NCBI RefSeq assembly: GCF_000964225.1
Contig: NZ_BAMZ01000022.1
Span: 1-64,000 of the forward strand
From: Acetobacter syzygii
GTDB taxonomy: Bacteria; Pseudomonadota; Alphaproteobacteria; Acetobacterales; Acetobacteraceae
Direction of reading: 5' to 3'
DNA length: 64,000 bases
Positions 1-64,000 of the stretch are shown piece by piece (the stretch's first letter is position 1; each line of letters opens with the position of its first letter). Under the pieces are notes generated by a model. The model was not told the DNA's origin and did no database searches. It was given only the letters and a program-made list of their open reading frames with translations. Position numbers and translations under genes: made by a program.

Positions 1-1
1 C

Positions 2-151
2 AACACGCAGGATGCGCAGTATGACGAGGCAGGGCTCTCCGCTCCCCACATCGTCGCAACCGCACTTAATGCGCTGGGTGTGAGCGCTGCGGGCATCGGA
101 GACATGCTCGAAGCAACCTTGTCAAACCGCTCAACGGGGACAAAATCGTAA
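2..151 (+). CDS. C-terminal end of an unidentified protein (5' end outside window)
   Basis: The frame is open from the first bases to a TAA at 149-151 and encodes about 49 residues. The stop lies 2 bases before the hpnM start, so the two genes look co-transcribed. The tail contains the stretch ALNALGVSAAGIGDMLEA, which faintly recalls the C-terminus of flagellar P-ring protein FlgI (usually ALNALGxxPRDLIAIL). That is a memory-based resemblance over about 18 residues and not enough to name the gene. No domain can be assigned from so short a piece. Confidence 0.55.
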   Translation, partial: NTQDAQYDEAGLSAPHIVATALNALGVSAAGIGDMLEATLSNRSTGTKS

Positions 152-153
152 GC

Positions 154-807
154 ATGAAACGCATTTCTTTTCGCGCAGGGCTCGTGCTTGGCATGAGCAT
201 GGCGCTCCTTCCTGTGGTTGGGGCTGGCGTGTCCGCCCCGGCTGCTTTTGCCCAGTCCGCTCCATCCAACGCTGTGGCTGCACCTGTACAGACGCTGTAT
301 AAGGCGCTGGACCAGATTGTGCAGTCGCACGGCAGCTTTGCCGAGCGCAGCCAGATTGTTGCTGCTGCGGTTGACCAGTCCTACGATCTGGAAGCCGTGC
401 TCAAAGCCTCCATCGGTCTGCGTTACAATGCGCTGAGTGCGGACGAAAAGCAGAAGCTGCTTGCCGCGTTCAAGGACTACACGGTCTCGCGCTATGTCAG
501 CAACTTCAAGCCCGGTGCGGATATCAAGTTCACCATCCAGCCCAACGTGACCGATGCCCCTGTAGGCGGCAACAAGATTGTGGTGACCGATCTGGGGGCC
601 AGCGATGGGTCAACCCCGACCGAAATCAGCTACATCATGCACAATACGGGTGGATCCTGGAAAATTGTGGACGTGCTGCTCAGCGACGCCCGCATTAGCC
701 AGGCAGCGGCACAGCGCTCCGACTTTAGCTCCACGCTCACATCGGGTGGTGTTACGGGCCTGATCAATGTTCTTGAGCGCAAGGCTCAGGCTTCCTCCAA
801 GGACTAA
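154..807 (+). CDS. hpnM: Hopanoid-associated periplasmic phospholipid-binding protein HpnM (MlaC/Ttg2D family)
   Basis: A 217-residue protein with a clear signal peptide (basic MKR, hydrophobic core, Ala-rich cleavage site near residues 30-35, AFAQ). The mature part has the MlaC/Ttg2D pattern: a helical region ending in a block like YNALSADEKQKLLAAFKDY, then beta-rich segments with GSWKIVDVLL near residues 165-175. MlaC-type proteins carry lipids across the periplasm, and the HpnM subgroup occurs in hopanoid clusters, where a role in hopanoid transport is presumed. It sits directly upstream of hpnI. The family call is firm; the hopanoid role rests on context. Confidence 0.85.
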   Translation: MKRISFRAGLVLGMSMALLPVVGAGVSAPAAFAQSAPSNAVAAPVQTLYKALDQIVQSHGSFAERSQIVAAAVDQSYDLEAVLKASIGLRYNALSADEKQKLLAAFKDYTVSRYVSNFKPGADIKFTIQPNVTDAPVGGNKIVVTDLGASDGSTPTEISYIMHNTGGSWKIVDVLLSDARISQAAAQRSDFSSTLTSGGVTGLINVLERKAQASSKD

Positions 808-881
808 GGGAACAGGACCAGGCGCGTGCGGCAACGCAAACAGACACCTATCCCCCATCTGGGGCGCATGATGGTCGAGGC

Positions 882-2057
882 ATGGTAGCGGTTTTTCCTC
901 TTCTGGCTGCTGCCAGCGCGCTGCTTTCGGTTACCGGCTGTATCCAGTCCTCTCTGGGCGCTGGTCTGCTGGCGCGCTTCCGCCGTACGGAACAGCGGCA
1001 GGTGGTGCTGGAGAACGCGCCGCCGGTCAGTGTGCTCAAACCACTCTACGGCTCCGAACCCCTGCTGGAAGAAGCGCTGGAAAGCTTTTGCCTGCAGGAC
1101 TACCCCCAGATGCAGATCCTGTTTGGCGTACGCGATGCGGATGACCCCGCCATTGCCATTGTACGCCGCCTTCAGGCGCGCCACCCGCACCTGGACATGG
1201 ATCTTGTTATAGACCCAGCCCTGCACGGCCTTAACCGCAAGATCAGTAACCTGATGAATATTCTGCCCAAGGCGCGGTATGATATTCTGGTTATCTCGGA
1301 TTCCGACATTCATGTACGGCCCGACTATCTGCGGCACATTGTATCCGCCCTGCAACAGCCCAATACCGGGCTGGTCACCACCCTGTATGCGGGGCTGCCC
1401 GCAAAAGGGTCCATTGTGCAGATGCTGGCGGCCTGCCAGATCAACCATAATTTTCTGCCCGGGGTCATGCTCTCACGCTATCTGGGGCGGCAGGACTGTC
1501 TGGGGGCCACCATGGCCCTGCAACGCCAGACGCTGGATGCGGTAGGCGGGCTGGAAGCCCTTCTGCCCCATGTTGCGGACGATGCGCTGCTGGGCAGGCT
1601 TGTGCGCCAGACGGGCATGAACATTGCCATTGCCGAGTGCATGACGTGGACCACCATTGCCGAATCCAGCTTTGGCGAACTCCTCCGGCATGAACTGCGC
1701 TGGGGCCGCACGGTGTGCACGCTGGCTCCGGCCGGGTATGCGGCCTCCTCCATCCAGCTCCCGCTGTTTTGGGCTACGCTGGTTGTGCTTTTTCAGCCAC
1801 ATGCTGCGTGGAGTTTGCCATTCTTCTGGGGCATATGGGCCATGCGTGCCCTGACATCCCTGCTGATCGACCGTGCCGTTGGTGCGCGTGCGCTCTGGCC
1901 GCTCCTGCTGCTCCCCCTGCGGGACTGGCTGTCTGCCGCCATTATGGTAGGGAGTGCCAGCGGTACGGAAGTCCACTGGCGGGGGCAAACCATGCACATT
2001 GCCCCACACCCCTCTGCCCCCTCTACCCCCGTGCGCAGCCTCTCCCCCGGCCCATAA
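882..2057 (+). CDS. hpnI: Hopanoid glycosyltransferase HpnI
   Basis: A 391-residue family 2 glycosyltransferase. It has an N-terminal membrane helix (about 1-30), the nucleotide-binding region PVSVLKPLYG at 49-58, VRDADDP at 83-89, the metal-binding SDSDIH at 139-144, an acceptor-site DDALL block near 226, an RHELRWGRT segment (QxxRW equivalent) near 262, and two or three C-terminal membrane helices. This is the ceramide-glucosyltransferase-like architecture of HpnI. In Burkholderia cenocepacia HpnI adds N-acetylglucosamine to bacteriohopanetetrol, the first head-group step before HpnK and HpnJ. The start is 74 bases after hpnM; GAGG just before ATG 882 is rather close for a ribosome site, so the start is moderately sure. 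Confidence 0.9.
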   Translation: MVAVFPLLAAASALLSVTGCIQSSLGAGLLARFRRTEQRQVVLENAPPVSVLKPLYGSEPLLEEALESFCLQDYPQMQILFGVRDADDPAIAIVRRLQARHPHLDMDLVIDPALHGLNRKISNLMNILPKARYDILVISDSDIHVRPDYLRHIVSALQQPNTGLVTTLYAGLPAKGSIVQMLAACQINHNFLPGVMLSRYLGRQDCLGATMALQRQTLDAVGGLEALLPHVADDALLGRLVRQTGMNIAIAECMTWTTIAESSFGELLRHELRWGRTVCTLAPAGYAASSIQLPLFWATLVVLFQPHAAWSLPFFWGIWAMRALTSLLIDRAVGARALWPLLLLPLRDWLSAAIMVGSASGTEVHWRGQTMHIAPHPSAPSTPVRSLSPGP

Positions 2058-2199
2058 GGGGTTCATGCAAGACTTGCTTTCTCCATATGCGCCAGAGTAA
2101 TTGCCTAAACCAAAGCAGACGGAAGTCCTTGAACCAGCACTTGTGCCGGAACTTACCGTTGGACCCCACCGTTCTACGCCCTTGTCAGGATAGAAACCG

Positions 2200-3627
2200 A
2201 TGACGATGAGAACCCTTTTTCTTCAGCCGCCAACTTTTGATGGTTTTGATGGCGGCGCAGGCTCGCGCTATCAGGCACGCCGTGAGATCAAATCTTTCTG
2301 GTATCCGACATGGCTGGCCCAACCTGCTGCTCTGGTTCCCGGTAGCCGCCTGATTGACGCGCCACCGGCCAACATGGGCATGGAACCCATTCTGGAAGAT
2401 GTGAAGAACCGCGATCTGGTGGTGCTGCACACCTCCACCCCGTCCTTTGCCAAGGACGTGCAGGTGGCCCAGATGCTCAAGGACGTAAACCCCAACCTGA
2501 AGATTGGCATGGTTGGCGCCAAAGTGGCCGTACAGCCCGAGGAAAGCCTGCTTAAAGGCGCGCCCATCGACTTTGTTGCCCGCAATGAATTTGATTACAC
2601 GATCAAGGACATTGCCGATGGCATGGACTTCAAGGACGTGGACGGCATTACCTGGCGCAACAAGGATGGCGAAATTGTTGCCAACCGCGACCGCGCCATG
2701 ATCGAGGACATGGACTCCCTGCCCTTCGTGACCGAAGTGTACAAGCGTGACCTGCGGATTGAAGATTACTTCATCGGCTACCTCATGCACCCGTACATTT
2801 CCATCTACACGGGTCGTGGGTGCAAATCGCGCTGCACGTTCTGCCTGTGGCCGCAGACCGTGGGTGGCCACCGCTACCGCACCCGCAGCCCGCAGCATGT
2901 GGCAGCGGAAATCCGTCTGGCCATGCAGTACTTCCCGCAGGTCAAGGAATTCTTCTTTGACGATGACACCTTTACCGATGACCTGCCCCGCGCCGAAGCC
3001 ATTGCCCGCGAACTGGGCAAGCTGGGTGTGACCTGGTCGTGCAATGCCAAGGCCAACGTGCCTTATGACACGCTGAAGGTCCTGCGTGACAACGGCCTGC
3101 GCCTGCTGCTTGTTGGTTATGAAAGCGGCAACCAGCAGATCCTGCACAACATCAAAAAAGGGATGCGCGTTGAAGTGGCGCGCGAGTTCACCAAGAACTG
3201 CCACGAGCTGGGTATTAAAATCCACGGCACCTTTATTCTGGGTCTGCCGGGCGAAACGAAGGAAACCATTCAGGAAACCATTCGCTTCGCGCAGGAAATC
3301 AACCCACACACGTTGCAGGTCTCGCTGGCGGCACCTTACCCCGGCACAGCCCTGTTCAAGGAAGCCACGGAAAACGGCTGGTTGGACGAAAGCAACGCCG
3401 AACTGCTGGACGAAAACGGCGTGCAGATTGCACCGCTGCACTACCCGCACCTGTCGCACACCGAAATCTTCAACAGCGTGGAAGAATTCTACAAGAAGTT
3501 CTACTTCCGTGCGCCCAAGATTGCCTCCATCGTTGGGGAAATGGTGCGTTCGCCCCAGATGATGAAGCGCCGCCTGCGCGAAGGTGTGGAGTTCTTCCAG
3601 TTCCTTAAAGGCCGCAAGGCTGCCTGA
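2200..3627 (+). CDS. hpnJ: Hopanoid radical SAM protein HpnJ
   Basis: A 475-residue B12-binding-type radical SAM enzyme. The N-terminal third (about 1-190) is the cobalamin-binding-like fold, and the radical SAM core carries CxxxCxxC as C208, C212, C215 (GRGCKSRCTFCLW), which holds the 4Fe-4S cluster. Later conserved pieces include FFFDDDTFT and GTFILGLPGET. Established work places HpnJ last in the composite head-group pathway, contracting the glucosamine ring to the cyclitol ether. An alternative start 6 bases downstream (MRTLFLQPPTF) is equally plausible. The 142-base gap before it shows no gene. Confidence 0.9.
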   Translation: MTMRTLFLQPPTFDGFDGGAGSRYQARREIKSFWYPTWLAQPAALVPGSRLIDAPPANMGMEPILEDVKNRDLVVLHTSTPSFAKDVQVAQMLKDVNPNLKIGMVGAKVAVQPEESLLKGAPIDFVARNEFDYTIKDIADGMDFKDVDGITWRNKDGEIVANRDRAMIEDMDSLPFVTEVYKRDLRIEDYFIGYLMHPYISIYTGRGCKSRCTFCLWPQTVGGHRYRTRSPQHVAAEIRLAMQYFPQVKEFFFDDDTFTDDLPRAEAIARELGKLGVTWSCNAKANVPYDTLKVLRDNGLRLLLVGYESGNQQILHNIKKGMRVEVAREFTKNCHELGIKIHGTFILGLPGETKETIQETIRFAQEINPHTLQVSLAAPYPGTALFKEATENGWLDESNAELLDENGVQIAPLHYPHLSHTEIFNSVEEFYKKFYFRAPKIASIVGEMVRSPQMMKRRLREGVEFFQFLKGRKAA

Positions 3628-3646
3628 TCAGGCATAACAAACGGCT

Positions 3647-3679
3647 CTGGGTGGGGTGTGGCGCATAGCCCCCACCCAG
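3647..3679 (+). repeat. GC-rich inverted repeat between hpnJ and hpnK
   Basis: CTGGGTGGGG (3647-3656) and CCCCACCCAG (3670-3679) are a perfect 10-bp inverted repeat with a 13-base loop. No T-run follows, so it is not a typical intrinsic terminator. It may stabilise the hpnJ message or lower read-through into hpnK. Confidence 0.6.
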
Positions 3680-3746
3680 AACAGCCATGACAGCCCACAC
3701 CTGCCGGTGATAAACAGCAGGCAAAGTGAAAAGGGCTGCCAGAAGC

Positions 3747-4601
3747 ATGAAACGCGCCATTATTTCTGCCGATGATTTCGGCATGTCGGTTGAAGTTAAC
3801 GAGGCCATTGAACAGGCCCACGTCAATGGCGTGCTCTCAACCGCCAGCCTTATGGTTTCCGGCCCTGCCGCACAGGATGCGGTGGAACGGGCCAAACGCC
3901 TGCCCTCCCTCAAGGTTGGTCTGCATCTGGTGGTCATTGAAGGACCATCGGTTCTGCCCCACAAACGCCTGCCGCTGATTACGCGGGACAATGGCTGGTT
4001 CTCCTCCTCCCAGCTTGGACTTGGCGTGGATTACTTTTTTCGCCCCGAAGGGCGGCGGGAACTGGCAACGGAAATTACCGCCCAGTTTGAAGCCTTCAGC
4101 CGCACAGGGCTGGCACTGGACCATGCCAATGCCCACAAACACATGCACCTGCACCCCACCGTGGGTAAGCTGATGATTGGCATTGGCAAGGGGTATGGGC
4201 TGAACGCCGTGCGCATTCCTCTGGAACCCCCCAGGCCCCTGCAAGCCGCAGGCTCCTACACCGACACACTGGGAGATGCCGCCCTCCGCCGCTGGACGGC
4301 CCTGCTCCGCCATCAGGCCCATGCTGCGGGCATGGCCACTAACGACTGGTGTTTTGGTCTGGCATGGAGCGGACACATGACTACCGAGCGTATGGCTGCC
4401 CTTGCAGCACACCTGCCCGATGGCGTGTCCGAGATCTATTTCCACCCTGCCACCCACAAGAACGCCATGCTGGAATCGCTGATGCCCACTTATGAACACG
4501 AGGGAGAATTCCATGCCCTCTGTTCGCAGGATTTTCGGTCAGGGCTGGAACATGCGGGAGTGCAGCTTTGTGGCTGGCAGGATGTCGCGCAAGGTGCATA
4601 G
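3747..4601 (+). CDS. hpnK: Hopanoid head-group deacetylase HpnK (YdjC/ChbG family)
   Basis: A 284-residue YdjC/ChbG-fold protein when started at ATG 3747 (MKRAIISADDFG), which matches the family length and places the metal/catalytic pair D9-D10 at the usual position. Other family residues are GLHLV at 58-62 and the His-rich DHANAHKHMHLHP at 125-137. A GTG start 21 bases upstream would add seven residues. HpnK removes the acetyl group from the N-acetylglucosaminyl hopanoid made by HpnI, giving the glucosaminyl form that HpnJ acts on. Together with hpnI and hpnJ the composite head-group pathway is complete here. Confidence 0.88.
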   Translation: MKRAIISADDFGMSVEVNEAIEQAHVNGVLSTASLMVSGPAAQDAVERAKRLPSLKVGLHLVVIEGPSVLPHKRLPLITRDNGWFSSSQLGLGVDYFFRPEGRRELATEITAQFEAFSRTGLALDHANAHKHMHLHPTVGKLMIGIGKGYGLNAVRIPLEPPRPLQAAGSYTDTLGDAALRRWTALLRHQAHAAGMATNDWCFGLAWSGHMTTERMAALAAHLPDGVSEIYFHPATHKNAMLESLMPTYEHEGEFHALCSQDFRSGLEHAGVQLCGWQDVAQGA

Positions 4602-4986
4602 CTGCCGTGCGCATGTTGCAAATTTATCGTTATAACAAAAATTTGCACTCAACTTTTTCTAAAATGCCGTTTTTTAATGTTTTTGGGTAATAATATTACA
4701 AAACCACCCTTGACCGAACATTTCCCTTCATGCTCCAGATGACGGACCGACAACAACAAAAACAATAACGGTCTGTCCCATGGTTGCACATTCTCCTCCC
4801 CGGACCATCTGCTTCCGGTCTTGCTGCGTTCCGCACCACGTTGGTGGCACTGGAACCTATGCCCTGCCCGTTCTGTGGGTTGCACTCACCGTCTGAACGA
4901 CAGGGCCAGAGGGAACATCCCTCCCCTCACACCACTGCACGCACAAAACAACTCCCTCCGGCAAAACGAGAGGAAGCGGAAGAACA
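4602..4986. other. 385-bp intergenic region between hpnK and oprB
   Basis: No gene is supported. The first 150 bases are AT-rich and hold a perfect inverted repeat, TGCAAATTT at 4617-4625 and AAATTTGCA at 4639-4647. A second inverted repeat, GACGGACCG (4741-4749) against CGGTCTGTC (4769-4777), pairs at 8 of 9 positions around an A/C-rich 19-base loop. A nested hairpin lies at 4828-4856 (GTTCC/GGAAC outside, CACCA/TGGTG inside). These look like leader or regulatory structures of the porin gene; none matches an RNA family I can name. Confidence 0.4.
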
Positions 4987-6750
4987 ATGCCAAAAATACA
5001 CCGCCCCCTGCCGCACCGTGGCACGCCAGAGCGTGCGCTGTGTTCCCTGCCCACCCGCACTGCGGCAGCAGCCTTTGCACTGGCATCGGTCTGGCATACC
5101 CCCTTTGGCGTGGGCACAGCACAGGCCCAGACAACCCACGCCTCTGCCCTCACCGCGCAACCTGCCGTTGCCCCCGTTTCGGACACGATCATCAACCCCG
5201 GCAGCAAGGTCCATGCCCTGCCCACGCAGTCCCTGCGCCCGCTGGATGCGGAAACCATTGGCCCGGACCTGAGCGCCATCCGCCGCCCGCCCAACACTCC
5301 CATTCCACCAAGCGGGGTGCCCATTCTGCCATCGCCCGGTCTGGCTCCACTGAGTGTGATGCCGATTATGCCATCGGAAACCCCACACTCGCTCCACCAG
5401 ATTGAACTGGACGCACTCAGCAATGCGGAAGGTCCATCCGCCCTGCTGCCCGCAAGCCTTGATGCCCAGCGCGACTACGACCTGCCAGACCCCTACTACG
5501 TGCCAACAGCGGGTACGGGGCACCTTATTCCGCAGCTTATGCCATTCCGCGACCGGCTGCGGGACAAAGGCTTTTCGTTCTCCTTCTCCTACAAAGGGGA
5601 GGCCATGGGTCTGGTTGCCGGGGGGCTCCCCCACCAGAAGGGGATCAGCTACGTGCATGAGCTGACCTTGCAGACCACGTTTGATCTGGGCCGCATGAAC
5701 CAGTCGCTCAATGGCTGGTCCGTTCATGCACTGGTTATGGAGCGTGCAGGCCGTGCAGCCCAGAACGTGCGCGTGGGCGAATACTACGCAGCGCTTCAGG
5801 AAGTTTACACACTCTCAGGCAACGTGGTGGCCCATCTGGTGGACATGTACGCCGAGAAAAAGATGCTCAACAACAAGCTGGACATCATTTTTGGCCGAAT
5901 GTCGCTGACCCATGTCTTTGCAACGTCGCCCCTGCTGTGCTCCTTCATGGTCACCTGTTCGGCTCCGGTGGCCATCAAGCAGCTTCCGGGCATGAGCGTG
6001 TACCCAAAGGCAACATGGGGTGCACGCGTGCGCTTCCGCCCCACGCGGGACACGGCCTTGCAGGTTGGCGCTTACTCGGTCAGCAAAATTACCGACAACC
6101 CCTCCGGCTGGGCATGGGGCGCAGAAGATGCGACCGGCCTGTCCTTGCCAATCGAATTGACCTGGGCACCTTTCCTGACCCGCAACCGTTTGCCGGGCCA
6201 TTACGTGCTGGGGTACGAGCATGATACAACCCGTTATGCGGACAAGATTGGCTCGGTCCTGCCTGCCCATGTGGCCAACACGCTGCCGGGCACACGCTCT
6301 GCACCATCCGACTCCATGTGGCTGGAAGCAGACCAGATGATTTACCGCCTTGGTGGCCGTAACCAGATGGCCGGTGGCTACCTGATGGCCGGATATGTGC
6401 ACGCCACACCACGGGTCGTGAACATATCGGATCAGGCCTATGCGGGCCTGTCCTTTGTCGGGCTTATTCCCAGCCGTATGACCGACCGCTTTGGTGTGCT
6501 GTACTCATGGTACAAAGTCAGCCGCAGACGGCGCGAAAGCCAGATTCTGGCTGTGGAAAACGGGTATTCTCTGGGCTCAACCATTCATGGGATCCAAAAT
6601 GATTCCGAACTGATTGAAGCTTACTACGGGATTGATGCAACCCACGGCGTGCTGGTCCAGCCAGAATTCCAGTACATGATCCACCCGGGGGAAACACACA
6701 ACATCCGCAACGCAGCACTGGTCGGGCTTAAGGTTATTGCCGCCCTGTAA
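4987..6750 (+). CDS. oprB: Carbohydrate-selective porin, OprB family
   Basis: A 587-residue outer-membrane porin. A signal peptide precedes AQAQ near residues 38-41. Residues 42-170 are a Pro-rich linker not needed for a barrel (for example PNTPIPPSGVPILPSPG). The OprB barrel follows, with the typical block GHLIPQLMPFRDRLRDKG and alternating beta strands to the C-terminus; residues near 310 contain paired Cys (PLLCSFMVTCSAP). OprB porins pass glucose and other sugars into the periplasm, where acetic acid bacteria oxidise them with membrane dehydrogenases. GGAAG lies before the ATG. It stands alone, with a hairpin just downstream. Confidence 0.85.
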   Translation: MPKIHRPLPHRGTPERALCSLPTRTAAAAFALASVWHTPFGVGTAQAQTTHASALTAQPAVAPVSDTIINPGSKVHALPTQSLRPLDAETIGPDLSAIRRPPNTPIPPSGVPILPSPGLAPLSVMPIMPSETPHSLHQIELDALSNAEGPSALLPASLDAQRDYDLPDPYYVPTAGTGHLIPQLMPFRDRLRDKGFSFSFSYKGEAMGLVAGGLPHQKGISYVHELTLQTTFDLGRMNQSLNGWSVHALVMERAGRAAQNVRVGEYYAALQEVYTLSGNVVAHLVDMYAEKKMLNNKLDIIFGRMSLTHVFATSPLLCSFMVTCSAPVAIKQLPGMSVYPKATWGARVRFRPTRDTALQVGAYSVSKITDNPSGWAWGAEDATGLSLPIELTWAPFLTRNRLPGHYVLGYEHDTTRYADKIGSVLPAHVANTLPGTRSAPSDSMWLEADQMIYRLGGRNQMAGGYLMAGYVHATPRVVNISDQAYAGLSFVGLIPSRMTDRFGVLYSWYKVSRRRRESQILAVENGYSLGSTIHGIQNDSELIEAYYGIDATHGVLVQPEFQYMIHPGETHNIRNAALVGLKVIAAL

Positions 6751-6757
6751 CCCTTAT

Positions 6758-6778
6758 GCCGGTCCGGTATGGACCGGC
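6758..6778 (+). terminator. Hairpin downstream of oprB
   Basis: GCCGGTCC (6758-6765), a 5-base loop and GGACCGGC (6771-6778) form a perfect 8-bp stem 8 bases after the oprB stop. An outer pair TTATGCC (6754-6760) / GGCATAA (6784-6790) overlaps it and gives an alternative fold. There is no T-run, so Rho-independent action is uncertain. Confidence 0.5.
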
Positions 6779-6903
6779 AGTCTGGCATAAAACACCACGA
6801 ATGCCCCCTGCCCCCGTGGCAGGGTCTAGGCATGGCGGACCACCTCTGCTAGTCAGCAAGACCAACGTTCAACCTGTACGCGACTGGCCTTGCTGCATCT
6901 GGC

Positions 6904-7122
6904 ATGACTGATACGCCCCACAATACACCCTCCACCGGACAGACCCTTTCCGCCAGAGCGGAAGCGGCACATGCCGAACGGCTTGCTCGCCAGGCGGCAG
7001 CACTGCGCGCCAACCTGCGCCGCCGCAAGGAACAGGCCCGCAGCAGGCAGGACCAGACGGCGGAGGACCAACGCCCCGCCACCACACAGACCACCCCCGG
7101 CAATGAAGAGAGCAAGACATGA
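6904..7122 (+). CDS. Small Ala/Arg-rich hypothetical protein coupled to dcd
   Basis: A 72-residue reading frame ([14 protein letters not shown]...) rich in Ala, Arg, Gln and Thr, with a helical, strongly basic centre ([15 protein letters not shown]). Its TGA overlaps the dcd ATG in an ATGA arrangement (7119-7122), the signature of translational coupling, which is the main reason to believe it is real. No signal peptide, membrane helix or known domain is visible. Function unknown; length and composition resemble small conserved proteins of acetic acid bacteria. Confidence 0.6.
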
Positions 7123-7673
7123 CCGTGATGCCCGATACATGGATCCGCCAGATGGCGAACGATCACGGCATGATCGAACCGTTTGTGGAAAACCAGAAGC
7201 GCGAAGGCGTTATTTCCTACGGTCTGTCCTCCTACGGGTATGATGCCCGCGTGGCCGACGATTTTCGTATTTTTACGGATGTCAACAACGCCATTGTGGA
7301 CCCCAAGAACTTCAGCCCCGAAGGGTTTGTCTCCCGCAAGGCGGATGAATGCATTATTCCGCCCAACAGCTTTGTGCTGGCACATACCATTGAGTATTTT
7401 CGGATCCCGCGGGATGTTCTGGTGGTCTGCCTTGGCAAATCGACCTATGCGCGGTGCGGCATTATTGTCAACGTAACCCCGCTGGAGCCGGAGTGGGAGG
7501 GGCAGGTCACAATCGAGATCAGCAACACAACCCCCCTGCCAGCCCGCATTTACGCTAACGAAGGTATCTGCCAGTTCCTGTTCTTCAAGGGCGATTCCCC
7601 GTGCGAGGTCAGCTACGCGGACCGCGCAGGCAAATATATGGGCCAGCGTGGCGTTGCCACGCCACGGATGTAA
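7119..7673 (+). CDS. dcd: dCTP deaminase
   Basis: A 184-residue Dcd of usual family length. It deaminates dCTP to dUTP, feeding dTMP synthesis through dUTPase. Recognisable blocks are SYGYDARV near residues 38-45, the nucleotide-binding [10 protein letters not shown] near 107-116, and [16 protein letters not shown] near 121-136, which contains the catalytic Glu, then the trimer-contact segment [10 protein letters not shown]. It is co-translated with the small upstream protein, and murA begins 4 bases after its stop, so the three genes form an operon. Confidence 0.95.
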
Positions 7674-7677
7674 CCCC

Positions 7678-8940
7678 ATGGACCATTTTGTTATTCGGGG
7701 GGGCCGCCCCCTGCATGGGGAAATAGCCATTGGCGGTGCCAAAAACGCCGGGCTGAAGCTGCTGGTAGCCGGATTATTAACATCCGAACGGCTTGTGCTG
7801 TCCAATGTTCCGCATATTGCCGATATTGCCACCATGCGCGCCCTGCTGGAACAACATGGGCTGGCAGTGCACGACCTTGCGGGGGACGGGTCCACCCTGT
7901 CCGTCGGGGGGGAAATTACCAATACCGAAGCCCCGTATGACATTGTTTCCAAAATGCGGGCGTCCATTCTGGTCCTTGGTCCTTTGCTGGCCCGCTGCCG
8001 CGAGGCACGCGTATCGCTCCCCGGTGGCTGTGCCATTGGCACCCGCCCGGTGGATCTGCACCTGAAAGGGCTGGAAACACTCGGGGCCGAAATTACGCTG
8101 GAAAACGGCTATATCAACGCCCGTGCACCCAAAGGATTAAAAGGGGAGCGCATTATTCTCCCCTTTGCATCCGTTGGTGCGACCGAAAACCTGATGATGG
8201 CGGCAACGCTGGCGCAGGGCAAAACCGAGATCATTAACGCCGCCCGTGAACCGGAAATGGTGGATCTGGCCAACTGCCTGAACGCCATGGGCGCACGCAT
8301 TACCGGCGCGGGCAGCTCCGCCATTCTGATTGACGGTGTGGAGGCCCTGCACGGGGCCGAACACCGCATTATGCCCGACCGGATTGAATGCGGCACCTAT
8401 GCCTGTGCCGCAGCCATTACAGGCGGTGACCTGCGGCTGGTTGGTGGCCAAATGGACCATCTGGGGGCTGTCGTCCGTGCCTTGGAAGAATGCGGGGTAG
8501 AAGTTACGCAGGATGGCAACACCATGCGTGTGCGCCGCACTGGGGCTTTGCGCGGCATAGATATTATGACCGAGCCTTACCCCGGCTTCCCAACCGACAT
8601 GCAGGCCCAGTTTATGGCGCTGCTCTCGGTCGCGGAAGGGGCTTCCATGATTACCGAAACCATTTTTGAAAACCGGTTCATGCACGTGCCCGAACTCAAC
8701 CGTATGGGTGCGCGCATTAATGTCCACGGGTCTTCCGCCATTATTCGTGGCGTGCACAGCCTGTCCGGCGCGCCGGTTATGGCAACCGACCTGCGGGCGT
8801 CCTTCTCGCTTATTCTGGCGGGCCTTGCCGCGCATGGTGAGACCATTCTGAGCCGCGTTTACCACCTTGACCGGGGGTACGAGGCCGTGGAACGCAAACT
8901 GGCCAAATGTGGCGCATTGATCGAGCGCGTAAGGGACTGA
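7678..8940 (+). CDS. murA: UDP-N-acetylglucosamine 1-carboxyvinyltransferase
   Basis: A 420-residue MurA, first committed enzyme of peptidoglycan precursor synthesis, moving enolpyruvate from PEP to UDP-GlcNAc. Lys22-Asn23 (GGAKNAG) contact substrate, and the PEP-reactive fosfomycin-target cysteine is present as C118 in [12 protein letters not shown]. The ATG at 7678 gives MDHFVIRGG, matching the family N-terminus; an upstream in-frame start inside dcd is unlikely. A strong hairpin terminator follows at 8965. Confidence 0.96.
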
Positions 8941-8964
8941 CAGCCCCACCACACGCCTGAATGC

Positions 8965-9001
8965 AAAAAACCGGAGCAGCCTGACCTGCCCCGGTTTTTT
9001 T
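8965..9001 (+). terminator. Bidirectional intrinsic terminator between murA and lutC
   Basis: AAAAAACCGG (8965-8974) pairs with CCGGTTTTTT (8991-9000), with GCAG/CTGC inside as a continuation of the stem. A-run and T-run flank it on both sides, so it can end the murA transcript on plus and the lut transcript on minus. Confidence 0.9.
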
Positions 9002-9039
9002 ATACGCTGGCCCCACACATAAAGTGCGGGAGATACAGC

Positions 9040-9633
9040 CTAGTCTTCCCACCAGATGGAGAGAGTACGCACACCCTGTGCGCCACGGATCAGCACACCC
9101 TGAATATCCGCAGTGGCGGAAGGGCCGCTCATCAGCACACCATAATTGGCAGTATGGAACTCTGGGCGGTCCATATAGGCCGTGTGCATGTTGGCCGTCA
9201 GATTTTTGGGCGAGAGAATAACCACAATATGCTGGGTCAGATGGGCAGCGGAGTTCAGGTCATGCAACTGGGCTTCGCTCAGGTAGATCGAGCCCATTTC
9301 CGCAATACCAAACGGAGAGCGCACCACCAGCACATCCACCGAGGCCGCCTGCTGGGGCGTGCCAAGGTCTTCTATACGGATCGTCCCTTCAAAATCCGGC
9401 ACGGCCGAACAGATCACTTTGGAATCAGGGAACCGGCGGGCAATGGCCGTGGCCAGTGTATCGCCCTCCTGGCGTTCAAGCACCTGCCCACCCAGAATCT
9501 GGAGGCTGTTCTCAAACCGGGCCTGCCCGTTATCCATATCCCCCAGCCTTGCAACGGGGGGGAGCGGGTGCGCCTTGGGGTCCGGACGGTTATCCCGCAG
9601 GCGGGTCAAAATGGCATCGCGCGACGTGCTCAT
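9040..9633 (-). CDS. lutC: LutC/YkgG-family lactate utilization protein
   Basis: A 197-residue LUD-domain protein (DUF162). LutC works with LutA and LutB as a three-subunit iron-sulfur system oxidising L-lactate to pyruvate; which partner binds substrate is not fully settled. Typical segments are VDVLVVRSPFGIAEMGS near 100-116 and GPSATADIQGVLIRGAQGVR near the end. ATG overlaps the lutB stop by 4 bases (9630-9633), indicating coupled translation. It is the last gene of the seven-gene minus-strand run. Confidence 0.88.
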   Translation of the reverse strand: MSTSRDAILTRLRDNRPDPKAHPLPPVARLGDMDNGQARFENSLQILGGQVLERQEGDTLATAIARRFPDSKVICSAVPDFEGTIRIEDLGTPQQAASVDVLVVRSPFGIAEMGSIYLSEAQLHDLNSAAHLTQHIVVILSPKNLTANMHTAYMDRPEFHTANYGVLMSGPSATADIQGVLIRGAQGVRTLSIWWED

Positions 9634-11036
9634 GCGCCTTCCCCTTCCTTCTTTTTGGTTTTCAGGCGGTTCTGCTTATACCAGCTATGGAATGTCTGCT
9701 TGACCGGGTGTGGCAGTTCGCGGTGCTTGCCCCACGGGTTAAGCCAGTTATACAGCACAAAGCGCGGCATGGTGCTCAGCGCGACTTCCGTACTGTTAAT
9801 GGCGGCACGGTACAGGCTGGGCTGGCCCATAAGCTTGCCCGCCATATACATGACCTCCCGCTTTACAAACGGCAGTTCGTGGTGTTCGGCCAGCACACGC
9901 CGCCATTTGTACAACTGGTCATGAATATTGATCTTGACCGGGCATACGTTGGTGCAGCTCCCGTTCATGGTCGAGGCAAAGGGCAGTGTGCTGTATTTGC
10001 GCTCGTTAAACGTGGGGTCAATAATTGCACCAATGGGGCCGGAATACACCGCACCATAGGACAGACCACCCGAACGCCGGTACACCGGGCAGGTGTTCAT
10101 GCACGCGCCGCAACGGATACATTTGAGCGAGGTCCAGAACTCCTCCATGCCCAAACGGTGCGAACGCCCGTTATCCACCAGCACCACATGCATTTCGCTC
10201 CCCTTCTGCGGGCCACGGAAGTGCGTGGTGTACTGCGTAATGGGCGAGCCAAGCGCCGAGCGGGAGAGCATACGGATAAACACGCCCATATCCGCCATAC
10301 GCGGCACAAGGCGTTCAATCCCGATTGTGGCAATGTGCAGCCCCGGCACGGTTGCACTCAGGTCGGCATTGCCTTCGTTGGTGCAAACGACAAAGGAGCC
10401 GGTTTCCGCCACCACAAAGTTACCCCCCGTCATCCCCGCATCGGCGGAAAGAATAACCGGGCGGGCCGCCAGACGCTGCTGCCACGCAAGGGACTGCGCA
10501 TCATCATCATTCGGGTCGGTGTGGTAATGTTTGGCAAAAATCTTGGCCACATCGGGGATCAGCTTATGCACGGCTGGCACCACAATATGGCTGGGCATCT
10601 GGTCATCCAGCTGCTGGATACGCTCGCCCAGATCCGTTTCCGTCACCACAACGCCGCGTGGTTCCAGATACTCGCGCATACAGCATTCTTCGGTCACCAT
10701 GGACTTGCTCTTGATGAGCGACTTGGCACCGTGTTTTTCCAGAATTTCGCCTACAATGCGGTTATGTTCCGCGCCATCGGCAGCCCAGTGAACGTGAATA
10801 CCGTTCTTTTTGGCATTTGCTTCAAACTGCTCCAGATATTCGGGCAGGTTGGCCAGCGTATGCTCCTTAATGGCGGAAGCACGGGCGCGCAGTTCCTGCC
10901 ATTCGGGCAGAATGTGCATCTGCTGGTCGCGCTTTTGCCGCAGGTCCCAAAGCCGTTCATCATGGAAATCCATGTGAGCCGTATCTTCAATAAATGCTTC
11001 AGCAGCCTTGGCGTGGTTAACAGGTTTGACTTTCAT
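9630..11036 (-). CDS. lutB: LutB iron-sulfur lactate utilization protein
   Basis: A 468-residue protein with an N-terminal LUD domain (about 70-300) and a ferredoxin-like C-terminus binding two 4Fe-4S clusters: C306, C309, C312, C316 (CIRCGACMNTCP) and a second set beginning C361xxxC365 (CTNVCP). This is the LutB/YkgF layout and length. It overlaps lutC downstream and lutA upstream by 4 bases each, so the three lut genes are one translational unit. Confidence 0.92.
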   Translation of the reverse strand: MKVKPVNHAKAAEAFIEDTAHMDFHDERLWDLRQKRDQQMHILPEWQELRARASAIKEHTLANLPEYLEQFEANAKKNGIHVHWAADGAEHNRIVGEILEKHGAKSLIKSKSMVTEECCMREYLEPRGVVVTETDLGERIQQLDDQMPSHIVVPAVHKLIPDVAKIFAKHYHTDPNDDDAQSLAWQQRLAARPVILSADAGMTGGNFVVAETGSFVVCTNEGNADLSATVPGLHIATIGIERLVPRMADMGVFIRMLSRSALGSPITQYTTHFRGPQKGSEMHVVLVDNGRSHRLGMEEFWTSLKCIRCGACMNTCPVYRRSGGLSYGAVYSGPIGAIIDPTFNERKYSTLPFASTMNGSCTNVCPVKINIHDQLYKWRRVLAEHHELPFVKREVMYMAGKLMGQPSLYRAAINSTEVALSTMPRFVLYNWLNPWGKHRELPHPVKQTFHSWYKQNRLKTKKKEGEGA

Positions 11037-11776
11037 TCCCGCGCTCCATTCAGAATTTCAGCAATATGAATGAAGCGGATAGGCACGCCCGCCCGCTCCG
11101 CGCACCCCTGCTGGTGCATCATGCATGACGTATCGGCCGAAACAATATATTCAGCCCCCGCCTGATGGTGGTCACGCACCTTGTCCGTTCCCATTTTGGC
11201 GGACACAGCCTCCTCCGTAACCGAGAAGGTTCCACCAAAACCACAGCATTCATCCGGGCGTTTGGGCGTGGCAAAGGAAATGCCCTTGACCTTGTTCAAC
11301 AAATCCATGGGTTTGGAAAAAAACGGCTCACCCAGCTCGGACATGCTGGCCGTGCGCAGCGCGCGCAATGTGCCGCAACTGTTATGCAGCCCCACCTTGT
11401 GCGGGAACTCGGCCCAGGGGAAGTCCTGCACCTTCAGAACATCATGCAAAAACTCGACCAGTTCAAACGTGTTTTCACGCACATGGCGTACTTCATCCGT
11501 TTGTTCGATCGCATCAAAATTGTCGCGCACATGGTGTGTGCAACTGCCAGATGGCATAACAATGGCATCATACTTGGCAAAGTTTTTAACAAACAGAGCT
11601 TCTGCCGGTGCTGCATCCTTGTTGCAGCCCGAATTGGCCATGGGCTGGCCACAGCAGGTCTGGTTCATGGGGTATTCCACGTCCTGACCCAGCTTTTCCA
11701 GCAACTCCAGTGTAGCAATCCCCGCGTTTGGATAAAACGCGTCTATATAACAGGGAATAAACAACCCGATTTTCAT
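11033..11776 (-). CDS. lutA: LutA CCG-domain lactate utilization protein
   Basis: A 247-residue protein with two cysteine-rich CCG domains: NQTCCGQPM near residues 38-46 and DECCGFGGTFSV near 178-189, as in LutA/YkgE and the C-terminal half of GlcF. These motifs bind unusual iron-sulfur or heterodisulfide-type clusters. The start MKIGLFIPCYID at 11776 is preferred because GGGGG precedes it and family members begin exactly there; the frame is open further upstream. Confidence 0.9.
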   Translation of the reverse strand: MKIGLFIPCYIDAFYPNAGIATLELLEKLGQDVEYPMNQTCCGQPMANSGCNKDAAPAEALFVKNFAKYDAIVMPSGSCTHHVRDNFDAIEQTDEVRHVRENTFELVEFLHDVLKVQDFPWAEFPHKVGLHNSCGTLRALRTASMSELGEPFFSKPMDLLNKVKGISFATPKRPDECCGFGGTFSVTEEAVSAKMGTDKVRDHHQAGAEYIVSADTSCMMHQQGCAERAGVPIRFIHIAEILNGARE

Positions 11777-11804
11777 ACGCACCCCCGGTAAAGAACGAGC
11801 CTCC

Positions 11805-13502
11805 TCAGCTCGCTGCAATCACAATTTCCACTAAAGATGGGCCATCAGTTGCCAAAGCCGCCTCCAGTGCCGGGGCAATATCGGCCGCCCGCGTCAATCT
11901 GGTGGAGGGCACACCCATGGAACGGGCAAGCGCCTGATAGTCTATGCTCGGGTTCACAATATCCATGGCTGGATAAGTCCCTTCCCGCGCGGAAATATAG
12001 TCTTTTTGCTGCCGCATGAAGTTCTTGAGCACATTGTACTCCTGATTATTCATGACCACAAAAGTCACAGGCAGCTTCTCATGTGCCGCGGTCCATAACG
12101 CCTGAGGCGAATACAGAGCCGCGCCATCCCCCACAAGAGACACAACACGCTCGCGCCCAAGGCCGAGCGATGCCCCAACGGCAGCAGGCATCCCCCACCC
12201 AAGCGCTCCCCCACGCAGGAAGGAATACTGGGCAGACCATGCACTTTCCAAAAACAGGCGGACATCGGAGGATGTGGCTATGGCCTCATCCACAATGGCA
12301 ATATCCGGGCCAATGGCGCGCACCACCTCCCACGCAGCAACGCTGGGGTGGATAACCGCATCACTCTGGTGGACCAGCACGTCTGCACGGGCCTGCGCCC
12401 TGTGCGCCTGCCGCTCTGCCGCAACCTGTTGACCTGCCGCGTGATAAGCCTGCGCATTCGCCTGCGTCTGCCCCTGCAACTCCGGCAGCAATGCCTGCAA
12501 GGACGCACGAATATCCCCCACGACCGAAAGCGGGGTCCAGAACGTACGCCCCAGATCCCGCACATCGGAGGACATCTGATACACGGCACAGCTTGGCGGC
12601 AGGGCCGGGCCTTCCGTGTACAGAATGGTAATCAGGGATTTGCCACCCAATGCAAAAATGGCGTCATACGCACCCAGCTTTTCCGCAATGGCGGTTGCCT
12701 GCGTGGGCAGGTTGCCACACCACAACGGATGGGCCGTTGCAAACGGAATGCGCGATGGCCAGGACGAACCATAAACCGGAGCACCCAGACATTCGGCCAC
12801 GGCCGCAACCTCGGCTGCGGCATCGGAACCGTAAACCTCGTCCCCGGCAATAATCGCCAACCGACCGGGGGCTATGCCCGCCAGAGCACGCGCAAGCTCC
12901 GGCAGTCCACCGGCCACGGCCTGACGGTTGATCTGCGATGGCGCACCAATATCCACCGCACTCAGTTCCTCCATAACGTCCATGGGCAACGAGAGGAACA
13001 CAGGCCCGCTGGGCGCTGCCGTGGAATCATGGAAGGCACGGCGGAGCAGCACGGGCAACTGGTCCGCATGTGCGACCTCCTGCGCCCATTTGACCGCCGG
13101 GCGGGCAATCTGCACCAGATCTCCGAACAGCAGCGGGTCTGAAATGGTATGGCGGGAATCCTGCTGCCCTGCTGTCACCACCAGCGGGGTCTGGGACACG
13201 CTGGCATTGAGCAGGTTGCCCAGACCATGCCCAAGCCCGCCAGCCGTATGCAGGTTCAAAAATCCCGGTTTGCGCGCCGCCTGTGCATAGCCATCGGCCA
13301 TGGCCACGACGCTGGCTTCCTGCAGGCCCAGCACGTAATGCACGTCCCGCACTTCCAGCAACGCATCGATCAGTGGCAGTTCGGTTGTGCCGGGGTTGCC
13401 AAAAATATAATCAACCCCCTCGCTGCGCAGAACCTCCAGCAGCACGGCAGCCCCACGGCGCAATCTGCCCCCGGCCGCATCCACACCTGTTATGCCTGAC
13501 AT
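11805..13502 (-). CDS. ThDP-dependent 2-oxoacid decarboxylase, benzoylformate decarboxylase-like
   Basis: A 565-residue thiamine-diphosphate enzyme. The ThDP-activating Glu is E62 (GLQEASVV); H85 in NLHTAGG matches the catalytic His70 of benzoylformate decarboxylase; the ThDP/Mg motif GDG...NN is near 452-482 (LVGDGAALYS to VVMNNQEYN). The Ser26 position of benzoylformate decarboxylase is Thr here (GNPGTTE), so substrate is open. It lies between glcF and lutA on the same strand, suggesting that it acts on a 2-oxoacid made by those oxidases (pyruvate, phenylglyoxylate or glyoxylate). Start 13502 is chosen because GGGGAG precedes it. Confidence 0.75.
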   Translation of the reverse strand: MSGITGVDAAGGRLRRGAAVLLEVLRSEGVDYIFGNPGTTELPLIDALLEVRDVHYVLGLQEASVVAMADGYAQAARKPGFLNLHTAGGLGHGLGNLLNASVSQTPLVVTAGQQDSRHTISDPLLFGDLVQIARPAVKWAQEVAHADQLPVLLRRAFHDSTAAPSGPVFLSLPMDVMEELSAVDIGAPSQINRQAVAGGLPELARALAGIAPGRLAIIAGDEVYGSDAAAEVAAVAECLGAPVYGSSWPSRIPFATAHPLWCGNLPTQATAIAEKLGAYDAIFALGGKSLITILYTEGPALPPSCAVYQMSSDVRDLGRTFWTPLSVVGDIRASLQALLPELQGQTQANAQAYHAAGQQVAAERQAHRAQARADVLVHQSDAVIHPSVAAWEVVRAIGPDIAIVDEAIATSSDVRLFLESAWSAQYSFLRGGALGWGMPAAVGASLGLGRERVVSLVGDGAALYSPQALWTAAHEKLPVTFVVMNNQEYNVLKNFMRQQKDYISAREGTYPAMDIVNPSIDYQALARSMGVPSTRLTRAADIAPALEAALATDGPSLVEIVIAAS

Positions 13503-13580
13503 GCCTTTTGCTCCCCTGCCCCTGTTGGCCAGTCCATGGGGGCCGTGCCTGAGCAAGCCCCCTTACACCGTGGCGACCTG

Positions 13581-14915
13581 TTATTCCGCCGCCAGCTTCT
13601 GCCCTTTGAGCGCTGCGGGTTCGGGGCCACCCGTAGCCCAGTCCAGCAGTTCCACGGTATGCACAAACGGCAGGCCCAGCTCGCCCGCCAGCTGGGTCAT
13701 GCAGCCAATGTTGCCGCTGGCGGCAATCTGGGCATGAACGGAGCGGATATTGCGCAGTTTGCGCTCCTTCAGCTCATTGGCAATGTCGGGCTGGAGCAGG
13801 TTGTAGGTCCCGGCAGAACCGCAGCACAGATAACCTTCCGGCACATCCAGCACGGTAAACCCTGCCTCGCGCAGCAGGTCCTTGGGCTGGTTCACAATCC
13901 GCTGCCCATGCTGCATGGAACAGGCGGAATGGTACACCACGCGCAGCCCGGTGGGGTTAACGGGTTTTTGCAACCCGATTTCCACCATGAACTCGCTAAT
14001 ATCCTTGGCCATGGCGGACACACGGGCCGCCTTGTCCGCCCATGCCGGGTCCAGACGGAGCGCATGGCCATACGCCTTGATGGACGTGCCACACCCTGAG
14101 GTGTTGATAACAATGGCATCCAGCCCATCCGGGCCATCAGCCTCGCGCAGCCATGCGTCAATGTTCGCCTTGACCAGTGGCAGGGCCTGCGCCTCGTCCC
14201 CCATATGTTCGGCGGGGGCGCCACAGCAACCCGACCCCGCCGCCACAACCACTTCCACCCCATGGCGCTGGAGCAGGCGAATTGTGGCCTCGTTAATGGC
14301 GGTATCCAGCACGGTCTGTACGCAGCCGTTCAGCAACGCCACACGCTTACGGGGTTTGGCTGCCTTACCCCCCTCGGGTGCTGGCAAAAATGTCTGGGGC
14401 CGGTCAACAGGACTTGGAGCAGGCAGCGGCTTGGTTGGCACCATATCCAGCATGGCGCGCATGGTGCCCGAGAACAGCCCCCGGAAAGGCCGCCCCATAC
14501 GCCCGCCAAAAATAGCCAGACGGAACAGGCGGGCATTGGGAATAAGCCGGACCAGCAGTTCGCGCACGGCCCGCTGGAAGAGGGGGCGCCTGTAATGTTC
14601 CTCCACATATTCGCGCCCATGCGCAATAAGCTTGGAATATTCCACACCTGAAGGGCATATGGCCTCGCACGCAAGGCAGGTCAGGCAGCGGTCCAGATGT
14701 TCGACCGTTTTGGCGTCTGGCGCACCGCCTTTTTCGTACATATCCTTCATCAGAAAAATGCGGCCACGCGGGCTGTCATTTTCCTCATGTTTTACGGCGT
14801 ATGTGGGGCAGCGCGAGAGGCACACACCACAATGCACGCAGTTGCCAATAATATCTTTGGCCAGTTGAACGTTCGGGTCCGCATCCAGCGCGGCCTGAGG
14901 AATGTGGCTGAGCAT
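13581..14915 (-). CDS. glcF: Glycolate oxidase iron-sulfur subunit GlcF
   Basis: A 444-residue protein with two N-terminal 4Fe-4S sets, C26-C29-C32-C36 (CVHCGVCLSRCP) and C77-C80-C83-C87 (CLTCLACEAICP), followed by two CCG domains (GSGCCGAPAEHMG and GYLCCGSAGTYN). That is the GlcF layout. It passes electrons from the GlcD/GlcE flavoproteins toward the respiratory chain. The 11-base gap to glcE fits an operon. Confidence 0.93.
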   Translation of the reverse strand: MLSHIPQAALDADPNVQLAKDIIGNCVHCGVCLSRCPTYAVKHEENDSPRGRIFLMKDMYEKGGAPDAKTVEHLDRCLTCLACEAICPSGVEYSKLIAHGREYVEEHYRRPLFQRAVRELLVRLIPNARLFRLAIFGGRMGRPFRGLFSGTMRAMLDMVPTKPLPAPSPVDRPQTFLPAPEGGKAAKPRKRVALLNGCVQTVLDTAINEATIRLLQRHGVEVVVAAGSGCCGAPAEHMGDEAQALPLVKANIDAWLREADGPDGLDAIVINTSGCGTSIKAYGHALRLDPAWADKAARVSAMAKDISEFMVEIGLQKPVNPTGLRVVYHSACSMQHGQRIVNQPKDLLREAGFTVLDVPEGYLCCGSAGTYNLLQPDIANELKERKLRNIRSVHAQIAASGNIGCMTQLAGELGLPFVHTVELLDWATGGPEPAALKGQKLAAE

Positions 14916-14926
14916 TGGTGCGTCTC

Positions 14927-16135
14927 CTACGCCTGAACGGTCATACGGCCGGGGTTGAGAATACCCGCCGGGTCAAAGGCAGCACGGGTACGCGCGGCCA
15001 GTGCCGCAACCCCGGCACTTACAGGGGGGAACGCGCCAAACTGCGTCAGCACCGCATCTGGCGCACGGAGGATGGTTGCGCGCGCACCGGCCTGTTCTGC
15101 CATTTTACGGTAACGCAGGGTGTCCACCTCCGGCTGCACACCGCGCATGGTGGAAAACACAACGCCACCCGCCCAATCTACAAAAAAGCGGTTGATGCAG
15201 CCTGCCTTGCGCGCCTGCTCCACAAACGCGGGCATGGTTGTGGCAGGCAGGTTAACACGCCAGACCAGTTCGTCCGGTCGGGCGTGCAGGCAGGTCAGTT
15301 CACGCACACCAGCCCACAGGCTCTGGCTTTCTGCCTGCTCCAGCACCTGCATGGGCCCACGCGTGGCCAGCAGACTGTTCAGAATCTGCTGGTTACCTGC
15401 AACACCGGGGACACTCCCTTCCACCCGCACCAGCACTTCGCACACACCTGCGGCATTAACCCGGCGGGCCAGCCCGCCTATGCCCAGCGGCAAGGCGCGC
15501 ATTCTGGCGAACAGGGCCACATCCTCCTCTACAGAGGTGGCGGGCAGCACGAGCGTGACCTCCGCCCTTGGGGCAGGCAGTACTTTAATGGTCACGGTTG
15601 TCAGTGCCGCCAATGTGCCGTTGGAGCCTGTAACCAGTTTGCTCAGGTCATAGCCTGTAACGTTCTTCATGGTGCGCCCACCGGCCTTGAACACGTCCCC
15701 CTGACCGTTCACACCTTCCACGCCCAGAACAAAGTCGCGCGCCGCACCGGTCAGTATCCGCCGTGGGCCGGACAGGGCTGTTGCCACGGCCCCACCCAAT
15801 GTGCAGCGGGCACTATCGGTGCCATATAACCCGGCATAGCGTGGCGGTTCAAACGGCAGGTACTGGCCCTTCTGCGCCAGAAGCTGCTCCACTTCATCCA
15901 GTGTAACACCCACACCGGCGCGGATAACCAGATCATCCGGGTCGTAAAAATCTATGGCATTCAGCCCGCCCAGTTCCAGCACGCGCGTTGCGCGCACCGG
16001 GTTGCCAAGCCCTGTACGGGTGCCATTCCCCCGCACGGCCAGAGGCTCGCCCTTCCGGGCTGCATCCATAAGAATATCGGCCACATCCTGCGTGCTGGCA
16101 GGACGCATGGCGGCAATGGTTTGTGTGTCTGTCAT
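14927..16135 (-). CDS. glcE: Glycolate oxidase FAD-binding subunit GlcE
   Basis: A 402-residue FAD-binding (PCMH-type) protein, shorter than GlcD and with a divergent C-terminus, as expected for GlcE. FAD-site blocks are AVRGNGTRTGLGNPV near 33-47 and GGRTMKNVTGYDLSKLVTGS near 150-170. It forms the flavin-containing complex with GlcD and GlcF. It lies 21 bases after glcD in transcription order. Confidence 0.92.
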   Translation of the reverse strand: MTDTQTIAAMRPASTQDVADILMDAARKGEPLAVRGNGTRTGLGNPVRATRVLELGGLNAIDFYDPDDLVIRAGVGVTLDEVEQLLAQKGQYLPFEPPRYAGLYGTDSARCTLGGAVATALSGPRRILTGAARDFVLGVEGVNGQGDVFKAGGRTMKNVTGYDLSKLVTGSNGTLAALTTVTIKVLPAPRAEVTLVLPATSVEEDVALFARMRALPLGIGGLARRVNAAGVCEVLVRVEGSVPGVAGNQQILNSLLATRGPMQVLEQAESQSLWAGVRELTCLHARPDELVWRVNLPATTMPAFVEQARKAGCINRFFVDWAGGVVFSTMRGVQPEVDTLRYRKMAEQAGARATILRAPDAVLTQFGAFPPVSAGVAALAARTRAAFDPAGILNPGRMTVQA

Positions 16136-16156
16136 GCTTGCAATGCCCTACCAGAA

Positions 16157-17650
16157 TCAGAAACGCGGAATATCTGCAAAACGCAGGTTGCCGTTATGCA
16201 CATGCATCCGCCCGAATTCCGCGCAACGGCACAGGGTTGGGAACATCTTGCCCGGATTAAGCAGGTCTTTGGGGTCAAACGCACATTTGACCATCTGCTG
16301 CTGCTGGAGATCAATTTCGGTAAACTGATGGGTCATCAGGTCGCGTTTTTCAACACCAATCCCATGCTCCCCGCTAAGCACCCCACCGGCATCCACGCAG
16401 GCAATCAGCACATCGGCCCCAAATTCCTCGGCTTTTTCCAGATCACCCGGTTTGGCCGCATCGTACATGATAATGGGGTGCAGGTTGCCATCCCCCGCAT
16501 GGAAGCAGTTGGCGTAATCCAGCCCGTATTTTCTGGACATGTCGGCCATTTTATTCAGCACTTCGGGCAGTTTGTTGCGCGGAATTGTGCCGTCCGTGCA
16601 GTAATAGTCCGGGCAGAGCTTGCCAATGGCAGAAAAAGCCAGTTTGCGGCTGCTCCATATGCGCTGGCGCTCTTCTTCCGTGGTGCTGACCTTGATTTCG
16701 ATCGCACCCTGACCACGCGCAACGTCACTGACCACCCCAACCAGTGCATCCACCTCAACCGCCGTACCATCGAGTTCGCACAGCAGGAGTGCCGCCGTGC
16801 GGTCATCAAATTTTTCCTTGATCAGGACCGAGACCGCATCGAGCACCTTACGGTCCATGAACTCCAGTCCGGCGGGAATAATGCCCGCGCCAATAATGGC
16901 CCCCACACATGCGCAGGCCTCCTCCACGGACGGGAAGCTCATGGAAATCACTCGCGCCACTTCGGGCACAGGCTCCAGCCGTACGGCAATTTCCGTCACA
17001 ACGGCCAGCAGCCCTTCCGATCCGGTCAGGACACCCATAAGGTCCAGCTCGCCTTCGGCCGCGCCAAGGTAAGCCCCACCGAGTTCCACCATCTCGCCGG
17101 TCATCAGAACAGCCTGAATGCCCAGAATATGGTTGGCGGTCACACCGTATTTAAGGCAGTGCACGCCGCCTGCGTTTTCCGCCACGTTCCCACCTATGGT
17201 GGAAATAAGCTGGCTGGATGGGTCGGGCATGTAACACAGACCAAGATGGCTGACGGCCTCGGTAATTTTAATGTTAGGCACACCGGGCTGCACGCGCGCC
17301 ACACGGTTGTGTTCGTCCACCGCCAGCACGTTGCACAGACGCGAGGTAACCAGCAGCACGCCATCTTCCAGTGGCAGAGCCCCACCGGAAAGTGATGTGC
17401 CAGACCCGCGCGGCACAATTTTTACACCTTTTTCGTGACAAAAACGCAGAACGGCCTGCACTTCCTCCGCGCAGCCGGGCAAAACCACAAGCAACGGCAT
17501 GGCCATGTAAGCGGTAATGCCATCGCACTGGTAGGGTCTGCGCTGTGCATCGTCGGAAATGACCCAGTCTTTTCCCACAATCTTGCGCAGGCCCTGCGCC
17601 AGTGCATCACGCTGGCTCAGAATGGCCTGACTCGGTTCGGGCATCTGCAT
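16157..17650 (-). CDS. glcD: Glycolate oxidase subunit GlcD (FAD-linked 2-hydroxyacid dehydrogenase)
   Basis: A 497-residue flavoprotein with the FAD-linked oxidase N-domain (VPRGSGTSLSGGALP near 95-109; GGNVAENAGGVHCLKYG near 152-168) and the C-terminal FAD-oxidase domain ending in the conserved GEHGIGVEKRDLM and DPKDLLNPGKMFP. GlcDEF oxidises glycolate to glyoxylate, and relatives oxidise D-lactate, so substrate cannot be fixed by sequence alone. It is the first gene of the seven-gene run; its promoter must lie in 17651-17832. Confidence 0.92.
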   Translation of the reverse strand: MQMPEPSQAILSQRDALAQGLRKIVGKDWVISDDAQRRPYQCDGITAYMAMPLLVVLPGCAEEVQAVLRFCHEKGVKIVPRGSGTSLSGGALPLEDGVLLVTSRLCNVLAVDEHNRVARVQPGVPNIKITEAVSHLGLCYMPDPSSQLISTIGGNVAENAGGVHCLKYGVTANHILGIQAVLMTGEMVELGGAYLGAAEGELDLMGVLTGSEGLLAVVTEIAVRLEPVPEVARVISMSFPSVEEACACVGAIIGAGIIPAGLEFMDRKVLDAVSVLIKEKFDDRTAALLLCELDGTAVEVDALVGVVSDVARGQGAIEIKVSTTEEERQRIWSSRKLAFSAIGKLCPDYYCTDGTIPRNKLPEVLNKMADMSRKYGLDYANCFHAGDGNLHPIIMYDAAKPGDLEKAEEFGADVLIACVDAGGVLSGEHGIGVEKRDLMTHQFTEIDLQQQQMVKCAFDPKDLLNPGKMFPTLCRCAEFGRMHVHNGNLRFADIPRF

Positions 17651-17746
17651 TCTTGTTCTCTTTCATACTGCGTTGCCGCGTCATGGAAGAAAAAAGGCAG
17701 TGTGCCTGCCTCCTTTGCTCCGTCCGCCCATGGCGTCGTGTTGTGG

Positions 17747-17756
17747 TGTTATAACA
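17747..17756. promoter_or_regulatory. 10-bp palindrome in the glcD promoter region
   Basis: TGTTATAACA is a perfect palindrome in the 182-bp gap between glcD and alsS. It lies about 97 bases upstream of the glcD start and contains TATAAC, usable as a -10 element. A related GTTATAAC occurs upstream of alsD at 20448. A regulatory role is possible; such an 8-mer is also expected about once by chance in this window. Confidence 0.3.
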
Positions 17757-17832
17757 ACATTATCGCGTTCATGAAACGGATGGAGCGGATGACAGCAATA
17801 GAACCTGTTCTGCGTCAAGCGCAGTCCTGTTT

Positions 17833-19521
17833 TCAGGCTGCTGCTGTGGTTTCCCCCAACTGTGCCAGTGGCTGCATGAGCAGATGGTTGTGGGAATAAT
17901 CAACCGGCACGGCAATCACTACCGGGCCTTCCACATCCATGGCATCACGCAGGGCCTGACGCACCCCATCCTCCGTTGTGGCCGTAATGCCTTTTGCCCC
18001 GCAGGCTTCTGCATATTTTGCAAAATCGATCGGGCCAAAATGCACGCCCGAACCACGGCCGTACTTCTTCTGCTCCTGAATTTCGACCATGTTGTAAGCC
18101 TGATCGATCCAGACCATATGGATCAGGTTGCACTTCAGGCGCACAGCGGTTTCGAGCTCCATGCTCGACATCATGAACCCGCCATCGCCCGAGATGGAAA
18201 CAACTTTTTGCGATGGGTTGACAAGGCTGGCCGCAATGCCCCACGGCAGGCCCACACCCATGGTCTGCTGCCCGTTGCTGATCAGCACCTGACGGGCCCG
18301 GAAGGACAGCAGGTAACGTGCAAGCCAGATATGGAAGGTTCCCATATCCAGGCACAGGGTCATGTCGGGGGTCACAAACTGTTCCAGTTCCCGCACGATC
18401 TGGAGCGGGTGCACGGCACTGTTGCTGCTGCTCCGTGCATCCAGCAGTGCAGTACGGCGGGCTTTTTTGTACCCTTCCAGCACGGCTTCCAGCTCTGGGG
18501 CGCGGGCCAGACCACCTGCCTTGCCCCCCAGCCCTTCCAGCGTCAGGGCAATATCACCAATCAGTTCAATGGCGGGGACAAACGCATTGTCCAGTTCAGC
18601 AGGAACAATGTCGATGTTAATAATCTGCCGCGCGTCGTTAACATTCCACAGCCACGGGTCATATTCGACCGGGTTGTAACCAACGGCTACCACCACATCG
18701 GCTTCATGCAGGAGCTGGTCCCCGTGCTGGTTGCGGAACAGGCCAATACGCCCACCAAACCGGTCCACCAGCTCTTCGGACACAGCCCCTGCGGCCTGAT
18801 ACGTCCCCACCACCGGCACGCCAGTCTGTTTGACAAAAGCGCGCACCGCATCCGCCACATCCGGCCTGCTGGCCAGCATACCCAGCAGCATAACCGGACG
18901 TTTGGCCTTTTTAAGCAATGTGGCGGCTTCGGCCACAACATCCGCCGGAGCACCCCCCATACGCGGAGCCAGCCGGTCGGCCAGAACAGGCGCGCTGGCA
19001 GGCATGGACAACACATCCATGGGGGTGCTGACAAATGCCGCACCGGGGCGACCACTTTCTGCAAAGCGGAAGGCGTTTGCCATCACTTCGGAAATAGCCG
19101 TGGGGGTGGTCAGTTCCACGCTATATTTGGTTACGGGGCGGAAAAGGCTGACCGTATCCATGGTCTGGTGGGTCAGCTTTAGCCGGTCTGCCAGCTTGAC
19201 CGCCCCACCAATAGCCAGAACGGGGTCCCCTTCGGAATTTGCCGTGGCCAGCCCGGTAATAAAGTTGGAAGCACCGGGGCCGGATGTTGCAATGCACACC
19301 CCCGCCTTGCCGGTAATGCGGCCAAGCCCACCGGCAATAAACGCGGCATTCTGCTCATGCCGGGTTACGACGGTTTCGATCGAGGAATCGACCAGCGCAT
19401 CAAACAACCGGTCCACCTTGGCACCGGGAATACCGAACACGTGGGTAATCCCATGTGCTTCCAGATTTTTGACAATAAGCTCCGCACCGCATTGTGCAGT
19501 GGTGTCTGCCATTTTGGTCAT
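17833..19521 (-). CDS. alsS: Acetolactate synthase, catabolic AlsS type
   Basis: A 562-residue ThDP enzyme condensing two pyruvates to 2-acetolactate. E56 (TRHEQNAAF) is the ThDP-activating Glu, and the ThDP/Mg motif SISGDGGFMMSS ... WIDQAYN lies near 440-475. Length, and pairing with alsD with no small regulatory subunit nearby, fit the FAD-independent catabolic enzyme of acetoin synthesis rather than IlvB. Start at ATG 19521 (MTKMADTTAQ) is favoured; ATG 19512 is an alternative. It follows alsD by 95 bases on the same strand. Confidence 0.9.
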   Translation of the reverse strand: MTKMADTTAQCGAELIVKNLEAHGITHVFGIPGAKVDRLFDALVDSSIETVVTRHEQNAAFIAGGLGRITGKAGVCIATSGPGASNFITGLATANSEGDPVLAIGGAVKLADRLKLTHQTMDTVSLFRPVTKYSVELTTPTAISEVMANAFRFAESGRPGAAFVSTPMDVLSMPASAPVLADRLAPRMGGAPADVVAEAATLLKKAKRPVMLLGMLASRPDVADAVRAFVKQTGVPVVGTYQAAGAVSEELVDRFGGRIGLFRNQHGDQLLHEADVVVAVGYNPVEYDPWLWNVNDARQIINIDIVPAELDNAFVPAIELIGDIALTLEGLGGKAGGLARAPELEAVLEGYKKARRTALLDARSSSNSAVHPLQIVRELEQFVTPDMTLCLDMGTFHIWLARYLLSFRARQVLISNGQQTMGVGLPWGIAASLVNPSQKVVSISGDGGFMMSSMELETAVRLKCNLIHMVWIDQAYNMVEIQEQKKYGRGSGVHFGPIDFAKYAEACGAKGITATTEDGVRQALRDAMDVEGPVVIAVPVDYSHNHLLMQPLAQLGETTAAA

Positions 19522-19616
19522 TGTAGAAAAAACCCCAAGCAAGGCAGGGCTGCCGGGAAAAAGACGCGCAGCAGCCCCAGGCCATTCAAAAAAACACGGA
19601 TCAGCCGAAAAGAGTT

Positions 19617-20399
19617 TTAGCCGCCTTCAGCAATGCGAATGGCTTCACTCAGGCTTTCGGGGTTCAGGTTGGCCTGCGCAAACTGCTTTGTGCGCGGCAA
19701 CTGAACCTGAAGGTCGGAAATTGTTGCAACTTCCAGCACACCCTTAACAATTTTGTATTCGGTTACGTGCCCGCCCCGCTTATGATCCTCAGAGAGGAAG
19801 TGCAGATGGTAACCTGCCACGTTAACACCCTGCATATAAACCGGGGTGCGGAAGCCGATCATGGTGCCGGTAACCGATTCCATCGTAAAGGTTGGCTGTT
19901 TTTTAACCACTTCAAGCATATGGGGGTACGGTTTGCACTGGCAGAACACCGTGCGCGTATCCACCCGCTCAAACAGGCCGGTAAAGCGCACTGCACCAAA
20001 CAGGTTGGGGTTGCCCAGCAGGTGGTCTACCAGCTCTTCAAAACTTTCCTTGTCCTTGGGGGTATCGACCGTCACATTTTTTTCGGGTTCAAAATACGTC
20101 ACACAGGCAAAGGGAGTTTTAAGCGAGCCGGGCACTTCTGCCGCCAGCCCTTCCGCACGGAACTGGCGCACAACACCATCCGTTACAATCATTTCCCCAT
20201 CGAGGGAATTAAAGGTGCCAAGACCAAAGTTACCATGCTGGAGCAGTTCATCCAGCGTGGTTTCCCCATCGTACACCGCATCAAGCAAGGCGGCCATGGT
20301 GGAGGTCTGGTACAGGCGGTTCACCAGAGGCCGACCGACAACGCCATTCCCCAAAGCGGAAGACCGTAGGTCTATGTCCGCCACCGGCTGCTTTACCAT
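19617..20399 (-). CDS. alsD: Alpha-acetolactate decarboxylase
   Basis: A 260-residue AlsD/BudA converting 2-acetolactate to acetoin and CO2. Metal-binding histidines are present in GYHLHFLSEDHKRGGHV near residues 195-211, and the domain ends with the usual VQLPRTKQF. Start at ATG 20399 has GGAGAG seven bases upstream; a longer frame to 20420 lacks a site. With alsS it routes pyruvate to neutral acetoin, a known overflow product of acetic acid bacteria on lactate. Confidence 0.92.
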   Translation of the reverse strand: MVKQPVADIDLRSSALGNGVVGRPLVNRLYQTSTMAALLDAVYDGETTLDELLQHGNFGLGTFNSLDGEMIVTDGVVRQFRAEGLAAEVPGSLKTPFACVTYFEPEKNVTVDTPKDKESFEELVDHLLGNPNLFGAVRFTGLFERVDTRTVFCQCKPYPHMLEVVKKQPTFTMESVTGTMIGFRTPVYMQGVNVAGYHLHFLSEDHKRGGHVTEYKIVKGVLEVATISDLQVQLPRTKQFAQANLNPESLSEAIRIAEGG

Positions 20400-20447
20400 G
20401 ATACGCTCTCCTTCAAACACAAACGGGTCCAGATCATCTGACGCAGA

Positions 20448-20523
20448 TGTTATAACGGCTTGAAGCAGTCTTCCAATATATCTTGGCGGTGTTATCCATA
20501 TCGGATATATATGGGTTATGGAT
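20448..20523. promoter_or_regulatory. alsD/LysR divergent promoter with nested palindromes
   Basis: The 118-bp gap holds GTTATAAC (20448-20455), then two nested inverted repeats: CCATAT (20496-20501) / ATATGG (20509-20514) and ATCCATA (20494-20500) / TATGGAT (20517-20523). The outer right arm covers the LysR start codon at 20518, which would suit autorepression. This is the expected place for an AlsR-like binding site. Confidence 0.5.
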
Positions 20524-21450
20524 ATCCGACACCTCCGTTATTTTGTAACCGTAGCCGAGCATGGCAGCATTACCCGTGCTGCCGAAGCCCTGGGCATGGA
20601 ACAGCCCCCCCTGAGCCAGCAGATCCGGCAACTGGAGAAAAACCTTGGTGTGGTGCTGTTTGAACGGCTGACGCGGGGCGTTAAACTGACCGATATTGGC
20701 GCCATGCTGCTCCCCCGCGCCAAAACCATACTCGACCTTCAGACCCAGTTCCTCTCAACCGCGCAAGGGCTGGCACGGGGCGAAATGGGGCATATCCGCT
20801 TGGGGCTTGCCGGGGCAGTATCGCTGTTGCCGGTTATCCCGTTCACGATCCGTCGTTTTCGGGAAATGGCACCCGATGTCACTATTTTTCTGGAAGAGAG
20901 CAACACGCCCTCACTCTGTACGGCGCTGCATGAACCCAGTGTGGATATAGCCATTGTCCGCCCCCCCGTGCCCGACCCGGTGCGGCTTTCGGTTTTTCAT
21001 CTACTGGATGAACCCACGGTTATTGCCCTCCCACGCGGCCATCAGCTTGCAGATACGCCGGTGATCAGTCTGGATATGGTGGCACAGGACCCGTTGATCA
21101 TCTTCCCGCGGGAACTGGGGCCGGGTTTTCATGATGCCATACTTTCGGCCTATCAGGTTGCGGGAGTTACGCCGGTTATGGGGCAGCAGGCCCCACAGAT
21201 TGCCGGGACCATTCCTCTGGTTGCCGCAGGGCTTGGGGTTTCGGTTGTTCCGCGTTCACTCAGCCAGATCCATGCTGGCGGGGTTACCTTCCATACCATA
21301 AGCGAGCCTGCCCCCCGTGCAACGCTGGCTGTTGCCATACGTGCAGGGCAGAACATGCCACTGGTCACACGCTTTGCCGCAGTCCTGCGCACAGCCTGCC
21401 GCAAATGGACAAACCGCCAGCCGGAACAGGACTTTTTTGATCTGGAATAA
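20518..21450 (+). CDS. LysR-family regulator divergent from alsDS (AlsR-like)
   Basis: A 310-residue LysR regulator. The N-terminal helix-turn-helix spans about residues 1-60 (MDIRHLRYFVTVAEHGSITRAA is the start region), followed by a substrate-binding effector domain. Divergent placement from alsD suggests control of acetoin synthesis, as AlsR does in Bacillus in response to acetate. Identity with AlsR is inferred from position, not from specific residues. Confidence 0.82.
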   Translation: MDIRHLRYFVTVAEHGSITRAAEALGMEQPPLSQQIRQLEKNLGVVLFERLTRGVKLTDIGAMLLPRAKTILDLQTQFLSTAQGLARGEMGHIRLGLAGAVSLLPVIPFTIRRFREMAPDVTIFLEESNTPSLCTALHEPSVDIAIVRPPVPDPVRLSVFHLLDEPTVIALPRGHQLADTPVISLDMVAQDPLIIFPRELGPGFHDAILSAYQVAGVTPVMGQQAPQIAGTIPLVAAGLGVSVVPRSLSQIHAGGVTFHTISEPAPRATLAVAIRAGQNMPLVTRFAAVLRTACRKWTNRQPEQDFFDLE

Positions 21451-21472
21451 TCCGACTGTTACAAAGACTGGT

Positions 21473-21934
21473 CTAAAAACTGTATTCCTTGGCCTCCGCC
21501 ACGGACCTGACCACAAAAAAAGTGCGCGTCTGCCGCACAGATGGCAGGGTGCTCAGCACATCCGCATGGAACTGGTCAAAATGCTCCATATCCCTGACAC
21601 GGATTTTTAAAAAATAATCAAAATCCCCGGCCACAAGGTAGCAGTCCAGCACAAGGGGCTGGTCCGCCATGGCTGCTTCAAACAGGGCAAAGCTGTCTGG
21701 TGTGCGCTCCAGCACAATCCCCACCAGCACCAGCATGCCCAAGCCGACCCGGCTGGCGTTTACCGTGGCCCTTACGGAGGAAATATATCCTTCATCAAAC
21801 AAACGCTGCACCCGGCGGTGGCAGGTCGCGGGGCTGACCTGCACCTTGTCCGCCAGTTCCGCGTTGTGCATACGCCCGTTATTCTGCAACAGGCGCAAAA
21901 TCTGCCGGTCCGTTTTATCCAGACAGTCTTCCAT
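21473..21934 (-). CDS. Lrp/AsnC-family regulator
   Basis: A 153-residue Lrp/AsnC protein. Residues 5-55 hold the winged HTH (LDKTDRQILRLLQNNGRM ... SPATCHRRVQRL), and the rest is the RAM/AsnC ligand-binding domain ending in a short beta segment (RTFFVVRSVAEAKEY). ATG 21934 is preferred, with GGAG 11 bases upstream; GTG 21946 would add four residues. It is divergent from the amino-acid permease across about 380 bp, so that transporter is its likely target. Confidence 0.85.
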   Translation of the reverse strand: MEDCLDKTDRQILRLLQNNGRMHNAELADKVQVSPATCHRRVQRLFDEGYISSVRATVNASRVGLGMLVLVGIVLERTPDSFALFEAAMADQPLVLDCYLVAGDFDYFLKIRVRDMEHFDQFHADVLSTLPSVRQTRTFFVVRSVAEAKEYSF

Positions 21935-22314
21935 AAAATCCGGCACTCCAATTACCCAAATATCTGAAATTTTGTTATTTGTTTTTGTTCAAAAAAGAAA
22001 TATTCCCTCACAACCTCCCTTTTTTATGGAAGAAGGTCTGTCTGCTTGGCTCTTCCAGCATTTCATAATCACATCTGGGTGCACAAGTGCAAAAATACCC
22101 GGACTCGTGCGGTCTGGTCATACTGGGAGAGCAATAAAATTATTTGCCGCTCAGCGCGTATTTTGGTTAATTTTATATAAGTTACAAAAGGACTTACATA
22201 CCATCCGATTTATTGCGATTCCGGAACTGCCCATATCACTCTCAAAGCAACCGGTTCCATAACGAAACAAATCGACAGATCCCGTTCCCGCTGCCGATAC
22301 GGAGACAGAAAACT
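21935..22314. other. 380-bp divergent region between lrp-like gene and permease
   Basis: The region is AT-rich and contains no supported gene. Long A/T tracts near 21960-22010 and 22130-22195 are the kind of DNA bound by Lrp proteins. A small perfect inverted repeat TGCAC-AA-GTGCA lies at 22080-22091. No clear -35/-10 pair stands out. Confidence 0.4.
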
Positions 22315-23793
22315 TTGAGCATCATCCCTCCTTCCCCATCCGATGCCCCGTCCGGTCAAACGGCGGAAGGCTACCGGCAAGGTCTGGGTAAACGACAGAT
22401 CCAGATGATTTCCGTTGGTGGGGCCATTGGTACCGGCCTTTTTCTGGGAGCTGGCAGCCGGTTGCAGGCGGTGGGGCCATCCCTCGCTATTGTTTATCTG
22501 GTCTGCGGTGTTTTTTCCTTTCTTATGCTCCGCGCTCTGGGGGAACTGGTCATGTACCGCCCCACAAGCGGGAGCTTTGTCTCCTACGCGCAGGAGTTTC
22601 TGGGCGATAAGGCCTCCTACGTTGCCGGGGCGCTCTCGTTCTTCAGTTGGGCCATGACAGGCATTGTCGATATTACCGCCGTGGCTCTTTACATGCATTT
22701 CTGGGGTGTTTTTGCCTCCGTGCCGCAATGGGCAATGGCGCTTATGGCTCTGGTGGTCATTACCTGCATGAACCTGATTGGCGTTAAATGGTTTGGGGAG
22801 ATGGAATTCTGGTTCTCCCTTATCAAAGTTGCAGCGCTGCTGATTTTTCTGATCGTGGGAACGGCCATTCTGGGCCTGCGCGTGCCAGTGGACGGGCACG
22901 CCACAGGCTTGCAGCTCATTACCGAGCATGGCGGCCTTTTTCCGCACGGCATGTTACCCGCCCTTGTGCTTATTCAGGGCGTAGTATTTGCCTATTACGG
23001 GATTGAGATGATCGGTACCGCCGCGGGTGAGTGCAGGAATGTGCGCGAAATTCTGCCCGCCGCCATTAACAACGTGATCTGGCGGATTATGATTTTTTAT
23101 GTCGGCACGGTCACTCTTCTGGTCATGCTGCTGCCATGGTCATCCTATCAGGCCGGTGTAAGCCCGTTTGTCACCTTCTTCTCCCGTCTTGGGGTGCCGG
23201 GCACGGATTCGCTCATGAACATGGTGGTCCTGACCGCCGCCCTTTCCAGCCTGAACTCCGGCCTGTATTCCACCGGGCGTGTGTTGCGCGCTCTGGCCCT
23301 GAACGGCACAGCCCCACGTTATCTGGCCCATATGAACAAACAGGCCGTGCCAGCTGCGGCCATTTTAACAACCGTGGCCATTTATCTGATTGGGGTCGTG
23401 CTGAACTACCTTCTGCCTTCCCAGATTTTTGAGATTGTTCTTAACATGGCTTCGGTCGGCATTGTCAGCACATGGTGCTTTATCCTGCTCTGCCAGATCA
23501 AACTGCGGCAGGCCATTCGCGCAGGGCGCATTGCCCCCACGGGTTTTGCCATGCCTGGCGCTCCCATTACGGCGTGGCTGACCATAGCCTTTTTTATCAG
23601 CATTCTCGTTCTTATGCTGTTTGACTACCCTACGGGCACCTATTCCATTATGGCCATTCCCGCATTGGCAGCACTCCTGTTTGTCGGCTGGAAGGCCGCA
23701 AGCCATACCCCGCTGCATGTAGTACCCCAGACCATACCGTCCGCCGAATTAACCGATGATGCCGATTTTACGACCCCACAGGACAAGAGCTGA
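22315..23793 (+). CDS. Amino-acid permease, APC family (CycA/AnsP-like)
   Basis: A 492-residue, twelve-helix APC transporter. The first helix has the signature GGAIGTGLFLGAG, and the sequence follows E. coli CycA (D-Ala/D-Ser/Gly) closely in places: a TGIVDITAVALY block at the site of CycA TGMADVVAITAY, FGEMEFWF, and ALSSLNSGLYSTGR. Specificity within the CycA/AnsP/ProY group is not decided. The frame is open from 22213, but TTG 22315 with GGAGAC eight bases upstream is the best start because the longer N-terminus lacks membrane-protein character. Divergent Lrp-type regulator upstream. Confidence 0.85.
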   Translation: MSIIPPSPSDAPSGQTAEGYRQGLGKRQIQMISVGGAIGTGLFLGAGSRLQAVGPSLAIVYLVCGVFSFLMLRALGELVMYRPTSGSFVSYAQEFLGDKASYVAGALSFFSWAMTGIVDITAVALYMHFWGVFASVPQWAMALMALVVITCMNLIGVKWFGEMEFWFSLIKVAALLIFLIVGTAILGLRVPVDGHATGLQLITEHGGLFPHGMLPALVLIQGVVFAYYGIEMIGTAAGECRNVREILPAAINNVIWRIMIFYVGTVTLLVMLLPWSSYQAGVSPFVTFFSRLGVPGTDSLMNMVVLTAALSSLNSGLYSTGRVLRALALNGTAPRYLAHMNKQAVPAAAILTTVAIYLIGVVLNYLLPSQIFEIVLNMASVGIVSTWCFILLCQIKLRQAIRAGRIAPTGFAMPGAPITAWLTIAFFISILVLMLFDYPTGTYSIMAIPALAALLFVGWKAASHTPLHVVPQTIPSAELTDDADFTTPQDKS

Positions 23794-23857
23794 ACACCCC
23801 CATTCCTTTACCGTTACCTGCGCACGCCAGACAGACCCGTGCGCCGCCTCCACAATA

Positions 23858-23890
23858 AAAAAGGGGAGCCACAGGTTGGCTCCCCTTTTT
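23858..23890 (+). terminator. Bidirectional intrinsic terminator
   Basis: AAAAAGGGGAGCC (23858-23870) and GGCTCCCCTTTTT (23878-23890) are perfectly complementary over 13 bp with a 7-base loop. It separates the plus-strand permease from the minus-strand RcnB-like gene and can serve both. Confidence 0.93.
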
Positions 23891-23905
23891 GTTTGACCGC
23901 TCGGC

Positions 23906-24454
23906 TTAATAGCCCGGCGGGTATGGTGCAGGCACTGGTGTTGGCACTGGCACAACCGGATAGGCCCCATACGCCGGGTAAGGTGTTGCCACCGGGTACG
24001 GTACGGCGGGATAAGCCCCACCCGTAATCACATTGGAGATAATCCCCGTTGCAACAGCGGCCAGCAAAAAGCTGCCACCATAGCTAATCCAGCGGTAACC
24101 CGGCGGTGGGGCATAGAGGCCACGGTAACCGCGCCAGTTATCGACAAAAATGCCACCACCATCGTATCGGTCGCCCCGACGCCACATGCCGCCACGCGGG
24201 CCACCGCCGCCGCCACCGCGCCAGCCACCGGGACCACCACCCGGCCCACCATGAAAACCACCATGGCCACCACCGCCCGGCCCGCGGCCCGGACCACCGC
24301 CGGGGCCTCCACCGGGCCCTCCCGGGCCACCACCATGGCCTCCGGGGCCGCCGCCGGGGCCACCGGGACCACGCTGTGCATGGGCCGCAAGGGGTGCCGC
24401 AGCCAGAAGCAGCCCCATAAGAAACGCCATTGAACGCTTTGTTTTGAAGATCAT
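23906..24454 (-). CDS. Gly-rich secreted protein with RcnB-type C-terminal domain
   Basis: A 182-residue exported protein. Signal peptide at 1-27 (MIFKTKRSM ... AAHAQ); residues 28-95 are an extreme Gly/Pro/His low-complexity tract (repeats of GPGG, GGGPGG); residues 115-150 carry an RcnB-like segment (LYAPPPGYRWISYGGSFLLAAVA is its core region); the tail is Pro/Tyr/Val-rich. RcnB proteins are periplasmic factors linked to nickel/cobalt homeostasis, but the family is broad. ATG 24454 has AAGGAG upstream. Alternatively it is simply a structural Gly-rich envelope protein. Confidence 0.7.
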   Translation of the reverse strand: MIFKTKRSMAFLMGLLLAAAPLAAHAQRGPGGPGGGPGGHGGGPGGPGGGPGGGPGRGPGGGGHGGFHGGPGGGPGGWRGGGGGGPRGGMWRRGDRYDGGGIFVDNWRGYRGLYAPPPGYRWISYGGSFLLAAVATGIISNVITGGAYPAVPYPVATPYPAYGAYPVVPVPTPVPAPYPPGY

Positions 24455-24538
24455 CGTCAATCTCCTTCCCTTTTCTGCCATTGAGCATAGCATGATGTGG
24501 CGGAAATTTGGCGATATGAAAGCCAGATGGCGTCAGCC

Positions 24539-24997
24539 CTAATCGGGCCTGCCTGCACGGTGGTAAGGATGACCCGCCGCAATGGCCTGTGCACGGTATA
24601 TCTGCTCAACCAGCATAATCCGCACCAGCATGTGCGGCCATGTGAGCGTACCAAAGGATAAAGTTGCCCCCGCCCGTTGCAGAACGGAGGCATCCAGCCC
24701 TTCCGCCCCACCAATAACAAAGCATGGTATGCGGCCCGCATCCTGCCAACCGGCAAGGGTCGCGGCAAAATCCACGCTGCTATAGGTGCGGCCGCCCTCA
24801 TCCAGCGCGACAACAAGGCTCTGGGCCGGGCAGGCCGCCAAAATGGCCTGGGCTTCGCGCCGTTTGATCTCATCAGGGCTGCCGCGCCCGTCAGGCAGTT
24901 CCACAATATCCAATGCGGGTCGCAGGCGTTTGAGGTACCGCTCAACCAGCGCCCGCTCGGACTTGTCCTTCATGCGCCCTACTGCAACCAGCCTCAT
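24539..24997 (-). CDS. rlmH: 23S rRNA pseudouridine-1915 N3-methyltransferase RlmH
   Basis: A 152-residue SPOUT-class methyltransferase of normal RlmH length. It methylates pseudouridine 1915 in helix 69 of 23S rRNA. The SAM-binding knot carries FVIGGAEGLD near 94-103 and LSFGTLTWPHMLVRIMLVEQIYRA near 112-135. It follows rsfS, the usual rsfS-rlmH pairing in bacteria. Confidence 0.95.
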   Translation of the reverse strand: MRLVAVGRMKDKSERALVERYLKRLRPALDIVELPDGRGSPDEIKRREAQAILAACPAQSLVVALDEGGRTYSSVDFAATLAGWQDAGRIPCFVIGGAEGLDASVLQRAGATLSFGTLTWPHMLVRIMLVEQIYRAQAIAAGHPYHRAGRPD

Positions 24998-25047
24998 ATC
25001 AGGCTCCCGCAGCAGGACACTGTATGTTGTAAACCAGACACCGGCAC

Positions 25048-25596
25048 TTACAGACGGGTTACGCCGTCTTCGTTGCTTTCATCCAGTTCCGCACCCCACA
25101 TTTTTTCCAGACCGTAAAGGGCGCGGGCTTCGGGTTTGAACAGGTGGACCACAATATCCCCCGTGTCCAGCAGAACCCAGTCGGAGCCATTAGCCCCTTC
25201 GACCAGAACGCGTTTGATACCAATATCGCGCAGTTTACGCTCAATATGCTGGGCCATGGCGGCAATCTGGCGGTCGGCCAGACCTGTGGCAATCACCATC
25301 CGGTCCGCAAAGGAGGCACGGCCAGCAAGGTCAATGACCACCAGATCCTCAGCCTTGTCATCTTCCAGACTGGTGGTGATGATCGTCAGCGACTGTTCCA
25401 GCAGATCGGGGTCCACCGTTTCGCGCTTGGTGCGTGTTTTGGGGCCAGCGGCGGCAGCTTTTTTGCGGACGGAACCCGGTGCCGCAGCAGCTCCGGGAAC
25501 AGTAGCGGCGCGGGCGGAGGCAGCACGGCCCCCACGAGCGGAAGCCGTGGACGGGCGGGTGCGTGCCGGCGTCTCGGCGGGTGGCTTGGTGGTTAT
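25048..25596 (-). CDS. rsfS: Ribosomal silencing factor RsfS, probable ATA start
   Basis: The RsfS (Iojap/DUF143) domain occupies the last ~122 residues (EDLVVIDLAGRASFADRM; ANGSDWVLLDTGDIVVHLF). RsfS binds L14 and blocks subunit joining in starvation. The first conventional in-frame start is GTG 25416, with no ribosome site. The frame stays open upstream for 60 more codons, Ala/Arg/Lys-rich, to an ATA at 25596 with AGGAG seven bases before it. That ATA overlaps the nadD TAA (CATAACC), exactly where relatives would have an ATGA overlap. I place the start at ATA on these grounds; GTG 25416 is the fallback. Confidence 0.72.
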   Translation of the reverse strand: MTTKPPAETPARTRPSTASARGGRAASARAATVPGAAAAPGSVRKKAAAAGPKTRTKRETVDPDLLEQSLTIITTSLEDDKAEDLVVIDLAGRASFADRMVIATGLADRQIAAMAQHIERKLRDIGIKRVLVEGANGSDWVLLDTGDIVVHLFKPEARALYGLEKMWGAELDESNEDGVTRL

Positions 25597-26279
25597 GACC
25601 GTTCTCCTGAAACTAAATATCTTTGTCGGGTGGCAGGCTGATCCGTGGTGGCGTCAAACCCGCCCCGCTGACGAATGGCTGTTGCAGATATACTGTTTTG
25701 TACCCCCGGAAGGAAAGCCCAAGCTGGGGGAGAAAGTGTTGCAAGCGTTGCAGCCCGCCGTGCGGGAATGCGCCAGCGGGCCAGATACTGCGCCGCCAAC
25801 CCACCCAAAGCCCTCACATTCTGCCCCGGACGGGGGAAAACCGCAAAGGGGACCTGCCTTACCAGCGCCTGCCAGTTTTTCCAGCGTGGCAGACTTACCA
25901 GACCATCCGCCCCCATCAGCCATACAAACCGCACATGGGGAAAGCGGGCCTTAAGCCGGGCCAGCGTATCCACCGTGTAACGGGTACCGAGTCGGGCTTC
26001 CAGATCCGTGGCAATCACATGCCGCCCATCCGCCAGTTGGCGGGCTGTTGCCAGACGGGTGGCAAAAGAGGCCATATCCCGCCCCGCCTTGAGCGGATTC
26101 CCGGGTGAGACCATAAGCCACACCTGATCAAGCCGTAATTCCCGCAAAGCCCGGAGGGCAATCGCCTGATGCCATTTGTGGGCCGGGTTAAAAGACCCCC
26201 CCAGCAGGCCAATGCGGCCACGGCGGTTATCCCCCCATGTGGGAATACCAAACGCGTGGGCCTGCCTGTGCGGCCCCAT
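25593..26279 (-). CDS. nadD: Nicotinate-nucleotide adenylyltransferase with altered HxGH motif
   Basis: A 228-residue NadD (from ATG 26279), joining nicotinate mononucleotide and ATP to give deamido-NAD. The core starts GRIGLLGGSFNPAH, with MVSPGNPLK, the LMGADGL block and a late SISATAIRQR segment, all family hallmarks. The nucleotidyltransferase HxGH motif reads HKWH: Trp (TGG) stands where Gly is nearly invariant. The frame is open to 26570, and ATGs at 26378 or 26372 would add 31-33 residues, but none has a good ribosome site. It sits between proA and rsfS. Confidence 0.85.
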   Translation of the reverse strand: MGPHRQAHAFGIPTWGDNRRGRIGLLGGSFNPAHKWHQAIALRALRELRLDQVWLMVSPGNPLKAGRDMASFATRLATARQLADGRHVIATDLEARLGTRYTVDTLARLKARFPHVRFVWLMGADGLVSLPRWKNWQALVRQVPFAVFPRPGQNVRALGGLAAQYLARWRIPARRAATLATLSPPAWAFLPGVQNSISATAIRQRGGFDATTDQPATRQRYLVSGERS

Positions 26280-26410
26280 ACCCTGCACGTGCCCATGACC
26301 GGGCAAGGGAACATGCCCCCCCACATCCGGACCATGCGCACCCCGCAGGCGGCCTGCCTGCACATCACCCATAAGCATGGGGGCAATACGCGGGATGGGG
26401 CAAGGCGGGG

Positions 26411-27724
26411 TCAGGGACGAACCTGACCATTGCCAAGAACCTCGTAGCGGAAGGTTGTCAGCTGCTCCACTCCCACCGGCCCACGGGCATGGAAGCGCCC
26501 TGTGGCAATGCCAATTTCGGCCCCAAAGCCGAATTCCCCGCCATCGCAGAACTGGGTAGAGGCGTTCCACATGACCACAGCACTGGTCACACCGTTCATA
26601 AACCGGCTTGCAACGGCCTCATCCGCCGTCACAATGGCTTCGGTGTGGGAGGAACCAAAGCGGGCAATGTGGTCGAGTGCTTCGTCCACCCCATCCACCA
26701 CAGCGATGTTCAGCACCGCATCCAGCCACTCGGTGGCAAAATCCTTTTCGGTGCCTGCGGGCAGGTCGGGCATAATCTGCCTTGCTGCCGCATCCGCCTT
26801 GAAGGTACAGCCCTGTTCCGCCAGATCCGCCACAATCTGGGGCAGCAGAACGGAGGCAATGGCTGCATCGATCAGCAGGGTTTCCGTTGCGCCACAAATA
26901 CCCACGCGGCGCATTTTGGCGTTCAGCACAATCCTGCGGGCCATGGCATGGTCTGCGGCGGAATGCACATAGGTGTGGCACAGCCCTTCCGCATGGGCCA
27001 GCACAGGCACGCGGGCCTCGCGCTGCACGCGCTCCACAAGGGAACGCCCACCACGTGGAATAATAAGGTCCACATACCCTGTTGCGGTCAGCATATCCGC
27101 TACATGCTTGCGATCCGCATCCGGGGCGATCAGCACCGCATCCTCCGGCAGACCGGCATTGCGCAGACCTGTTTGCATGGCAGCGTGGATGGCCCGTGCG
27201 CTGTGCAGGCTTTCCGAGCCACCGCGCAGCAGCACGGCATTGCCGGACTTGATGCACAGGCCAGCAGCATCGGCCCCAACATTGGGCCGGCTTTCGTAAA
27301 TAACGCCAATCACGCCAACGGCTGTTGCGACTTTGCGAATACGCAGGCCGTTGGGGCGTGACCATTCCTCCAGCACCTGCCCTACCGGATCGGGCAGGTC
27401 AGCAATATCTTCCAGTCCACGGGCCATGGCCTCCACCCGCTCCGGGGTAAGGGTCAGCCGGTCGCGGAAGGCATCATTCGCAGTGGAAGCAGCAAGGTCA
27501 AGCGCATTGGCCTGCAAAATGGCAGGAGCGGACTCGCGCAGCGCGCTGGCTGCGGCCCAGAGGGCCTTGTCCCGTTCGGAGGAGGAACTCTGGGCCAGAG
27601 TACGGGCAGCCAGCCTTGCCCTGTGCGCCAGAACATGCATGGAGCATGGCGATGGCACACCCTGTTCCGGTGCGCGCGTATCCGCCGTGGCCATATGCTG
27701 CCGACTGTCTTCCTCCGTATTCAT
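26411..27724 (-). CDS. proA: Gamma-glutamyl phosphate reductase
   Basis: A 437-residue ProA, second enzyme of proline synthesis, reducing gamma-glutamyl phosphate to the semialdehyde with NADPH. Aldehyde-dehydrogenase-type blocks are GVIGVIYESRPNV, GNAVLLRGGSES, and the catalytic-Cys region RRVGICGATETLLI. Start ATG 27724 (MNTEEDSRQH) has AAGGGA seven bases upstream; residues 1-30 are a weakly conserved extension. proB is not in the window. It is followed by nadD after about 130 bases. Confidence 0.94.
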   Translation of the reverse strand: MNTEEDSRQHMATADTRAPEQGVPSPCSMHVLAHRARLAARTLAQSSSSERDKALWAAASALRESAPAILQANALDLAASTANDAFRDRLTLTPERVEAMARGLEDIADLPDPVGQVLEEWSRPNGLRIRKVATAVGVIGVIYESRPNVGADAAGLCIKSGNAVLLRGGSESLHSARAIHAAMQTGLRNAGLPEDAVLIAPDADRKHVADMLTATGYVDLIIPRGGRSLVERVQREARVPVLAHAEGLCHTYVHSAADHAMARRIVLNAKMRRVGICGATETLLIDAAIASVLLPQIVADLAEQGCTFKADAAARQIMPDLPAGTEKDFATEWLDAVLNIAVVDGVDEALDHIARFGSSHTEAIVTADEAVASRFMNGVTSAVVMWNASTQFCDGGEFGFGAEIGIATGRFHARGPVGVEQLTTFRYEVLGNGQVRP

Positions 27725-27819
27725 GCTGGCGTCCCTTATCTCCATTGTCCTGTTTTCTTTTTTTACGTCATGTGGTCCGTCCCGCATGGACGGACCCGTT
27801 GCCGCGCTAGAGTGCCGTA

Positions 27820-28914
27820 TCAGACATTAAAGCGGAAGAGCAGAACATCACCATCCTGCACAACATAATCCCGCCCTTCTACGCGCAGGCGTCCGGCTTC
27901 CTTGGCACCTGCTTCCCCATTATACCGGACATAATCGTCAAATGCGATGGTTTCGCAGGCAATAAAGCCACGCTCAAAATCATTGTGAATAACAGCAGCC
28001 GCCTGTGGTGCCTTGGTGCCGACCGTAATGGTCCATGCACGGGCTTCCTTGGGACCAACGGTAAAGTAAGTGCTCAGCCCCAGCAGCTTGTAACCTGCGG
28101 CAATCACGCGGTCCAAACCACTGTCGTTCAGGCCCAGCCCTTCGAGGAATTCACGCCGTTCCTCATTTTCCAACTGGCTGACTTCCGCCTCGATCGCAGC
28201 GGAAACAATAACAACCGCAGCCCCTTCGGCAGCGGCCTTGGCCTTCACTTTTTCAGAAAAAGCATTGCCTGTGGCGGCCGAATCCTCGTCCACATTGCAC
28301 ACATACAGCACGGGTTTGCTGGTCATGAGTTGCAGGCGGCGCACCGTCTCTTCCGCACCGGCGGGAACGGCGGTGCGGGCAGGCCGGCCATCGCGCAGGG
28401 CGGCCAGAATGGGCTCCATAATCTCGATCTGGGCCATGGCTTCCGCATCGCGGTTGCAGGCGCGCTTTTCCAGCGCGGGCAGGCGTTTTTCCAACGAATC
28501 CAGATCAGCGAGCATCAGCTCGGTCTCAATAATTTCCGCGTCCCGGACCGGGTCCACCCCACCTTCAACGTGAGTAATATCATCATCCTCAAAGCAGCGC
28601 AGAACGTGGATAATGGCATCGACCTCGCGGATGTTGGCAAGGAACTGGTTACCCAGACCTTCCCCGCGGGATGCACCACGCACAAGGCCCGCAATATCCA
28701 CAAACTCAAGGCTGGTGGGCACTTCACGCTGGGATTTGCCAATAGCCACCAGCTTGTCCAGCCGGGGGTCCGGCACGGCCACGCGGCCCACGTTCGGCTC
28801 AATCGTGCAGAACGGGTAATTGGCAGCCTGCGCCGTGGCCGTAGCCGTAAGCGCGTTGAACAGGGTGGACTTGCCCACGTTGGGCAGACCTACAATCCCG
28901 CAGTTAAATCCCAT
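27820..28914 (-). CDS. ychF: Redox-regulated ATPase YchF (OBG family)
   Basis: A 364-residue YchF of exact family length. P-loop GLPNVGKST at residues 8-16, a switch region [10 protein letters not shown] near 68-77, and the C-terminal TGS domain ending in [13 protein letters not shown]. YchF/OLA1 prefers ATP to GTP and binds ribosomes; it is linked to oxidative-stress responses. Its ATG shares a base with the pth stop (TGATG at 28912-28916), so the two are translationally coupled, as in many bacteria. Confidence 0.95.
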
Positions 28915-29495
28915 CAGCCCTTGCTCCCTTGTGGCAGTGCAACCTTGGTCATAAACCGGTCCGCATGCCCATCCGCCAGCAGGGGGGCGGCATCGGCCAT
29001 GCGCTCCAGCATGTGATCGAGCCATTCCTGCTGGTCTGTTTGTGTAAAATTCCCAAGCACCCAGCCGTGCACCCGTTCCTTGGCTCCGGGGTGGCCTATG
29101 CCAATGCGTACGCGCCAGTAGTCTGGCGTGCCCAGCATTTTATCTGTCGAGCGCAGACCATTGTGGCCCGCAGCCCCACCGCCACGCTTGATGCGCAGCT
29201 TACCCGGCTCCAGATCCAGCTCATCATGGAAAAGCGTGATCTGCTCGGGGGCTATTTTGTAAAAAGCGGCCGCTTCCTGCACGCTCTCGCCCGAACGGTT
29301 CATGTAGGTCATGGGCAGGAGCAGCAGCACCTTGTGGTTGCCTATGCGGCCTTCGGCCACTTCGCCCTTAAAACGGTTGCGCCACGGCGTAAAACCATAT
29401 CTGGCGGCAATGGCTTCGACCGCCATAAAACCAACATTGTGCCGGTGCCGGCGCATGGAGGACTCGGGATTACCCAGTCCGACCCAGAGCAGCAT
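28914..29495 (-). CDS. pth: Peptidyl-tRNA hydrolase
   Basis: A 193-residue Pth that frees stalled peptidyl-tRNAs. GLGNP at 6-10 supplies Asn; RHRHNVGF at 16-23 holds the catalytic His; FHDELDL near 90-96 supplies the supporting Asp. It lies 96 bases after rplY on the same strand and overlaps ychF, giving the common rplY-pth-ychF order. Confidence 0.95.
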   Translation of the reverse strand: MLLWVGLGNPESSMRRHRHNVGFMAVEAIAARYGFTPWRNRFKGEVAEGRIGNHKVLLLLPMTYMNRSGESVQEAAAFYKIAPEQITLFHDELDLEPGKLRIKRGGGAAGHNGLRSTDKMLGTPDYWRVRIGIGHPGAKERVHGWVLGNFTQTDQQEWLDHMLERMADAAPLLADGHADRFMTKVALPQGSKG

Positions 29496-29591
29496 TGCGG
29501 ATTCTGCCTCATGTTTATGAACAGAAAGGGGGGTACATGCACCTGCACGTACCCCCGCTTTCCATCAGACTCGGATCACATGACTTCCGGA

Positions 29592-30197
29592 TCAGGAAGC
29601 GTCAGCGTCCGCTGCGGGTGCTGCATCAACAATCGGTGCTGCAATGCTGGCAACCACAAAGTTGGCTTCGTGGGAAACCGGGGTCGCACCAGCCGTGCCC
29701 TGCACATCGTCCCAACGCACGTTGTCGTTGATGTCGAGCTTGCTCAGGTCAACGGTAAAGAATTCGGGAATGTTTTCCGCTGCCACTTCCACGTCAACCG
29801 TGTGGCGCACAACGTTCAGCATCCCACCGCGCTTGATGCCGGGGCACTTGTCTTCACCCACAAAATGCACAGCCACTTCAACATGCACGCGCGAGCCAGC
29901 GGCCAGACGCAGGAAGTCGATATGGACGGGCGAATCCTTGACCGGGTGGAGCTGCACGTCACGTACCAGAGCGCGTTCGGTCTTGCCGCCTTCGATCTGG
30001 ATGTCATACACGCGGGAGCGCCAGCCAGAGGTCTGGATTCCCTTGATGACAATGCGCGGATCAAGCGCGATCAGTGTAGCTTCCTGCTTGCCGCCGTAAA
30101 TAACGCCGGGCACCAGACCAGCACGCCTCGTCGCCCGCGCTGCCCCCTTACCAGCCTTCGCGCGCGCAGAAGCTTCGATTGTTGTAATTTTGGACAC
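29592..30197 (-). CDS. rplY: 50S ribosomal protein L25/general stress protein Ctc
   Basis: A 201-residue two-domain L25 (Ctc form): the N-terminal 5S rRNA-binding domain (about 1-90, with [20 protein letters not shown]) and the C-terminal TL5-type beta domain, then an Ala/Asp-rich tail. Start is GTG 30197 (V-S-K-I-T-T), with AGGAG eight bases upstream; the frame is open further upstream but without a ribosome site. First gene of rplY-pth-ychF. Confidence 0.94.
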
Positions 30198-30379
30198 CTT
30201 GACTTCTCCTGAAAAACTTGAGCACGCAGGCCTCCAGGGGTGCCTGCGCGGTGGCTGCGGCCTTACAGCAAAACCCCGCCACAAGCAAGGTCGGCCCGCA
30301 TCGCTACCACACAGACCCGACCCCACATAACCCAACCCGTGCCCCACGGCACACGCCAACCCAAGCTGGAGAGTTTGCC

Positions 30380-31459
30380 ATGACCCCTCCCCCACAGGGA
30401 CTTACCCACCAGCCCGCAACCAGCCAGCCCCGGCAGCAGTTTGGCAGCGACAACTATGCAGGCGTATGCCCACAGGCGCTGGACGCCATAAACCGCGCGG
30501 CCACCGGCTCCACCCCCGCCTATGGGGATGACGCATGGACCCGCCTTGCCGCCAAAGCCGTGACCGACCTGTTTGATGCCCCACAGGCGCGCGTGTTTTT
30601 TGTTTTTAACGGCACGGCGGCCAATGCGCTGGTTCTGGCAACGCTCTGCCCGCCCTATTGCAGCATTATCGCCTCCGAAATCGCGCATGTGGACACGTCC
30701 GAACGGGGTGCTACGGAGTTTTTTTCCGGCGGGGCCAAACTGGTGACCCCACCAACAGGCGATGGCAAGGTGACCCCTGCCTCCATAACGCAGGCCATGC
30801 GCCGCACGCGGGATTTTGAGGCCTCCACCCCGGCGGTTGTCAGCATCACCCAACCGACCGAAAACGGGCTGCTTTACACGATCGACGAGATCCGGGCCAT
30901 TGCCAACACCTGCCACGATAACGGGTTACGCCTGCATATGGATGGCGCGCGCTTTGCCAATGCCGTAGCCGCGCTGGAATGCACACCCGCCGCCATGACA
31001 TGGCAGTCCGGTGTGGATGCGCTGACTTTTGGCGGCACCAAAAACGGTATGGCCATGGGGGATGCCGTGGTGTTCTTTACCCCCCAGCTTGCACAGGGCT
31101 TTGCCGAGCGCGCCAAACAGGGGGGGCAACTTGCCTCCAAAATGCGCTTTTTGTCCGCCCCGTGGCTGAGCATGGTCCAGTCCGGCGCATGGCTGGCCAA
31201 TGCCCGCCATGCCAATGCCGCAGCCGCAGCCTTTGCCCAGGCCATAGCCGGGATTGATACGGTGGAACTGGCGTGGCCGGTGCAAAGCAATGGTGTGTTT
31301 GTGCTTATGCCTGAACATGTTGCCAATACCCTGCGCGCGCAGGGGTGGCGATTCTATACCGTGTTTGGCAGCGTGTACCGCTTTATGTTCGCGTGGGACG
31401 CCTGTATGGACTCCGTTGCAGCCCTTGCGGCAGACCTGCGGGCCAGCGCGCAGGGTTAG
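30380..31459 (+). CDS. ltaE: Low-specificity L-threonine aldolase
   Basis: A 359-residue PLP-dependent enzyme (fold type I) splitting threonine or allo-threonine into glycine and acetaldehyde. The family start [12 protein letters not shown] is at 22-33; the PLP-lysine motif is [17 protein letters not shown] near 221-237, and MDGARFANA near 188-196 gives the PLP-contacting Asp. ATG 30380 has GGAGAG six bases upstream. Divergent from rplY across 182 bp. The name follows the family; substrate breadth is not visible. Confidence 0.88.
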
Positions 31460-31617
31460 GCTCCTGTGCGCAAAATACCCTGCTGGGGGCAAAACAGGCG
31501 GGGTTCCCCCGCTCCAGCCTTGACATAAGGCCCCTGCCCCTGCTTCCTCCACCCCCATTGAACTATGGCAAAACCAGTGCCCGCCCGCAGGCTGGGCCAA
31601 AAATTTGGGACTAGACC

Positions 31618-33414
31618 ATGCACCCTTACCGTACCCATAGCTGCTCGGCCCTACGCGCGGGCGATGCTGGCACAACCGCGCGCCTGTCCGGCTGGGTGCA
31701 CAGCAAGCGCGACCATGGTGGCCTGCTGTTTATTGACCTGCGGGACGAAACGGGCATGACCCAGATTGTTATTCCCGCCGGGTCTGACGTTATGGAAACG
31801 GCCGAGCATATCCGCGTGGAAAGCGTTATTACGGTAACGGGTGAGGTGGTCCTGCGCGAGGAGGGCACACGCAACCCTGACCTTGCCACGGGTGATATTG
31901 AAGTCCGCGCCAAGGAATTTGTGGTGCAGTCCCACGCTGCCGTGCTGCCACTACAGGTTGCCGGTCAGGAACATTACTCCGACGAACTGCGCCTGCGCTA
32001 CCGCTACATCGACCTGCGGCGCGAGAAGGTGCACAGCAACATCCGCCTGCGCTCCGCCGTTATTGCCAGTATGCGCCGCCGCATGACGGAACTGGACTTT
32101 ATTGAACTGCAAACCCCCATTCTCACCGCATCCTCCCCCGAAGGGGCGCGTGACTTTCTGGTGCCGTCACGCAATCATCCGGGCAAGTTCTATGCGCTGC
32201 CGCAGGCACCGCAGCAGTTCAAGCAGCTGGCTATGGTGGCCGGATTTGACCGCTACTTCCAGATCGCTCCGTGTTTCCGCGACGAAGCCTCCCGCGCGGA
32301 CCGCTCCCCCGGTGAGTTCTACCAGCTTGATTTTGAAATGGCCTTTGCCACGCAGGACGAAATTTTTGCGGTTATGGAACAGGTCATGAGCGGGCTGTTT
32401 ACCGAATTCGGTAATGGCCGCACGGTCAGCACCGCCCCGTTCGAGCGTATTCCCTACGCCCGCGCCATGAAGGTGTACGGGTCGGACAAGCCGGACCTGC
32501 GCAACCCGCTGCTGATTACCGATGTAACGGAAGATTTTGCCGGTTCAGGCTTTGGCCTGTTTGCCCGCATTGCCGCCGATGGTGGGGAAATCCGCGCCAT
32601 TCCCGCCCCCGGTGCAGGGGACAGACCCCGCTCGTTCTTTGACAAGCTGAACGCCTGGGCGCGTGAGAACGGAGCAGGTGGTCTGGGCTACATCACCTTC
32701 AACGCAGAGGGTGGACAAGGCCCCATCGCCAAAAATCTGGAAGCCGACCGTGCCGAGGCCATTCGCGCCAAGCTGGGGCTGAAGGCGGGAGATGCCGTGT
32801 TCTTTGCTGCTGGCAAGGGGCTGGAGGTTGCCAAATTCTCCGGTCTTGTCCGCACCCGCATTGCCGAAGAACTGGACCTGATCGAAAAGAACGCATTCCG
32901 CTTCTGCTGGATTACGGACTTCCCGATGTATGAACTGAACGAGGAGACCGGTCTGGTTGACTTCTCCCACAACCCGTTCTCCATGCCGCAGGGTGGTCTG
33001 GAAGCCCTGAACACCAAAAACCCGCTGGATATTCTGGCTTACCAGTACGACATTGTGTGTAACGGAATCGAACTTTCCTCCGGTGCGGTGCGTAACCACC
33101 TGCCTGACGTGATGGTCCGTGCGTTTGAAATTGCAGGCTACCCCGAAAGCGAGGTGGAAGCCCGCTTTGGCGGTATGCTCAACGCCTTCCGCTACGGCGC
33201 ACCACCGCATGGTGGCTCCGCCCCCGGCGTGGACCGCATTGTTATGCTGCTGGCAGATGAACCCAATATTCGCGAGGTTATTCTGTTCCCGCTCAACCAG
33301 CAGGGCGAAGACCTGATGATGGGTGCTCCGGCCCCCGTTCCGCCCGAACGCATGAAGGAACTCTCCCTCGCGCTTAATCTGCCCAAGCCCAAACCCGTGG
33401 TCAAAAAAGACTGA
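31618..33414 (+). CDS. aspS: Aspartyl-tRNA synthetase (bacterial type)
   Basis: A 598-residue class II synthetase of bacterial AspRS size. N-terminal OB-fold anticodon domain (about 15-110: [19 protein letters not shown]), motif 2 [22 protein letters not shown] near 220-241 and motif 3 [13 protein letters not shown] near 528-540, with the bacterial insertion domain between. Alphaproteobacterial AspRS enzymes are often non-discriminating and also charge tRNA-Asn; whether this one is cannot be judged here. It ends with a clear terminator. Confidence 0.96.
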
Positions 33415-33441
33415 TTGACCCCCTCCGGGCCAATAAACACA

Positions 33442-33479
33442 CATCCGGCCGGTTGCATGACCGCGCCGGATGTTTTTTT
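33442..33479 (+). terminator. Intrinsic terminator of aspS
   Basis: CATCCGGC (33442-33449) pairs with GCCGGATG (33465-33472), CGGT/ACCG extends the stem inward past one bulged C, and seven T follow (33473-33479). Confidence 0.95.
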
Positions 33480-33487
33480 GTAGGGGA

Positions 33488-34330
33488 ATGACCTTACGCC
33501 CCCTGCGCCTCCTCCTGCTGGCCGCCACCGTGCCAGCCTTTGCCCTGATGCAACCTGCCATACCCGCACAGGCTGCGGCGGGGCCTGCCTCCGCCCTTGT
33601 ATCGCAGCGTGCGGTATATGATCTGGGATTGGTGGAAACCGCAGGCGGGCAAACGCTTTCCGCCACAGGGAGGATGAGCTATGCAGTGCTCAAAACCTGC
33701 CTTGGCTGGTCCTCCCACCAGAGGCTGGACATACAGAGCGTGACCCGCAAACAGGGGGAGGAGCACCTTCTGTCCGATTATGCCGCGCAGGAAAGTCTGG
33801 ACGGACGGCACCTGAGCTTTAAAACGCAGGAAACACGCAACGGCAAACTGCTACGCATTGTGAGTGGGGAAGCCACCCTGAACCCCGATGGTTCGGGTGT
33901 TGTGCATTACCGGCAGCCCCTGACCAAAACACTCACCCTGCCTGCGGGCACCCTGTTCCCCATTGCCCATACCGCCAGTATTCTGGCGGCTGCACAGAAA
34001 GGGGACAAGGAGCTGACCACCCCGCTTTTTGATGGCACCTTACCCGATGGACCGGAAGATACTTACGTAACCCTGCTGAACTGGTCCGCCCCCCCAGCAG
34101 ACAGCCCTTATCAGGCTTTGCAAAAACTGGCGGCAGGGCACGTGCATATCGCTTTTTATGACCGCAACGCCCACACCATGATGCCGGAATACGAAATGGG
34201 AATGCGCTACTTTGCCAATGGCGTATCCGACCAGCTCCATCTGGATTTTGGGGATTTTAAAATGCAGGGCACGCTAAGCACACTGGACCTGCCCGCCACC
34301 CCCACCTGCGCGCAGGATACGGCCAACTAA
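33488..34330 (+). CDS. EipB-like periplasmic cell-envelope integrity protein (DUF1849)
   Basis: A 280-residue exported protein with a signal peptide ending near AIPAQA (about 30). The rest is the beta-spiral DUF1849 domain known in alphaproteobacteria from Brucella EipB, where it supports envelope integrity. A conserved Cys early in the domain (LKTCLGW, about 72) and one near the C-terminus (TPTCAQD) match the disulfide pair reported for EipB. Start ATG 33488 is taken because the earlier in-frame ATG lies inside the aspS terminator; GGGGA is very close to the ATG. Confidence 0.82.
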   Translation: MTLRPLRLLLLAATVPAFALMQPAIPAQAAAGPASALVSQRAVYDLGLVETAGGQTLSATGRMSYAVLKTCLGWSSHQRLDIQSVTRKQGEEHLLSDYAAQESLDGRHLSFKTQETRNGKLLRIVSGEATLNPDGSGVVHYRQPLTKTLTLPAGTLFPIAHTASILAAAQKGDKELTTPLFDGTLPDGPEDTYVTLLNWSAPPADSPYQALQKLAAGHVHIAFYDRNAHTMMPEYEMGMRYFANGVSDQLHLDFGDFKMQGTLSTLDLPATPTCAQDTAN

Positions 34331-34357
34331 CCTGCCCCCCACCGCAGGGGCGGGTTT
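34331..34357. terminator. Weak hairpin between convergent genes
   Basis: CCTGCCCC (34331-34338) pairs with GGGGCGGG (34347-34354), with one G-T wobble, followed by TTT. It sits between the convergent EipB-like gene and the next minus-strand gene. Confidence 0.4.
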
Positions 34358-35819
34358 ATGCCTGCACCGGGGCATCGGTAAAAAAAAGATTCTGGAAGTC
34401 CATTTTGGGCGGGCGCTTTTTTCTGGTCCACTTGCGTTTATTCGCCCGCCGCCACACACGCGGCACAAACGGGTAAGCCCGTGGCAGACAGCCCGAAAGC
34501 AGGGCGGCCCAGCTCATCACCAGCACCGGGGTTAATCCTGTGCTGGCCAATGCCCCCATATACACGGAATCTGCCATAAGATTTTGTGAAAAAGCCAGTA
34601 TGGAACTGGACTGAAGAGCCTCTTCCATAAGCTGTGCCGGACTGAGCGCTGCCATGCCCCACCCGGCCAGTGCGGCCTCCACTGCCTCGGCCTCCTGCTT
34701 TTGTGTCAACTGGAGCGTATGGGCCAGAAGGGGCTGCTGTACCGCAGCCAGATAAGCGGCATTTTTACCCAGAGCAGCACGCAGGCCACCCGCTCCAATG
34801 GCCGAGGGTTCAGCGCCTTCCGTCTGCCCCATATCCTCCACCTCCTCGGCCAGCGCCGCACGCACCAGCCGCCCCCGTACCGATGGGCTGGGTGCAGGCA
34901 CAAGCACGGCCGCCAGCAGGGGGTTAAGCAGAACCTGCGGTATCTGCTCCGGGGTTTCGGCTGTTTCAAACATCTGGAGCAGTGCTGTCGCAGCCGCCTT
35001 TTGCTCCGCTGTTGCACCTGCATCCATCAAAACGGACGCAATCGCTTTGAACAGGTCTGGCAACAGGGCGTTGCTCAGACCATTCCCCGCCAATTCGGAT
35101 GCAACCGTTGCACCGGAGGCTGCCCCACCTGTGCCCGTAGCCTGCTGGGGAAGTTGCACAATGCCACCGGGGAGCACTATTTCCTCCGCCTGTGCGGTGC
35201 CCATGCCCAGCAATGCTGTGGCCATGCTCCGCCGGCCTTCCTGCACAGCGGAACTGGCCAGACCATACAGGCCGGAGGGGGTTACAACCGCGCCCCCAAG
35301 CGCACTGCCCGCAACGGCGGCACCCGCCTGCTGGTCAAGCATCTGGCTTATGGTCTGCCCGATGGTCCGGGGGGATAATCCGGCAGCGTTCTGCTCCGCA
35401 GTGGCAGACTGCGCACCCATGGCCGTAACCAGATGCTTGAGCGCTGTCGCCATGTTTTTCTGTTCAACAGTTGTGCTGGTATCATTCAGCACCGCATTGG
35501 CAGCCTGCATAACATCTGCCGCCAGTGTGCTTGTGCCATCCGTGGCAAAGGCTGCGCGCGTACCCTGCGTAGCCGCGGCAAGTTCCTCCGTGGTGGAGGT
35601 GGTCACGGCCTCCGTGGAGAGCAGGGCGCTGCCCAGTAGGTTCTGCGCCCCTTCAGAAAGGGTAAACAGCACATCCGCCTGCTGGGCCTGTGCCTGCGCC
35701 AGAGCAGTCCGTGCAGCCTGTAACATGGTTGCAGCGGATGGCATGGCGGCACCCTCGGCCCCAAGCCCCACCCAGCTACCCGCACCGGGCAGGCTGCCTG
35801 ATCCTGTTGTGGCTGTCAT
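34356..35819 (-). CDS. Large Ala-rich hypothetical protein with an internal repeat
   Basis: A 487-residue protein I do not recognise. It is rich in Ala, Gln, Thr and Leu, predicted largely helical, with no signal peptide. A 29-residue unit occurs twice, about 153 residues apart (near 102-130 and 255-283), sharing D-x3-A-x2-V-L-x-D-x3-T-x-E-Q-K-x2-A-T-A-L. Near the C-terminus a hydrophobic stretch (TGLTPVLVMSWAALLSG) is followed by a strongly basic tail (RRANKRKWTRKKRPPK). ATG 35819 is chosen for the GGAG six bases upstream; the frame is open to 35885. Function unknown. Confidence 0.7.
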   Translation of the reverse strand: MTATTGSGSLPGAGSWVGLGAEGAAMPSAATMLQAARTALAQAQAQQADVLFTLSEGAQNLLGSALLSTEAVTTSTTEELAAATQGTRAAFATDGTSTLAADVMQAANAVLNDTSTTVEQKNMATALKHLVTAMGAQSATAEQNAAGLSPRTIGQTISQMLDQQAGAAVAGSALGGAVVTPSGLYGLASSAVQEGRRSMATALLGMGTAQAEEIVLPGGIVQLPQQATGTGGAASGATVASELAGNGLSNALLPDLFKAIASVLMDAGATAEQKAAATALLQMFETAETPEQIPQVLLNPLLAAVLVPAPSPSVRGRLVRAALAEEVEDMGQTEGAEPSAIGAGGLRAALGKNAAYLAAVQQPLLAHTLQLTQKQEAEAVEAALAGWGMAALSPAQLMEEALQSSSILAFSQNLMADSVYMGALASTGLTPVLVMSWAALLSGCLPRAYPFVPRVWRRANKRKWTRKKRPPKMDFQNLFFTDAPVQA

Positions 35820-35926
35820 GGCCTGCTCCGTAACAGTGGATGCGGCGCGGGCGCGGCCCATCCGCACCCGGCCCCGGTGCATCAACCTGCCACACGGCGC
35901 AGGCTCAGGCCAACAGGATTAACGCA

Positions 35927-36487
35927 TTAGTGGACCTGTGCGGAACTGCCTGCCGGAGCATCATTACGCAACACGCCAGCCAGTTCCTGCAAAGCCTGCG
36001 GGTTGTTCTTGAGCACCGCCACATTGGCCGGGTCTGGCACAGGAATATAAGACCCGCCCTGACCGGGTGGAATGTTCATCAGGCTGCCTGTCTGCCCCAC
36101 ACATTCGAGACTCATGACAAAGTCCCGCGCGGTCAGGCCGTGGGCTTTTAAAATCCCATCCACACCCGGCACTTTTTCCACCAGTGCAATCTGCTGCTCC
36201 AATGTGGCACCCATCTGCGTTGGCGGCTGAATGTTGGCAGCCTGAATGGCCTTGAGGGTGGCGGTCAGGCGGGGCAGAATATCGGGGGCCAGCTTATAGT
36301 GCAAAACCGCCTCACGCCCCTGCTGCATGGAAACCACCTGTTCGGCAGTCAGGGCTGGCGCACGTGGCGTAGCCCCGCCAACAGGGGCCACGCTCTGGGC
36401 CTGTGCGGCCCCGGCAACCAGCAGGGCCATACCCCCCAGAACAGTTGATACCTTGCGAACAAAAGCCATGTTTTCAAACCTTTTCAT
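35927..36487 (-). CDS. Hypothetical exported protein
   Basis: A 186-residue protein with an N-terminal signal peptide (MKRFENMAFVRK, hydrophobic stretch, cleavage near AAQAQ, about 31). The mature part is mostly helical with a few conserved-looking blocks (HYKLAPDILPRL, LTARDFVMSLECVGQTG) and a single Cys. Its ATG overlaps the stop of the upstream aminopeptidase gene as ATGA (36484-36487), so it is translationally coupled to it. No function assigned. Confidence 0.7.
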   Translation of the reverse strand: MKRFENMAFVRKVSTVLGGMALLVAGAAQAQSVAPVGGATPRAPALTAEQVVSMQQGREAVLHYKLAPDILPRLTATLKAIQAANIQPPTQMGATLEQQIALVEKVPGVDGILKAHGLTARDFVMSLECVGQTGSLMNIPPGQGGSYIPVPDPANVAVLKNNPQALQELAGVLRNDAPAGSSAQVH

Positions 36488-37764
36488 GCTGCAATCACCC
36501 ATTCGCCACGGCGCATGAGCGGCACGCGGCCCCCCTGCGCATCCAGCCCATCCACATCGATCTCTCCCGAGCCGATCATCCAGTCTATATGGATCATGCT
36601 GCTATTGGCACCACGGGCTGCCAATGCCGCCTCATCCTGCCCTTGCGTGTCGCGCATACATTTGGTGTAGGACTGACCAAGGGCAATGTGACTGGCTGCG
36701 TTTTCATCAAACAACGTATTCTGGAACAGGACGCCACTGCGGGAGATGGGAGAGGAATGAGGGACAAGCGCGACCTCGCCCAGACGTCTGGCGCCTTCAT
36801 CCGTATCCAGCACACGTTCAAGCACATCCTGCCCGCGTGTTGCGTGCATCTGCACAATGCGCCCGGCCTCAAACCGGACCTGAATCCCGTCAATGAGTGT
36901 ACCCTGGTGAGACAACGGTTTGGTGCTGGCAACGGTCCCTTCCACACGCAGTCGGTGGGGTGTTGTAAACACCTCCTCGGTTGGAATGTTGGGGTTGCAC
37001 ACAATGCCATTGCCCGCCTTTTCCGCACCGCCAGCCCAGTCGTGCCCATCGGCCAGCCCAACCAGCAGGTCCGTGCCGGGGCCGGAAAAATGCAGGGCAT
37101 CGTAGCGCACATCGTTCAAAAACGCGGCACGGCGGTGCAGAATGGCGTTATGTGCCTCCCAGTCGGCCACAGGGTCATCCCCCGTCAGGCGCGAGACGGC
37201 AAAAATGGCCTGCCAGAGTTTTGCCACCGCCTGCTCTTCGGGCAGACCGGGGAACACCTGCATGGCCCATGCCGGAGTGGCGGCAGCCACAATGCACCAG
37301 TTCACATCAAAATTGGTGATGATCTCCATGGCCGGGCGGTTCACTTTGGAAGCCGCCTTGCTTGCGCGGGAGACATGGTCCGGGTTCTGCCCGGCAAGGA
37401 GTGCAGGATTGGAGCCCGTAATGGCCATACGGGCAGCCCCGGCCCGGAACCCCTCCGCCATACCGGCGGAAAGCCAGCCAGATGCTGTATCGAAGGTACT
37501 TTCCTCGGCAAATCTGTAGCGGGCGAGTGTGGTTTCCTCATCCGAATAGAATGTGGTCACCAAAGATGCCCCAGCCTTGTAGGCATGTTCCGTAATACGG
37601 CGGACCAATGGCACGGCATGGAGGGGGGCGGTCATAATAACCTGCTGACCGGGGGCAACGTTCAACCCCGTACGGGCCGCCACCTCGCCCAGCCGGTCCA
37701 GCATGGCGGAAAATTCGGCTGAGGCCAGATAGCCACCTGTGGCCTGCGTGTTCTGTTCTGTCAC
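36484..37764 (-). CDS. Aminopeptidase, M29 family
   Basis: A 426-residue M29 (thermophilic aminopeptidase/AmpS) metallopeptidase, slightly longer than the family mean. Metal ligands are visible: Glu in NIPTEEVFTTP, Glu in RRLGEVALVP, His in NTLFDENAASHIALG, and His-x-Asp in SSMIHIDWMIG. It removes N-terminal residues from peptides in the cytoplasm; no signal peptide is seen. Co-translated with the small exported protein downstream. Confidence 0.9.
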   Translation of the reverse strand: MTEQNTQATGGYLASAEFSAMLDRLGEVAARTGLNVAPGQQVIMTAPLHAVPLVRRITEHAYKAGASLVTTFYSDEETTLARYRFAEESTFDTASGWLSAGMAEGFRAGAARMAITGSNPALLAGQNPDHVSRASKAASKVNRPAMEIITNFDVNWCIVAAATPAWAMQVFPGLPEEQAVAKLWQAIFAVSRLTGDDPVADWEAHNAILHRRAAFLNDVRYDALHFSGPGTDLLVGLADGHDWAGGAEKAGNGIVCNPNIPTEEVFTTPHRLRVEGTVASTKPLSHQGTLIDGIQVRFEAGRIVQMHATRGQDVLERVLDTDEGARRLGEVALVPHSSPISRSGVLFQNTLFDENAASHIALGQSYTKCMRDTQGQDEAALAARGANSSMIHIDWMIGSGEIDVDGLDAQGGRVPLMRRGEWVIAA

Positions 37765-37814
37765 GTTTATGCCTGTCCCTGTTTGTGGCGTAACCCTTTG
37801 TGCGTATGGGATAC

Positions 37815-38399
37815 CTAAGGCGCGCTGGCGTCAACTCCTGCTGGTGGCGCAACTGGCAGTTCAAAAGGTTTAAGGTCTGCTGGCAGGTAAAGCGGATGGC
37901 ACGGCCGCCCCCCGGCACTCAGCCTGAGCGCACACACGGCAATACCGTGGCTTTGCAACATATGCACCACCTGCGGGCCACGCGCACGCAATGCCTTGTG
38001 GTGGGGAGAACCATAGGCAGCCACAACAAGGTCGGCCTGCCGTGCCATATCCAGCAAAGCGGCGTCGTTCCCCGGCCCTACGGGGTCCGGTGTTTCCAGC
38101 AGGCGCATCTGGTCCGTACAGCGGTAGGCAAAGGTGTTACCCACAAACAGGCCACCATACCCCCATGCGCGCGCATAGCGCTGGCATTTGGCAACGGTCC
38201 GGTCATCCCCATGTTCGGTTGCTACGGAAGGGTTCATCATCAGCCACATAACCAGTGGTTTGCCCTCCTCCCACACGCGGCGCAGGGTATAGCGGTAGCA
38301 TTTATCCGGCCCGCCATAACTGGCCGTACTCACAACATCCCCCGATAATTTGAGCGGGCGGGACTGGCCAACGTGATGGCCCTTGAACAGATCCTTCAT
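37815..38399 (-). CDS. DUF1643 domain protein
   Basis: A 194-residue protein with the DUF1643 pattern: YRYTLRRVWEEGKPLVMWLMMNPS near 36-59, VGNTFAYRCTD near 86-96, GPGNDAALLDMA and AAYG near 108-129. DUF1643 proteins are widespread in bacteria and phages and have no settled function. The first 25 residues and the Pro/Ala-rich tail are outside the domain. It stands between the aminopeptidase and acetyltransferase genes with gaps of 50 and 153 bases. Confidence 0.8.
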   Translation of the reverse strand: MKDLFKGHHVGQSRPLKLSGDVVSTASYGGPDKCYRYTLRRVWEEGKPLVMWLMMNPSVATEHGDDRTVAKCQRYARAWGYGGLFVGNTFAYRCTDQMRLLETPDPVGPGNDAALLDMARQADLVVAAYGSPHHKALRARGPQVVHMLQSHGIAVCALRLSAGGRPCHPLYLPADLKPFELPVAPPAGVDASAP

Positions 38400-38552
38400 A
38401 ACGCTCCCGGCTGGCAGAGTTTATGCATAATTGTCCCTGTTTAGGCTGCAACGCCAGCCAGCACAAACCACACAGGCCATGCCGCCAGCAGACCAGCCCC
38501 CAATACCGGCAACCATAGGAACAGCCCTTGCGCCAGCCCCCCGTCTGCCCTG

Positions 38553-39143
38553 TTAGGGTGCAAACCCCGTGCGGTCCTCCGCGGTTAGCGGGCGGATGAC
38601 CCGGCATGGCACACCAGCCGCCACCACACCGGCAGGCACATCCCGCGTAACCACACTGCCTGCGCCAATAATGCTGCCCTCGCCAATACGCACACCGGGG
38701 TTAATATGCACTCCCGCCCCCACCCACACACGGTTGCCAATATGGATAGGCCGTGCATGGCACCCGCCCATGGCCCGCTCCTGTGGGTCCAGCGCGTGGT
38801 TGGCGGTGTACAGCCCCACCCGCGGGCCAAATAACACATCATCCCCAATTTCAATCCCGCCTGCATCAAGCAGAACGCAGTCAAAGTTCGCGTAGAAATT
38901 ATGGCCGATTGTAATGTTGCGCCCAAACTCGCACCGCAGGGTTGGCTCAAAATGCACACCCTGACCAATGTGACCCAGCAGTTCGCGCAGAATACGCTCC
39001 CGCTCGGGCTGGGGGCGGCCAAAACTGGCATTGTAGCGATTGGTCAGCAACACCGCATTCTGGCGGGCCTGCACCAGTTCCGGGGTCAGGTCATTGTACA
39101 TTGCGCCTGTGCGCATATGCGCCATCTGCTCTGCTAGGGTCAT
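38553..39143 (-). CDS. Sugar O-acetyltransferase, maltose acetyltransferase type
   Basis: A 196-residue hexapeptide-repeat acetyltransferase. The N-terminal Mac domain (TGAMYNDLTPELVQAR near 12-27) is followed by the left-handed beta-helix with repeated I/V-G-x4 units (IGNRVWVGAGVHINPGVRIG). The catalytic His is in LYTANHALDPQERA near 110-123. Such enzymes move acetyl from acetyl-CoA to maltose, galactoside or related sugars; LacA/NodL relatives are possible. Two downstream ATGs could also serve as starts. Confidence 0.85.
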   Translation of the reverse strand: MTLAEQMAHMRTGAMYNDLTPELVQARQNAVLLTNRYNASFGRPQPERERILRELLGHIGQGVHFEPTLRCEFGRNITIGHNFYANFDCVLLDAGGIEIGDDVLFGPRVGLYTANHALDPQERAMGGCHARPIHIGNRVWVGAGVHINPGVRIGEGSIIGAGSVVTRDVPAGVVAAGVPCRVIRPLTAEDRTGFAP

Positions 39144-39453
39144 GCGTTCTGTTTGGTCCTGTTGTGTGCCGCGTTATGGTTGCCCCGCGCTCCCTGCGCG
39201 GGTAACGCCAGACTGGCTGTTATTCAGGTGTGTGGCACGCCAATGTGCCGTGGTTGTGGCAATAATGGATGCCTGCCTGCGGCGAATTTTTGCCAGACTA
39301 TACCTAAGGGGAACACATTGGGCGTGGGTAATAGACCCCGCTCCCAACACAATCAGGCCCAGCTTTTGCGGGAAGGAGATTTTGTGCCCCTACTCCGCAG
39401 GGCAGAGGGGAAACCATCCATTCGTGGCCACACAGGGGCACTTCGTCCCTGAG
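39144..39453. other. 310-bp region between acetyltransferase and MFS genes
   Basis: No gene is supported; open frames here lack ribosome sites. An 8-bp perfect inverted repeat, GTGCCCCT (39384-39391) and AGGGGCAC (39434-39441), frames the last 58 bases before the MFS stop. The region must hold the acetyltransferase promoter and the 3' end of the MFS transcript. Confidence 0.4.
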
Positions 39454-40695
39454 TTATGGGGTCTCTCCACCCAATGTGCTTTGCGGGTGCAGGCGCGCAT
39501 TAAGCAAGGTGAGCACCAGCACAACCAGTGCTGCCAGCCCCACGGTCAGCATAAGGGCAGGGGCCAGACCACCCCCTATCCACCCCGCCAGCCGGGTTTG
39601 CAGCAGGGCGTTGCTGGCCGCGATCAGATTCCCACACTGGTAGGCCAACCCCGGAAATGTGGCCCGCACGGAAGCGGGGGAAAGTTCGCTCAGATAGGCT
39701 GGCACAACGCCCCACGCCCCCTGAATGCAGAACTGGATGCACATGGCCCCCACCCCCAGCCAGAACACGGAATGCGGCAGGGTCCACAACGGCAGGAGTG
39801 GCAGGGTCAGGGCAGCCGCCACCGCAATGGAATACTGGCGGCCAATCCGCTGGGACAGCACACCAAATACAACCCCACCAGCAATGGCCGCCAGATTATA
39901 CAGCACAGCAAGCGTGGTAATGGAGGGCGGGGGCACATGCCGCTCAAGTGCCAAAAACACCTTGGGGTACAGGTCCTGCGACCCGTGGCTCATAAAGTTA
40001 AAGGCTGCCATCAGCACCACAGCAAACACGCACAGCGCCATATTCTGCCGGGCGACCTCCAGCATACCGGGCTGGCGCACGGCCCCTGCCCCCTGGGCCT
40101 TCCGGGCCAGCCAGTCCGGGCTTTCTGGCACACGTAGCCAGATGTAAAGGGCGGACACAATGGCCCCTCCCCCCAGCACAAACAGCCCCCGCCAGCCCAG
40201 AACAGGCAACAGCAAAAACATAAGCGACGCCAGCAGATACCCCGCAGGATAACCCGCCTGTAAAATACCCGATGCCGTGCCACGCCACGTTGGCGGCACG
40301 CTCTCCATGATCAGGGATGTGCCAACCCCCCATTCCCCACCCAGAGCAATGCCAAACAGGGCACGCAAGACCAGAAAGAGCGTCAGGTTTGGTGCAAAGG
40401 CCGAGAGCACCTCAATCAGCGAGTAAATGGTAATGGTGCCGATCAGCACGGGTTTGCGGCCATACTGGTCTGCCGCCCGCCCGCACAAAAATGCCCCTAA
40501 GGGGCGGGTAATCAGGGTAAGCGTTGGCGCCAGCAGCACGGTCTCCAGCGAGGTGGAAAAACTGTGAGCCACGTTATCCAGCGTAAACAGGACAATAAAA
40601 AAATCGCACGCATCAAGCATCCATCCCAAAAAGGAGGCGGCAACAACATGCCGAGCTGTTGTGCGGTCAATGGTGGAAAGGGCACTGGCGACCAT
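39454..40695 (-). CDS. MFS transporter, sialate/carboxylate:H+ symporter type
   Basis: A 413-residue twelve-helix MFS protein. The first helix region reads FLGWMLDACDFFIVLFTL, typical of the SHS/metabolite-H+ symporter branch (NanT, JEN1-type lactate carriers); the loop 2-3 signature is GRAADQYGRKPVL, and GIALGGEWGVGTSLIMESVP is the usual helix 4 block. Placement beside acs and the prp operon hints at a monocarboxylate such as lactate, acetate or propionate. AGGAG is seven bases before ATG 40695. It is separated from acs by 264 bp, so probably transcribed on its own. Confidence 0.82.
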   Translation of the reverse strand: MVASALSTIDRTTARHVVAASFLGWMLDACDFFIVLFTLDNVAHSFSTSLETVLLAPTLTLITRPLGAFLCGRAADQYGRKPVLIGTITIYSLIEVLSAFAPNLTLFLVLRALFGIALGGEWGVGTSLIMESVPPTWRGTASGILQAGYPAGYLLASLMFLLLPVLGWRGLFVLGGGAIVSALYIWLRVPESPDWLARKAQGAGAVRQPGMLEVARQNMALCVFAVVLMAAFNFMSHGSQDLYPKVFLALERHVPPPSITTLAVLYNLAAIAGGVVFGVLSQRIGRQYSIAVAAALTLPLLPLWTLPHSVFWLGVGAMCIQFCIQGAWGVVPAYLSELSPASVRATFPGLAYQCGNLIAASNALLQTRLAGWIGGGLAPALMLTVGLAALVVLVLTLLNARLHPQSTLGGETP

Positions 40696-40959
40696 GGGGG
40701 TACTCCTGCTTGCCGGTTCCCACCTTGTGGCATGTCAGCACCTGTTTCCGCCACGCAGGAATGATCACGAATACGCCAGTATTTTAAACAGATTTTTCAT
40801 AACGCCATAAAACTGTAGCCAACACACAGGCCGCACGGTGGCACAGCGCACCCGCCACAGCCCATAGACCACAAATGCAGAAGGGCCGGGGCGTTGCCGC
40901 CTCGACCCCCCGGTCTTGCCGCGCTAAGCAAGATTCCTTGTGTGCTCAGCCCATAAGCA

Positions 40960-42942
40960 TCATGCTCTGGCCTGCACTGCTTCTGCCTGCCCAAAGGCCA
41001 TCTGCCCCCACACACGCTCCCGCAGCATGGGCACAATGGACTGATCGCTCAGGGCAGACAGATCACCCAGTTCATTCGTATCGCCGCTGGCAATCTTGCG
41101 CAACAGGCGGCGCACAATTTTACCTGACCGGGTGCGTGGCAGATCCGGTACCAGATACACAGCCTCCGGTGCTGCGTACCGCCCGATCAGCTTGACCACC
41201 AGCCTGCTTATGCCGGCCTCGTCCAGCCCAGTGGCGGCATCCTTGCGCAAAATGGCAAACACCACCAGCGCCTGCCCCTTGACCGGGTGGTCCACACCCA
41301 CTGCTGCGCATTCCACAATTCTGTGGTCTTCGCCCAGTGCATCCTCCACCTCAGCCGTGCCAAGGCGATGCCCGGCAATGTTAATAACGTCATCCATACG
41401 GCCGGTTATCCAGTAATAACCATCCTCATCCCGTTTGGCGCCATCGCCTGTAAAATACAGGCCGGGGACCATGGCAAAGTAGGTCTGGCAAAAACGGGCA
41501 TGGTCCCCCCATATGGTGCGCGCCTGACCGGGCCACGAGCGGGCAATGCACAGTGCTCCTTCCGCCGCACCCTGCTCCACCTTACCCTGCGGATCGGTAA
41601 TCACCATTTCCACGCCTGGCAGAGGCATGGTGGCAGAGCCTGGTTTGAGCGACTGCACACCGGGTATGGGGCCAAGCACAATGCCCGCGGTCTCGGTCTG
41701 CCACCATGTATCCACCACCGGACAACGCTTTTTGCCCACCACATCATGGTACCACAGCCACGCATCCGGGCTTATTGGCTCCCCCGCAACCCCAAGCAGG
41801 CGCAGGGAGTCGAGCTTATGCCTGTTCACCACCGCATCGCCTTCCGCCATCATGGCACGTACGGCGGTGGGCGCGGTAAAGAGCATGGTCACCTTATTGG
41901 CATCTATCAGCTCAAACCACCGGCCGGGCTGGGGGTAAGTTGGCAGACTATCCGAGATCATGGTGGTGCCGCCATTGGCCAATGGCCCATAAACGACCGA
42001 AGTATGCCCCGTAATCCATGCCACATCGGCCGTGCACCACAGCACATCACCCGGCTGATGGGTGTAAACCATGCCCATGGTGTACGCAGCCCACACCATA
42101 TAACCACCCGTTGCATGAACAACGGCCTTGGGCTTGCCCGTGCTACCCGATGTGTAGAGCATAAACAGGGGTTCTTCCGCCCGCATGACAACGGGGACAA
42201 AATCCACCTCGAAATTATCTACAAAATCGTGAAAATCATAGTCTCTTCCCGGTAGCATGGGAACAGCCTCTTCCGATGTACGCACGACCAGAACGGAATG
42301 CACACCACTATTGCCCCCGGCTATGCGCAGGGCCTCGTCCATGCTCTGCTTGTAAGGCACCGGCTTGTTGCCACGCCATGCCATGTTAGCGGTAATAACG
42401 GCAACTGCGCCGCTATCCACCAGCCGTTCGGCAATACCTTCGGCCGAAAAACCACCAAACAGCACCACATGCACGGCACCAATACGCGCACATGCCAGCA
42501 TGGACACAACCGCCTCCGACACCATGGGCAGGCAAATGGCAACCCTGTGCCCTTTTTCCACCCCCAGGTGCGTCAGGGCATTGGCAAGGCGGCAAACGCG
42601 CTCGTGCAGGTCCTTGTATGTCAGACTTTCCGACCGTCCCTGTGCCTCACGCTGGCTGATCAGGGCCACCTGATCGCCCCTGTCGGTCAAATGCCGGTCT
42701 ATGCAGCAGACAGAGGCGTTGAGTGTACCATCCGCAAACCAGCTTATGGACACATCTTTTTCAAAACTACCAGAAAAACCAATGCTCGGTCTGGAACACC
42801 AGTGAATGCGGGCAGCCTGTTGCAGCCAGAATCCGTCCGGGTCTCGTCGGGCGTACTCACGCATGGCCTGCAACTGCTCCGGCGTCATAATCGCCGGGTA
42901 GTGCGGGTAGTTACGGGCAGGAATAACCGTTTGGTCCGTCAT
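40960..42942 (-). CDS. acs: Acetyl-CoA synthetase (AMP-forming)
   Basis: A 660-residue acyl-CoA synthetase. The ATP-binding P-loop is YTSGSTGKPKAVVHATGGY, the A8 hinge GRMDDVINIAGHRL, and the acetylatable catalytic Lys lies in RTRSGKIVRR near 590. The substrate-pocket motif is DTWWQTET, whose second Trp limits Acs to acetate; PrpE propionyl enzymes lack it. So although it closes the prpDCB operon in the prpE position, the sequence says acetate first. Start ATG 42942 (MTDQTVIPARNY) has GGGGA upstream. In acetic acid bacteria Acs serves acetate re-use. Confidence 0.88.
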   Translation of the reverse strand: MTDQTVIPARNYPHYPAIMTPEQLQAMREYARRDPDGFWLQQAARIHWCSRPSIGFSGSFEKDVSISWFADGTLNASVCCIDRHLTDRGDQVALISQREAQGRSESLTYKDLHERVCRLANALTHLGVEKGHRVAICLPMVSEAVVSMLACARIGAVHVVLFGGFSAEGIAERLVDSGAVAVITANMAWRGNKPVPYKQSMDEALRIAGGNSGVHSVLVVRTSEEAVPMLPGRDYDFHDFVDNFEVDFVPVVMRAEEPLFMLYTSGSTGKPKAVVHATGGYMVWAAYTMGMVYTHQPGDVLWCTADVAWITGHTSVVYGPLANGGTTMISDSLPTYPQPGRWFELIDANKVTMLFTAPTAVRAMMAEGDAVVNRHKLDSLRLLGVAGEPISPDAWLWYHDVVGKKRCPVVDTWWQTETAGIVLGPIPGVQSLKPGSATMPLPGVEMVITDPQGKVEQGAAEGALCIARSWPGQARTIWGDHARFCQTYFAMVPGLYFTGDGAKRDEDGYYWITGRMDDVINIAGHRLGTAEVEDALGEDHRIVECAAVGVDHPVKGQALVVFAILRKDAATGLDEAGISRLVVKLIGRYAAPEAVYLVPDLPRTRSGKIVRRLLRKIASGDTNELGDLSALSDQSIVPMLRERVWGQMAFGQAEAVQARA

Positions 42943-42993
42943 GGTCTTGTATCCCCTGTTTTTTTGTTGTGTTCGGGACAAAGGTCTGCGGTT

Positions 42994-43926
42994 TCAGGCG
43001 GCAGTGCGGTCGGGCTGGCCAATGTGCGGGAGAACCGTGGCCACAATGCCTGCATCGAGCGTTTCATAATCATAATACCGGAGTGTTTTGTACAGCTCTT
43101 CACGGGTTTGCATCCGGTCCAGCATGTTCTGTGTGCCACCCGTGCGGGCAATGGTGGCATACAGATCCGCCTGTGCCTTATTGGCTGCACGGAGCGAACT
43201 GACCGGCCATATGACCATACTGTAGCCCATGGCCTCAAACTCGGACGCCGTAAAATAGGGCGAGCGGCCAAACTCGGTCATGTTTGCCAGCAATGGCACA
43301 TCGGGCAGGCGGCGCGCAAACTCCCTGAACATCTCTTCCGAGATCAGGGCTTCTGGAAAAATTGCATCGGCTCCGGCCTCGTAATACAGGCGGGCGCGGG
43401 CCACTGCACCATCCAACCCTTCCGAACCTGCGGCATCTGTACGGGCAATAACCACCATGTTGCGCCGCGCACGGGCTGCGGCGGCTACTTTTTGGGCCAT
43501 TTCCTGTGCAGAAACGAGCTTTTTATCATTCAGATGCCCGCATTTTTTGGGCAGGATCTGGTCTTCTATGTGCACGGCTGCGGCCCCGGCCTCCTCAAAT
43601 GCACGCACCATGTTCATGACATTCAGGGTTTCACCATAGCCGGTATCTCCATCCACCAGCACGGGCAGGCCAGAAGCCCGCACGACCTGACGGATGAAAA
43701 AACACACCTCGTCTATGGTAATAATACCAAGGTCTGGCAGCCCCATACTGGCGGTCATGGCTGCGCCAGAAAGATACAGCGCACCAAACCCGCAATCTCT
43801 GGCCTGTAGGGCCGCCTGCCCGTTATGCGCACCAGGAATTTGCATAATGCCGCGCCTGTGCATCATCTCTCTAAAACGCTGTCCCGCGGGAACTGCGGGC
43901 AGGTCTTTTCCTACCAGATAGGTCAT
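42994..43926 (-). CDS. prpB: 2-methylisocitrate lyase
   Basis: A 310-residue lyase of the isocitrate lyase/PEP mutase superfamily, splitting 2-methylisocitrate to pyruvate and succinate. The catalytic loop KKCGH is present near 128-132 ([16 protein letters not shown]), with metal-site Asp residues in DGDTGYG. Its ATG overlaps the prpC stop as ATGA (43923-43926), so the two are co-translated. Confidence 0.95.
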
Positions 43927-45092
43927 GCTGCATACTCCAGTCCATCGCGCTCACGCAGAGGGGGTAGTGGGCGAACATCCGGCCCCGTATAGTTGGCGGA
44001 AGGACGGATAATTTTTCCATCCTGCCGCTGTTCCATAATATGTGCGCACCAGCCCGTAACGCGGGACATAACAAAAACAGGGGTGAACATGGCCGTGGGA
44101 ATACCCATGGCGTTGTAGGAAACCGCACTGAACCAGTCGAGGTTGGGGAACATCTTTTTCTGTTCCGCCATAACCCGCTCAATCCGTTCGGCCACGGTGT
44201 AGAGCCGCATGGTGCCATTCCGGCGGGAAAGTTCCCTTGCGGTTTCCTTGATAATACCATTCCGGGGGTCAGCCAGTGTGTACACCGGATGGCCAAAGCC
44301 AATAATCACCTCCCGCGCCTCCAGCCTGCGGCGGATGTCTGCCTCGGCTTCGTCCGCTGTGCGGTAGCGCTGCTGGATATCCAGCGCCACCTCGTTTGCG
44401 CCACCATGCTTGGGGCCACGCAGCGCACCAATAGCTGCGGTCACGGCGGAATACATATCCGACCCTGTACCGGCCACCACGCGGGAGGCAAAGGTGGAGG
44501 CATTAAACTCATGCTCGGCATACAGAATGAGCGATGTGTGCATGGCCTGCACCCAGTCTGATGGCGGCGTGTGCCCATGCAGCAGATGCAAAAAATGCCC
44601 ACCAACAGTTTCATCATCCGTACGGGTGTCTATCCGTCGCCCGTGGTTGGAATAATGATACCAGTAGAGCAGCATGGAACCGGTGGAGGCAACAAGCCGG
44701 TCCGCAATCTCGCGCGCGCCTGCTGTGGGGCAATCGCTCCGTTCGGGCAGGGCACAGCCCAGAACAGACACCGCCGTGCGCAGCACATCCATGGGGTGGG
44801 TGGAAGCTGGCAGACGCTCCAGTGCCGCCCGCACAATATCGGGCAGGTCGCGCAGGCTGTACAGGTGGCGTTTATACCCTTCCAGCTCCGCCGTATTGGG
44901 CAGATAACCGTGGATAAGCAGGTAGGCGACCTCCTCAAACGTGCAGGCACGGGCAAGGTCTTTTATATCGTACCCACGGTAGTGCAGGTCGTTGCCGCTA
45001 TGGCCTACGGTGCTGAGCGCGGTATTACCCGCCACGGTGCCGGACAGGGCGACAGATTTTTTTGGTTTTGTGCGGTGCAGTTCGGTGTGCAT
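43923..45092 (-). CDS. prpC: 2-methylcitrate synthase
   Basis: A 389-residue citrate-synthase-fold enzyme joining propionyl-CoA and oxaloacetate. Size and opening ([30 protein letters not shown] region) fit PrpC rather than the longer GltA. Catalytic His residues lie in [10 protein letters not shown] and [14 protein letters not shown], and the Asp near the end in [22 protein letters not shown] precedes ATG 45092. Placed between prpD and prpB. Confidence 0.94.
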
Positions 45093-45127
45093 GGTCCTTG
45101 CTCCCCTGCCTGGATCTGTTCTGTCTG

Positions 45128-46690
45128 TCAGGACGTCAGGGCCACAGTCTGCTGGGTGTTTTTGGCACCCACACCAGACTGGCCAAAATTGAAAATGCCC
45201 TCCACCTGATTAAGCTGCATGTCCTTGGGTGGAATATACAGCTCCAGCTGGTGCAGTTCCCCGGCTTTAAGCTCTGGCAGGCGTTGCACAACTGCCAGAA
45301 AACGCTCAACTTCCGCCGGGTCCACAATCCCTTCGGACAAGGTGCGGAATTTTTGAATATAGTCCGCCCTCTGCCACGGGGTGGCACCCAGCGTATGGGC
45401 GTTGGCAACCGCCAGTTTATCCTCCAGCACCGTGCCGTTTTTCATGCGGATGATAATGCGCCCCCCAAAGGCTTTTTTGTCCGGGTCGGTTTGATGGTAG
45501 CGTTCTGTCCACTCCGGTTTTTCAATCGTATGGATTTTTTTCCACAACCGGACCGTATCGGGCCTGCGTGCGCGCTCTGGTTCGTAGGAGCGCACATGGT
45601 GCCAGCACCCATCCTGCAGGGCCACTGCCACAATATACATAATGGAATGGTCCAGTGTTTCCCGCGTGGCCTGTGGGTCAAACTTCTGCGGGTCGTTGGA
45701 GCCTGTGCCAATAACATAATGGGTATGGTGGCTGGTTTCGATCAGCACATCATCCACATCATCCCAGTTGCTGATTTTTTTACCCATGCGAAAAGCAAGG
45801 TCGATCAGCGCCTGACTCTGGTATTCGGCCGAGTGTTCCTTGGTAAAGGAGGACAGAATGGCCCGTTTTGGCTCGCCCATGGTGGGTAATGGCACAGTAT
45901 AGAGCGCATTTTTGCCATCCAGCATCCATGCAATGACCCCGTCCTCTCCCTCATAGATGGGAGTTGGGGATGTTTCTCCCAACATCGCACGATCGACCGA
46001 TTCCACGGCCATTTTTCCAGCATGGGCAGGGGCATATGCCTTCCATGATGAAATTTCGCCCTTGCGGCTCTGGCGGGTGGCGGTGGTCACATGCAACGCC
46101 TGCCCAATGGCCTGGTAAATGACCGAAGGCGGCAGGCGCAAAAGCGTGCCAATGCCAGCCGCAACAGACGGGCCAAGGTGGGCAACATGGTCAATCTTAT
46201 GCTTATGCAGGCAGATTGCCCGGGCCAGATCAATCTGGATTTCGTACCCCGTGGCAATCCCCCGGATCAGGTCTGCGCCACTGCGGTTGCACTGCTGTGC
46301 TACCGCCAGAATACCGGGAATATTGTCCCCCGGATGCGAGTATTCTGCTGCCAGAAACGTATCATGAAAATCAAGCTCCCGCACGGCCGTGCCATTGGCC
46401 CATGCCGCCCATTCTGCATGGACCCGCACATCTGCCCCCATGCCAAACACCGTGGCACCACCCGGCCTGCGGTGCGCCAGTGCCTCGGTCCGTGCGCTCA
46501 TGACCGAATGGCGGTTGACGGAAGCCATGGCAACAGCGGCATTGTCGATCATGCGGTTGATGATCATGTCCGCCACGGCGGGTTCCACGGCAACCGGGTC
46601 AGCCGCGACCTGTGCAATTTTCCATGCCAGCTGGTCCGCACGGTTCAGGCGCTCGCTCTCGGGGTGCACGCGCACATCATGATTCTGCAT
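45128..46690 (-). CDS. prpD: 2-methylcitrate dehydratase PrpD
   Basis: A 520-residue MmgE/PrpD-family dehydratase turning 2-methylcitrate to 2-methylaconitate. Typical blocks are [18 protein letters not shown] near 46-63, [24 protein letters not shown] near 85-108, and [22 protein letters not shown] near 325-346. First gene of prpD-prpC-prpB-acs. No acnD/prpF pair is seen, so the classical PrpD route applies. Divergent from its probable regulator. Confidence 0.94.
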
Positions 46691-46701
46691 TGCTTCAACC
46701 C

Positions 46702-46801
46702 TTGCAATCTTGTGATCTGGGGAAACAGTTGCAGACTATTGCGTAAAGCAGCAGAGGAATAAGAGTAGAAAGAAGCGAAGGAATTCGCACCTGTTGCAAA
46801 G
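46702..46801. promoter_or_regulatory. prpD / regulator divergent promoter with repeated TTGCA sites
   Basis: The 130-bp gap between prpD and the regulator has TTGCAATC (46702-46709), TTGCAGAC (46729-46736) and TTGCAAAG (46794-46801), all in the same orientation, plus TTGCGTAAAG at 46739. PrpR/RamB-family regulators of actinobacteria are known to bind TTTGCAAA-like sites, so these are candidate operators. The assignment is by pattern only. Confidence 0.45.
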
Positions 46802-46820
46802 TCTGTGAAGGTCGGTGTGT

Positions 46821-48239
46821 ATGCCCAGAACAAGAACCAAGCTGTTTGCTGGCAACAGACTCCGCCAGCTCCGCCAGCGCGAAAGTATGACGCAGGCCAC
46901 GCTGGCAGAATGTATTGGCATATCGCTCAGCTACCTTAACCAGCTGGAACGCAACCACCGCCCCCTGCCCGACCACCTGCTGCAAAACCTGTGTGAGCGC
47001 TTTGCCCTCAGCCCCGCATGGTTTGCCGATACGCGCGAGGCCCATGCCGTGCAGGCCCTGCGCGAGACAATGGCCGACCCTGTTTTTAAAAACGCCCCCC
47101 TGCCTTTGGCAAAAATGGCTGAAGCCGCGCGCCAGAGCCCTGAACTCTGCGAAGCCTTTTTAACCCTCTACCGTGCTTACGCGTTTGAGCAGGAACGGCG
47201 CGAACATGCGCCCTCAGCCAGCACACCTCCACTGGAACCCTACGAAGCTGTGGGGAACTGGGTGCAGGAACACAACAACTATTTCCATGAACTTGATTGT
47301 GCAGCAGAGAATTTTTACGAACGCCTCCTGCCCGCACCGGGCGATCTGGGCACAAGCCTGATCCACCATCTGCAAGACCAGCATGGTCTGGGCATAACCC
47401 ACACAACAGACCTGCTGGACCGAGGGCTGGTCTGGCGCATAGACCGGCGTAAACGCCAGATCCAGCTCCCGCACAACCAACCGCACGAGAGCACGCTGTT
47501 TTTTCTGGCCCAGATTATTGGCCAGCTTGAACATAGCCGCCTTATGGCCGATATTCTGCGCCGCGAGGGTCCAAAAGACCGCAATGCGCTGGAACTGGCA
47601 CGCGTGTACCTTGGCAATTATTTTGCAGGTGCGCTTATTCTGCCCTACGTAAGGTTCCTGCATAAAGCCCAGACCTTACGGTACGACGTGGATGAACTGC
47701 GCCGCCACTTTGGTGTCAGCTTTGAACAGGTCTGCCACAGATTAAGCACCATGCAGCGCTTTGGTGCGGAAGGTATTCCTTTTTATTTTCTTAAACTTGA
47801 TATTGCCGGTAATATTCTCAAAAGTTTTTCAGCAAACCGTTTTTCTCAGGCCCGTTTTGGTGGACCATGCCCGTTGTGGAACGTGTTCCGGGCTTTTGCA
47901 ACGCCGGGGCAGATTCAGGTCCAGCTTTCCCAGACTACGGATGATTCCATTTACCTGAATGTTGCCCGTACGGTCGGGCGGGAAGGACTGAGCTACGCAG
48001 ACCGACCGCGCCAGATTGCCATGGTGCTGGGCTGCACCATAGCCGATGCCACAAAAACCGTTTACGCTGCAGGGCTTAACCTGAATGACCACACGCTGGT
48101 TGTCCCTATTGGGCCGGGGTGCCGGGCCTGTGGCCGCGAGCAATGCGGGCACCGCTCGCTCCCTGTTTCTGGCCGGGTGCTGGATACGGGGAGCAACGCG
48201 CGCGGTGTTGTGCCTTACCGGGCACTGCCCGAACAATAA
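46821..48239 (+). CDS. Short-chain fatty acid regulator, PrpR/RamB (XRE + M78-like) family
   Basis: A 472-residue regulator. The N-terminal XRE-type HTH (about 8-62: RLRQLRQRESMTQATLAECIG) is followed by a long domain related to peptidase M78/IrrE and DUF2083, which in PrpR proteins senses acyl-CoA. The C-terminus has a Cys/His cluster, CRACGREQCGHR near 430-441, as in the zinc- or cluster-binding tails of this family. Divergent from prpDCB-acs, its likely target. ATG 46821 is used; a GTG six bases earlier is less likely. Its stop codon overlaps the 3' end of the candidate small RNA on the other strand. Confidence 0.88.
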   Translation: MPRTRTKLFAGNRLRQLRQRESMTQATLAECIGISLSYLNQLERNHRPLPDHLLQNLCERFALSPAWFADTREAHAVQALRETMADPVFKNAPLPLAKMAEAARQSPELCEAFLTLYRAYAFEQERREHAPSASTPPLEPYEAVGNWVQEHNNYFHELDCAAENFYERLLPAPGDLGTSLIHHLQDQHGLGITHTTDLLDRGLVWRIDRRKRQIQLPHNQPHESTLFFLAQIIGQLEHSRLMADILRREGPKDRNALELARVYLGNYFAGALILPYVRFLHKAQTLRYDVDELRRHFGVSFEQVCHRLSTMQRFGAEGIPFYFLKLDIAGNILKSFSANRFSQARFGGPCPLWNVFRAFATPGQIQVQLSQTTDDSIYLNVARTVGREGLSYADRPRQIAMVLGCTIADATKTVYAAGLNLNDHTLVVPIGPGCRACGREQCGHRSLPVSGRVLDTGSNARGVVPYRALPEQ

Positions 48240-48432
48240 AAAACCCGCACAGGGCGGGTTTGGGCTGGTGGGGCAAGGGGGAGGAGTAGAAAGAGATCTT
48301 ACGAACTGACCGGGGATGCAAAACAGTTCGTAAGTTCGGGGGGATAGTATTTTACGGTAGTCACGACAACCACAGATTGTCGCGGTGATGCCCCTTGCCC
48401 CACCAGCAGAAACGCCTTCATCACCGCGACAA
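48237..48432 (-). ncRNA. Candidate Fur-regulated small RNA, about 195 nt
   Basis: Read on the minus strand, a sigma70-like promoter (48438-48466) would start RNA near 48431 and an intrinsic terminator ends it near 48237. Stem 1 is TTGTCGCGGTGATG (48432-48419) with its perfect complement at 48390-48377. Its loop holds GCTGGTGGGGCAAGGGG (48407-48391), perfectly complementary over 17 bases to 48280-48264, so a pseudoknot or alternative fold is possible. Stem 2 is an 11-bp perfect hairpin (48334-48324 with 48308-48298). CTCCTCCCCC (48286-48277) resembles the anti-Shine-Dalgarno loops of alphaproteobacterial sRNAs. A 40-codon frame (ATG 48421 to TAA 48299) also exists but has a poor ribosome site. 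Confidence 0.6.
48241..48261 (-). terminator. Intrinsic terminator of the candidate small RNA
   Basis: AAACCCGC (48241-48248) and GCGGGTTT (48254-48261) form an 8-bp stem with a 5-base loop. The uninterrupted A-run at 48238-48243 becomes the T-run when read on minus, so its polarity serves the minus strand; the plus side has only TTT followed by GGG. Confidence 0.8.
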
Positions 48433-48437
48433 GTTAA

Positions 48438-48466
48438 TAATAAGAACCATTCTCATTAAAACGCAA
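48438..48466 (-). promoter_or_regulatory. Fur-like box overlapping a minus-strand promoter
   Basis: On minus, TTGCGT (48466-48461), 17 bases, then TTATTA (48443-48438) fits a sigma70-type promoter. Within it, AATGAGAA-TGG-TTCTTATT (48457-48439) is an inverted repeat with one mismatch and strongly resembles classical Fur boxes (AATGAGAA-TTA-TTCTCATT type). Confidence 0.6.
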
Positions 48467-48468
48467 GC

Positions 48469-48508
48469 AAAAAAACAGGGGGGCTGCATTTTTTTTGCAG
48501 CCCCCCTG
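48469..48508 (-). terminator. Intrinsic terminator of the yfdX-like gene
   Basis: CAGGGGGGCTGCA (48476-48488) and TGCAGCCCCCCTG (48496-48508) pair perfectly over 13 bp. The A-run 48469-48475 gives seven T on minus. It closes the yfdX transcript immediately before the small-RNA promoter, so the RNA is not simply its 3' end. Confidence 0.93.
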
Positions 48509-48542
48509 AACGTCACATCTAATTATTTGTTTTATAACATTT

Positions 48543-49358
48543 TTATTTTTCTGGTGCCGTGGCAGGTGTTGCCACCGGGGCACTGGCAGGGGCCGCAGGC
48601 GTACTGGCTGCTGAAGATGGAGCAGCCGTTGCCGGGGTTTTGGCCGTGCTGGCTGGTGCAACATTAGCCGGAGCCGCCGCTTTACCCTTGCCCGATGTTT
48701 GGGCCGCTGCGTTCTGGTCCACAAAATCATCCGAGACAAACACAATACCATCCAGCAACTGGTCCAGTGCTTCCTTGGCCTGAGCGGCCTGCCGTCCCTC
48801 GGTTAACACGCGGGCGCGGTAGAGCGTGCTTTTGGTCTGCTCCAGCGGGGCAAGAGCAATAATAAAGTCCGCATCCTCTCCTACAACCTGCAAATTCTGC
48901 TGGGCCTGTGTGTTCTGCCCTGCCTTAAGCGCCTGATTAGCCTGCTGGGCTGCGGCTTTTTTATCGGGGGCCAGTGTTTCAGTCAGAATAAACTCGCCAC
49001 CAACGGGAATCCACGTAACAGCCCCAGTGGTAGGTTTATGGGTGGCGGACACAGGATGCTGGGGCGCAGGCTGCAACTGGTTCTCTGCCGCATAAAAACG
49101 CCGGTTATCCTTTTGCGCAGCCACAAACCGTTTTTGTGCATCATAAATAGGTGGAATGGCGGCATCTGTTTTGCCCTGTGCCAGCAGGTCGCGCGCAATC
49201 AGCACATCCTGCATGGCCTTCTGCCCATCTACAGAGAGGTGGTGCAGCGCACGGCCAGCCTTGAACTTTTCCCAGTCTGTGTGAAGACCATCAGCCTGTG
49301 CCACAGAGGCGCTGACCATAAGAGCGGCAACTGCCGCCAGAGATGCCTTAAAACGCAT
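48543..49358 (-). CDS. YfdX-family exported protein
   Basis: A 271-residue protein with signal peptide 1-22 (SVAQA). Residues 25-200 match the YfdX domain: a helical LHHLSVDGQKAMQDVLIARDLL block near 38-59 and WIPVGGEFILTETLAP near 116-131. The last 55 residues are a low-complexity Ala/Pro/Thr/Ser tail, likely flexible. YfdX of E. coli and Salmonella is acid-inducible and linked to stress tolerance, which would suit an acid-producing host, but its molecular job is not known. Confidence 0.8.
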   Translation of the reverse strand: MRFKASLAAVAALMVSASVAQADGLHTDWEKFKAGRALHHLSVDGQKAMQDVLIARDLLAQGKTDAAIPPIYDAQKRFVAAQKDNRRFYAAENQLQPAPQHPVSATHKPTTGAVTWIPVGGEFILTETLAPDKKAAAQQANQALKAGQNTQAQQNLQVVGEDADFIIALAPLEQTKSTLYRARVLTEGRQAAQAKEALDQLLDGIVFVSDDFVDQNAAAQTSGKGKAAAPANVAPASTAKTPATAAPSSAASTPAAPASAPVATPATAPEK

Positions 49359-49915
49359 AAAAACTATCCTGCCTGAAAATGTTGAACACCGGACCTTAGG
49401 GATTCAAACTCAATATTTGGTTAGCAAAAACACGTTTCTCAAGGTGTGCTTTGCAGAATAACCGGAATTAAAAAATTTATTATTTTACGCGCCAGCTTTG
49501 CAGAATGATCTGGTGCAACAATAAGTTTGAGAATTATGCAATACAGATATGTATTAAACACACCCCCTGCATATCCAGCGCAACCACCTGGCTCTGAGGG
49601 TCTGCACTCCCATCTGGCAGGGCCCGCCGGGTTAAAAGACTGTTGTCGCTGCACCGGAGCAAAAACCCTCTTTACGCCAGAGTCGCCCACAGATTTTGCG
49701 GATGTTCCAGTGCATAAGCCTGTGGATAATGTGTACAGTTCGTGTGAAAGGCAGGTAAACTGCCACAGGAAGACCCTCTCCATCATGGCTTTGTGCCGCA
49801 GGGTCGTGCTGGCGGTGGCAGCGCTGCACGCTTTGTCATGTAACTGTCACACTGCATAAGTCATGCGTTTGCTACATGCCTGCCAATCAACCACACTGGC
49901 GGGCAGAGGGTTCGA
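49359..49915. other. 557-bp region upstream of yfdX and fecI
   Basis: It is AT-rich from 49380 to 49560 and should hold the divergent yfdX and fecI promoters. The segment TGAGAATTATGCAA at 49528-49541 matches one half of a Fur box, but the other half is poor. Frames of about 110 codons on both strands (49439-49859) have no ribosome site or domain and are judged non-coding. Confidence 0.4.
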
Positions 49916-50491
49916 TTGTTCAACAAGGCTGACGAGTGCAGCATCTGGCTGGCCACTCATATTCTCCCGCACGAAAACCACATCCGCACAAGGCTCCGCC
50001 GTTATGCGGATATTGATGCTGATGACATTATCCACGAAGCCTATGTGACCATAGCAGAGGCCGACTGGGCAGGCATTACCAACCCGCGCGCGTATTTTAT
50101 GTCCATCTGCCGCAATCTCGTTATGCAGCATTACCGGCGGGCGCGCGTGGTGCCGGTTACAAGCCTTGCCCTTATGCAGGCCGATACCATGCCAGATGCC
50201 ATGCCCTCGGCCGAGCAGGTTGTTCATGCCCGGCAGGAAATGCGCTTTTTGGAAAAAGCCATCGCAAAACTACCGGCCCGTTGCCGGGATATTTTGATTC
50301 TGCGCAGAGCGCGTGGCCTAAGCCAGAGGGAATGCGCCGCGCAATTAAACATTTCTGAAAACATTGTAGAAAAACAGCTTGCCCGCGCACTTGTTTTTCT
50401 GTCCAAAGAATATTCGGAATCAGAGAGGGAGATGACCGTTGATGAGGAGAGACGCCCGCGTCTCGCCCACTCTCGCAAGCGCCAGCCCTGA
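49916..50491 (+). CDS. ECF sigma factor, FecI-like
   Basis: A 191-residue sigma70 ECF factor. Region 2 (about 10-75: LRRYADIDADDIIHEAYVTIAEADWAG region) and region 4 (about 110-165: LPARCRDILILRRARGLSQRECAAQLNISENIVEKQL) are clear; the region 4 wording is typical of FecI. Start is TTG 49916, with GAGGG upstream; no better in-frame start exists. Overlaps fecR by about 50 bases and precedes a TonB receptor, the standard surface-signalling arrangement for iron uptake. Confidence 0.88.
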   Translation: MFNKADECSIWLATHILPHENHIRTRLRRYADIDADDIIHEAYVTIAEADWAGITNPRAYFMSICRNLVMQHYRRARVVPVTSLALMQADTMPDAMPSAEQVVHARQEMRFLEKAIAKLPARCRDILILRRARGLSQRECAAQLNISENIVEKQLARALVFLSKEYSESEREMTVDEERRPRLAHSRKRQP

Positions 50492-51377
50492 AGAGGCGGC
50501 AGCAGGATGGACGGCCAGATTAGACAAAGGCCCCCTTTCCGCAAGCGAACAGCAGGCACTGCAACACTGGCTGGATCAGGATAGACGACACAAGGGTGCC
50601 TTCCTGCGTGCAAAGGCCATCTGGCAGGCAAGTGGCAGGCTGGCAGCACTGCATGGCCCAACCGCCCCGCCCGTTGCCCACCCTACGCCTGTACCTGCCC
50701 TGCCCCGCCGCCGCTTTTTTGCAGCAGCCGCCGCGGCTGCCCTGCTCCTTGCCACACCCAAACGGCAGGGCAAGGCCAATAGTCTGTATGCGACAGCCAA
50801 CGCTGTTTCGGCCCCTTTGCACACGGCTTTTGGCACCATTACGCTGGACTGTTACTCCAAACTTAAAATGGGGTTGCAGAGCAGCCGCCTTGTTACCGGG
50901 CGCTGCTGCGTGCTGGGCCGCACTGGTATGATTGTCAAAGCGGGCAACCTTATTTTTGCCCCACAGGGCCGCCTGCTTTTATCCTGCTCGCCAACGCAGG
51001 TTACGGCCACAAGCATTTCGGGCACCGTGCATTTGCGCAGGCACCATTCGGATGAATGGTGGACCTTAAATGCTGGCGCACAGATTAGCCTGACCGGAGA
51101 CCTCCCCCCAGAAGTACGCAGTTTATTACCCGAGGAAATGGAAGCCCAGAACGCATGGAGCATTGGCCGCCTGGAAGCGCGGGACGAAAGCATGGCCAGC
51201 ATTGCCAGCACATTCAACCGCTACAACCAAAGGCAGATCCGTGTCTCTCCAGCGCTTGCCAACCGGAAGCTTACAGGTGTTTTCAGCCTCAACCAGCCGG
51301 AAGATTTTGCCTTGGCGGCACAAACCATTCTGGGTGCCAGACTAACGCAAACCCCACAAACACTTATGCTGTATTAA
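50442..51377 (+). CDS. FecR-like anti-sigma/sigma regulator
   Basis: A 311-residue inner-membrane regulator. The N-terminal DUF4880 helix block (AAAGWTARLDKGPLSASE; HWLDQDRRHKGAFLRAKAIW) touches the sigma factor; a hydrophobic segment AAAAAALLLATP near 95-108 crosses the membrane; the periplasmic FecR domain follows (GTITLDCYSKLKM ... VKAGNLIFAPQG), and the end resembles the receptor-contacting STN-like part. It relays receptor occupancy to FecI. ATG 50442 (or TTG 50439) follows GGGAG. Confidence 0.87.
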   Translation: MRRDARVSPTLASASPEEAAAGWTARLDKGPLSASEQQALQHWLDQDRRHKGAFLRAKAIWQASGRLAALHGPTAPPVAHPTPVPALPRRRFFAAAAAAALLLATPKRQGKANSLYATANAVSAPLHTAFGTITLDCYSKLKMGLQSSRLVTGRCCVLGRTGMIVKAGNLIFAPQGRLLLSCSPTQVTATSISGTVHLRRHHSDEWWTLNAGAQISLTGDLPPEVRSLLPEEMEAQNAWSIGRLEARDESMASIASTFNRYNQRQIRVSPALANRKLTGVFSLNQPEDFALAAQTILGARLTQTPQTLMLY

Positions 51378-51490
51378 GGGGGATGGGGTGGGGTTTTATC
51401 CTGTCTTATTTGTGTAACAAAAAAAACCAGCGGAAAATGCAGCAGTTTTGACTCTTAACGGTATGTTCCGTCACAAGCAGGGCCACTACC

Positions 51491-53974
51491 GTGCAATTTT
51501 TTTCTGTCCGTGTTTCCTCTCTTGCGCTGTGCCTGTGCAGCGTATCCGTTCTTTCTGCTTCCCATGCTTTGGCGGCTCCGGTTCATTTTGCCATTCCGGC
51601 CGGGCCTCTTAATCAGGCAGTTGTAACCTTTAGCCGCCAGTCCGGGCAGCAGGTCGCACTGGATAGCTCATTGGCCGCCAAAGCCACCGCCACCCCGGTC
51701 TATGGCACCATGGAGCCAGATGCCGCCCTGACCCACCTGTTGCAGGGCACAGGTCTGGATATTGATACGCACCAAAAAAACATGCTGATCGTGCGCAAAT
51801 CCACCACGACCCCCGCCAAAGCCAGAACACACAGTGCCAGCGCAAAAAAAGAGCAGAATACAGACGAACATATTACCGTTCTGGGCCGGGCCATGCGCCT
51901 GTCGCCCGCAGTGGTGCCGCTCGATATTACGGAACCCACATCGCGCATCCAAAGCAATTTTATCAATAACAACATTATTCCACTGGCCAGTGTGGACGAT
52001 ATTATCAAGTTCCAGCCCAGCATATGGACCCAAAACCCAAATGGTCCGGGCATGGGCAAAGCCGAAACCATGAGCCTACGCGGTTTTCAGGACGGGCAGT
52101 ACAACATGACATATGATGGCATTCCATTTGGGGATGCCTCAGACCTGCACCACACAACATCCTCTTTATTTATCTCGCACTTTCTGGGCGAAGCACAGAT
52201 TGACCGTGGCCCCGGCACGGCCTCCACCATTGGCAATGCCACCTTTGGCGGCACGGTAGGCTTCCGCTCCAAAACCCCACCAAGCAAAGCAGGTGCCCAG
52301 CTTTATGGCACATATGGCAGCTTTAACACCCGTGCAGGTGGGCTGGAACTGGATAGCGGCAAAACCCGCTTTGGCAAAGCCGTTCTGGACATGCAGCATG
52401 AAGAAACAGACGGCTACCTGACCAACTCTTACGAAAAACGCAGTAACATTCTGTTCAAGGATGAAATTAAGCTGGCGGATGAGACCAGTTTGACCATCCA
52501 GACAACCTACAACAAGGAATGGCAGTACACCACTCAGGGGGCAACGCTGGAGGATTATGCCAAATACGGCAAAAACTACGGTTTGTGCAAAGACCCGACC
52601 AGACAGTGCTATTATGGGTACAACCCCAGCACCTACACATCCGACTTTAGCTATGTTGCCCTTAAAACCCGCCTGAACGACTGGCTTAGTCTGCAAAACT
52701 CAATCTACACAACAGGGTTTGAGCATGAATATACGGAATCAACCGATTCCAGCCAACGCTCGCTCGACGCCAATGGCGTGACCTTTTACAACGCCGCAGG
52801 CAAAAAAGTAGCAACATACAAATCGGATATTCCCGGAAAATACGCCGATGCCCACTTCCGCAACTATGGTGATACCCTGAACCTGACTGCAAAAACACAC
52901 TATGTGGATGTGCAGCTTGGTGTTTGGGCCGATGTGCAAAAAGACAGACGTGTAAGCTATGCGGTAGACCTTTCCAAAGGTTCCATTCCCGTTCCTGGCA
53001 AAACGGGCAGCCCTTACAGCTACAATATTTCGGATACGAACACCACGCTCCAGCCTTATCTGGAACTGGACATACACCCCCTCCCTGGTATGACCATCAA
53101 ACCCGGCGTCAAATACTCCTACTTCCACCGCGATTATGATGCGGCATTGAACAAATCCACCAAACAGCCCCTGAACGCCACACAGACCTTTACATCCTGG
53201 CAGCCATCCATTGCCATAAACCAGCGTATCATGAACCAGTGGAGCGCTTATGGGCAGATTGCCCGCGGCTTTCTGGCTCCCCCCATCTCCGTTTTTCAGG
53301 TCGGGGATGTTGGCAATGTTAAGCCCGAAACAACCATGAACTATCAGGTCGGTTCGGTTTACCGGGATAAAAAATGGATGGTGGCCGCAGATGCCTATTA
53401 CATCGATTTTTCAAACTACATTGCCGCAGCACAGATTTCCGTTCCCGGTTATGGTACCACATCCACCTACGTTAACAGCGGTGGCGCCATATACAAAGGA
53501 CTGGAACTGGAAGCACAATATGTTATCGGTTATGGTCTGTCCGTTTACGGGAACTACAGTGTAAACAGTGCCAAATACAAACACACCGATGTGCGTGTTG
53601 CCTCCAGCCCCAACATGCTGGCCTCCTTTGGGCTACTTTACGAGAACGAACGGGGCGCTTATTTTTCCCTTATTGGCAAATATGTGGGTAAACACTGGGG
53701 GCTGGACAGCACCACCAATGCCGCAGGCAACACGCAGTTTGCAAACCAGTACAAAATTGGCAGCAACGTAACTGCCGACCTTGCTCTGGGCTGGCGCATC
53801 CGCAATGCGGGCAGCATCTTCCGCGAAATTACGCCCAGCCTTAAAATTGGCAATCTGTTCAATAACCGGGCTATTAGCAACTTTGCGGGCAACCAGAGCT
53901 ATGGCGATGCCCCGCTTTACTGGCGCAACCCCGGACGTAGCGTGTTCTTCAACCTTGCGGTGACCATTCCATGA
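51491..53974 (+). CDS. TonB-dependent receptor with STN signalling domain (FecA-like)
   Basis: An 827-residue outer-membrane receptor. Signal peptide (about 1-28), then an STN/secretin signalling domain at about 32-105 (IPAGPLNQAVVTFSRQSGQQ), which binds FecR-type partners; a plug domain (about 130-270, with MSLRGFQDGQYNMTYDG) and a 22-strand barrel. The ligand is not evident: ferric siderophore, ferric citrate or another iron complex. Start is GTG 51491. GGAAAAT at 51432-51438 resembles the -35 of FecI-type promoters, but no matching -10 is certain. The next gene overlaps its stop. Confidence 0.9.
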   Translation: MQFFSVRVSSLALCLCSVSVLSASHALAAPVHFAIPAGPLNQAVVTFSRQSGQQVALDSSLAAKATATPVYGTMEPDAALTHLLQGTGLDIDTHQKNMLIVRKSTTTPAKARTHSASAKKEQNTDEHITVLGRAMRLSPAVVPLDITEPTSRIQSNFINNNIIPLASVDDIIKFQPSIWTQNPNGPGMGKAETMSLRGFQDGQYNMTYDGIPFGDASDLHHTTSSLFISHFLGEAQIDRGPGTASTIGNATFGGTVGFRSKTPPSKAGAQLYGTYGSFNTRAGGLELDSGKTRFGKAVLDMQHEETDGYLTNSYEKRSNILFKDEIKLADETSLTIQTTYNKEWQYTTQGATLEDYAKYGKNYGLCKDPTRQCYYGYNPSTYTSDFSYVALKTRLNDWLSLQNSIYTTGFEHEYTESTDSSQRSLDANGVTFYNAAGKKVATYKSDIPGKYADAHFRNYGDTLNLTAKTHYVDVQLGVWADVQKDRRVSYAVDLSKGSIPVPGKTGSPYSYNISDTNTTLQPYLELDIHPLPGMTIKPGVKYSYFHRDYDAALNKSTKQPLNATQTFTSWQPSIAINQRIMNQWSAYGQIARGFLAPPISVFQVGDVGNVKPETTMNYQVGSVYRDKKWMVAADAYYIDFSNYIAAAQISVPGYGTTSTYVNSGGAIYKGLELEAQYVIGYGLSVYGNYSVNSAKYKHTDVRVASSPNMLASFGLLYENERGAYFSLIGKYVGKHWGLDSTTNAAGNTQFANQYKIGSNVTADLALGWRIRNAGSIFREITPSLKIGNLFNNRAISNFAGNQSYGDAPLYWRNPGRSVFFNLAVTIP

Positions 53975-55173
53975 GACATCTTCCCCTGTTATGCGCGCTG
54001 CTGGCAAGCACACCGGCCCTTGCGGCCCCTCCCGCCCCTGCCACACAGCAGGCCGCCGTTCTGGAACGGGTCGTGCTGGTCGCCCGCCATGGCATACGCA
54101 GCCCAACCAAACCACCCCAAACCCTGCAAAGCCAGACTGGCCATGTATGGGCACAGTGGCCTGTTGCTCCGGGGGAACTAACGGACCATGGCAAACAGGC
54201 ACTGGAGCAGATGGTGGGCATGGTGCGCCAGCACTACGTTCAGGCTGGTCTGCTCCCTGCCTCGGGTTGCCCAACACCGGGCAGCCTAACCATATGGGCC
54301 GATGCCAAGGACCACCGCACGCGTGAGAGTGGGGCCATATGGGCTGAACATCTGGCCCCCTCCTGCAAGCAGCAGTCCCTCTCGCTTGCGGCGGCACAGG
54401 AAGACCCCATTTTTGCAGGTCCGGCCACACCGCTGAGTGTGCAGGAGCAAAATGCCATTACGCGTGAGTTCAACCAGAGGGTCAGCACCACCCCCCCCAC
54501 TGTTGGCAGGAGCATGAACACATTGCAGGCGGTTTTGGCCCCCGCAGCCTGCACCACGGACAAACCCCATTGCCTGAGCACCAACACAACCACACTGGCA
54601 TGGAAAAAGGACAAACCACACCTTGAAGGAGGCCTTGCAACAGGTGGCACCGCGGCGGAAAATCTGCTTCTGGAATACACGCAAGGAATGCCTGTACATG
54701 CCGAACCCTTTAGCCAGCAAAACCCGGCAACCCTGATTGAGCAGGTTTTTCCCCTCCATACGCAGGAAAGCTGGCTGATCCGCCGCCTGCCCACGCTGGC
54801 CGCCCACAAGGGGGCCACCATGGCATCGGTCGTGCAGGATGTGCTGGCGGGCAAACCCGCTACGGCACTCCCCGCAGCCACAGAGCAGACAAAACTGCTC
54901 GTTCTTTCCGGGCATGATACCAACCTGGATGTGCTGGCCACACTCTACGGGTTGGACTGGTCCTTTACCGACCAACCAGACCCGACTGCGCCCAACACAA
55001 CTCTGGCCTTTGAACTCTGGCGTTCACCCAGCGGGCCATACGTAACCGTAAGGCTGTTCCATCAGGGGCTGGAGGCACTGCGCACACTGGCAACACCAGA
55101 CCCCGCGGTGGATATGCAGGTCATTGCCAGTGGCCCATCCCTACAGGCATTACGCCCCATAGCCACACAATAA
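53971..55173 (+). CDS. Periplasmic histidine acid phosphatase, phytase/AppA-like
   Basis: A 400-residue branch-2 histidine phosphatase. Signal peptide 1-19 (PALAA). The phosphohistidine motif RHGIRSP is at 39-45 and the proton-donor HD motif at SGHDTNLD near 310. This layout covers phytase/acid phosphatase AppA and glucose-1-phosphatase Agp; the HD pair (not HAE) fits both. Its ATG overlaps the TonB-receptor stop as ATGA (53971-53974), so they are made together. That suggests that its substrate is linked to the imported ligand, for example an iron-binding phosphoester such as phytate. Confidence 0.85.
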   Translation: MRHLPLLCALLASTPALAAPPAPATQQAAVLERVVLVARHGIRSPTKPPQTLQSQTGHVWAQWPVAPGELTDHGKQALEQMVGMVRQHYVQAGLLPASGCPTPGSLTIWADAKDHRTRESGAIWAEHLAPSCKQQSLSLAAAQEDPIFAGPATPLSVQEQNAITREFNQRVSTTPPTVGRSMNTLQAVLAPAACTTDKPHCLSTNTTTLAWKKDKPHLEGGLATGGTAAENLLLEYTQGMPVHAEPFSQQNPATLIEQVFPLHTQESWLIRRLPTLAAHKGATMASVVQDVLAGKPATALPAATEQTKLLVLSGHDTNLDVLATLYGLDWSFTDQPDPTAPNTTLAFELWRSPSGPYVTVRLFHQGLEALRTLATPDPAVDMQVIASGPSLQALRPIATQ

Positions 55174-55242
55174 AGACCCAGTTGGAGGGCAGACTGCCCC
55201 TGGTGCGGCCAGCATCTTTCCAAACCGCTGGTCGCACCCCAT

Positions 55243-55671
55243 ATGATCGCTATGACCGATAGACGGAACAGCACCCCAACCACCCTTTCTGCCGAGCATT
55301 TACGCCAGCGCCGCATGGCCCTGCTCCTTGTCCGCCTGCCAGAAAAAACAAGAGGCTGGCTGTTCTGGCTCCGCGAACCACGGCAAAAATGGCTCCGCCT
55401 GCCAACTGGCGTTGGGTTGATTGCGGGGGGGCTGTTCTCCTTCCTGCCCGTTCTGGGCTTATGGATGCTCCCACTGGGAATTGCCCTGCTGGCAGAAGAC
55501 TTTAGCCTGTGCCGCACAGCCAGCGCCCATATGCTGGGGTGGATGACCCGGCGCAAACCCCACTGGCTTGGCATTGCGGAGGATGAGACGGAAGCAGACG
55601 CATACTACCGTATTCTACCCCTGTTACCCCCACAACATCGCATGGATGCCGCACAGCCCGGCCATTCTTAA
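55243..55671 (+). CDS. Small membrane protein with PGPGW-like transmembrane domain
   Basis: A 142-residue protein (or 139 from ATG 55252). A single hydrophobic hairpin lies at about 52-88, with GVGLIAGGLFSFLPVLGLWMLPLG reduced to its core GLFSFLPVLGLWMLPLG and ALLAEDF after it, the signature of small PGPGW-type predicted membrane proteins of alphaproteobacteria. Both flanks are charged and soluble. Function unknown. It follows the phosphatase by 69 bases and converges on the YceI gene. Confidence 0.68.
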   Translation: MIAMTDRRNSTPTTLSAEHLRQRRMALLLVRLPEKTRGWLFWLREPRQKWLRLPTGVGLIAGGLFSFLPVLGLWMLPLGIALLAEDFSLCRTASAHMLGWMTRRKPHWLGIAEDETEADAYYRILPLLPPQHRMDAAQPGHS

Positions 55672-55717
55672 CCCTCCCTCCTGCGGCCAGCGCCCGTTAC
55701 CGGCACACACCCCATGG

Positions 55718-56323
55718 TTAGTGCGGTGCCTTGTGGTCCGTGGGGGACGGAGAAGACAGGTCAATAACCGTTTGCGTGCGCACCATAGGGTCTACCGAAT
55801 GGAGCAGGGTGCTTACCCCCCATTCCCGCTGGTCAAACGTGGCATCACTTTGGATCTGGGTCAGAGTATTGCCTGTAAAGTGCATGGCAACATCAAAGGT
55901 CAGCGGGTGGGTCTGCCCACGCATGGTTAGCTGGCCGACCAGCAGAGTATGCGCCTTGCCCTGACGGATGGTGGGTTTGCACGTGCCCACAAAGTGCATG
56001 GTGGGGTGGCTGTCTCCGTCCAGCATGATCCCTGACAGCATGATGGTCTTGAGCACGGCAGAGCCGACATCCAGAGAGTCCACGGCCATGTTCAAATCAA
56101 CCGAGCAGCTTTGGTCTTCGGGGTCATATGTCAGAGTGCCCGCTACTTTTGCAAAACTGCCATCAATGTTGGTCACCGCTGTTTTGGCATACAGGCGCGC
56201 CTGCGTATTGGCAGGCCCCAGCACCACATGCTGTGGCGCTGCCTGCACCACCGTACCATACAGGCCAGCCCCCACCCATGCGGTGCATAAAAGCAGAACA
56301 GTTTTGGCAATACGCATGAACAT
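55718..56323 (-). CDS. YceI-family periplasmic protein
   Basis: A 201-residue exported YceI-like protein. Signal peptide about 1-25 (MFMRIAKTVLLLCTAW ... VQAAP), then the eight-stranded lipocalin-like domain with AKTAVTNIDGSFAKVAGTL near 45-63 and GQLTMRGQTHPLTFDV near 130-145. YceI proteins bind isoprenoid lipids in the periplasm, which may be relevant in a hopanoid-rich cell; that link is speculative. GGAGG lies 4 bases before ATG 56323 and 10 before ATG 56317, so either may be used. Confidence 0.85.
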   Translation of the reverse strand: MFMRIAKTVLLLCTAWVGAGLYGTVVQAAPQHVVLGPANTQARLYAKTAVTNIDGSFAKVAGTLTYDPEDQSCSVDLNMAVDSLDVGSAVLKTIMLSGIMLDGDSHPTMHFVGTCKPTIRQGKAHTLLVGQLTMRGQTHPLTFDVAMHFTGNTLTQIQSDATFDQREWGVSTLLHSVDPMVRTQTVIDLSSPSPTDHKAPH

Positions 56324-56583
56324 TCTTCCTCCCCAATCGCTGCCTCCCACCATATCGGGCGCAGCTTTGCCCGTGTTAACGGGTGGACATGCAAAAAGCT
56401 GCCATGGCTCACACGGCTGTGCAGAACATGGCCGCCGCACCAAATTGTATGGAGCCCTTTGTATGACAATCACGGTTCGTATTATACTATAACCCGCCAC
56501 TCTGGTATGGTTGGCGCCCCGTGTTTTGACCATCTCTGCCGTATCTTATTTTGTATATTGTTATCAAAGGGTTCTATTAAAAT

Positions 56584-57951
56584 ATGTCTCCCGAATTCAT
56601 CACCCTCTCTCCCCTGAACCAGATGAAGGAGACAATTAACAACACCCCGGTCCATATCCGCCACATTTTACGCACTGTGGTACAGGACTCCGGTGCCCAT
56701 TGCGTGGACCTGTTTTACAAGGCCCTGTTCCACCATGAACGCGCTGCCATTTTTTTGGAAAAGGAAACGGTAGAGGTCAAAATGCGGCCTCAGCTTCTTG
56801 CGTGGATTCAAAGCCTGTTTTCCACCGAGGCCGATCAGGCGGAAGCGCTGAGCGAACTCCAGTGCCGTGTTGGTGCAGTCCATGCCCGGCTGGAAATTCC
56901 AACCGACATTGTTGTCTATGGAATGTATATTATAAAGCAGGCACTCATTACTTCCATAAAATCCACAACATCCAATAAAGATGATATTATAGCCGCCATT
57001 GTTTACCTGCATAGTATGATGGATTTTGCCTTCAAGTTCATGATCAAGGCTTACGACATCAACTTCCGCAAAAAAGTTGAAAGTGACGAGGCATTCCGCC
57101 TTGTCTCCCTCGGCCACAATATTGCTTACGAAAAAGAAACACAGATCAGCACGTTCTCCAGCTGGAGCACGCAGGCCTTTTTTTGCCTGTGCAAAGGCCA
57201 TGCCGCAGACCTGCCGACCATTGCTGAATCCGAATTTGGCCTGTGGCTGACCCACAAGGGGATGAGCCTGTTCAAGGGAACGCATGAATCCATTGAAATC
57301 CAGAGCAAAACACTTGACCTGGACAACAAGATTACCGCCATTCGTAAAAGCGGGATTATTCCGGCGGAATTCCCCACAGAACTCCATAAAGCCATTACCA
57401 ACCTGACCTTCCTGCTCAGCCGCGTCTTCCGGCATCTGGAGGAAGTGGAAAACGGGCGTGATCCGTTAACCAAGGTCTTTAACCGCAGGTTCCTTGAAGT
57501 GGTGATCCAGAACGAGATCACCTTTGCCCTGACGCACGACAAACCCTTTAGCCTAGTTATTCTGGACATTGATTATTTTAAAAAGATCAACGACCGGCAT
57601 GGCCATCTGGTCGGGGATGAAGTGCTGTGCTTTGTAGCGGAAATCATTGCCTCCGTTGTGCGCGCCAATGACTTTATTTTCCGTTATGGTGGGGAGGAGT
57701 TCCTGATTGTGCTGACCGAAACCACAGCGGAAGAGGCGCTGGCCTGTGCGGAGCGTATTCGCCGGACACTGGCAGAACAATCGCTTACGCTCTCTTCCAA
57801 TGATCAGGTCAGTGTGACCATTTCTGGTGGTGTTGCCGCTTTTGAAGGGGAAACAAACAGCCGCCTGCTCATCCATCAGGCGGATGAGGCTCTGTACAAA
57901 GCCAAGAACAATGGCCGCAATCGCATTGTCAGCACACACGCGGTTCTTTGA
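56584..57951 (+). CDS. Globin-coupled diguanylate cyclase (DosC-like)
   Basis: A 455-residue protein with three parts: an N-terminal sensor globin (about 1-160) with proximal haem ligand H100 in RVGAVHARLEIPTDIVVYGM; a helical middle domain (about 170-285); and a GGDEF domain with active site GGEEF at 369-373. An RxxD inhibitory site (RAND, 360-363) lies the standard five residues upstream, so product feedback is expected. It should make cyclic di-GMP in response to oxygen, a central cue for obligate aerobes and pellicle formers. An HD-GYP gene follows after 330 bases. Confidence 0.92.
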   Translation: MSPEFITLSPLNQMKETINNTPVHIRHILRTVVQDSGAHCVDLFYKALFHHERAAIFLEKETVEVKMRPQLLAWIQSLFSTEADQAEALSELQCRVGAVHARLEIPTDIVVYGMYIIKQALITSIKSTTSNKDDIIAAIVYLHSMMDFAFKFMIKAYDINFRKKVESDEAFRLVSLGHNIAYEKETQISTFSSWSTQAFFCLCKGHAADLPTIAESEFGLWLTHKGMSLFKGTHESIEIQSKTLDLDNKITAIRKSGIIPAEFPTELHKAITNLTFLLSRVFRHLEEVENGRDPLTKVFNRRFLEVVIQNEITFALTHDKPFSLVILDIDYFKKINDRHGHLVGDEVLCFVAEIIASVVRANDFIFRYGGEEFLIVLTETTAEEALACAERIRRTLAEQSLTLSSNDQVSVTISGGVAAFEGETNSRLLIHQADEALYKAKNNGRNRIVSTHAVL

Positions 57952-58281
57952 ACAAACTGCCTAATATTACGAATAAATCAATAATGGGAGGGAACACTCC
58001 CACGCCATGCGGAATGGGCCGTTGCCGTTACAAAACTGTTTTACATCATGCCCAAACCTACTCAGCCCTTTGATATAAAACAATTTTAAGACCTTCCCTT
58101 ACCAAAGGTTTTTGTACGCTGGTCAGCAATACCTTTCTGGCATTGCAACAATTGCAGTGCAGCAAAGCCATGTTTTCTTGGTAATAAATTTTTTTCTGAG
58201 TTTACGCCAAATTTTATTGATTATAAAATAGACCAACAAAATCTGAATAAATCACTTCCACGCTCCAAGAGTACATTATGT
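57952..58281. other. 330-bp AT-rich region between diguanylate cyclase and HD-GYP genes
   Basis: No gene is seen. A small hairpin GGGAG/CTCCC lies at 57986-58001. A near-perfect palindrome GCATTGCAA-CAA-TTGCAGTGC (58140-58160, one mismatch) lies about 120 bases before the HD-GYP start and is a candidate operator. The last 130 bases are very AT-rich. Confidence 0.4.
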
Positions 58282-58950
58282 ATGCCTGACTGTACCACCG
58301 CCTCCATGTGGGATGCCGGAACGCTTCCCCCACCCTCACTCCCCCATAAGGATTTTATCAAGGGTGTGAGCAATATCCAGAACGGGCATGGTCGTCGCGT
58401 CGGGTTACTGGCTGCACGGATTAACCAGTTGGCAGAACTGGGGCTGGACCCGGACATTATTCAACTGGCCGGAGAACTCCACGATACAGGCAAGGTGCTG
58501 ACAGGGCGCGATATTCTGCACGCCCCCCGCGCCCTGACCCCGGAGGAAAGAAACGTCATTCGCAAGCACCCCCTGCTGGGGCTTGGTGTGCTGCAATGGT
58601 ACAAACACAGCTTCCCGCGCGAAGTCATGGATGCGGCCCTGCTCCACCATGAACGGTGGGACGGCACCGGCTACCCACTTGGCTTAAAAGGCCAACATAT
58701 TCCGCTATGGGTGCAGGTTGTCTCCATTGCGGATACAATTGATGCCTGCCTGTCCAAGCGGAACTACAAGCATTCCTGGACGCCCGAAGCCGTTGGAAAA
58801 ATTTTGCAGCAGGAAGCCGGGCGCGCATTCGAACCCAAACTGGCTCTTCTATGCGCAGACCATCTGGATGAACTGCTGAATGTATGGCTGGCAGACTACG
58901 CGTGGCAGAACGGTGGCAACGCACCCCCACCGGGAATGCACACAAACTAA
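58282..58950 (+). CDS. Compact HD-GYP domain protein (cyclic di-GMP phosphodiesterase type)
   Basis: A 222-residue stand-alone HD-GYP protein with no sensor domain. Metal ligands and motifs are intact: H36 region (NGHGRRVG), HDTGK at 67-71, HHERWDGTGYP at 122-132, and VVSIADTIDAC near 145-155. The usual HD-[IL]-GK is HDTGK here. HD-GYP proteins degrade cyclic di-GMP, so with the preceding cyclase it could form a synthesis/breakdown pair. The first 25 residues are low-complexity and unlike known input domains. Confidence 0.85.
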   Translation: MPDCTTASMWDAGTLPPPSLPHKDFIKGVSNIQNGHGRRVGLLAARINQLAELGLDPDIIQLAGELHDTGKVLTGRDILHAPRALTPEERNVIRKHPLLGLGVLQWYKHSFPREVMDAALLHHERWDGTGYPLGLKGQHIPLWVQVVSIADTIDACLSKRNYKHSWTPEAVGKILQQEAGRAFEPKLALLCADHLDELLNVWLADYAWQNGGNAPPPGMHTN

Positions 58951-58989
58951 CTAGGTACAGGTTGGCTGGGCTTTAACCCGGCCAAATAC

Positions 58990-59775
58990 TTAACTCATCT
59001 GCTCCACATCACGCACGGATGCGTCAGCCTGCCCTTTGACCCAATAGCCTGATGCCTTGACCCACTGGGCAGGCACAGCCCGCTCCACCAGCAGGTGGTG
59101 GCGCAACGCTTTGGCCACATGGGCCTCCGCCCCCACCCACACAAATGTCCCAACCGGTATGGGCTGTTGCGCCAGCGCGGCCAGAACAGCCTGCGCCTGA
59201 TCCGCCTGAGCCAGAGGGCGGTGCACCCAATGGGCATTATGCCGGGCATGGGTTGCAAAAACCTGCTCATCCGCGGGACCGGGTACAGCCACAAGAGTTG
59301 TAACCTGTGCGTGCGGGGGAAGAGCCTCCACCCTGCGTCCAATGGCGGGCAAGGCGGTTTCGTCCCCCACAAGGAGCCAATGGTCGATCTGCCCTGTTAT
59401 AATCTGGGAACCTTTTGGCCCGCCAATATCCAGCCTGTCCCCCACTCTGGCAGCACGCGCCCATGTCGCGGCGGGACCTCCGGAGTGGTTAACAAAATCC
59501 AGCACAAGCGTGCCTGCATCCGCATTATGGAACCGGGGTGTGTAATCCCTGCGCACCTCCCGCCCATCCGGCCCGGGAATGAAAATTTTGATATGATCAT
59601 CTGGCGAAACACTGGCAAAACCCGCCAGTTCCGGACCGCTCAGAGTGATACGGATCATATGCGGGCCAAGGTGCTCAACGGATGCCACACGCACGCTACG
59701 CCTGCGCAGTTCGTGGCGTATGCGCTCAACCGTTGGGGCATTGGGCCAGAGGAGCCCTTTCTCATCCTTTAGCAT
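58990..59775 (-). CDS. Siderophore-interacting FAD-linked ferric reductase (NfeF/YqjH-like)
   Basis: A 261-residue flavoprotein: N-terminal FAD-binding barrel with RDYTPR at 76-81, then a C-terminal NAD(P)H-binding SIP domain (WLLVGDETALPAIGR near 133-147; GTFVWVGAEAHVAKALR near 217-233). It reduces iron from ferric chelates inside the cell. A PadR regulator with a His/Gly-rich head lies 56 bases upstream on the same strand, the pairing seen in E. coli yqjI-yqjH (NfeR-NfeF), where nickel and iron control reductase expression. Confidence 0.88.
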   Translation of the reverse strand: MLKDEKGLLWPNAPTVERIRHELRRRSVRVASVEHLGPHMIRITLSGPELAGFASVSPDDHIKIFIPGPDGREVRRDYTPRFHNADAGTLVLDFVNHSGGPAATWARAARVGDRLDIGGPKGSQIITGQIDHWLLVGDETALPAIGRRVEALPPHAQVTTLVAVPGPADEQVFATHARHNAHWVHRPLAQADQAQAVLAALAQQPIPVGTFVWVGAEAHVAKALRHHLLVERAVPAQWVKASGYWVKGQADASVRDVEQMS

Positions 59776-59831
59776 TCTGCTCTGCTCCTTGGTATTTGTT
59801 GGAGCATCCGGGCCTTGTGCCCGAATGCTGC

Positions 59832-60425
59832 TTAAACCTGTTCAATTGCCCTTGCGGCATCGTCCAGCAGCGCGGCTATTTTTTCTTCCGTCTGCGGGTC
59901 CAACCCTCCGTTACGCAGCTTCAGGCGCAGGGCAGTCTTGAGGTTTTCCATCGCCCGCACCACGGGCACCGGTGCATTACGCCGCCCGCCCCGCTCCTGT
60001 GTGGGGGCACTTGCTGCGCGGGCCAGAATTTCGTCCAACCCGGCACGGTTGGCGGTCAGATAAGCCTGCCCTTCTGGTGTTATATGGTAGGTTTTGCGCC
60101 CGTCATTTTCCGTAGGGCGGATGTGGCCTGCCTCTTCCAGCCATGTCAGCGTGGGGTAAATCACACCGGGGCTGGGGGTGTAACTGCCTGCAAACTTATC
60201 CTCGATGGTTTTGATCAGTTCGTAACCATATGTTGGATTTTCGCCAATCAGGCTCAAAACCAGCAGGCGCATCTCCCCATAATCAAACAGACGATGCCGC
60301 CCGCCCCGTCGGCCACCGCCACCCCGGCCATGGTGGTGCCCACCCCGCCCCATACCCGGCAGACCTTCTGGAGCAAAAAACTGGTGGCGGTTACGACCGC
60401 CTGCGTGTTTGTTTCTATGTTTCAT
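59832..60425 (-). CDS. PadR-family metal-responsive regulator (NfeR/YqjI-like)
   Basis: A 197-residue PadR regulator. Residues 1-45 are a Gly/Arg/His-rich head (MGRGGHHHGRGGGGRRGG region), like the metal-binding extension of E. coli YqjI. The PadR winged helix follows (about 47-125: MRLLVLSLIGENPTYGYELIK; SPGVIYPTLTWLEEAGHI) and then a C-terminal dimerisation helix. Likely represses itself and the ferric reductase downstream. A perfect palindrome lies just ahead of its start (60441-60471). Confidence 0.88.
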   Translation of the reverse strand: MKHRNKHAGGRNRHQFFAPEGLPGMGRGGHHHGRGGGGRRGGRHRLFDYGEMRLLVLSLIGENPTYGYELIKTIEDKFAGSYTPSPGVIYPTLTWLEEAGHIRPTENDGRKTYHITPEGQAYLTANRAGLDEILARAASAPTQERGGRRNAPVPVVRAMENLKTALRLKLRNGGLDPQTEEKIAALLDDAARAIEQV

Positions 60426-60440
60426 AATTCCGATATAAGT

Positions 60441-60471
60441 CCCGATATATCGTAAGTCAAGATATATCGGG
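60441..60471. promoter_or_regulatory. Perfect 11-bp palindromic operator upstream of the PadR gene
   Basis: CCCGATATATC (60441-60451) and GATATATCGGG (60461-60471) are exact inverted repeats around 9 bases, 15 bases ahead of the PadR ATG. A third partial copy, CCGATATAAG, is at 60430-60439. PadR regulators bind such AT-centred palindromes, so autoregulation is likely. Confidence 0.75.
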
Positions 60472-60504
60472 ATATGTTTTTTAATCTACTCGCCATAGGG
60501 AGGA

Positions 60505-60534
60505 TTGACTTGGCCACAGCTCTCTTCGCATACT
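60505..60534 (+). promoter_or_regulatory. Promoter of the fluoride-riboswitch transcript
   Basis: TTGACT (60505-60510), an 18-base spacer and CATACT (60529-60534) predict a transcript start at about 60541, exactly at the first base of the riboswitch aptamer. Confidence 0.65.
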
Positions 60535-60537
60535 GAG

Positions 60538-60606
60538 GGTGGCAATGGACTCTGCCGGATTTTGGTAACCAAAATCGAACCGCCCTGTTGGCTGATGATT
60601 CCTACC
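60538..60606 (+). ncRNA. Fluoride riboswitch (crcB motif)
   Basis: The conserved crcB-motif elements appear in order: GGCAATGGACTCTGCC (60541-60556, pseudoknot strands GGCA and TGCC), AACCGCC (60578-60584), GGCTGATG (60590-60597) and CCTAC (60601-60605). Between the second pseudoknot strand and AACCGCC is an extra perfect hairpin, GATTTTGG-TAA-CCAAAATC (60558-60576). Fluoride riboswitches turn on fluoride exporters. The downstream genes, a stress protein and crcB, are the expected targets. GGACTC inside the aptamer is complementary to GAGTCC at 60632-60637, next to a GGAGG stretch, a possible switching partner. Confidence 0.88.
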
Positions 60607-60750
60607 CCGCAAACACTCATGCGCGAGGGAGGAGTCCGTCCAACGTTATGCGTCCAATGTGTAAACAGGCACAATGCAACACCCCCACAACACGTGGTAT
60701 GCCCCGGCTTGACCGTGCCGCCGCATACCCTGCTGGCCGGAGCCGCACCC

Positions 60751-61605
60751 ATGCGCATTCTTGCTGTTCTTGACCACCCACAGACTGCGGCCCTTACGCT
60801 GGATACAGCGCGGCAGTTAAGCCTGCGCACTGGCATTGCAGAAATTTATGCCATGCACCCCAAACTGGCGGTTGATCCGGACTTTCAAAGCCCGGATGAA
60901 GGGTTGCCAGACCCCGCGCAACAAGCACGGTTTGCCCATACAGTTGCAACCCGTGCCAAAGCCATACACCAGATTTTTGCAGACTGGGCAGCAACTCTCC
61001 CCACCACAGACCAGCCCCGCCTCCACTGGCTGGAACCTGCGGGAGATATACGAACCCTTGTTGCAAATGCCGCAGCCAAGGTGGACCTTGTCATCCTCCC
61101 GCGCCCGGGCACCACACCACCACACAGTACGGAACAGGCTTTTACCGGCGCTTTGTATGATGCACAGGCAACCGTACTGCTGCCACCCCTGCACCCGCAG
61201 GCTACTCTGGGCCAGCACCCTGTTGTTGCATGGCAGGATAACCCCTCCCTGACCCGTGCCCTACAGAGTGCGCTGCCCCTGCTCCGCACGGCCCGGCAGG
61301 TCACGGTGCTGATAGGGCAGAGCCAGTCCACCGTAATACCTGAACCCGCATGGGTAGCGGACCTGCGGGCCAGTGGTGTAGCGGTCAATGTGGACCGGTT
61401 TACGCTGGCAGACCAAAACGTGGGGGAACAGATTAGCGCCCACGCCCAACGCGCAGGCGCGGATCTGTTGATTATGGGAGCTTACGGGCGACCACAGTTT
61501 ATTGAATGGCTGCTTGATGGCCCAACCCATCATATGCTGCGCCACGGCATATGGCCGATCCTGACCCACCATGAACACAGCCCCCTAACTGGAGAACATG
61601 ACTGA
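60751..61605 (+). CDS. Universal stress protein under fluoride riboswitch control
   Basis: A 284-residue UspA-type protein: a degenerate first half (MRILAVLDHPQTAALTL start) and a second UspA half ending with the nucleotide-binding GAYGRPQFIEWLLDGPTHHML near 251-271. The real start is ATG 60751, since the open frame upstream runs through the riboswitch. It lies 2 bases before crcB, so both respond to fluoride. A 41-codon frame (60648-60773) overlaps its start and could be a leader, though nothing proves it. Role in fluoride stress unknown. Confidence 0.85.
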   Translation: MRILAVLDHPQTAALTLDTARQLSLRTGIAEIYAMHPKLAVDPDFQSPDEGLPDPAQQARFAHTVATRAKAIHQIFADWAATLPTTDQPRLHWLEPAGDIRTLVANAAAKVDLVILPRPGTTPPHSTEQAFTGALYDAQATVLLPPLHPQATLGQHPVVAWQDNPSLTRALQSALPLLRTARQVTVLIGQSQSTVIPEPAWVADLRASGVAVNVDRFTLADQNVGEQISAHAQRAGADLLIMGAYGRPQFIEWLLDGPTHHMLRHGIWPILTHHEHSPLTGEHD

Positions 61606-61607
61606 CC

Positions 61608-62021
61608 ATGCTTGCCAATATTACGCCATCTCTCCTTATTGGCCTTGCTGGTGCCGCGGGCACGCTACTGCGCTACTGGGTTGGACTGGCCACCCTGCGC
61701 TGGGGGCAAATGCTGCCCTGGGGTACTATTCTGATCAATGTTACAGGCTCTTTTGCCATTGCTTTTTTTGGCACCCTGACCGCAGCAGGTGGCCGCCTGC
61801 CCGTATCAGAAACCGGCAGACTGGTTTTTATGGTCGGATTATGCGGAGGATACACCACTTTTTCCTCCTTTAGCTTACAAACACTTGATCTTTTAAAAAA
61901 TGGCGCACCGGGGCGAGCCATGCTGAACATTGGCCTGTCTGTAGGGCTTTGTATGCTCAGCGTTACGGCGGGTTATCTGGCGGCACAGGCCATCAATACC
62001 GTTAATGGAGGCGAAAGCTAG
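61608..62021 (+). CDS. crcB: Fluoride exporter CrcB/Fluc
   Basis: A 137-residue, four-helix Fluc channel. The hallmarks are present: GAAGTLLRYWVGLAT near 14-28, the pore motif GTILINVTGSFAIAFF near 39-54 with the conserved Asn, and GLCGGYTTFSSFSLQTLDLL near 77-96 with the phenylalanine ladder. It works as a dual-topology dimer expelling fluoride. Follows the stress-protein gene by 2 bases and shares its riboswitch. Confidence 0.95.
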   Translation: MLANITPSLLIGLAGAAGTLLRYWVGLATLRWGQMLPWGTILINVTGSFAIAFFGTLTAAGGRLPVSETGRLVFMVGLCGGYTTFSSFSLQTLDLLKNGAPGRAMLNIGLSVGLCMLSVTAGYLAAQAINTVNGGES

Positions 62022-62154
62022 CTTCTGCACCTCTTGCATAGGGCACTCACCAACTTTCTGCGTAAAACGCGTAGCGTGAGCATGTCGTACTCACACAAGG
62101 GCATACCGTGCAGGGCAGAAAATTGCATTGTCCCATATTGCCCATACCAATCTG

Positions 62155-63093
62155 TTATGGCGCACTACTATGCTGGTTTTGGTCCAGCGCCCAGGGCGGG
62201 CGCTCAAAAGCTTTGGCCAGATAATCCAGCAGGGCCGTAACCCGCATAGGGCGGAGTGGGCTTGCTGGCGTAACAAGGTAGAGGGTAATGGAAGCCGCAC
62301 TCCACTGGGGCAAAATACGCTCCAGCCGTCCATCACGCAGGCCATCCCAGACCATAAATTCGGGGAACACCCCATACCCCAGACCAGCCTCCAGGCAGGG
62401 TAGAAAGGCCTCTGAATTATCAGCCCAGAACCGTGCACTCTGGGTAATGACACATTCTTTGCCTGTTGTTGCATGCGTAAGCCGGACCATGCCCGGCGCT
62501 GCCATGTTGGTATAAACAAAGCCTTTTTGCGCCTCCAGCTCCCGCGGGTGCGTGGGGCGACCGTGCTGGTCCAGCCATTGTGGCGATGCAACCAGAAGCA
62601 GCTTGAACGTGCACAGGCTCCGTGCCCGCAGGGATGAATCGGCCAGAGCGGCAATGCGCAACGCCACATCGTACCCATCGGCGACCAGATCGACCACGGC
62701 ATCGCTAAAATCTATGGACAGGTCTACATCCGGGTAACGCTGCATAAACTCCGGCAGTACAGGAGCCAGATGGCGGATGCCAAAGGTCATGGGAGCAGCC
62801 ACCCGCACCCGACCAGAAGGACGTTGCCGCCCGCCACGGGCCTCGGCCTCGGCGGCTTCAGCCTCAACCAGAATACGGTTGGCATGGCCAAGTAAATCGC
62901 GCCCAGTTTCCGTTAGCGACAGATGGCGGGAATTCCGGTGGAACAGCGCCACACCAAGAGCCTGCTCCAGCCGCCCAACAGCCTTGGAAACGGTGGGTTT
63001 GGAAAGCTGCACATCCTCCGCTGCCCGCGCGAAGGAACCAAACTCCGCCACTTTTGCAAAAATGGCCCATGCTTCCAAATCGGGTAGTCGCAT
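62155..63093 (-). CDS. LysR-family regulator
   Basis: A 312-residue LysR protein of the large CrgA-like subgroup. The HTH is at about 1-60 (LEAWAIFAKVAEFGSFARAA; LSKPTVSKAVGRLEQALG) and the effector domain begins near 90 (GRVRVAAPMTFGIRHLAPVL). It is downstream of and on the same strand as the epimerase-like gene, 77 bases away. No divergent partner lies inside the window, so the target is unknown. Confidence 0.85.
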   Translation of the reverse strand: MRLPDLEAWAIFAKVAEFGSFARAAEDVQLSKPTVSKAVGRLEQALGVALFHRNSRHLSLTETGRDLLGHANRILVEAEAAEAEARGGRQRPSGRVRVAAPMTFGIRHLAPVLPEFMQRYPDVDLSIDFSDAVVDLVADGYDVALRIAALADSSLRARSLCTFKLLLVASPQWLDQHGRPTHPRELEAQKGFVYTNMAAPGMVRLTHATTGKECVITQSARFWADNSEAFLPCLEAGLGYGVFPEFMVWDGLRDGRLERILPQWSAASITLYLVTPASPLRPMRVTALLDYLAKAFERPPWALDQNQHSSAP

Positions 63094-63170
63094 GTTTTTG
63101 GCCCCGCACTTACCTCAGATGCTGCTTTATACCCATAATCCCGGCATGGAGCCATGCCCAGCCACCAGAG

Positions 63171-64000
63171 TTACCGTGGCATCCATGGCTGCCTGCACGC
63201 TTCCAGCCCCAGAATGCGCCGGGCCTTCCCGTTTGTGGCGCCACTCAGGCGGGTCTGGTAGTAAACACTCTCCACCCCTGCCTGCTCCAAGGCGACCTGC
63301 ACCGCCACGGAAGGCGGAGCGGGTGCGCCAACCCACCGGGCGTAAGCGGGCAACCATACACGCAACGCCACAGGCTGGTCATCCACCACGTTGTACACAC
63401 CGCCCGGCGCAGCAAGGGCGGATACAGTCGCCCTTGCTGCATCGTCCACGTGAATAAAGGAAAACACGCCTTCCCCGCCCCCGATCAGGGGCATGGTCCG
63501 TTGCCGCATCAGGTCTGTAAAAGCTCCATCGGGCCAGTACCATGTGCGCGGCCCATAAAAAAATCCGTAACGGAGTACCGTGGCCTGTATGGTGGGTGTG
63601 CCCATAACCCGTTTTTCCAACGCGGCGTACATCCGCGCACTCTCCCCAATATGGCCCGGTGCGGCTATGGCAAGCGGAGCCTCCTCCCCTGCCAACCCCC
63701 CGTTGCCGTTCAGGTAAAAGCCACATGACTGCTGAATGTAGCGCCCCACGCCACACGCTACTGCCGCATCAAACAGATGACCGCCCCCCTGCAGGCGCAA
63801 TACCCGGTCGGCGGGCAAACGCTGTGGCAGGTCTAATGGACTGGCGGGGAGCGATGTCAACTGGTCCACCACACAATCAGGGCGCAGTTGAGCCATCATG
63901 GCAAAAACGCCAGTTCGGTCCAACGCATTCCCCTGCACCGGGGTAGCACCAAGGTTTTTTATACTCTTCAGACTTTGCGCCCGCTGCGCCATACCCCAGA
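63171..64000 (-). CDS. NAD(P)-dependent epimerase/dehydratase, 5' end outside window
   Basis: The reading frame enters from beyond the right edge and ends at 63171; about 276 residues are visible. It is an extended short-chain dehydrogenase: the cofactor-binding GxxGxxG head is missing because of the window edge, but GDALD-like GNALDRTGVFAMM, YIQQSCGFYLNGNG, VLRYGFFYGPRTWY and FSFIHVDDAARATVSAL follow the atypical SDR5/NAD-epimerase pattern. The usual Tyr-x3-Lys is not obvious; SARMYAALEKRVM (Y...K) may supply it. Substrate unknown. Confidence 0.8.
   Translation of the reverse strand, partial: WGMAQRAQSLKSIKNLGATPVQGNALDRTGVFAMMAQLRPDCVVDQLTSLPASPLDLPQRLPADRVLRLQGGGHLFDAAVACGVGRYIQQSCGFYLNGNGGLAGEEAPLAIAAPGHIGESARMYAALEKRVMGTPTIQATVLRYGFFYGPRTWYWPDGAFTDLMRQRTMPLIGGGEGVFSFIHVDDAARATVSALAAPGGVYNVVDDQPVALRVWLPAYARWVGAPAPPSVAVQVALEQAGVESVYYQTRLSGATNGKARRILGLEACRQPWMPR

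Follow-up and report, generated by a model that had tools for sequence, protein, structure and literature searches.

A conserved pseudoknotted RNA of Acetobacter, probably a Fur-repressed iron-sparing small RNA

What is encoded in the short interval between a yfdX-family gene and a convergent regulator gene of Acetobacter syzygii, and does it belong to the iron regulation of this bacterium? A reading made from the letters alone (here the sequence-only reading) had proposed a Fur-regulated, pseudoknotted small RNA at this place. We followed this up in the window, by which we mean the whole 64,000-nucleotide stretch of contig NZ_BAMZ01000022.1, and in related genomes. The features of the locus are as follows.

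48543..49358, minus: yfdX-family gene (PF10938), flanking
48476..48508, minus: terminator-like hairpin 3' of the upstream yfdX gene, from a terminator scan
48438..48466, minus: promoter TTGCGT (48466-48461)-17-TTATTA (48443-48438), as read in the sequence
48457-48439, minus: Fur-like box AATGAGAATGGTTCTTATT, overlapping the promoter (sequence evidence)
48237..48432, minus: predicted small RNA beginning near 48431, about 195 nt long (fold, homologues)
48419..48432, minus: stem 1, 5' strand (TTGTCGCGGTGATG); 4 of 14 pairs changed on both sides
48408..48418, minus: L1 loop segment, 11 nt (10 nt in clade 3)
48391..48407, minus: long-range (pseudoknot) helix S2, G-rich 5' strand
48377..48390, minus: stem 1, 3' strand, abutting S2 without a gap
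48298..48334, minus: hairpin 2, an 11-pair stem with loop UUUUGCAUCCCCGGU (48323-48309), the proposed seed
48264..48280, minus: S2, C-rich 3' strand, paired in 16/16 homologues
48241..48261, minus: terminator-like hairpin of the RNA, present in 8/16 homologues
46815..48239, plus: convergent regulator gene with HTH and ScfRs domains, flanking (the 'prp regulator' of the sequence-only reading)

The elements of transcription initiation that had been described are all present in the sequence. The Fur-like box overlaps the promoter, a 14-bp stem begins at the predicted start (about 48431), and a hairpin (48508-48476) separates the yfdX gene from the promoter; at its position a T-run is seen in the relatives when the homologues are aligned and inspected by eye. 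Taken singly, the promoter, the box and the terminators are unremarkable. The box is the top Fur-like 19-mer of the window, agreeing at 14 of 19 positions, a score also reached in one of ten shuffled windows. The promoter of the RNA was absent from the list of a generic sigma-70 scan at its threshold, and the 1.5 kb scanned for terminator-like sites held three against 2.6 expected. Their weight comes from conservation in all 16 homologues: GAGAATNNTTCTTATTATCA, with at most one mismatch, sits at the RNA in 16/16 carriers. A Fur box lying over the promoter is characteristic of Fur-repressed iron-sparing sRNAs, and the candidate box has this placement. The RNA is probably a unit independent of yfdX.

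The RNA occurs in part of the genus. Among 49 Acetobacter genomes, BLAST and a covariance model found it in the same 16, and the other 33 are without it. When named genomes were searched for an exact 19-mer, 15 stretches matched, of which 11 belong to Acetobacter (pasteurianus, pomorum, okinawensis with two, fabarum, lambici, lovaniensis, papayae, peroxydans, suratthaniensis and one uncultured member); the remaining four, in unrelated bacteria, score at most 15-20 bits with the model and were rejected. BLAST of 299 genomes of the family matched seven, three of which are genus members with the RNA. We rejected the other four matches, one being the box-like stretch alone and three looking like chance by eye. 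The model search of 397 family genomes (some of the genus), run with filters able to lose weak matches, gave strong matches in four, all Acetobacter. Nine other family genomes gave 21-29 bits, eight of them mostly through stem 1, and were judged to be chance from six alignments; the weak matches include one of 28.9 bits (L027) and one of full length at 22.4 bits (L031). Outside Acetobacter, we found nothing convincing in the 397 family genomes sampled. The RNA had no match in the plasmid collection, and the 18 stretches returned by a 16-mer viral scan were set aside, a 16-mer being too short to carry meaning.

The yfdX gene is next to the RNA in every homologue but one (15 of 16), whose contig ends there, and the ScfR-type regulator adjoins the RNA in 14 of 16. 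The regulator is also matched in 26 of the 30 non-carriers searched (33 non-carriers in all), and a model search of 19 non-carrier regulator loci, and of whole genomes, found no RNA. In a tree of 27 regulator proteins the carriers fall into three groups with non-carriers between them, and three label changes are needed. A single gain followed by losses, repeated gains or transfer could each account for this pattern.

The fold has been conserved along with the RNA. Stem 1 joins 48432-48419 to 48390-48377 in 14 perfect pairs around a 28-nt loop (48418-48391), and 17 bases of this loop (48407-48391) are perfectly complementary to 48280-48264, exactly the stem, loop and long-range pairing that had been proposed. 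When at least 60 nt are required between the two sides, 17 is the longest complementary run in the 196-nt stretch, against a maximum of 11 in 1000 dinucleotide shuffles, and the folding z-score is -6.7 against shuffles. The resulting helix S2 has 16 bp in the alignment and 17 in the window. Across the 16 scored columns the 5' strand does not vary in any of the 16 homologues, and the 3' strand has five variable columns, each a change from a Watson-Crick to a wobble pair. The sequence-only reading was staked on related species showing conserved pairing, and had proposed a covariance search; S2 proved to be paired in all 16 homologues, with compensatory changes in stem 1 and hairpin 2. The conserved 17-nt pairing looks structural.

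Covariation was assessed on two alignments of the 16 homologues. In the model-fitted one, which leans to structure, hairpin 2 is paired in 94.9% of cells and eight of the 11 pairs of its stem have both sides changed. For stem 1 and hairpin 2 together 12 of 25 pairs are changed on both sides, and 0 of 500 shuffles was as high, although these and the other covariation shuffles take no account of kinship among the homologues. Both-side changes occupy 46 cells, where the shuffles average 11.7, and the signal is lost when the partners are slid. One of the five covariation measures, that of further pair types, was not above the shuffles (114/500 as high). On the alignment made from sequence without the model, 11 of the 41 pairs of the three helices are changed on both sides (1/500 shuffles as high), further pair types again do not stand out (335/500 as high), and S2 is paired in 100% of cells; hairpin 2 is off register in some rows there, with 73.9% of cells paired. 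From the same alignment RNAalifold chose S2 and did not choose stem 1 or hairpin 2. Nested folding of the window likewise prefers S2 to stem 1, at about -87 against -64 kcal/mol. Despite this preference, the compensatory changes show stem 1 to be under selection as well. There is no base between the 5' strand of S2 and the 3' strand of stem 1, and the crossing loop measures 10-11 nt, as in an H-type layout. Judged by its homologues, the RNA appears to belong to the H-type pseudoknot class, in which two crossing helices are both maintained in evolution. We infer that stem 1 and S2 can stand simultaneously.

Which part of such an RNA would meet its targets? The sequence-only reading had placed the seed at CTCCTCCCCC, masked by the pseudoknot. 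This is unlikely because the stretch is missing in two of the three clades while TTGCATCCCC is found in the hairpin 2 loop of 16/16 homologues. On the alignment made without the model, identity is 95% in the hairpin 2 loop (UUGCAUCCCC), 67% and 77% in the stem strands of hairpin 2 (lowered in part by misregister) and 60% and 43% in the two linkers. Since the CTCCTCC stretch occurs in clade 1 only, being absent from clades 2 and 3, and the hairpin 2 loop is near-invariant, we propose this loop as the seed. A second C-run lies ahead of hairpin 2 in every clade, with varying sequence. These conserved C-rich motifs, single-stranded by prediction, resemble those expected of IsrR/FsrA-type sRNAs. 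In clade 3 (L018-L020) there is an extra small hairpin between stem 1 and hairpin 2 with UCCCC in its loop, seen by computed fold in L018 and by eye in the others, which suggests repeated seeds in that clade.

Another possibility is that the C-rich 3' region (CTCCTCCCCCTTGCCCC) is itself the seed, masked by the stem 1 loop in a lock that a target, Hfq or another factor would open. The region is anti-Shine-Dalgarno-like, its perfect 17-nt pairing is kept in all the homologues, and nested folding of the window gains about 22 kcal/mol when S2 is included. In a test of orthologous start regions the 3' C-rich segment also gave a slight excess: 13 pairs reached the top tenth on both sides, where 12 shuffles gave 5-11. 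However, its CTCCTCC part is confined to one clade, the remainder is paired in every homologue, and its energies in the start windows fall inside the range of shuffled seeds. We think a masked 3' seed unlikely and keep the hairpin 2 loop as the proposed seed.

The 3' end is less uniform than the rest of the RNA. The intrinsic terminator that was said to end the unit is present in the window (48261-48241) but is kept in only half of the homologues. In these eight, the window's clade, the terminator hairpin comes after S2, and one to three T are counted in the 15 bases that follow the scored part of S2. In the other eight no terminator hairpin was found in the 90 nt past S2, and the corresponding 15 bases hold seven to nine T with at most two purines beyond the first base. 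The 8/8 split is complete, but it represents few independent events because the clade members are related. The U-rich tract directly past S2 in the eight without a hairpin implies that the pseudoknot may end transcription there, and suggests that S2 itself could serve as the terminator stem in these species. It is a tentative idea, which we rate well below an even chance, that the RNA is a self-terminating pseudoknot sRNA, in which the 5' hairpin loop forms one arm of the intrinsic terminator, ending requires the 5' and 3' ends to meet, and an ordinary hairpin was added or kept in one clade. If this is true, a ligand on the G-rich loop would give readthrough, and the self-terminating RNA would also be an iron-sparing sRNA of the Fur regulon in Alphaproteobacteria.

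The link to iron can be followed through the genome. A palindromic Fur-box pattern with at most two mismatches has 14 sites in the genome, against one for the reversed control. Besides the box of the RNA itself, 13 sites were inspected, of which seven are beside iron genes and six are not. The iron genes are a cupredoxin with FTR1, PepSY_TM (the second ORF past its box), a Bfd-like ferredoxin, a sigma-70-family factor that we label FecI-like, a heme oxygenase divergent from a TonB receptor, and two further TonB receptors; one TonB-receptor box falls within the ORF as called. The box of the RNA also recurs, as an identical stretch of 23 bases, ahead of a cupredoxin-like gene in another genome of the family, the protein label being putative. 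The genome of the window has one Hfq and two Fur-family genes, one Fur-like and one Zur-like, both proteins being below the NCBIfam naming cut-offs. For the Fur-like protein the best solved chain is 4ray (E 4.3e-48), which we take to be Magnetospirillum Fur. Gluconacetobacter diazotrophicus belongs to the same family as Acetobacter. Predicted Fur boxes of the 9-1-9 type have been described in it (in part, PMC9368920).

Two other loci were noticed in this survey. At 49916-53974 (+) the window holds genes for an ECF sigma factor, a DUF4880 (FecR-like) protein and a TonB receptor, and no member of the window's top 12 Fur-like 19-mers is placed just ahead of these genes. A good Fur-like box is also found in several Acetobacter genomes (L091-L094, L149) upstream of a gene that is presumably pyrD, which is not an obvious iron gene.

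To look for targets, we called the starts of 1037 and 1071 genes in 1.2 Mb of each of two carrier genomes. The seeds paired with the start regions no better than shuffled seeds did (6 shuffles), and over 322 ortholog pairs the agreement was not clearly above 12 shuffles. With 31 E. coli queries, mostly iron proteins or assembly factors, 10 and 13 genes were located and scored in the two samples. Here acnA stands out, ranking 11/1038 and 7/1071 (top ~1%) with the hairpin 2 loop, where UCCCCGGUCA would pair with UGAUCGGGGA at the ribosome-binding site. Helices as long as that of acnA are found in 23/1037 genes (10-bp) and, in the other genome, in 8/1071 (11-bp). None of the other located genes is in the top 2% with any of the three seeds, the best ranks being 2.9% for a cyoE-like gene, 3.5% for gltA, 5.5% for sufC and 9.4% for sdhB, with sodB at 76-98%. 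UGAUCGGGGA stands ahead of acnA in 16/16 carriers and also in 7/14 non-carriers. The altered loop of clade 3 pairs more weakly with acnA, at -14.3 to -15.0 against -21.0 to -21.8 kcal/mol, duplex energies being computed without accessibility. We consider acnA the most likely first target candidate, and treat it as a candidate only. Aconitase mRNA is named as a target of RyhB, PrrF, MrsI, FsrA and IsrR (in part, PMC9410917).

The acnA leader has a feature of its own. Just ahead of the acnA Shine-Dalgarno sequence lies a hairpin carrying a bulged C (ATCACCAGCCATCGGCTGTGAT for the genome of the window), found in 16/16 carriers and, with variations, in many of the 14 non-carriers (by eye; eight were folded). 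On its 3' side this hairpin overlaps the site proposed for the sRNA, and it may be a separate control element of the aconitase mRNA.

Taken together, the explanation that we favour, with somewhat better than even confidence, is a trans-acting, Fur-repressed and pseudoknotted sRNA of part of Acetobacter, whose hairpin 2 loop would block iron-enzyme mRNAs, that of acnA being the likeliest. When iron is present, Fur on the box over the promoter would keep the gene off; when it is absent, the RNA of about 195 nt would be transcribed. Stem 1 would form first and its loop would then capture the C-rich 3' end, after which stem 1 and S2 may stack end to end. The resulting H-type pseudoknot would close the RNA and protect it, and in those relatives that have no separate hairpin it may also serve to terminate transcription. 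The hairpin 2 loop, outside the pseudoknot, would be left to pair with the ribosome-binding sites of iron-enzyme mRNAs and block their translation.

The lack of a clear regulon in the target prediction also raises the question whether the RNA, still under Fur control, acts as a sponge or scaffold through protein binding instead of mRNA pairing. An invariant loop and a pseudoknot could form a protein site, but no Rfam family matches, and C-runs at several unpaired places favour pairing; we find protein binding rather improbable. We give still less credence to a cis-acting element of the convergent ScfR-type regulator, through antisense control or shared 3' termination. The terminator of the RNA does touch the regulator stop codon in the window, and the regulator is its usual neighbour. 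Against this, the two hardly overlap, the loops that are conserved lie far from the regulator gene, and in two A. okinawensis homologues the RNA is retained where the 1.5 kb fetched alongside shows no match to the regulator. Finally, a small protein-coding gene starting at an ATG in stem 1 (MKAFLLVGQGA...), suggested by a 40-codon open frame in the window whose first 11 residues are common to clades 1 and 2, is hardly credible and was rejected, given ORF lengths from 14 to 91 codons, a frame across S2 that differs in clade 3, compensatory stem changes and no good Shine-Dalgarno sequence by eye.

The RNA is probably a Fur-repressed iron-sparing sRNA, and a RyhB-like role is the best reading in a functional and not a homologous sense. 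On this point the sequence-only reading is partly supported, at the level of function, by the conserved RNA and box. No family of Rfam (Rfam 15) reaches its gathering score over the RNA, and the matches seen there at a relaxed threshold are far below the gathering scores of their families. Elsewhere in the window, a universal-stress-protein gene (PF00582) is accompanied by a fluoride riboswitch (RF01734, 39.5 bits) at 60532-60611 (+); the ORFs with the riboswitch are 60505-61605 and then 61608-62021 (+), the second of which looks like CrcB.

The predicted circuit is shared with RyhB and PrrF, in that Fur represses the RNA, which is made in iron starvation and would spare iron. Unlike these, the Acetobacter RNA has no Rfam match, and RyhB and PrrF have another length, fold and seed. 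RydC is not known to be under Fur control, and its seed is its 5' end; the helices of the Acetobacter RNA are 14 and 16-17 bp. RydC of enterobacteria is similar in its conserved pseudoknot and exposed seed, the fold being needed for RydC stability (in part, PMC4337610). RusT of Caulobacter crescentus is likewise alphaproteobacterial, linked to iron starvation and has its seed in the loop of the second hairpin, but it is controlled by NtrYX, is 118 nt long and lies between lolA and xth (in part, PMC11005374). The iron-sparing sRNAs IsrR (Staphylococcus) and FsrA (Bacillus) have C-rich motifs, a likeness drawn from their descriptions, with sequence compared via Rfam only. With IsrR the Acetobacter RNA would share a promoter Fur box, conserved C-rich motifs fitting Shine-Dalgarno sites and an aconitase target (in part, PMC9410917). 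It differs from both in having a pseudoknot and in that only its hairpin 2 C-motif is invariant. Several groups of bacteria have evolved iron-sparing RNAs independently (in part, PMC9410917).

In open-access titles and abstracts on acetic acid bacteria, or on alphaproteobacterial sRNAs, iron or Fur, a partial coverage beside which other print is possible, we found no description of this RNA. The portions used of the RNA-seq reports on G. oxydans (PMC5756330) and A. pasteurianus (PMC6691051) contain nothing on it either, and the RNA is apparently undescribed. On present evidence it probably works like the Fur-repressed iron-sparing RNAs, yet it is in no Rfam family. It offers a concrete, testable candidate in vinegar bacteria, which are industrially used and easily grown alphaproteobacteria. 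Its gapless fold of 14 bp and 16-17 bp would be a direct test bed for the role of a pseudoknot in the stability, seed display and termination of an sRNA.
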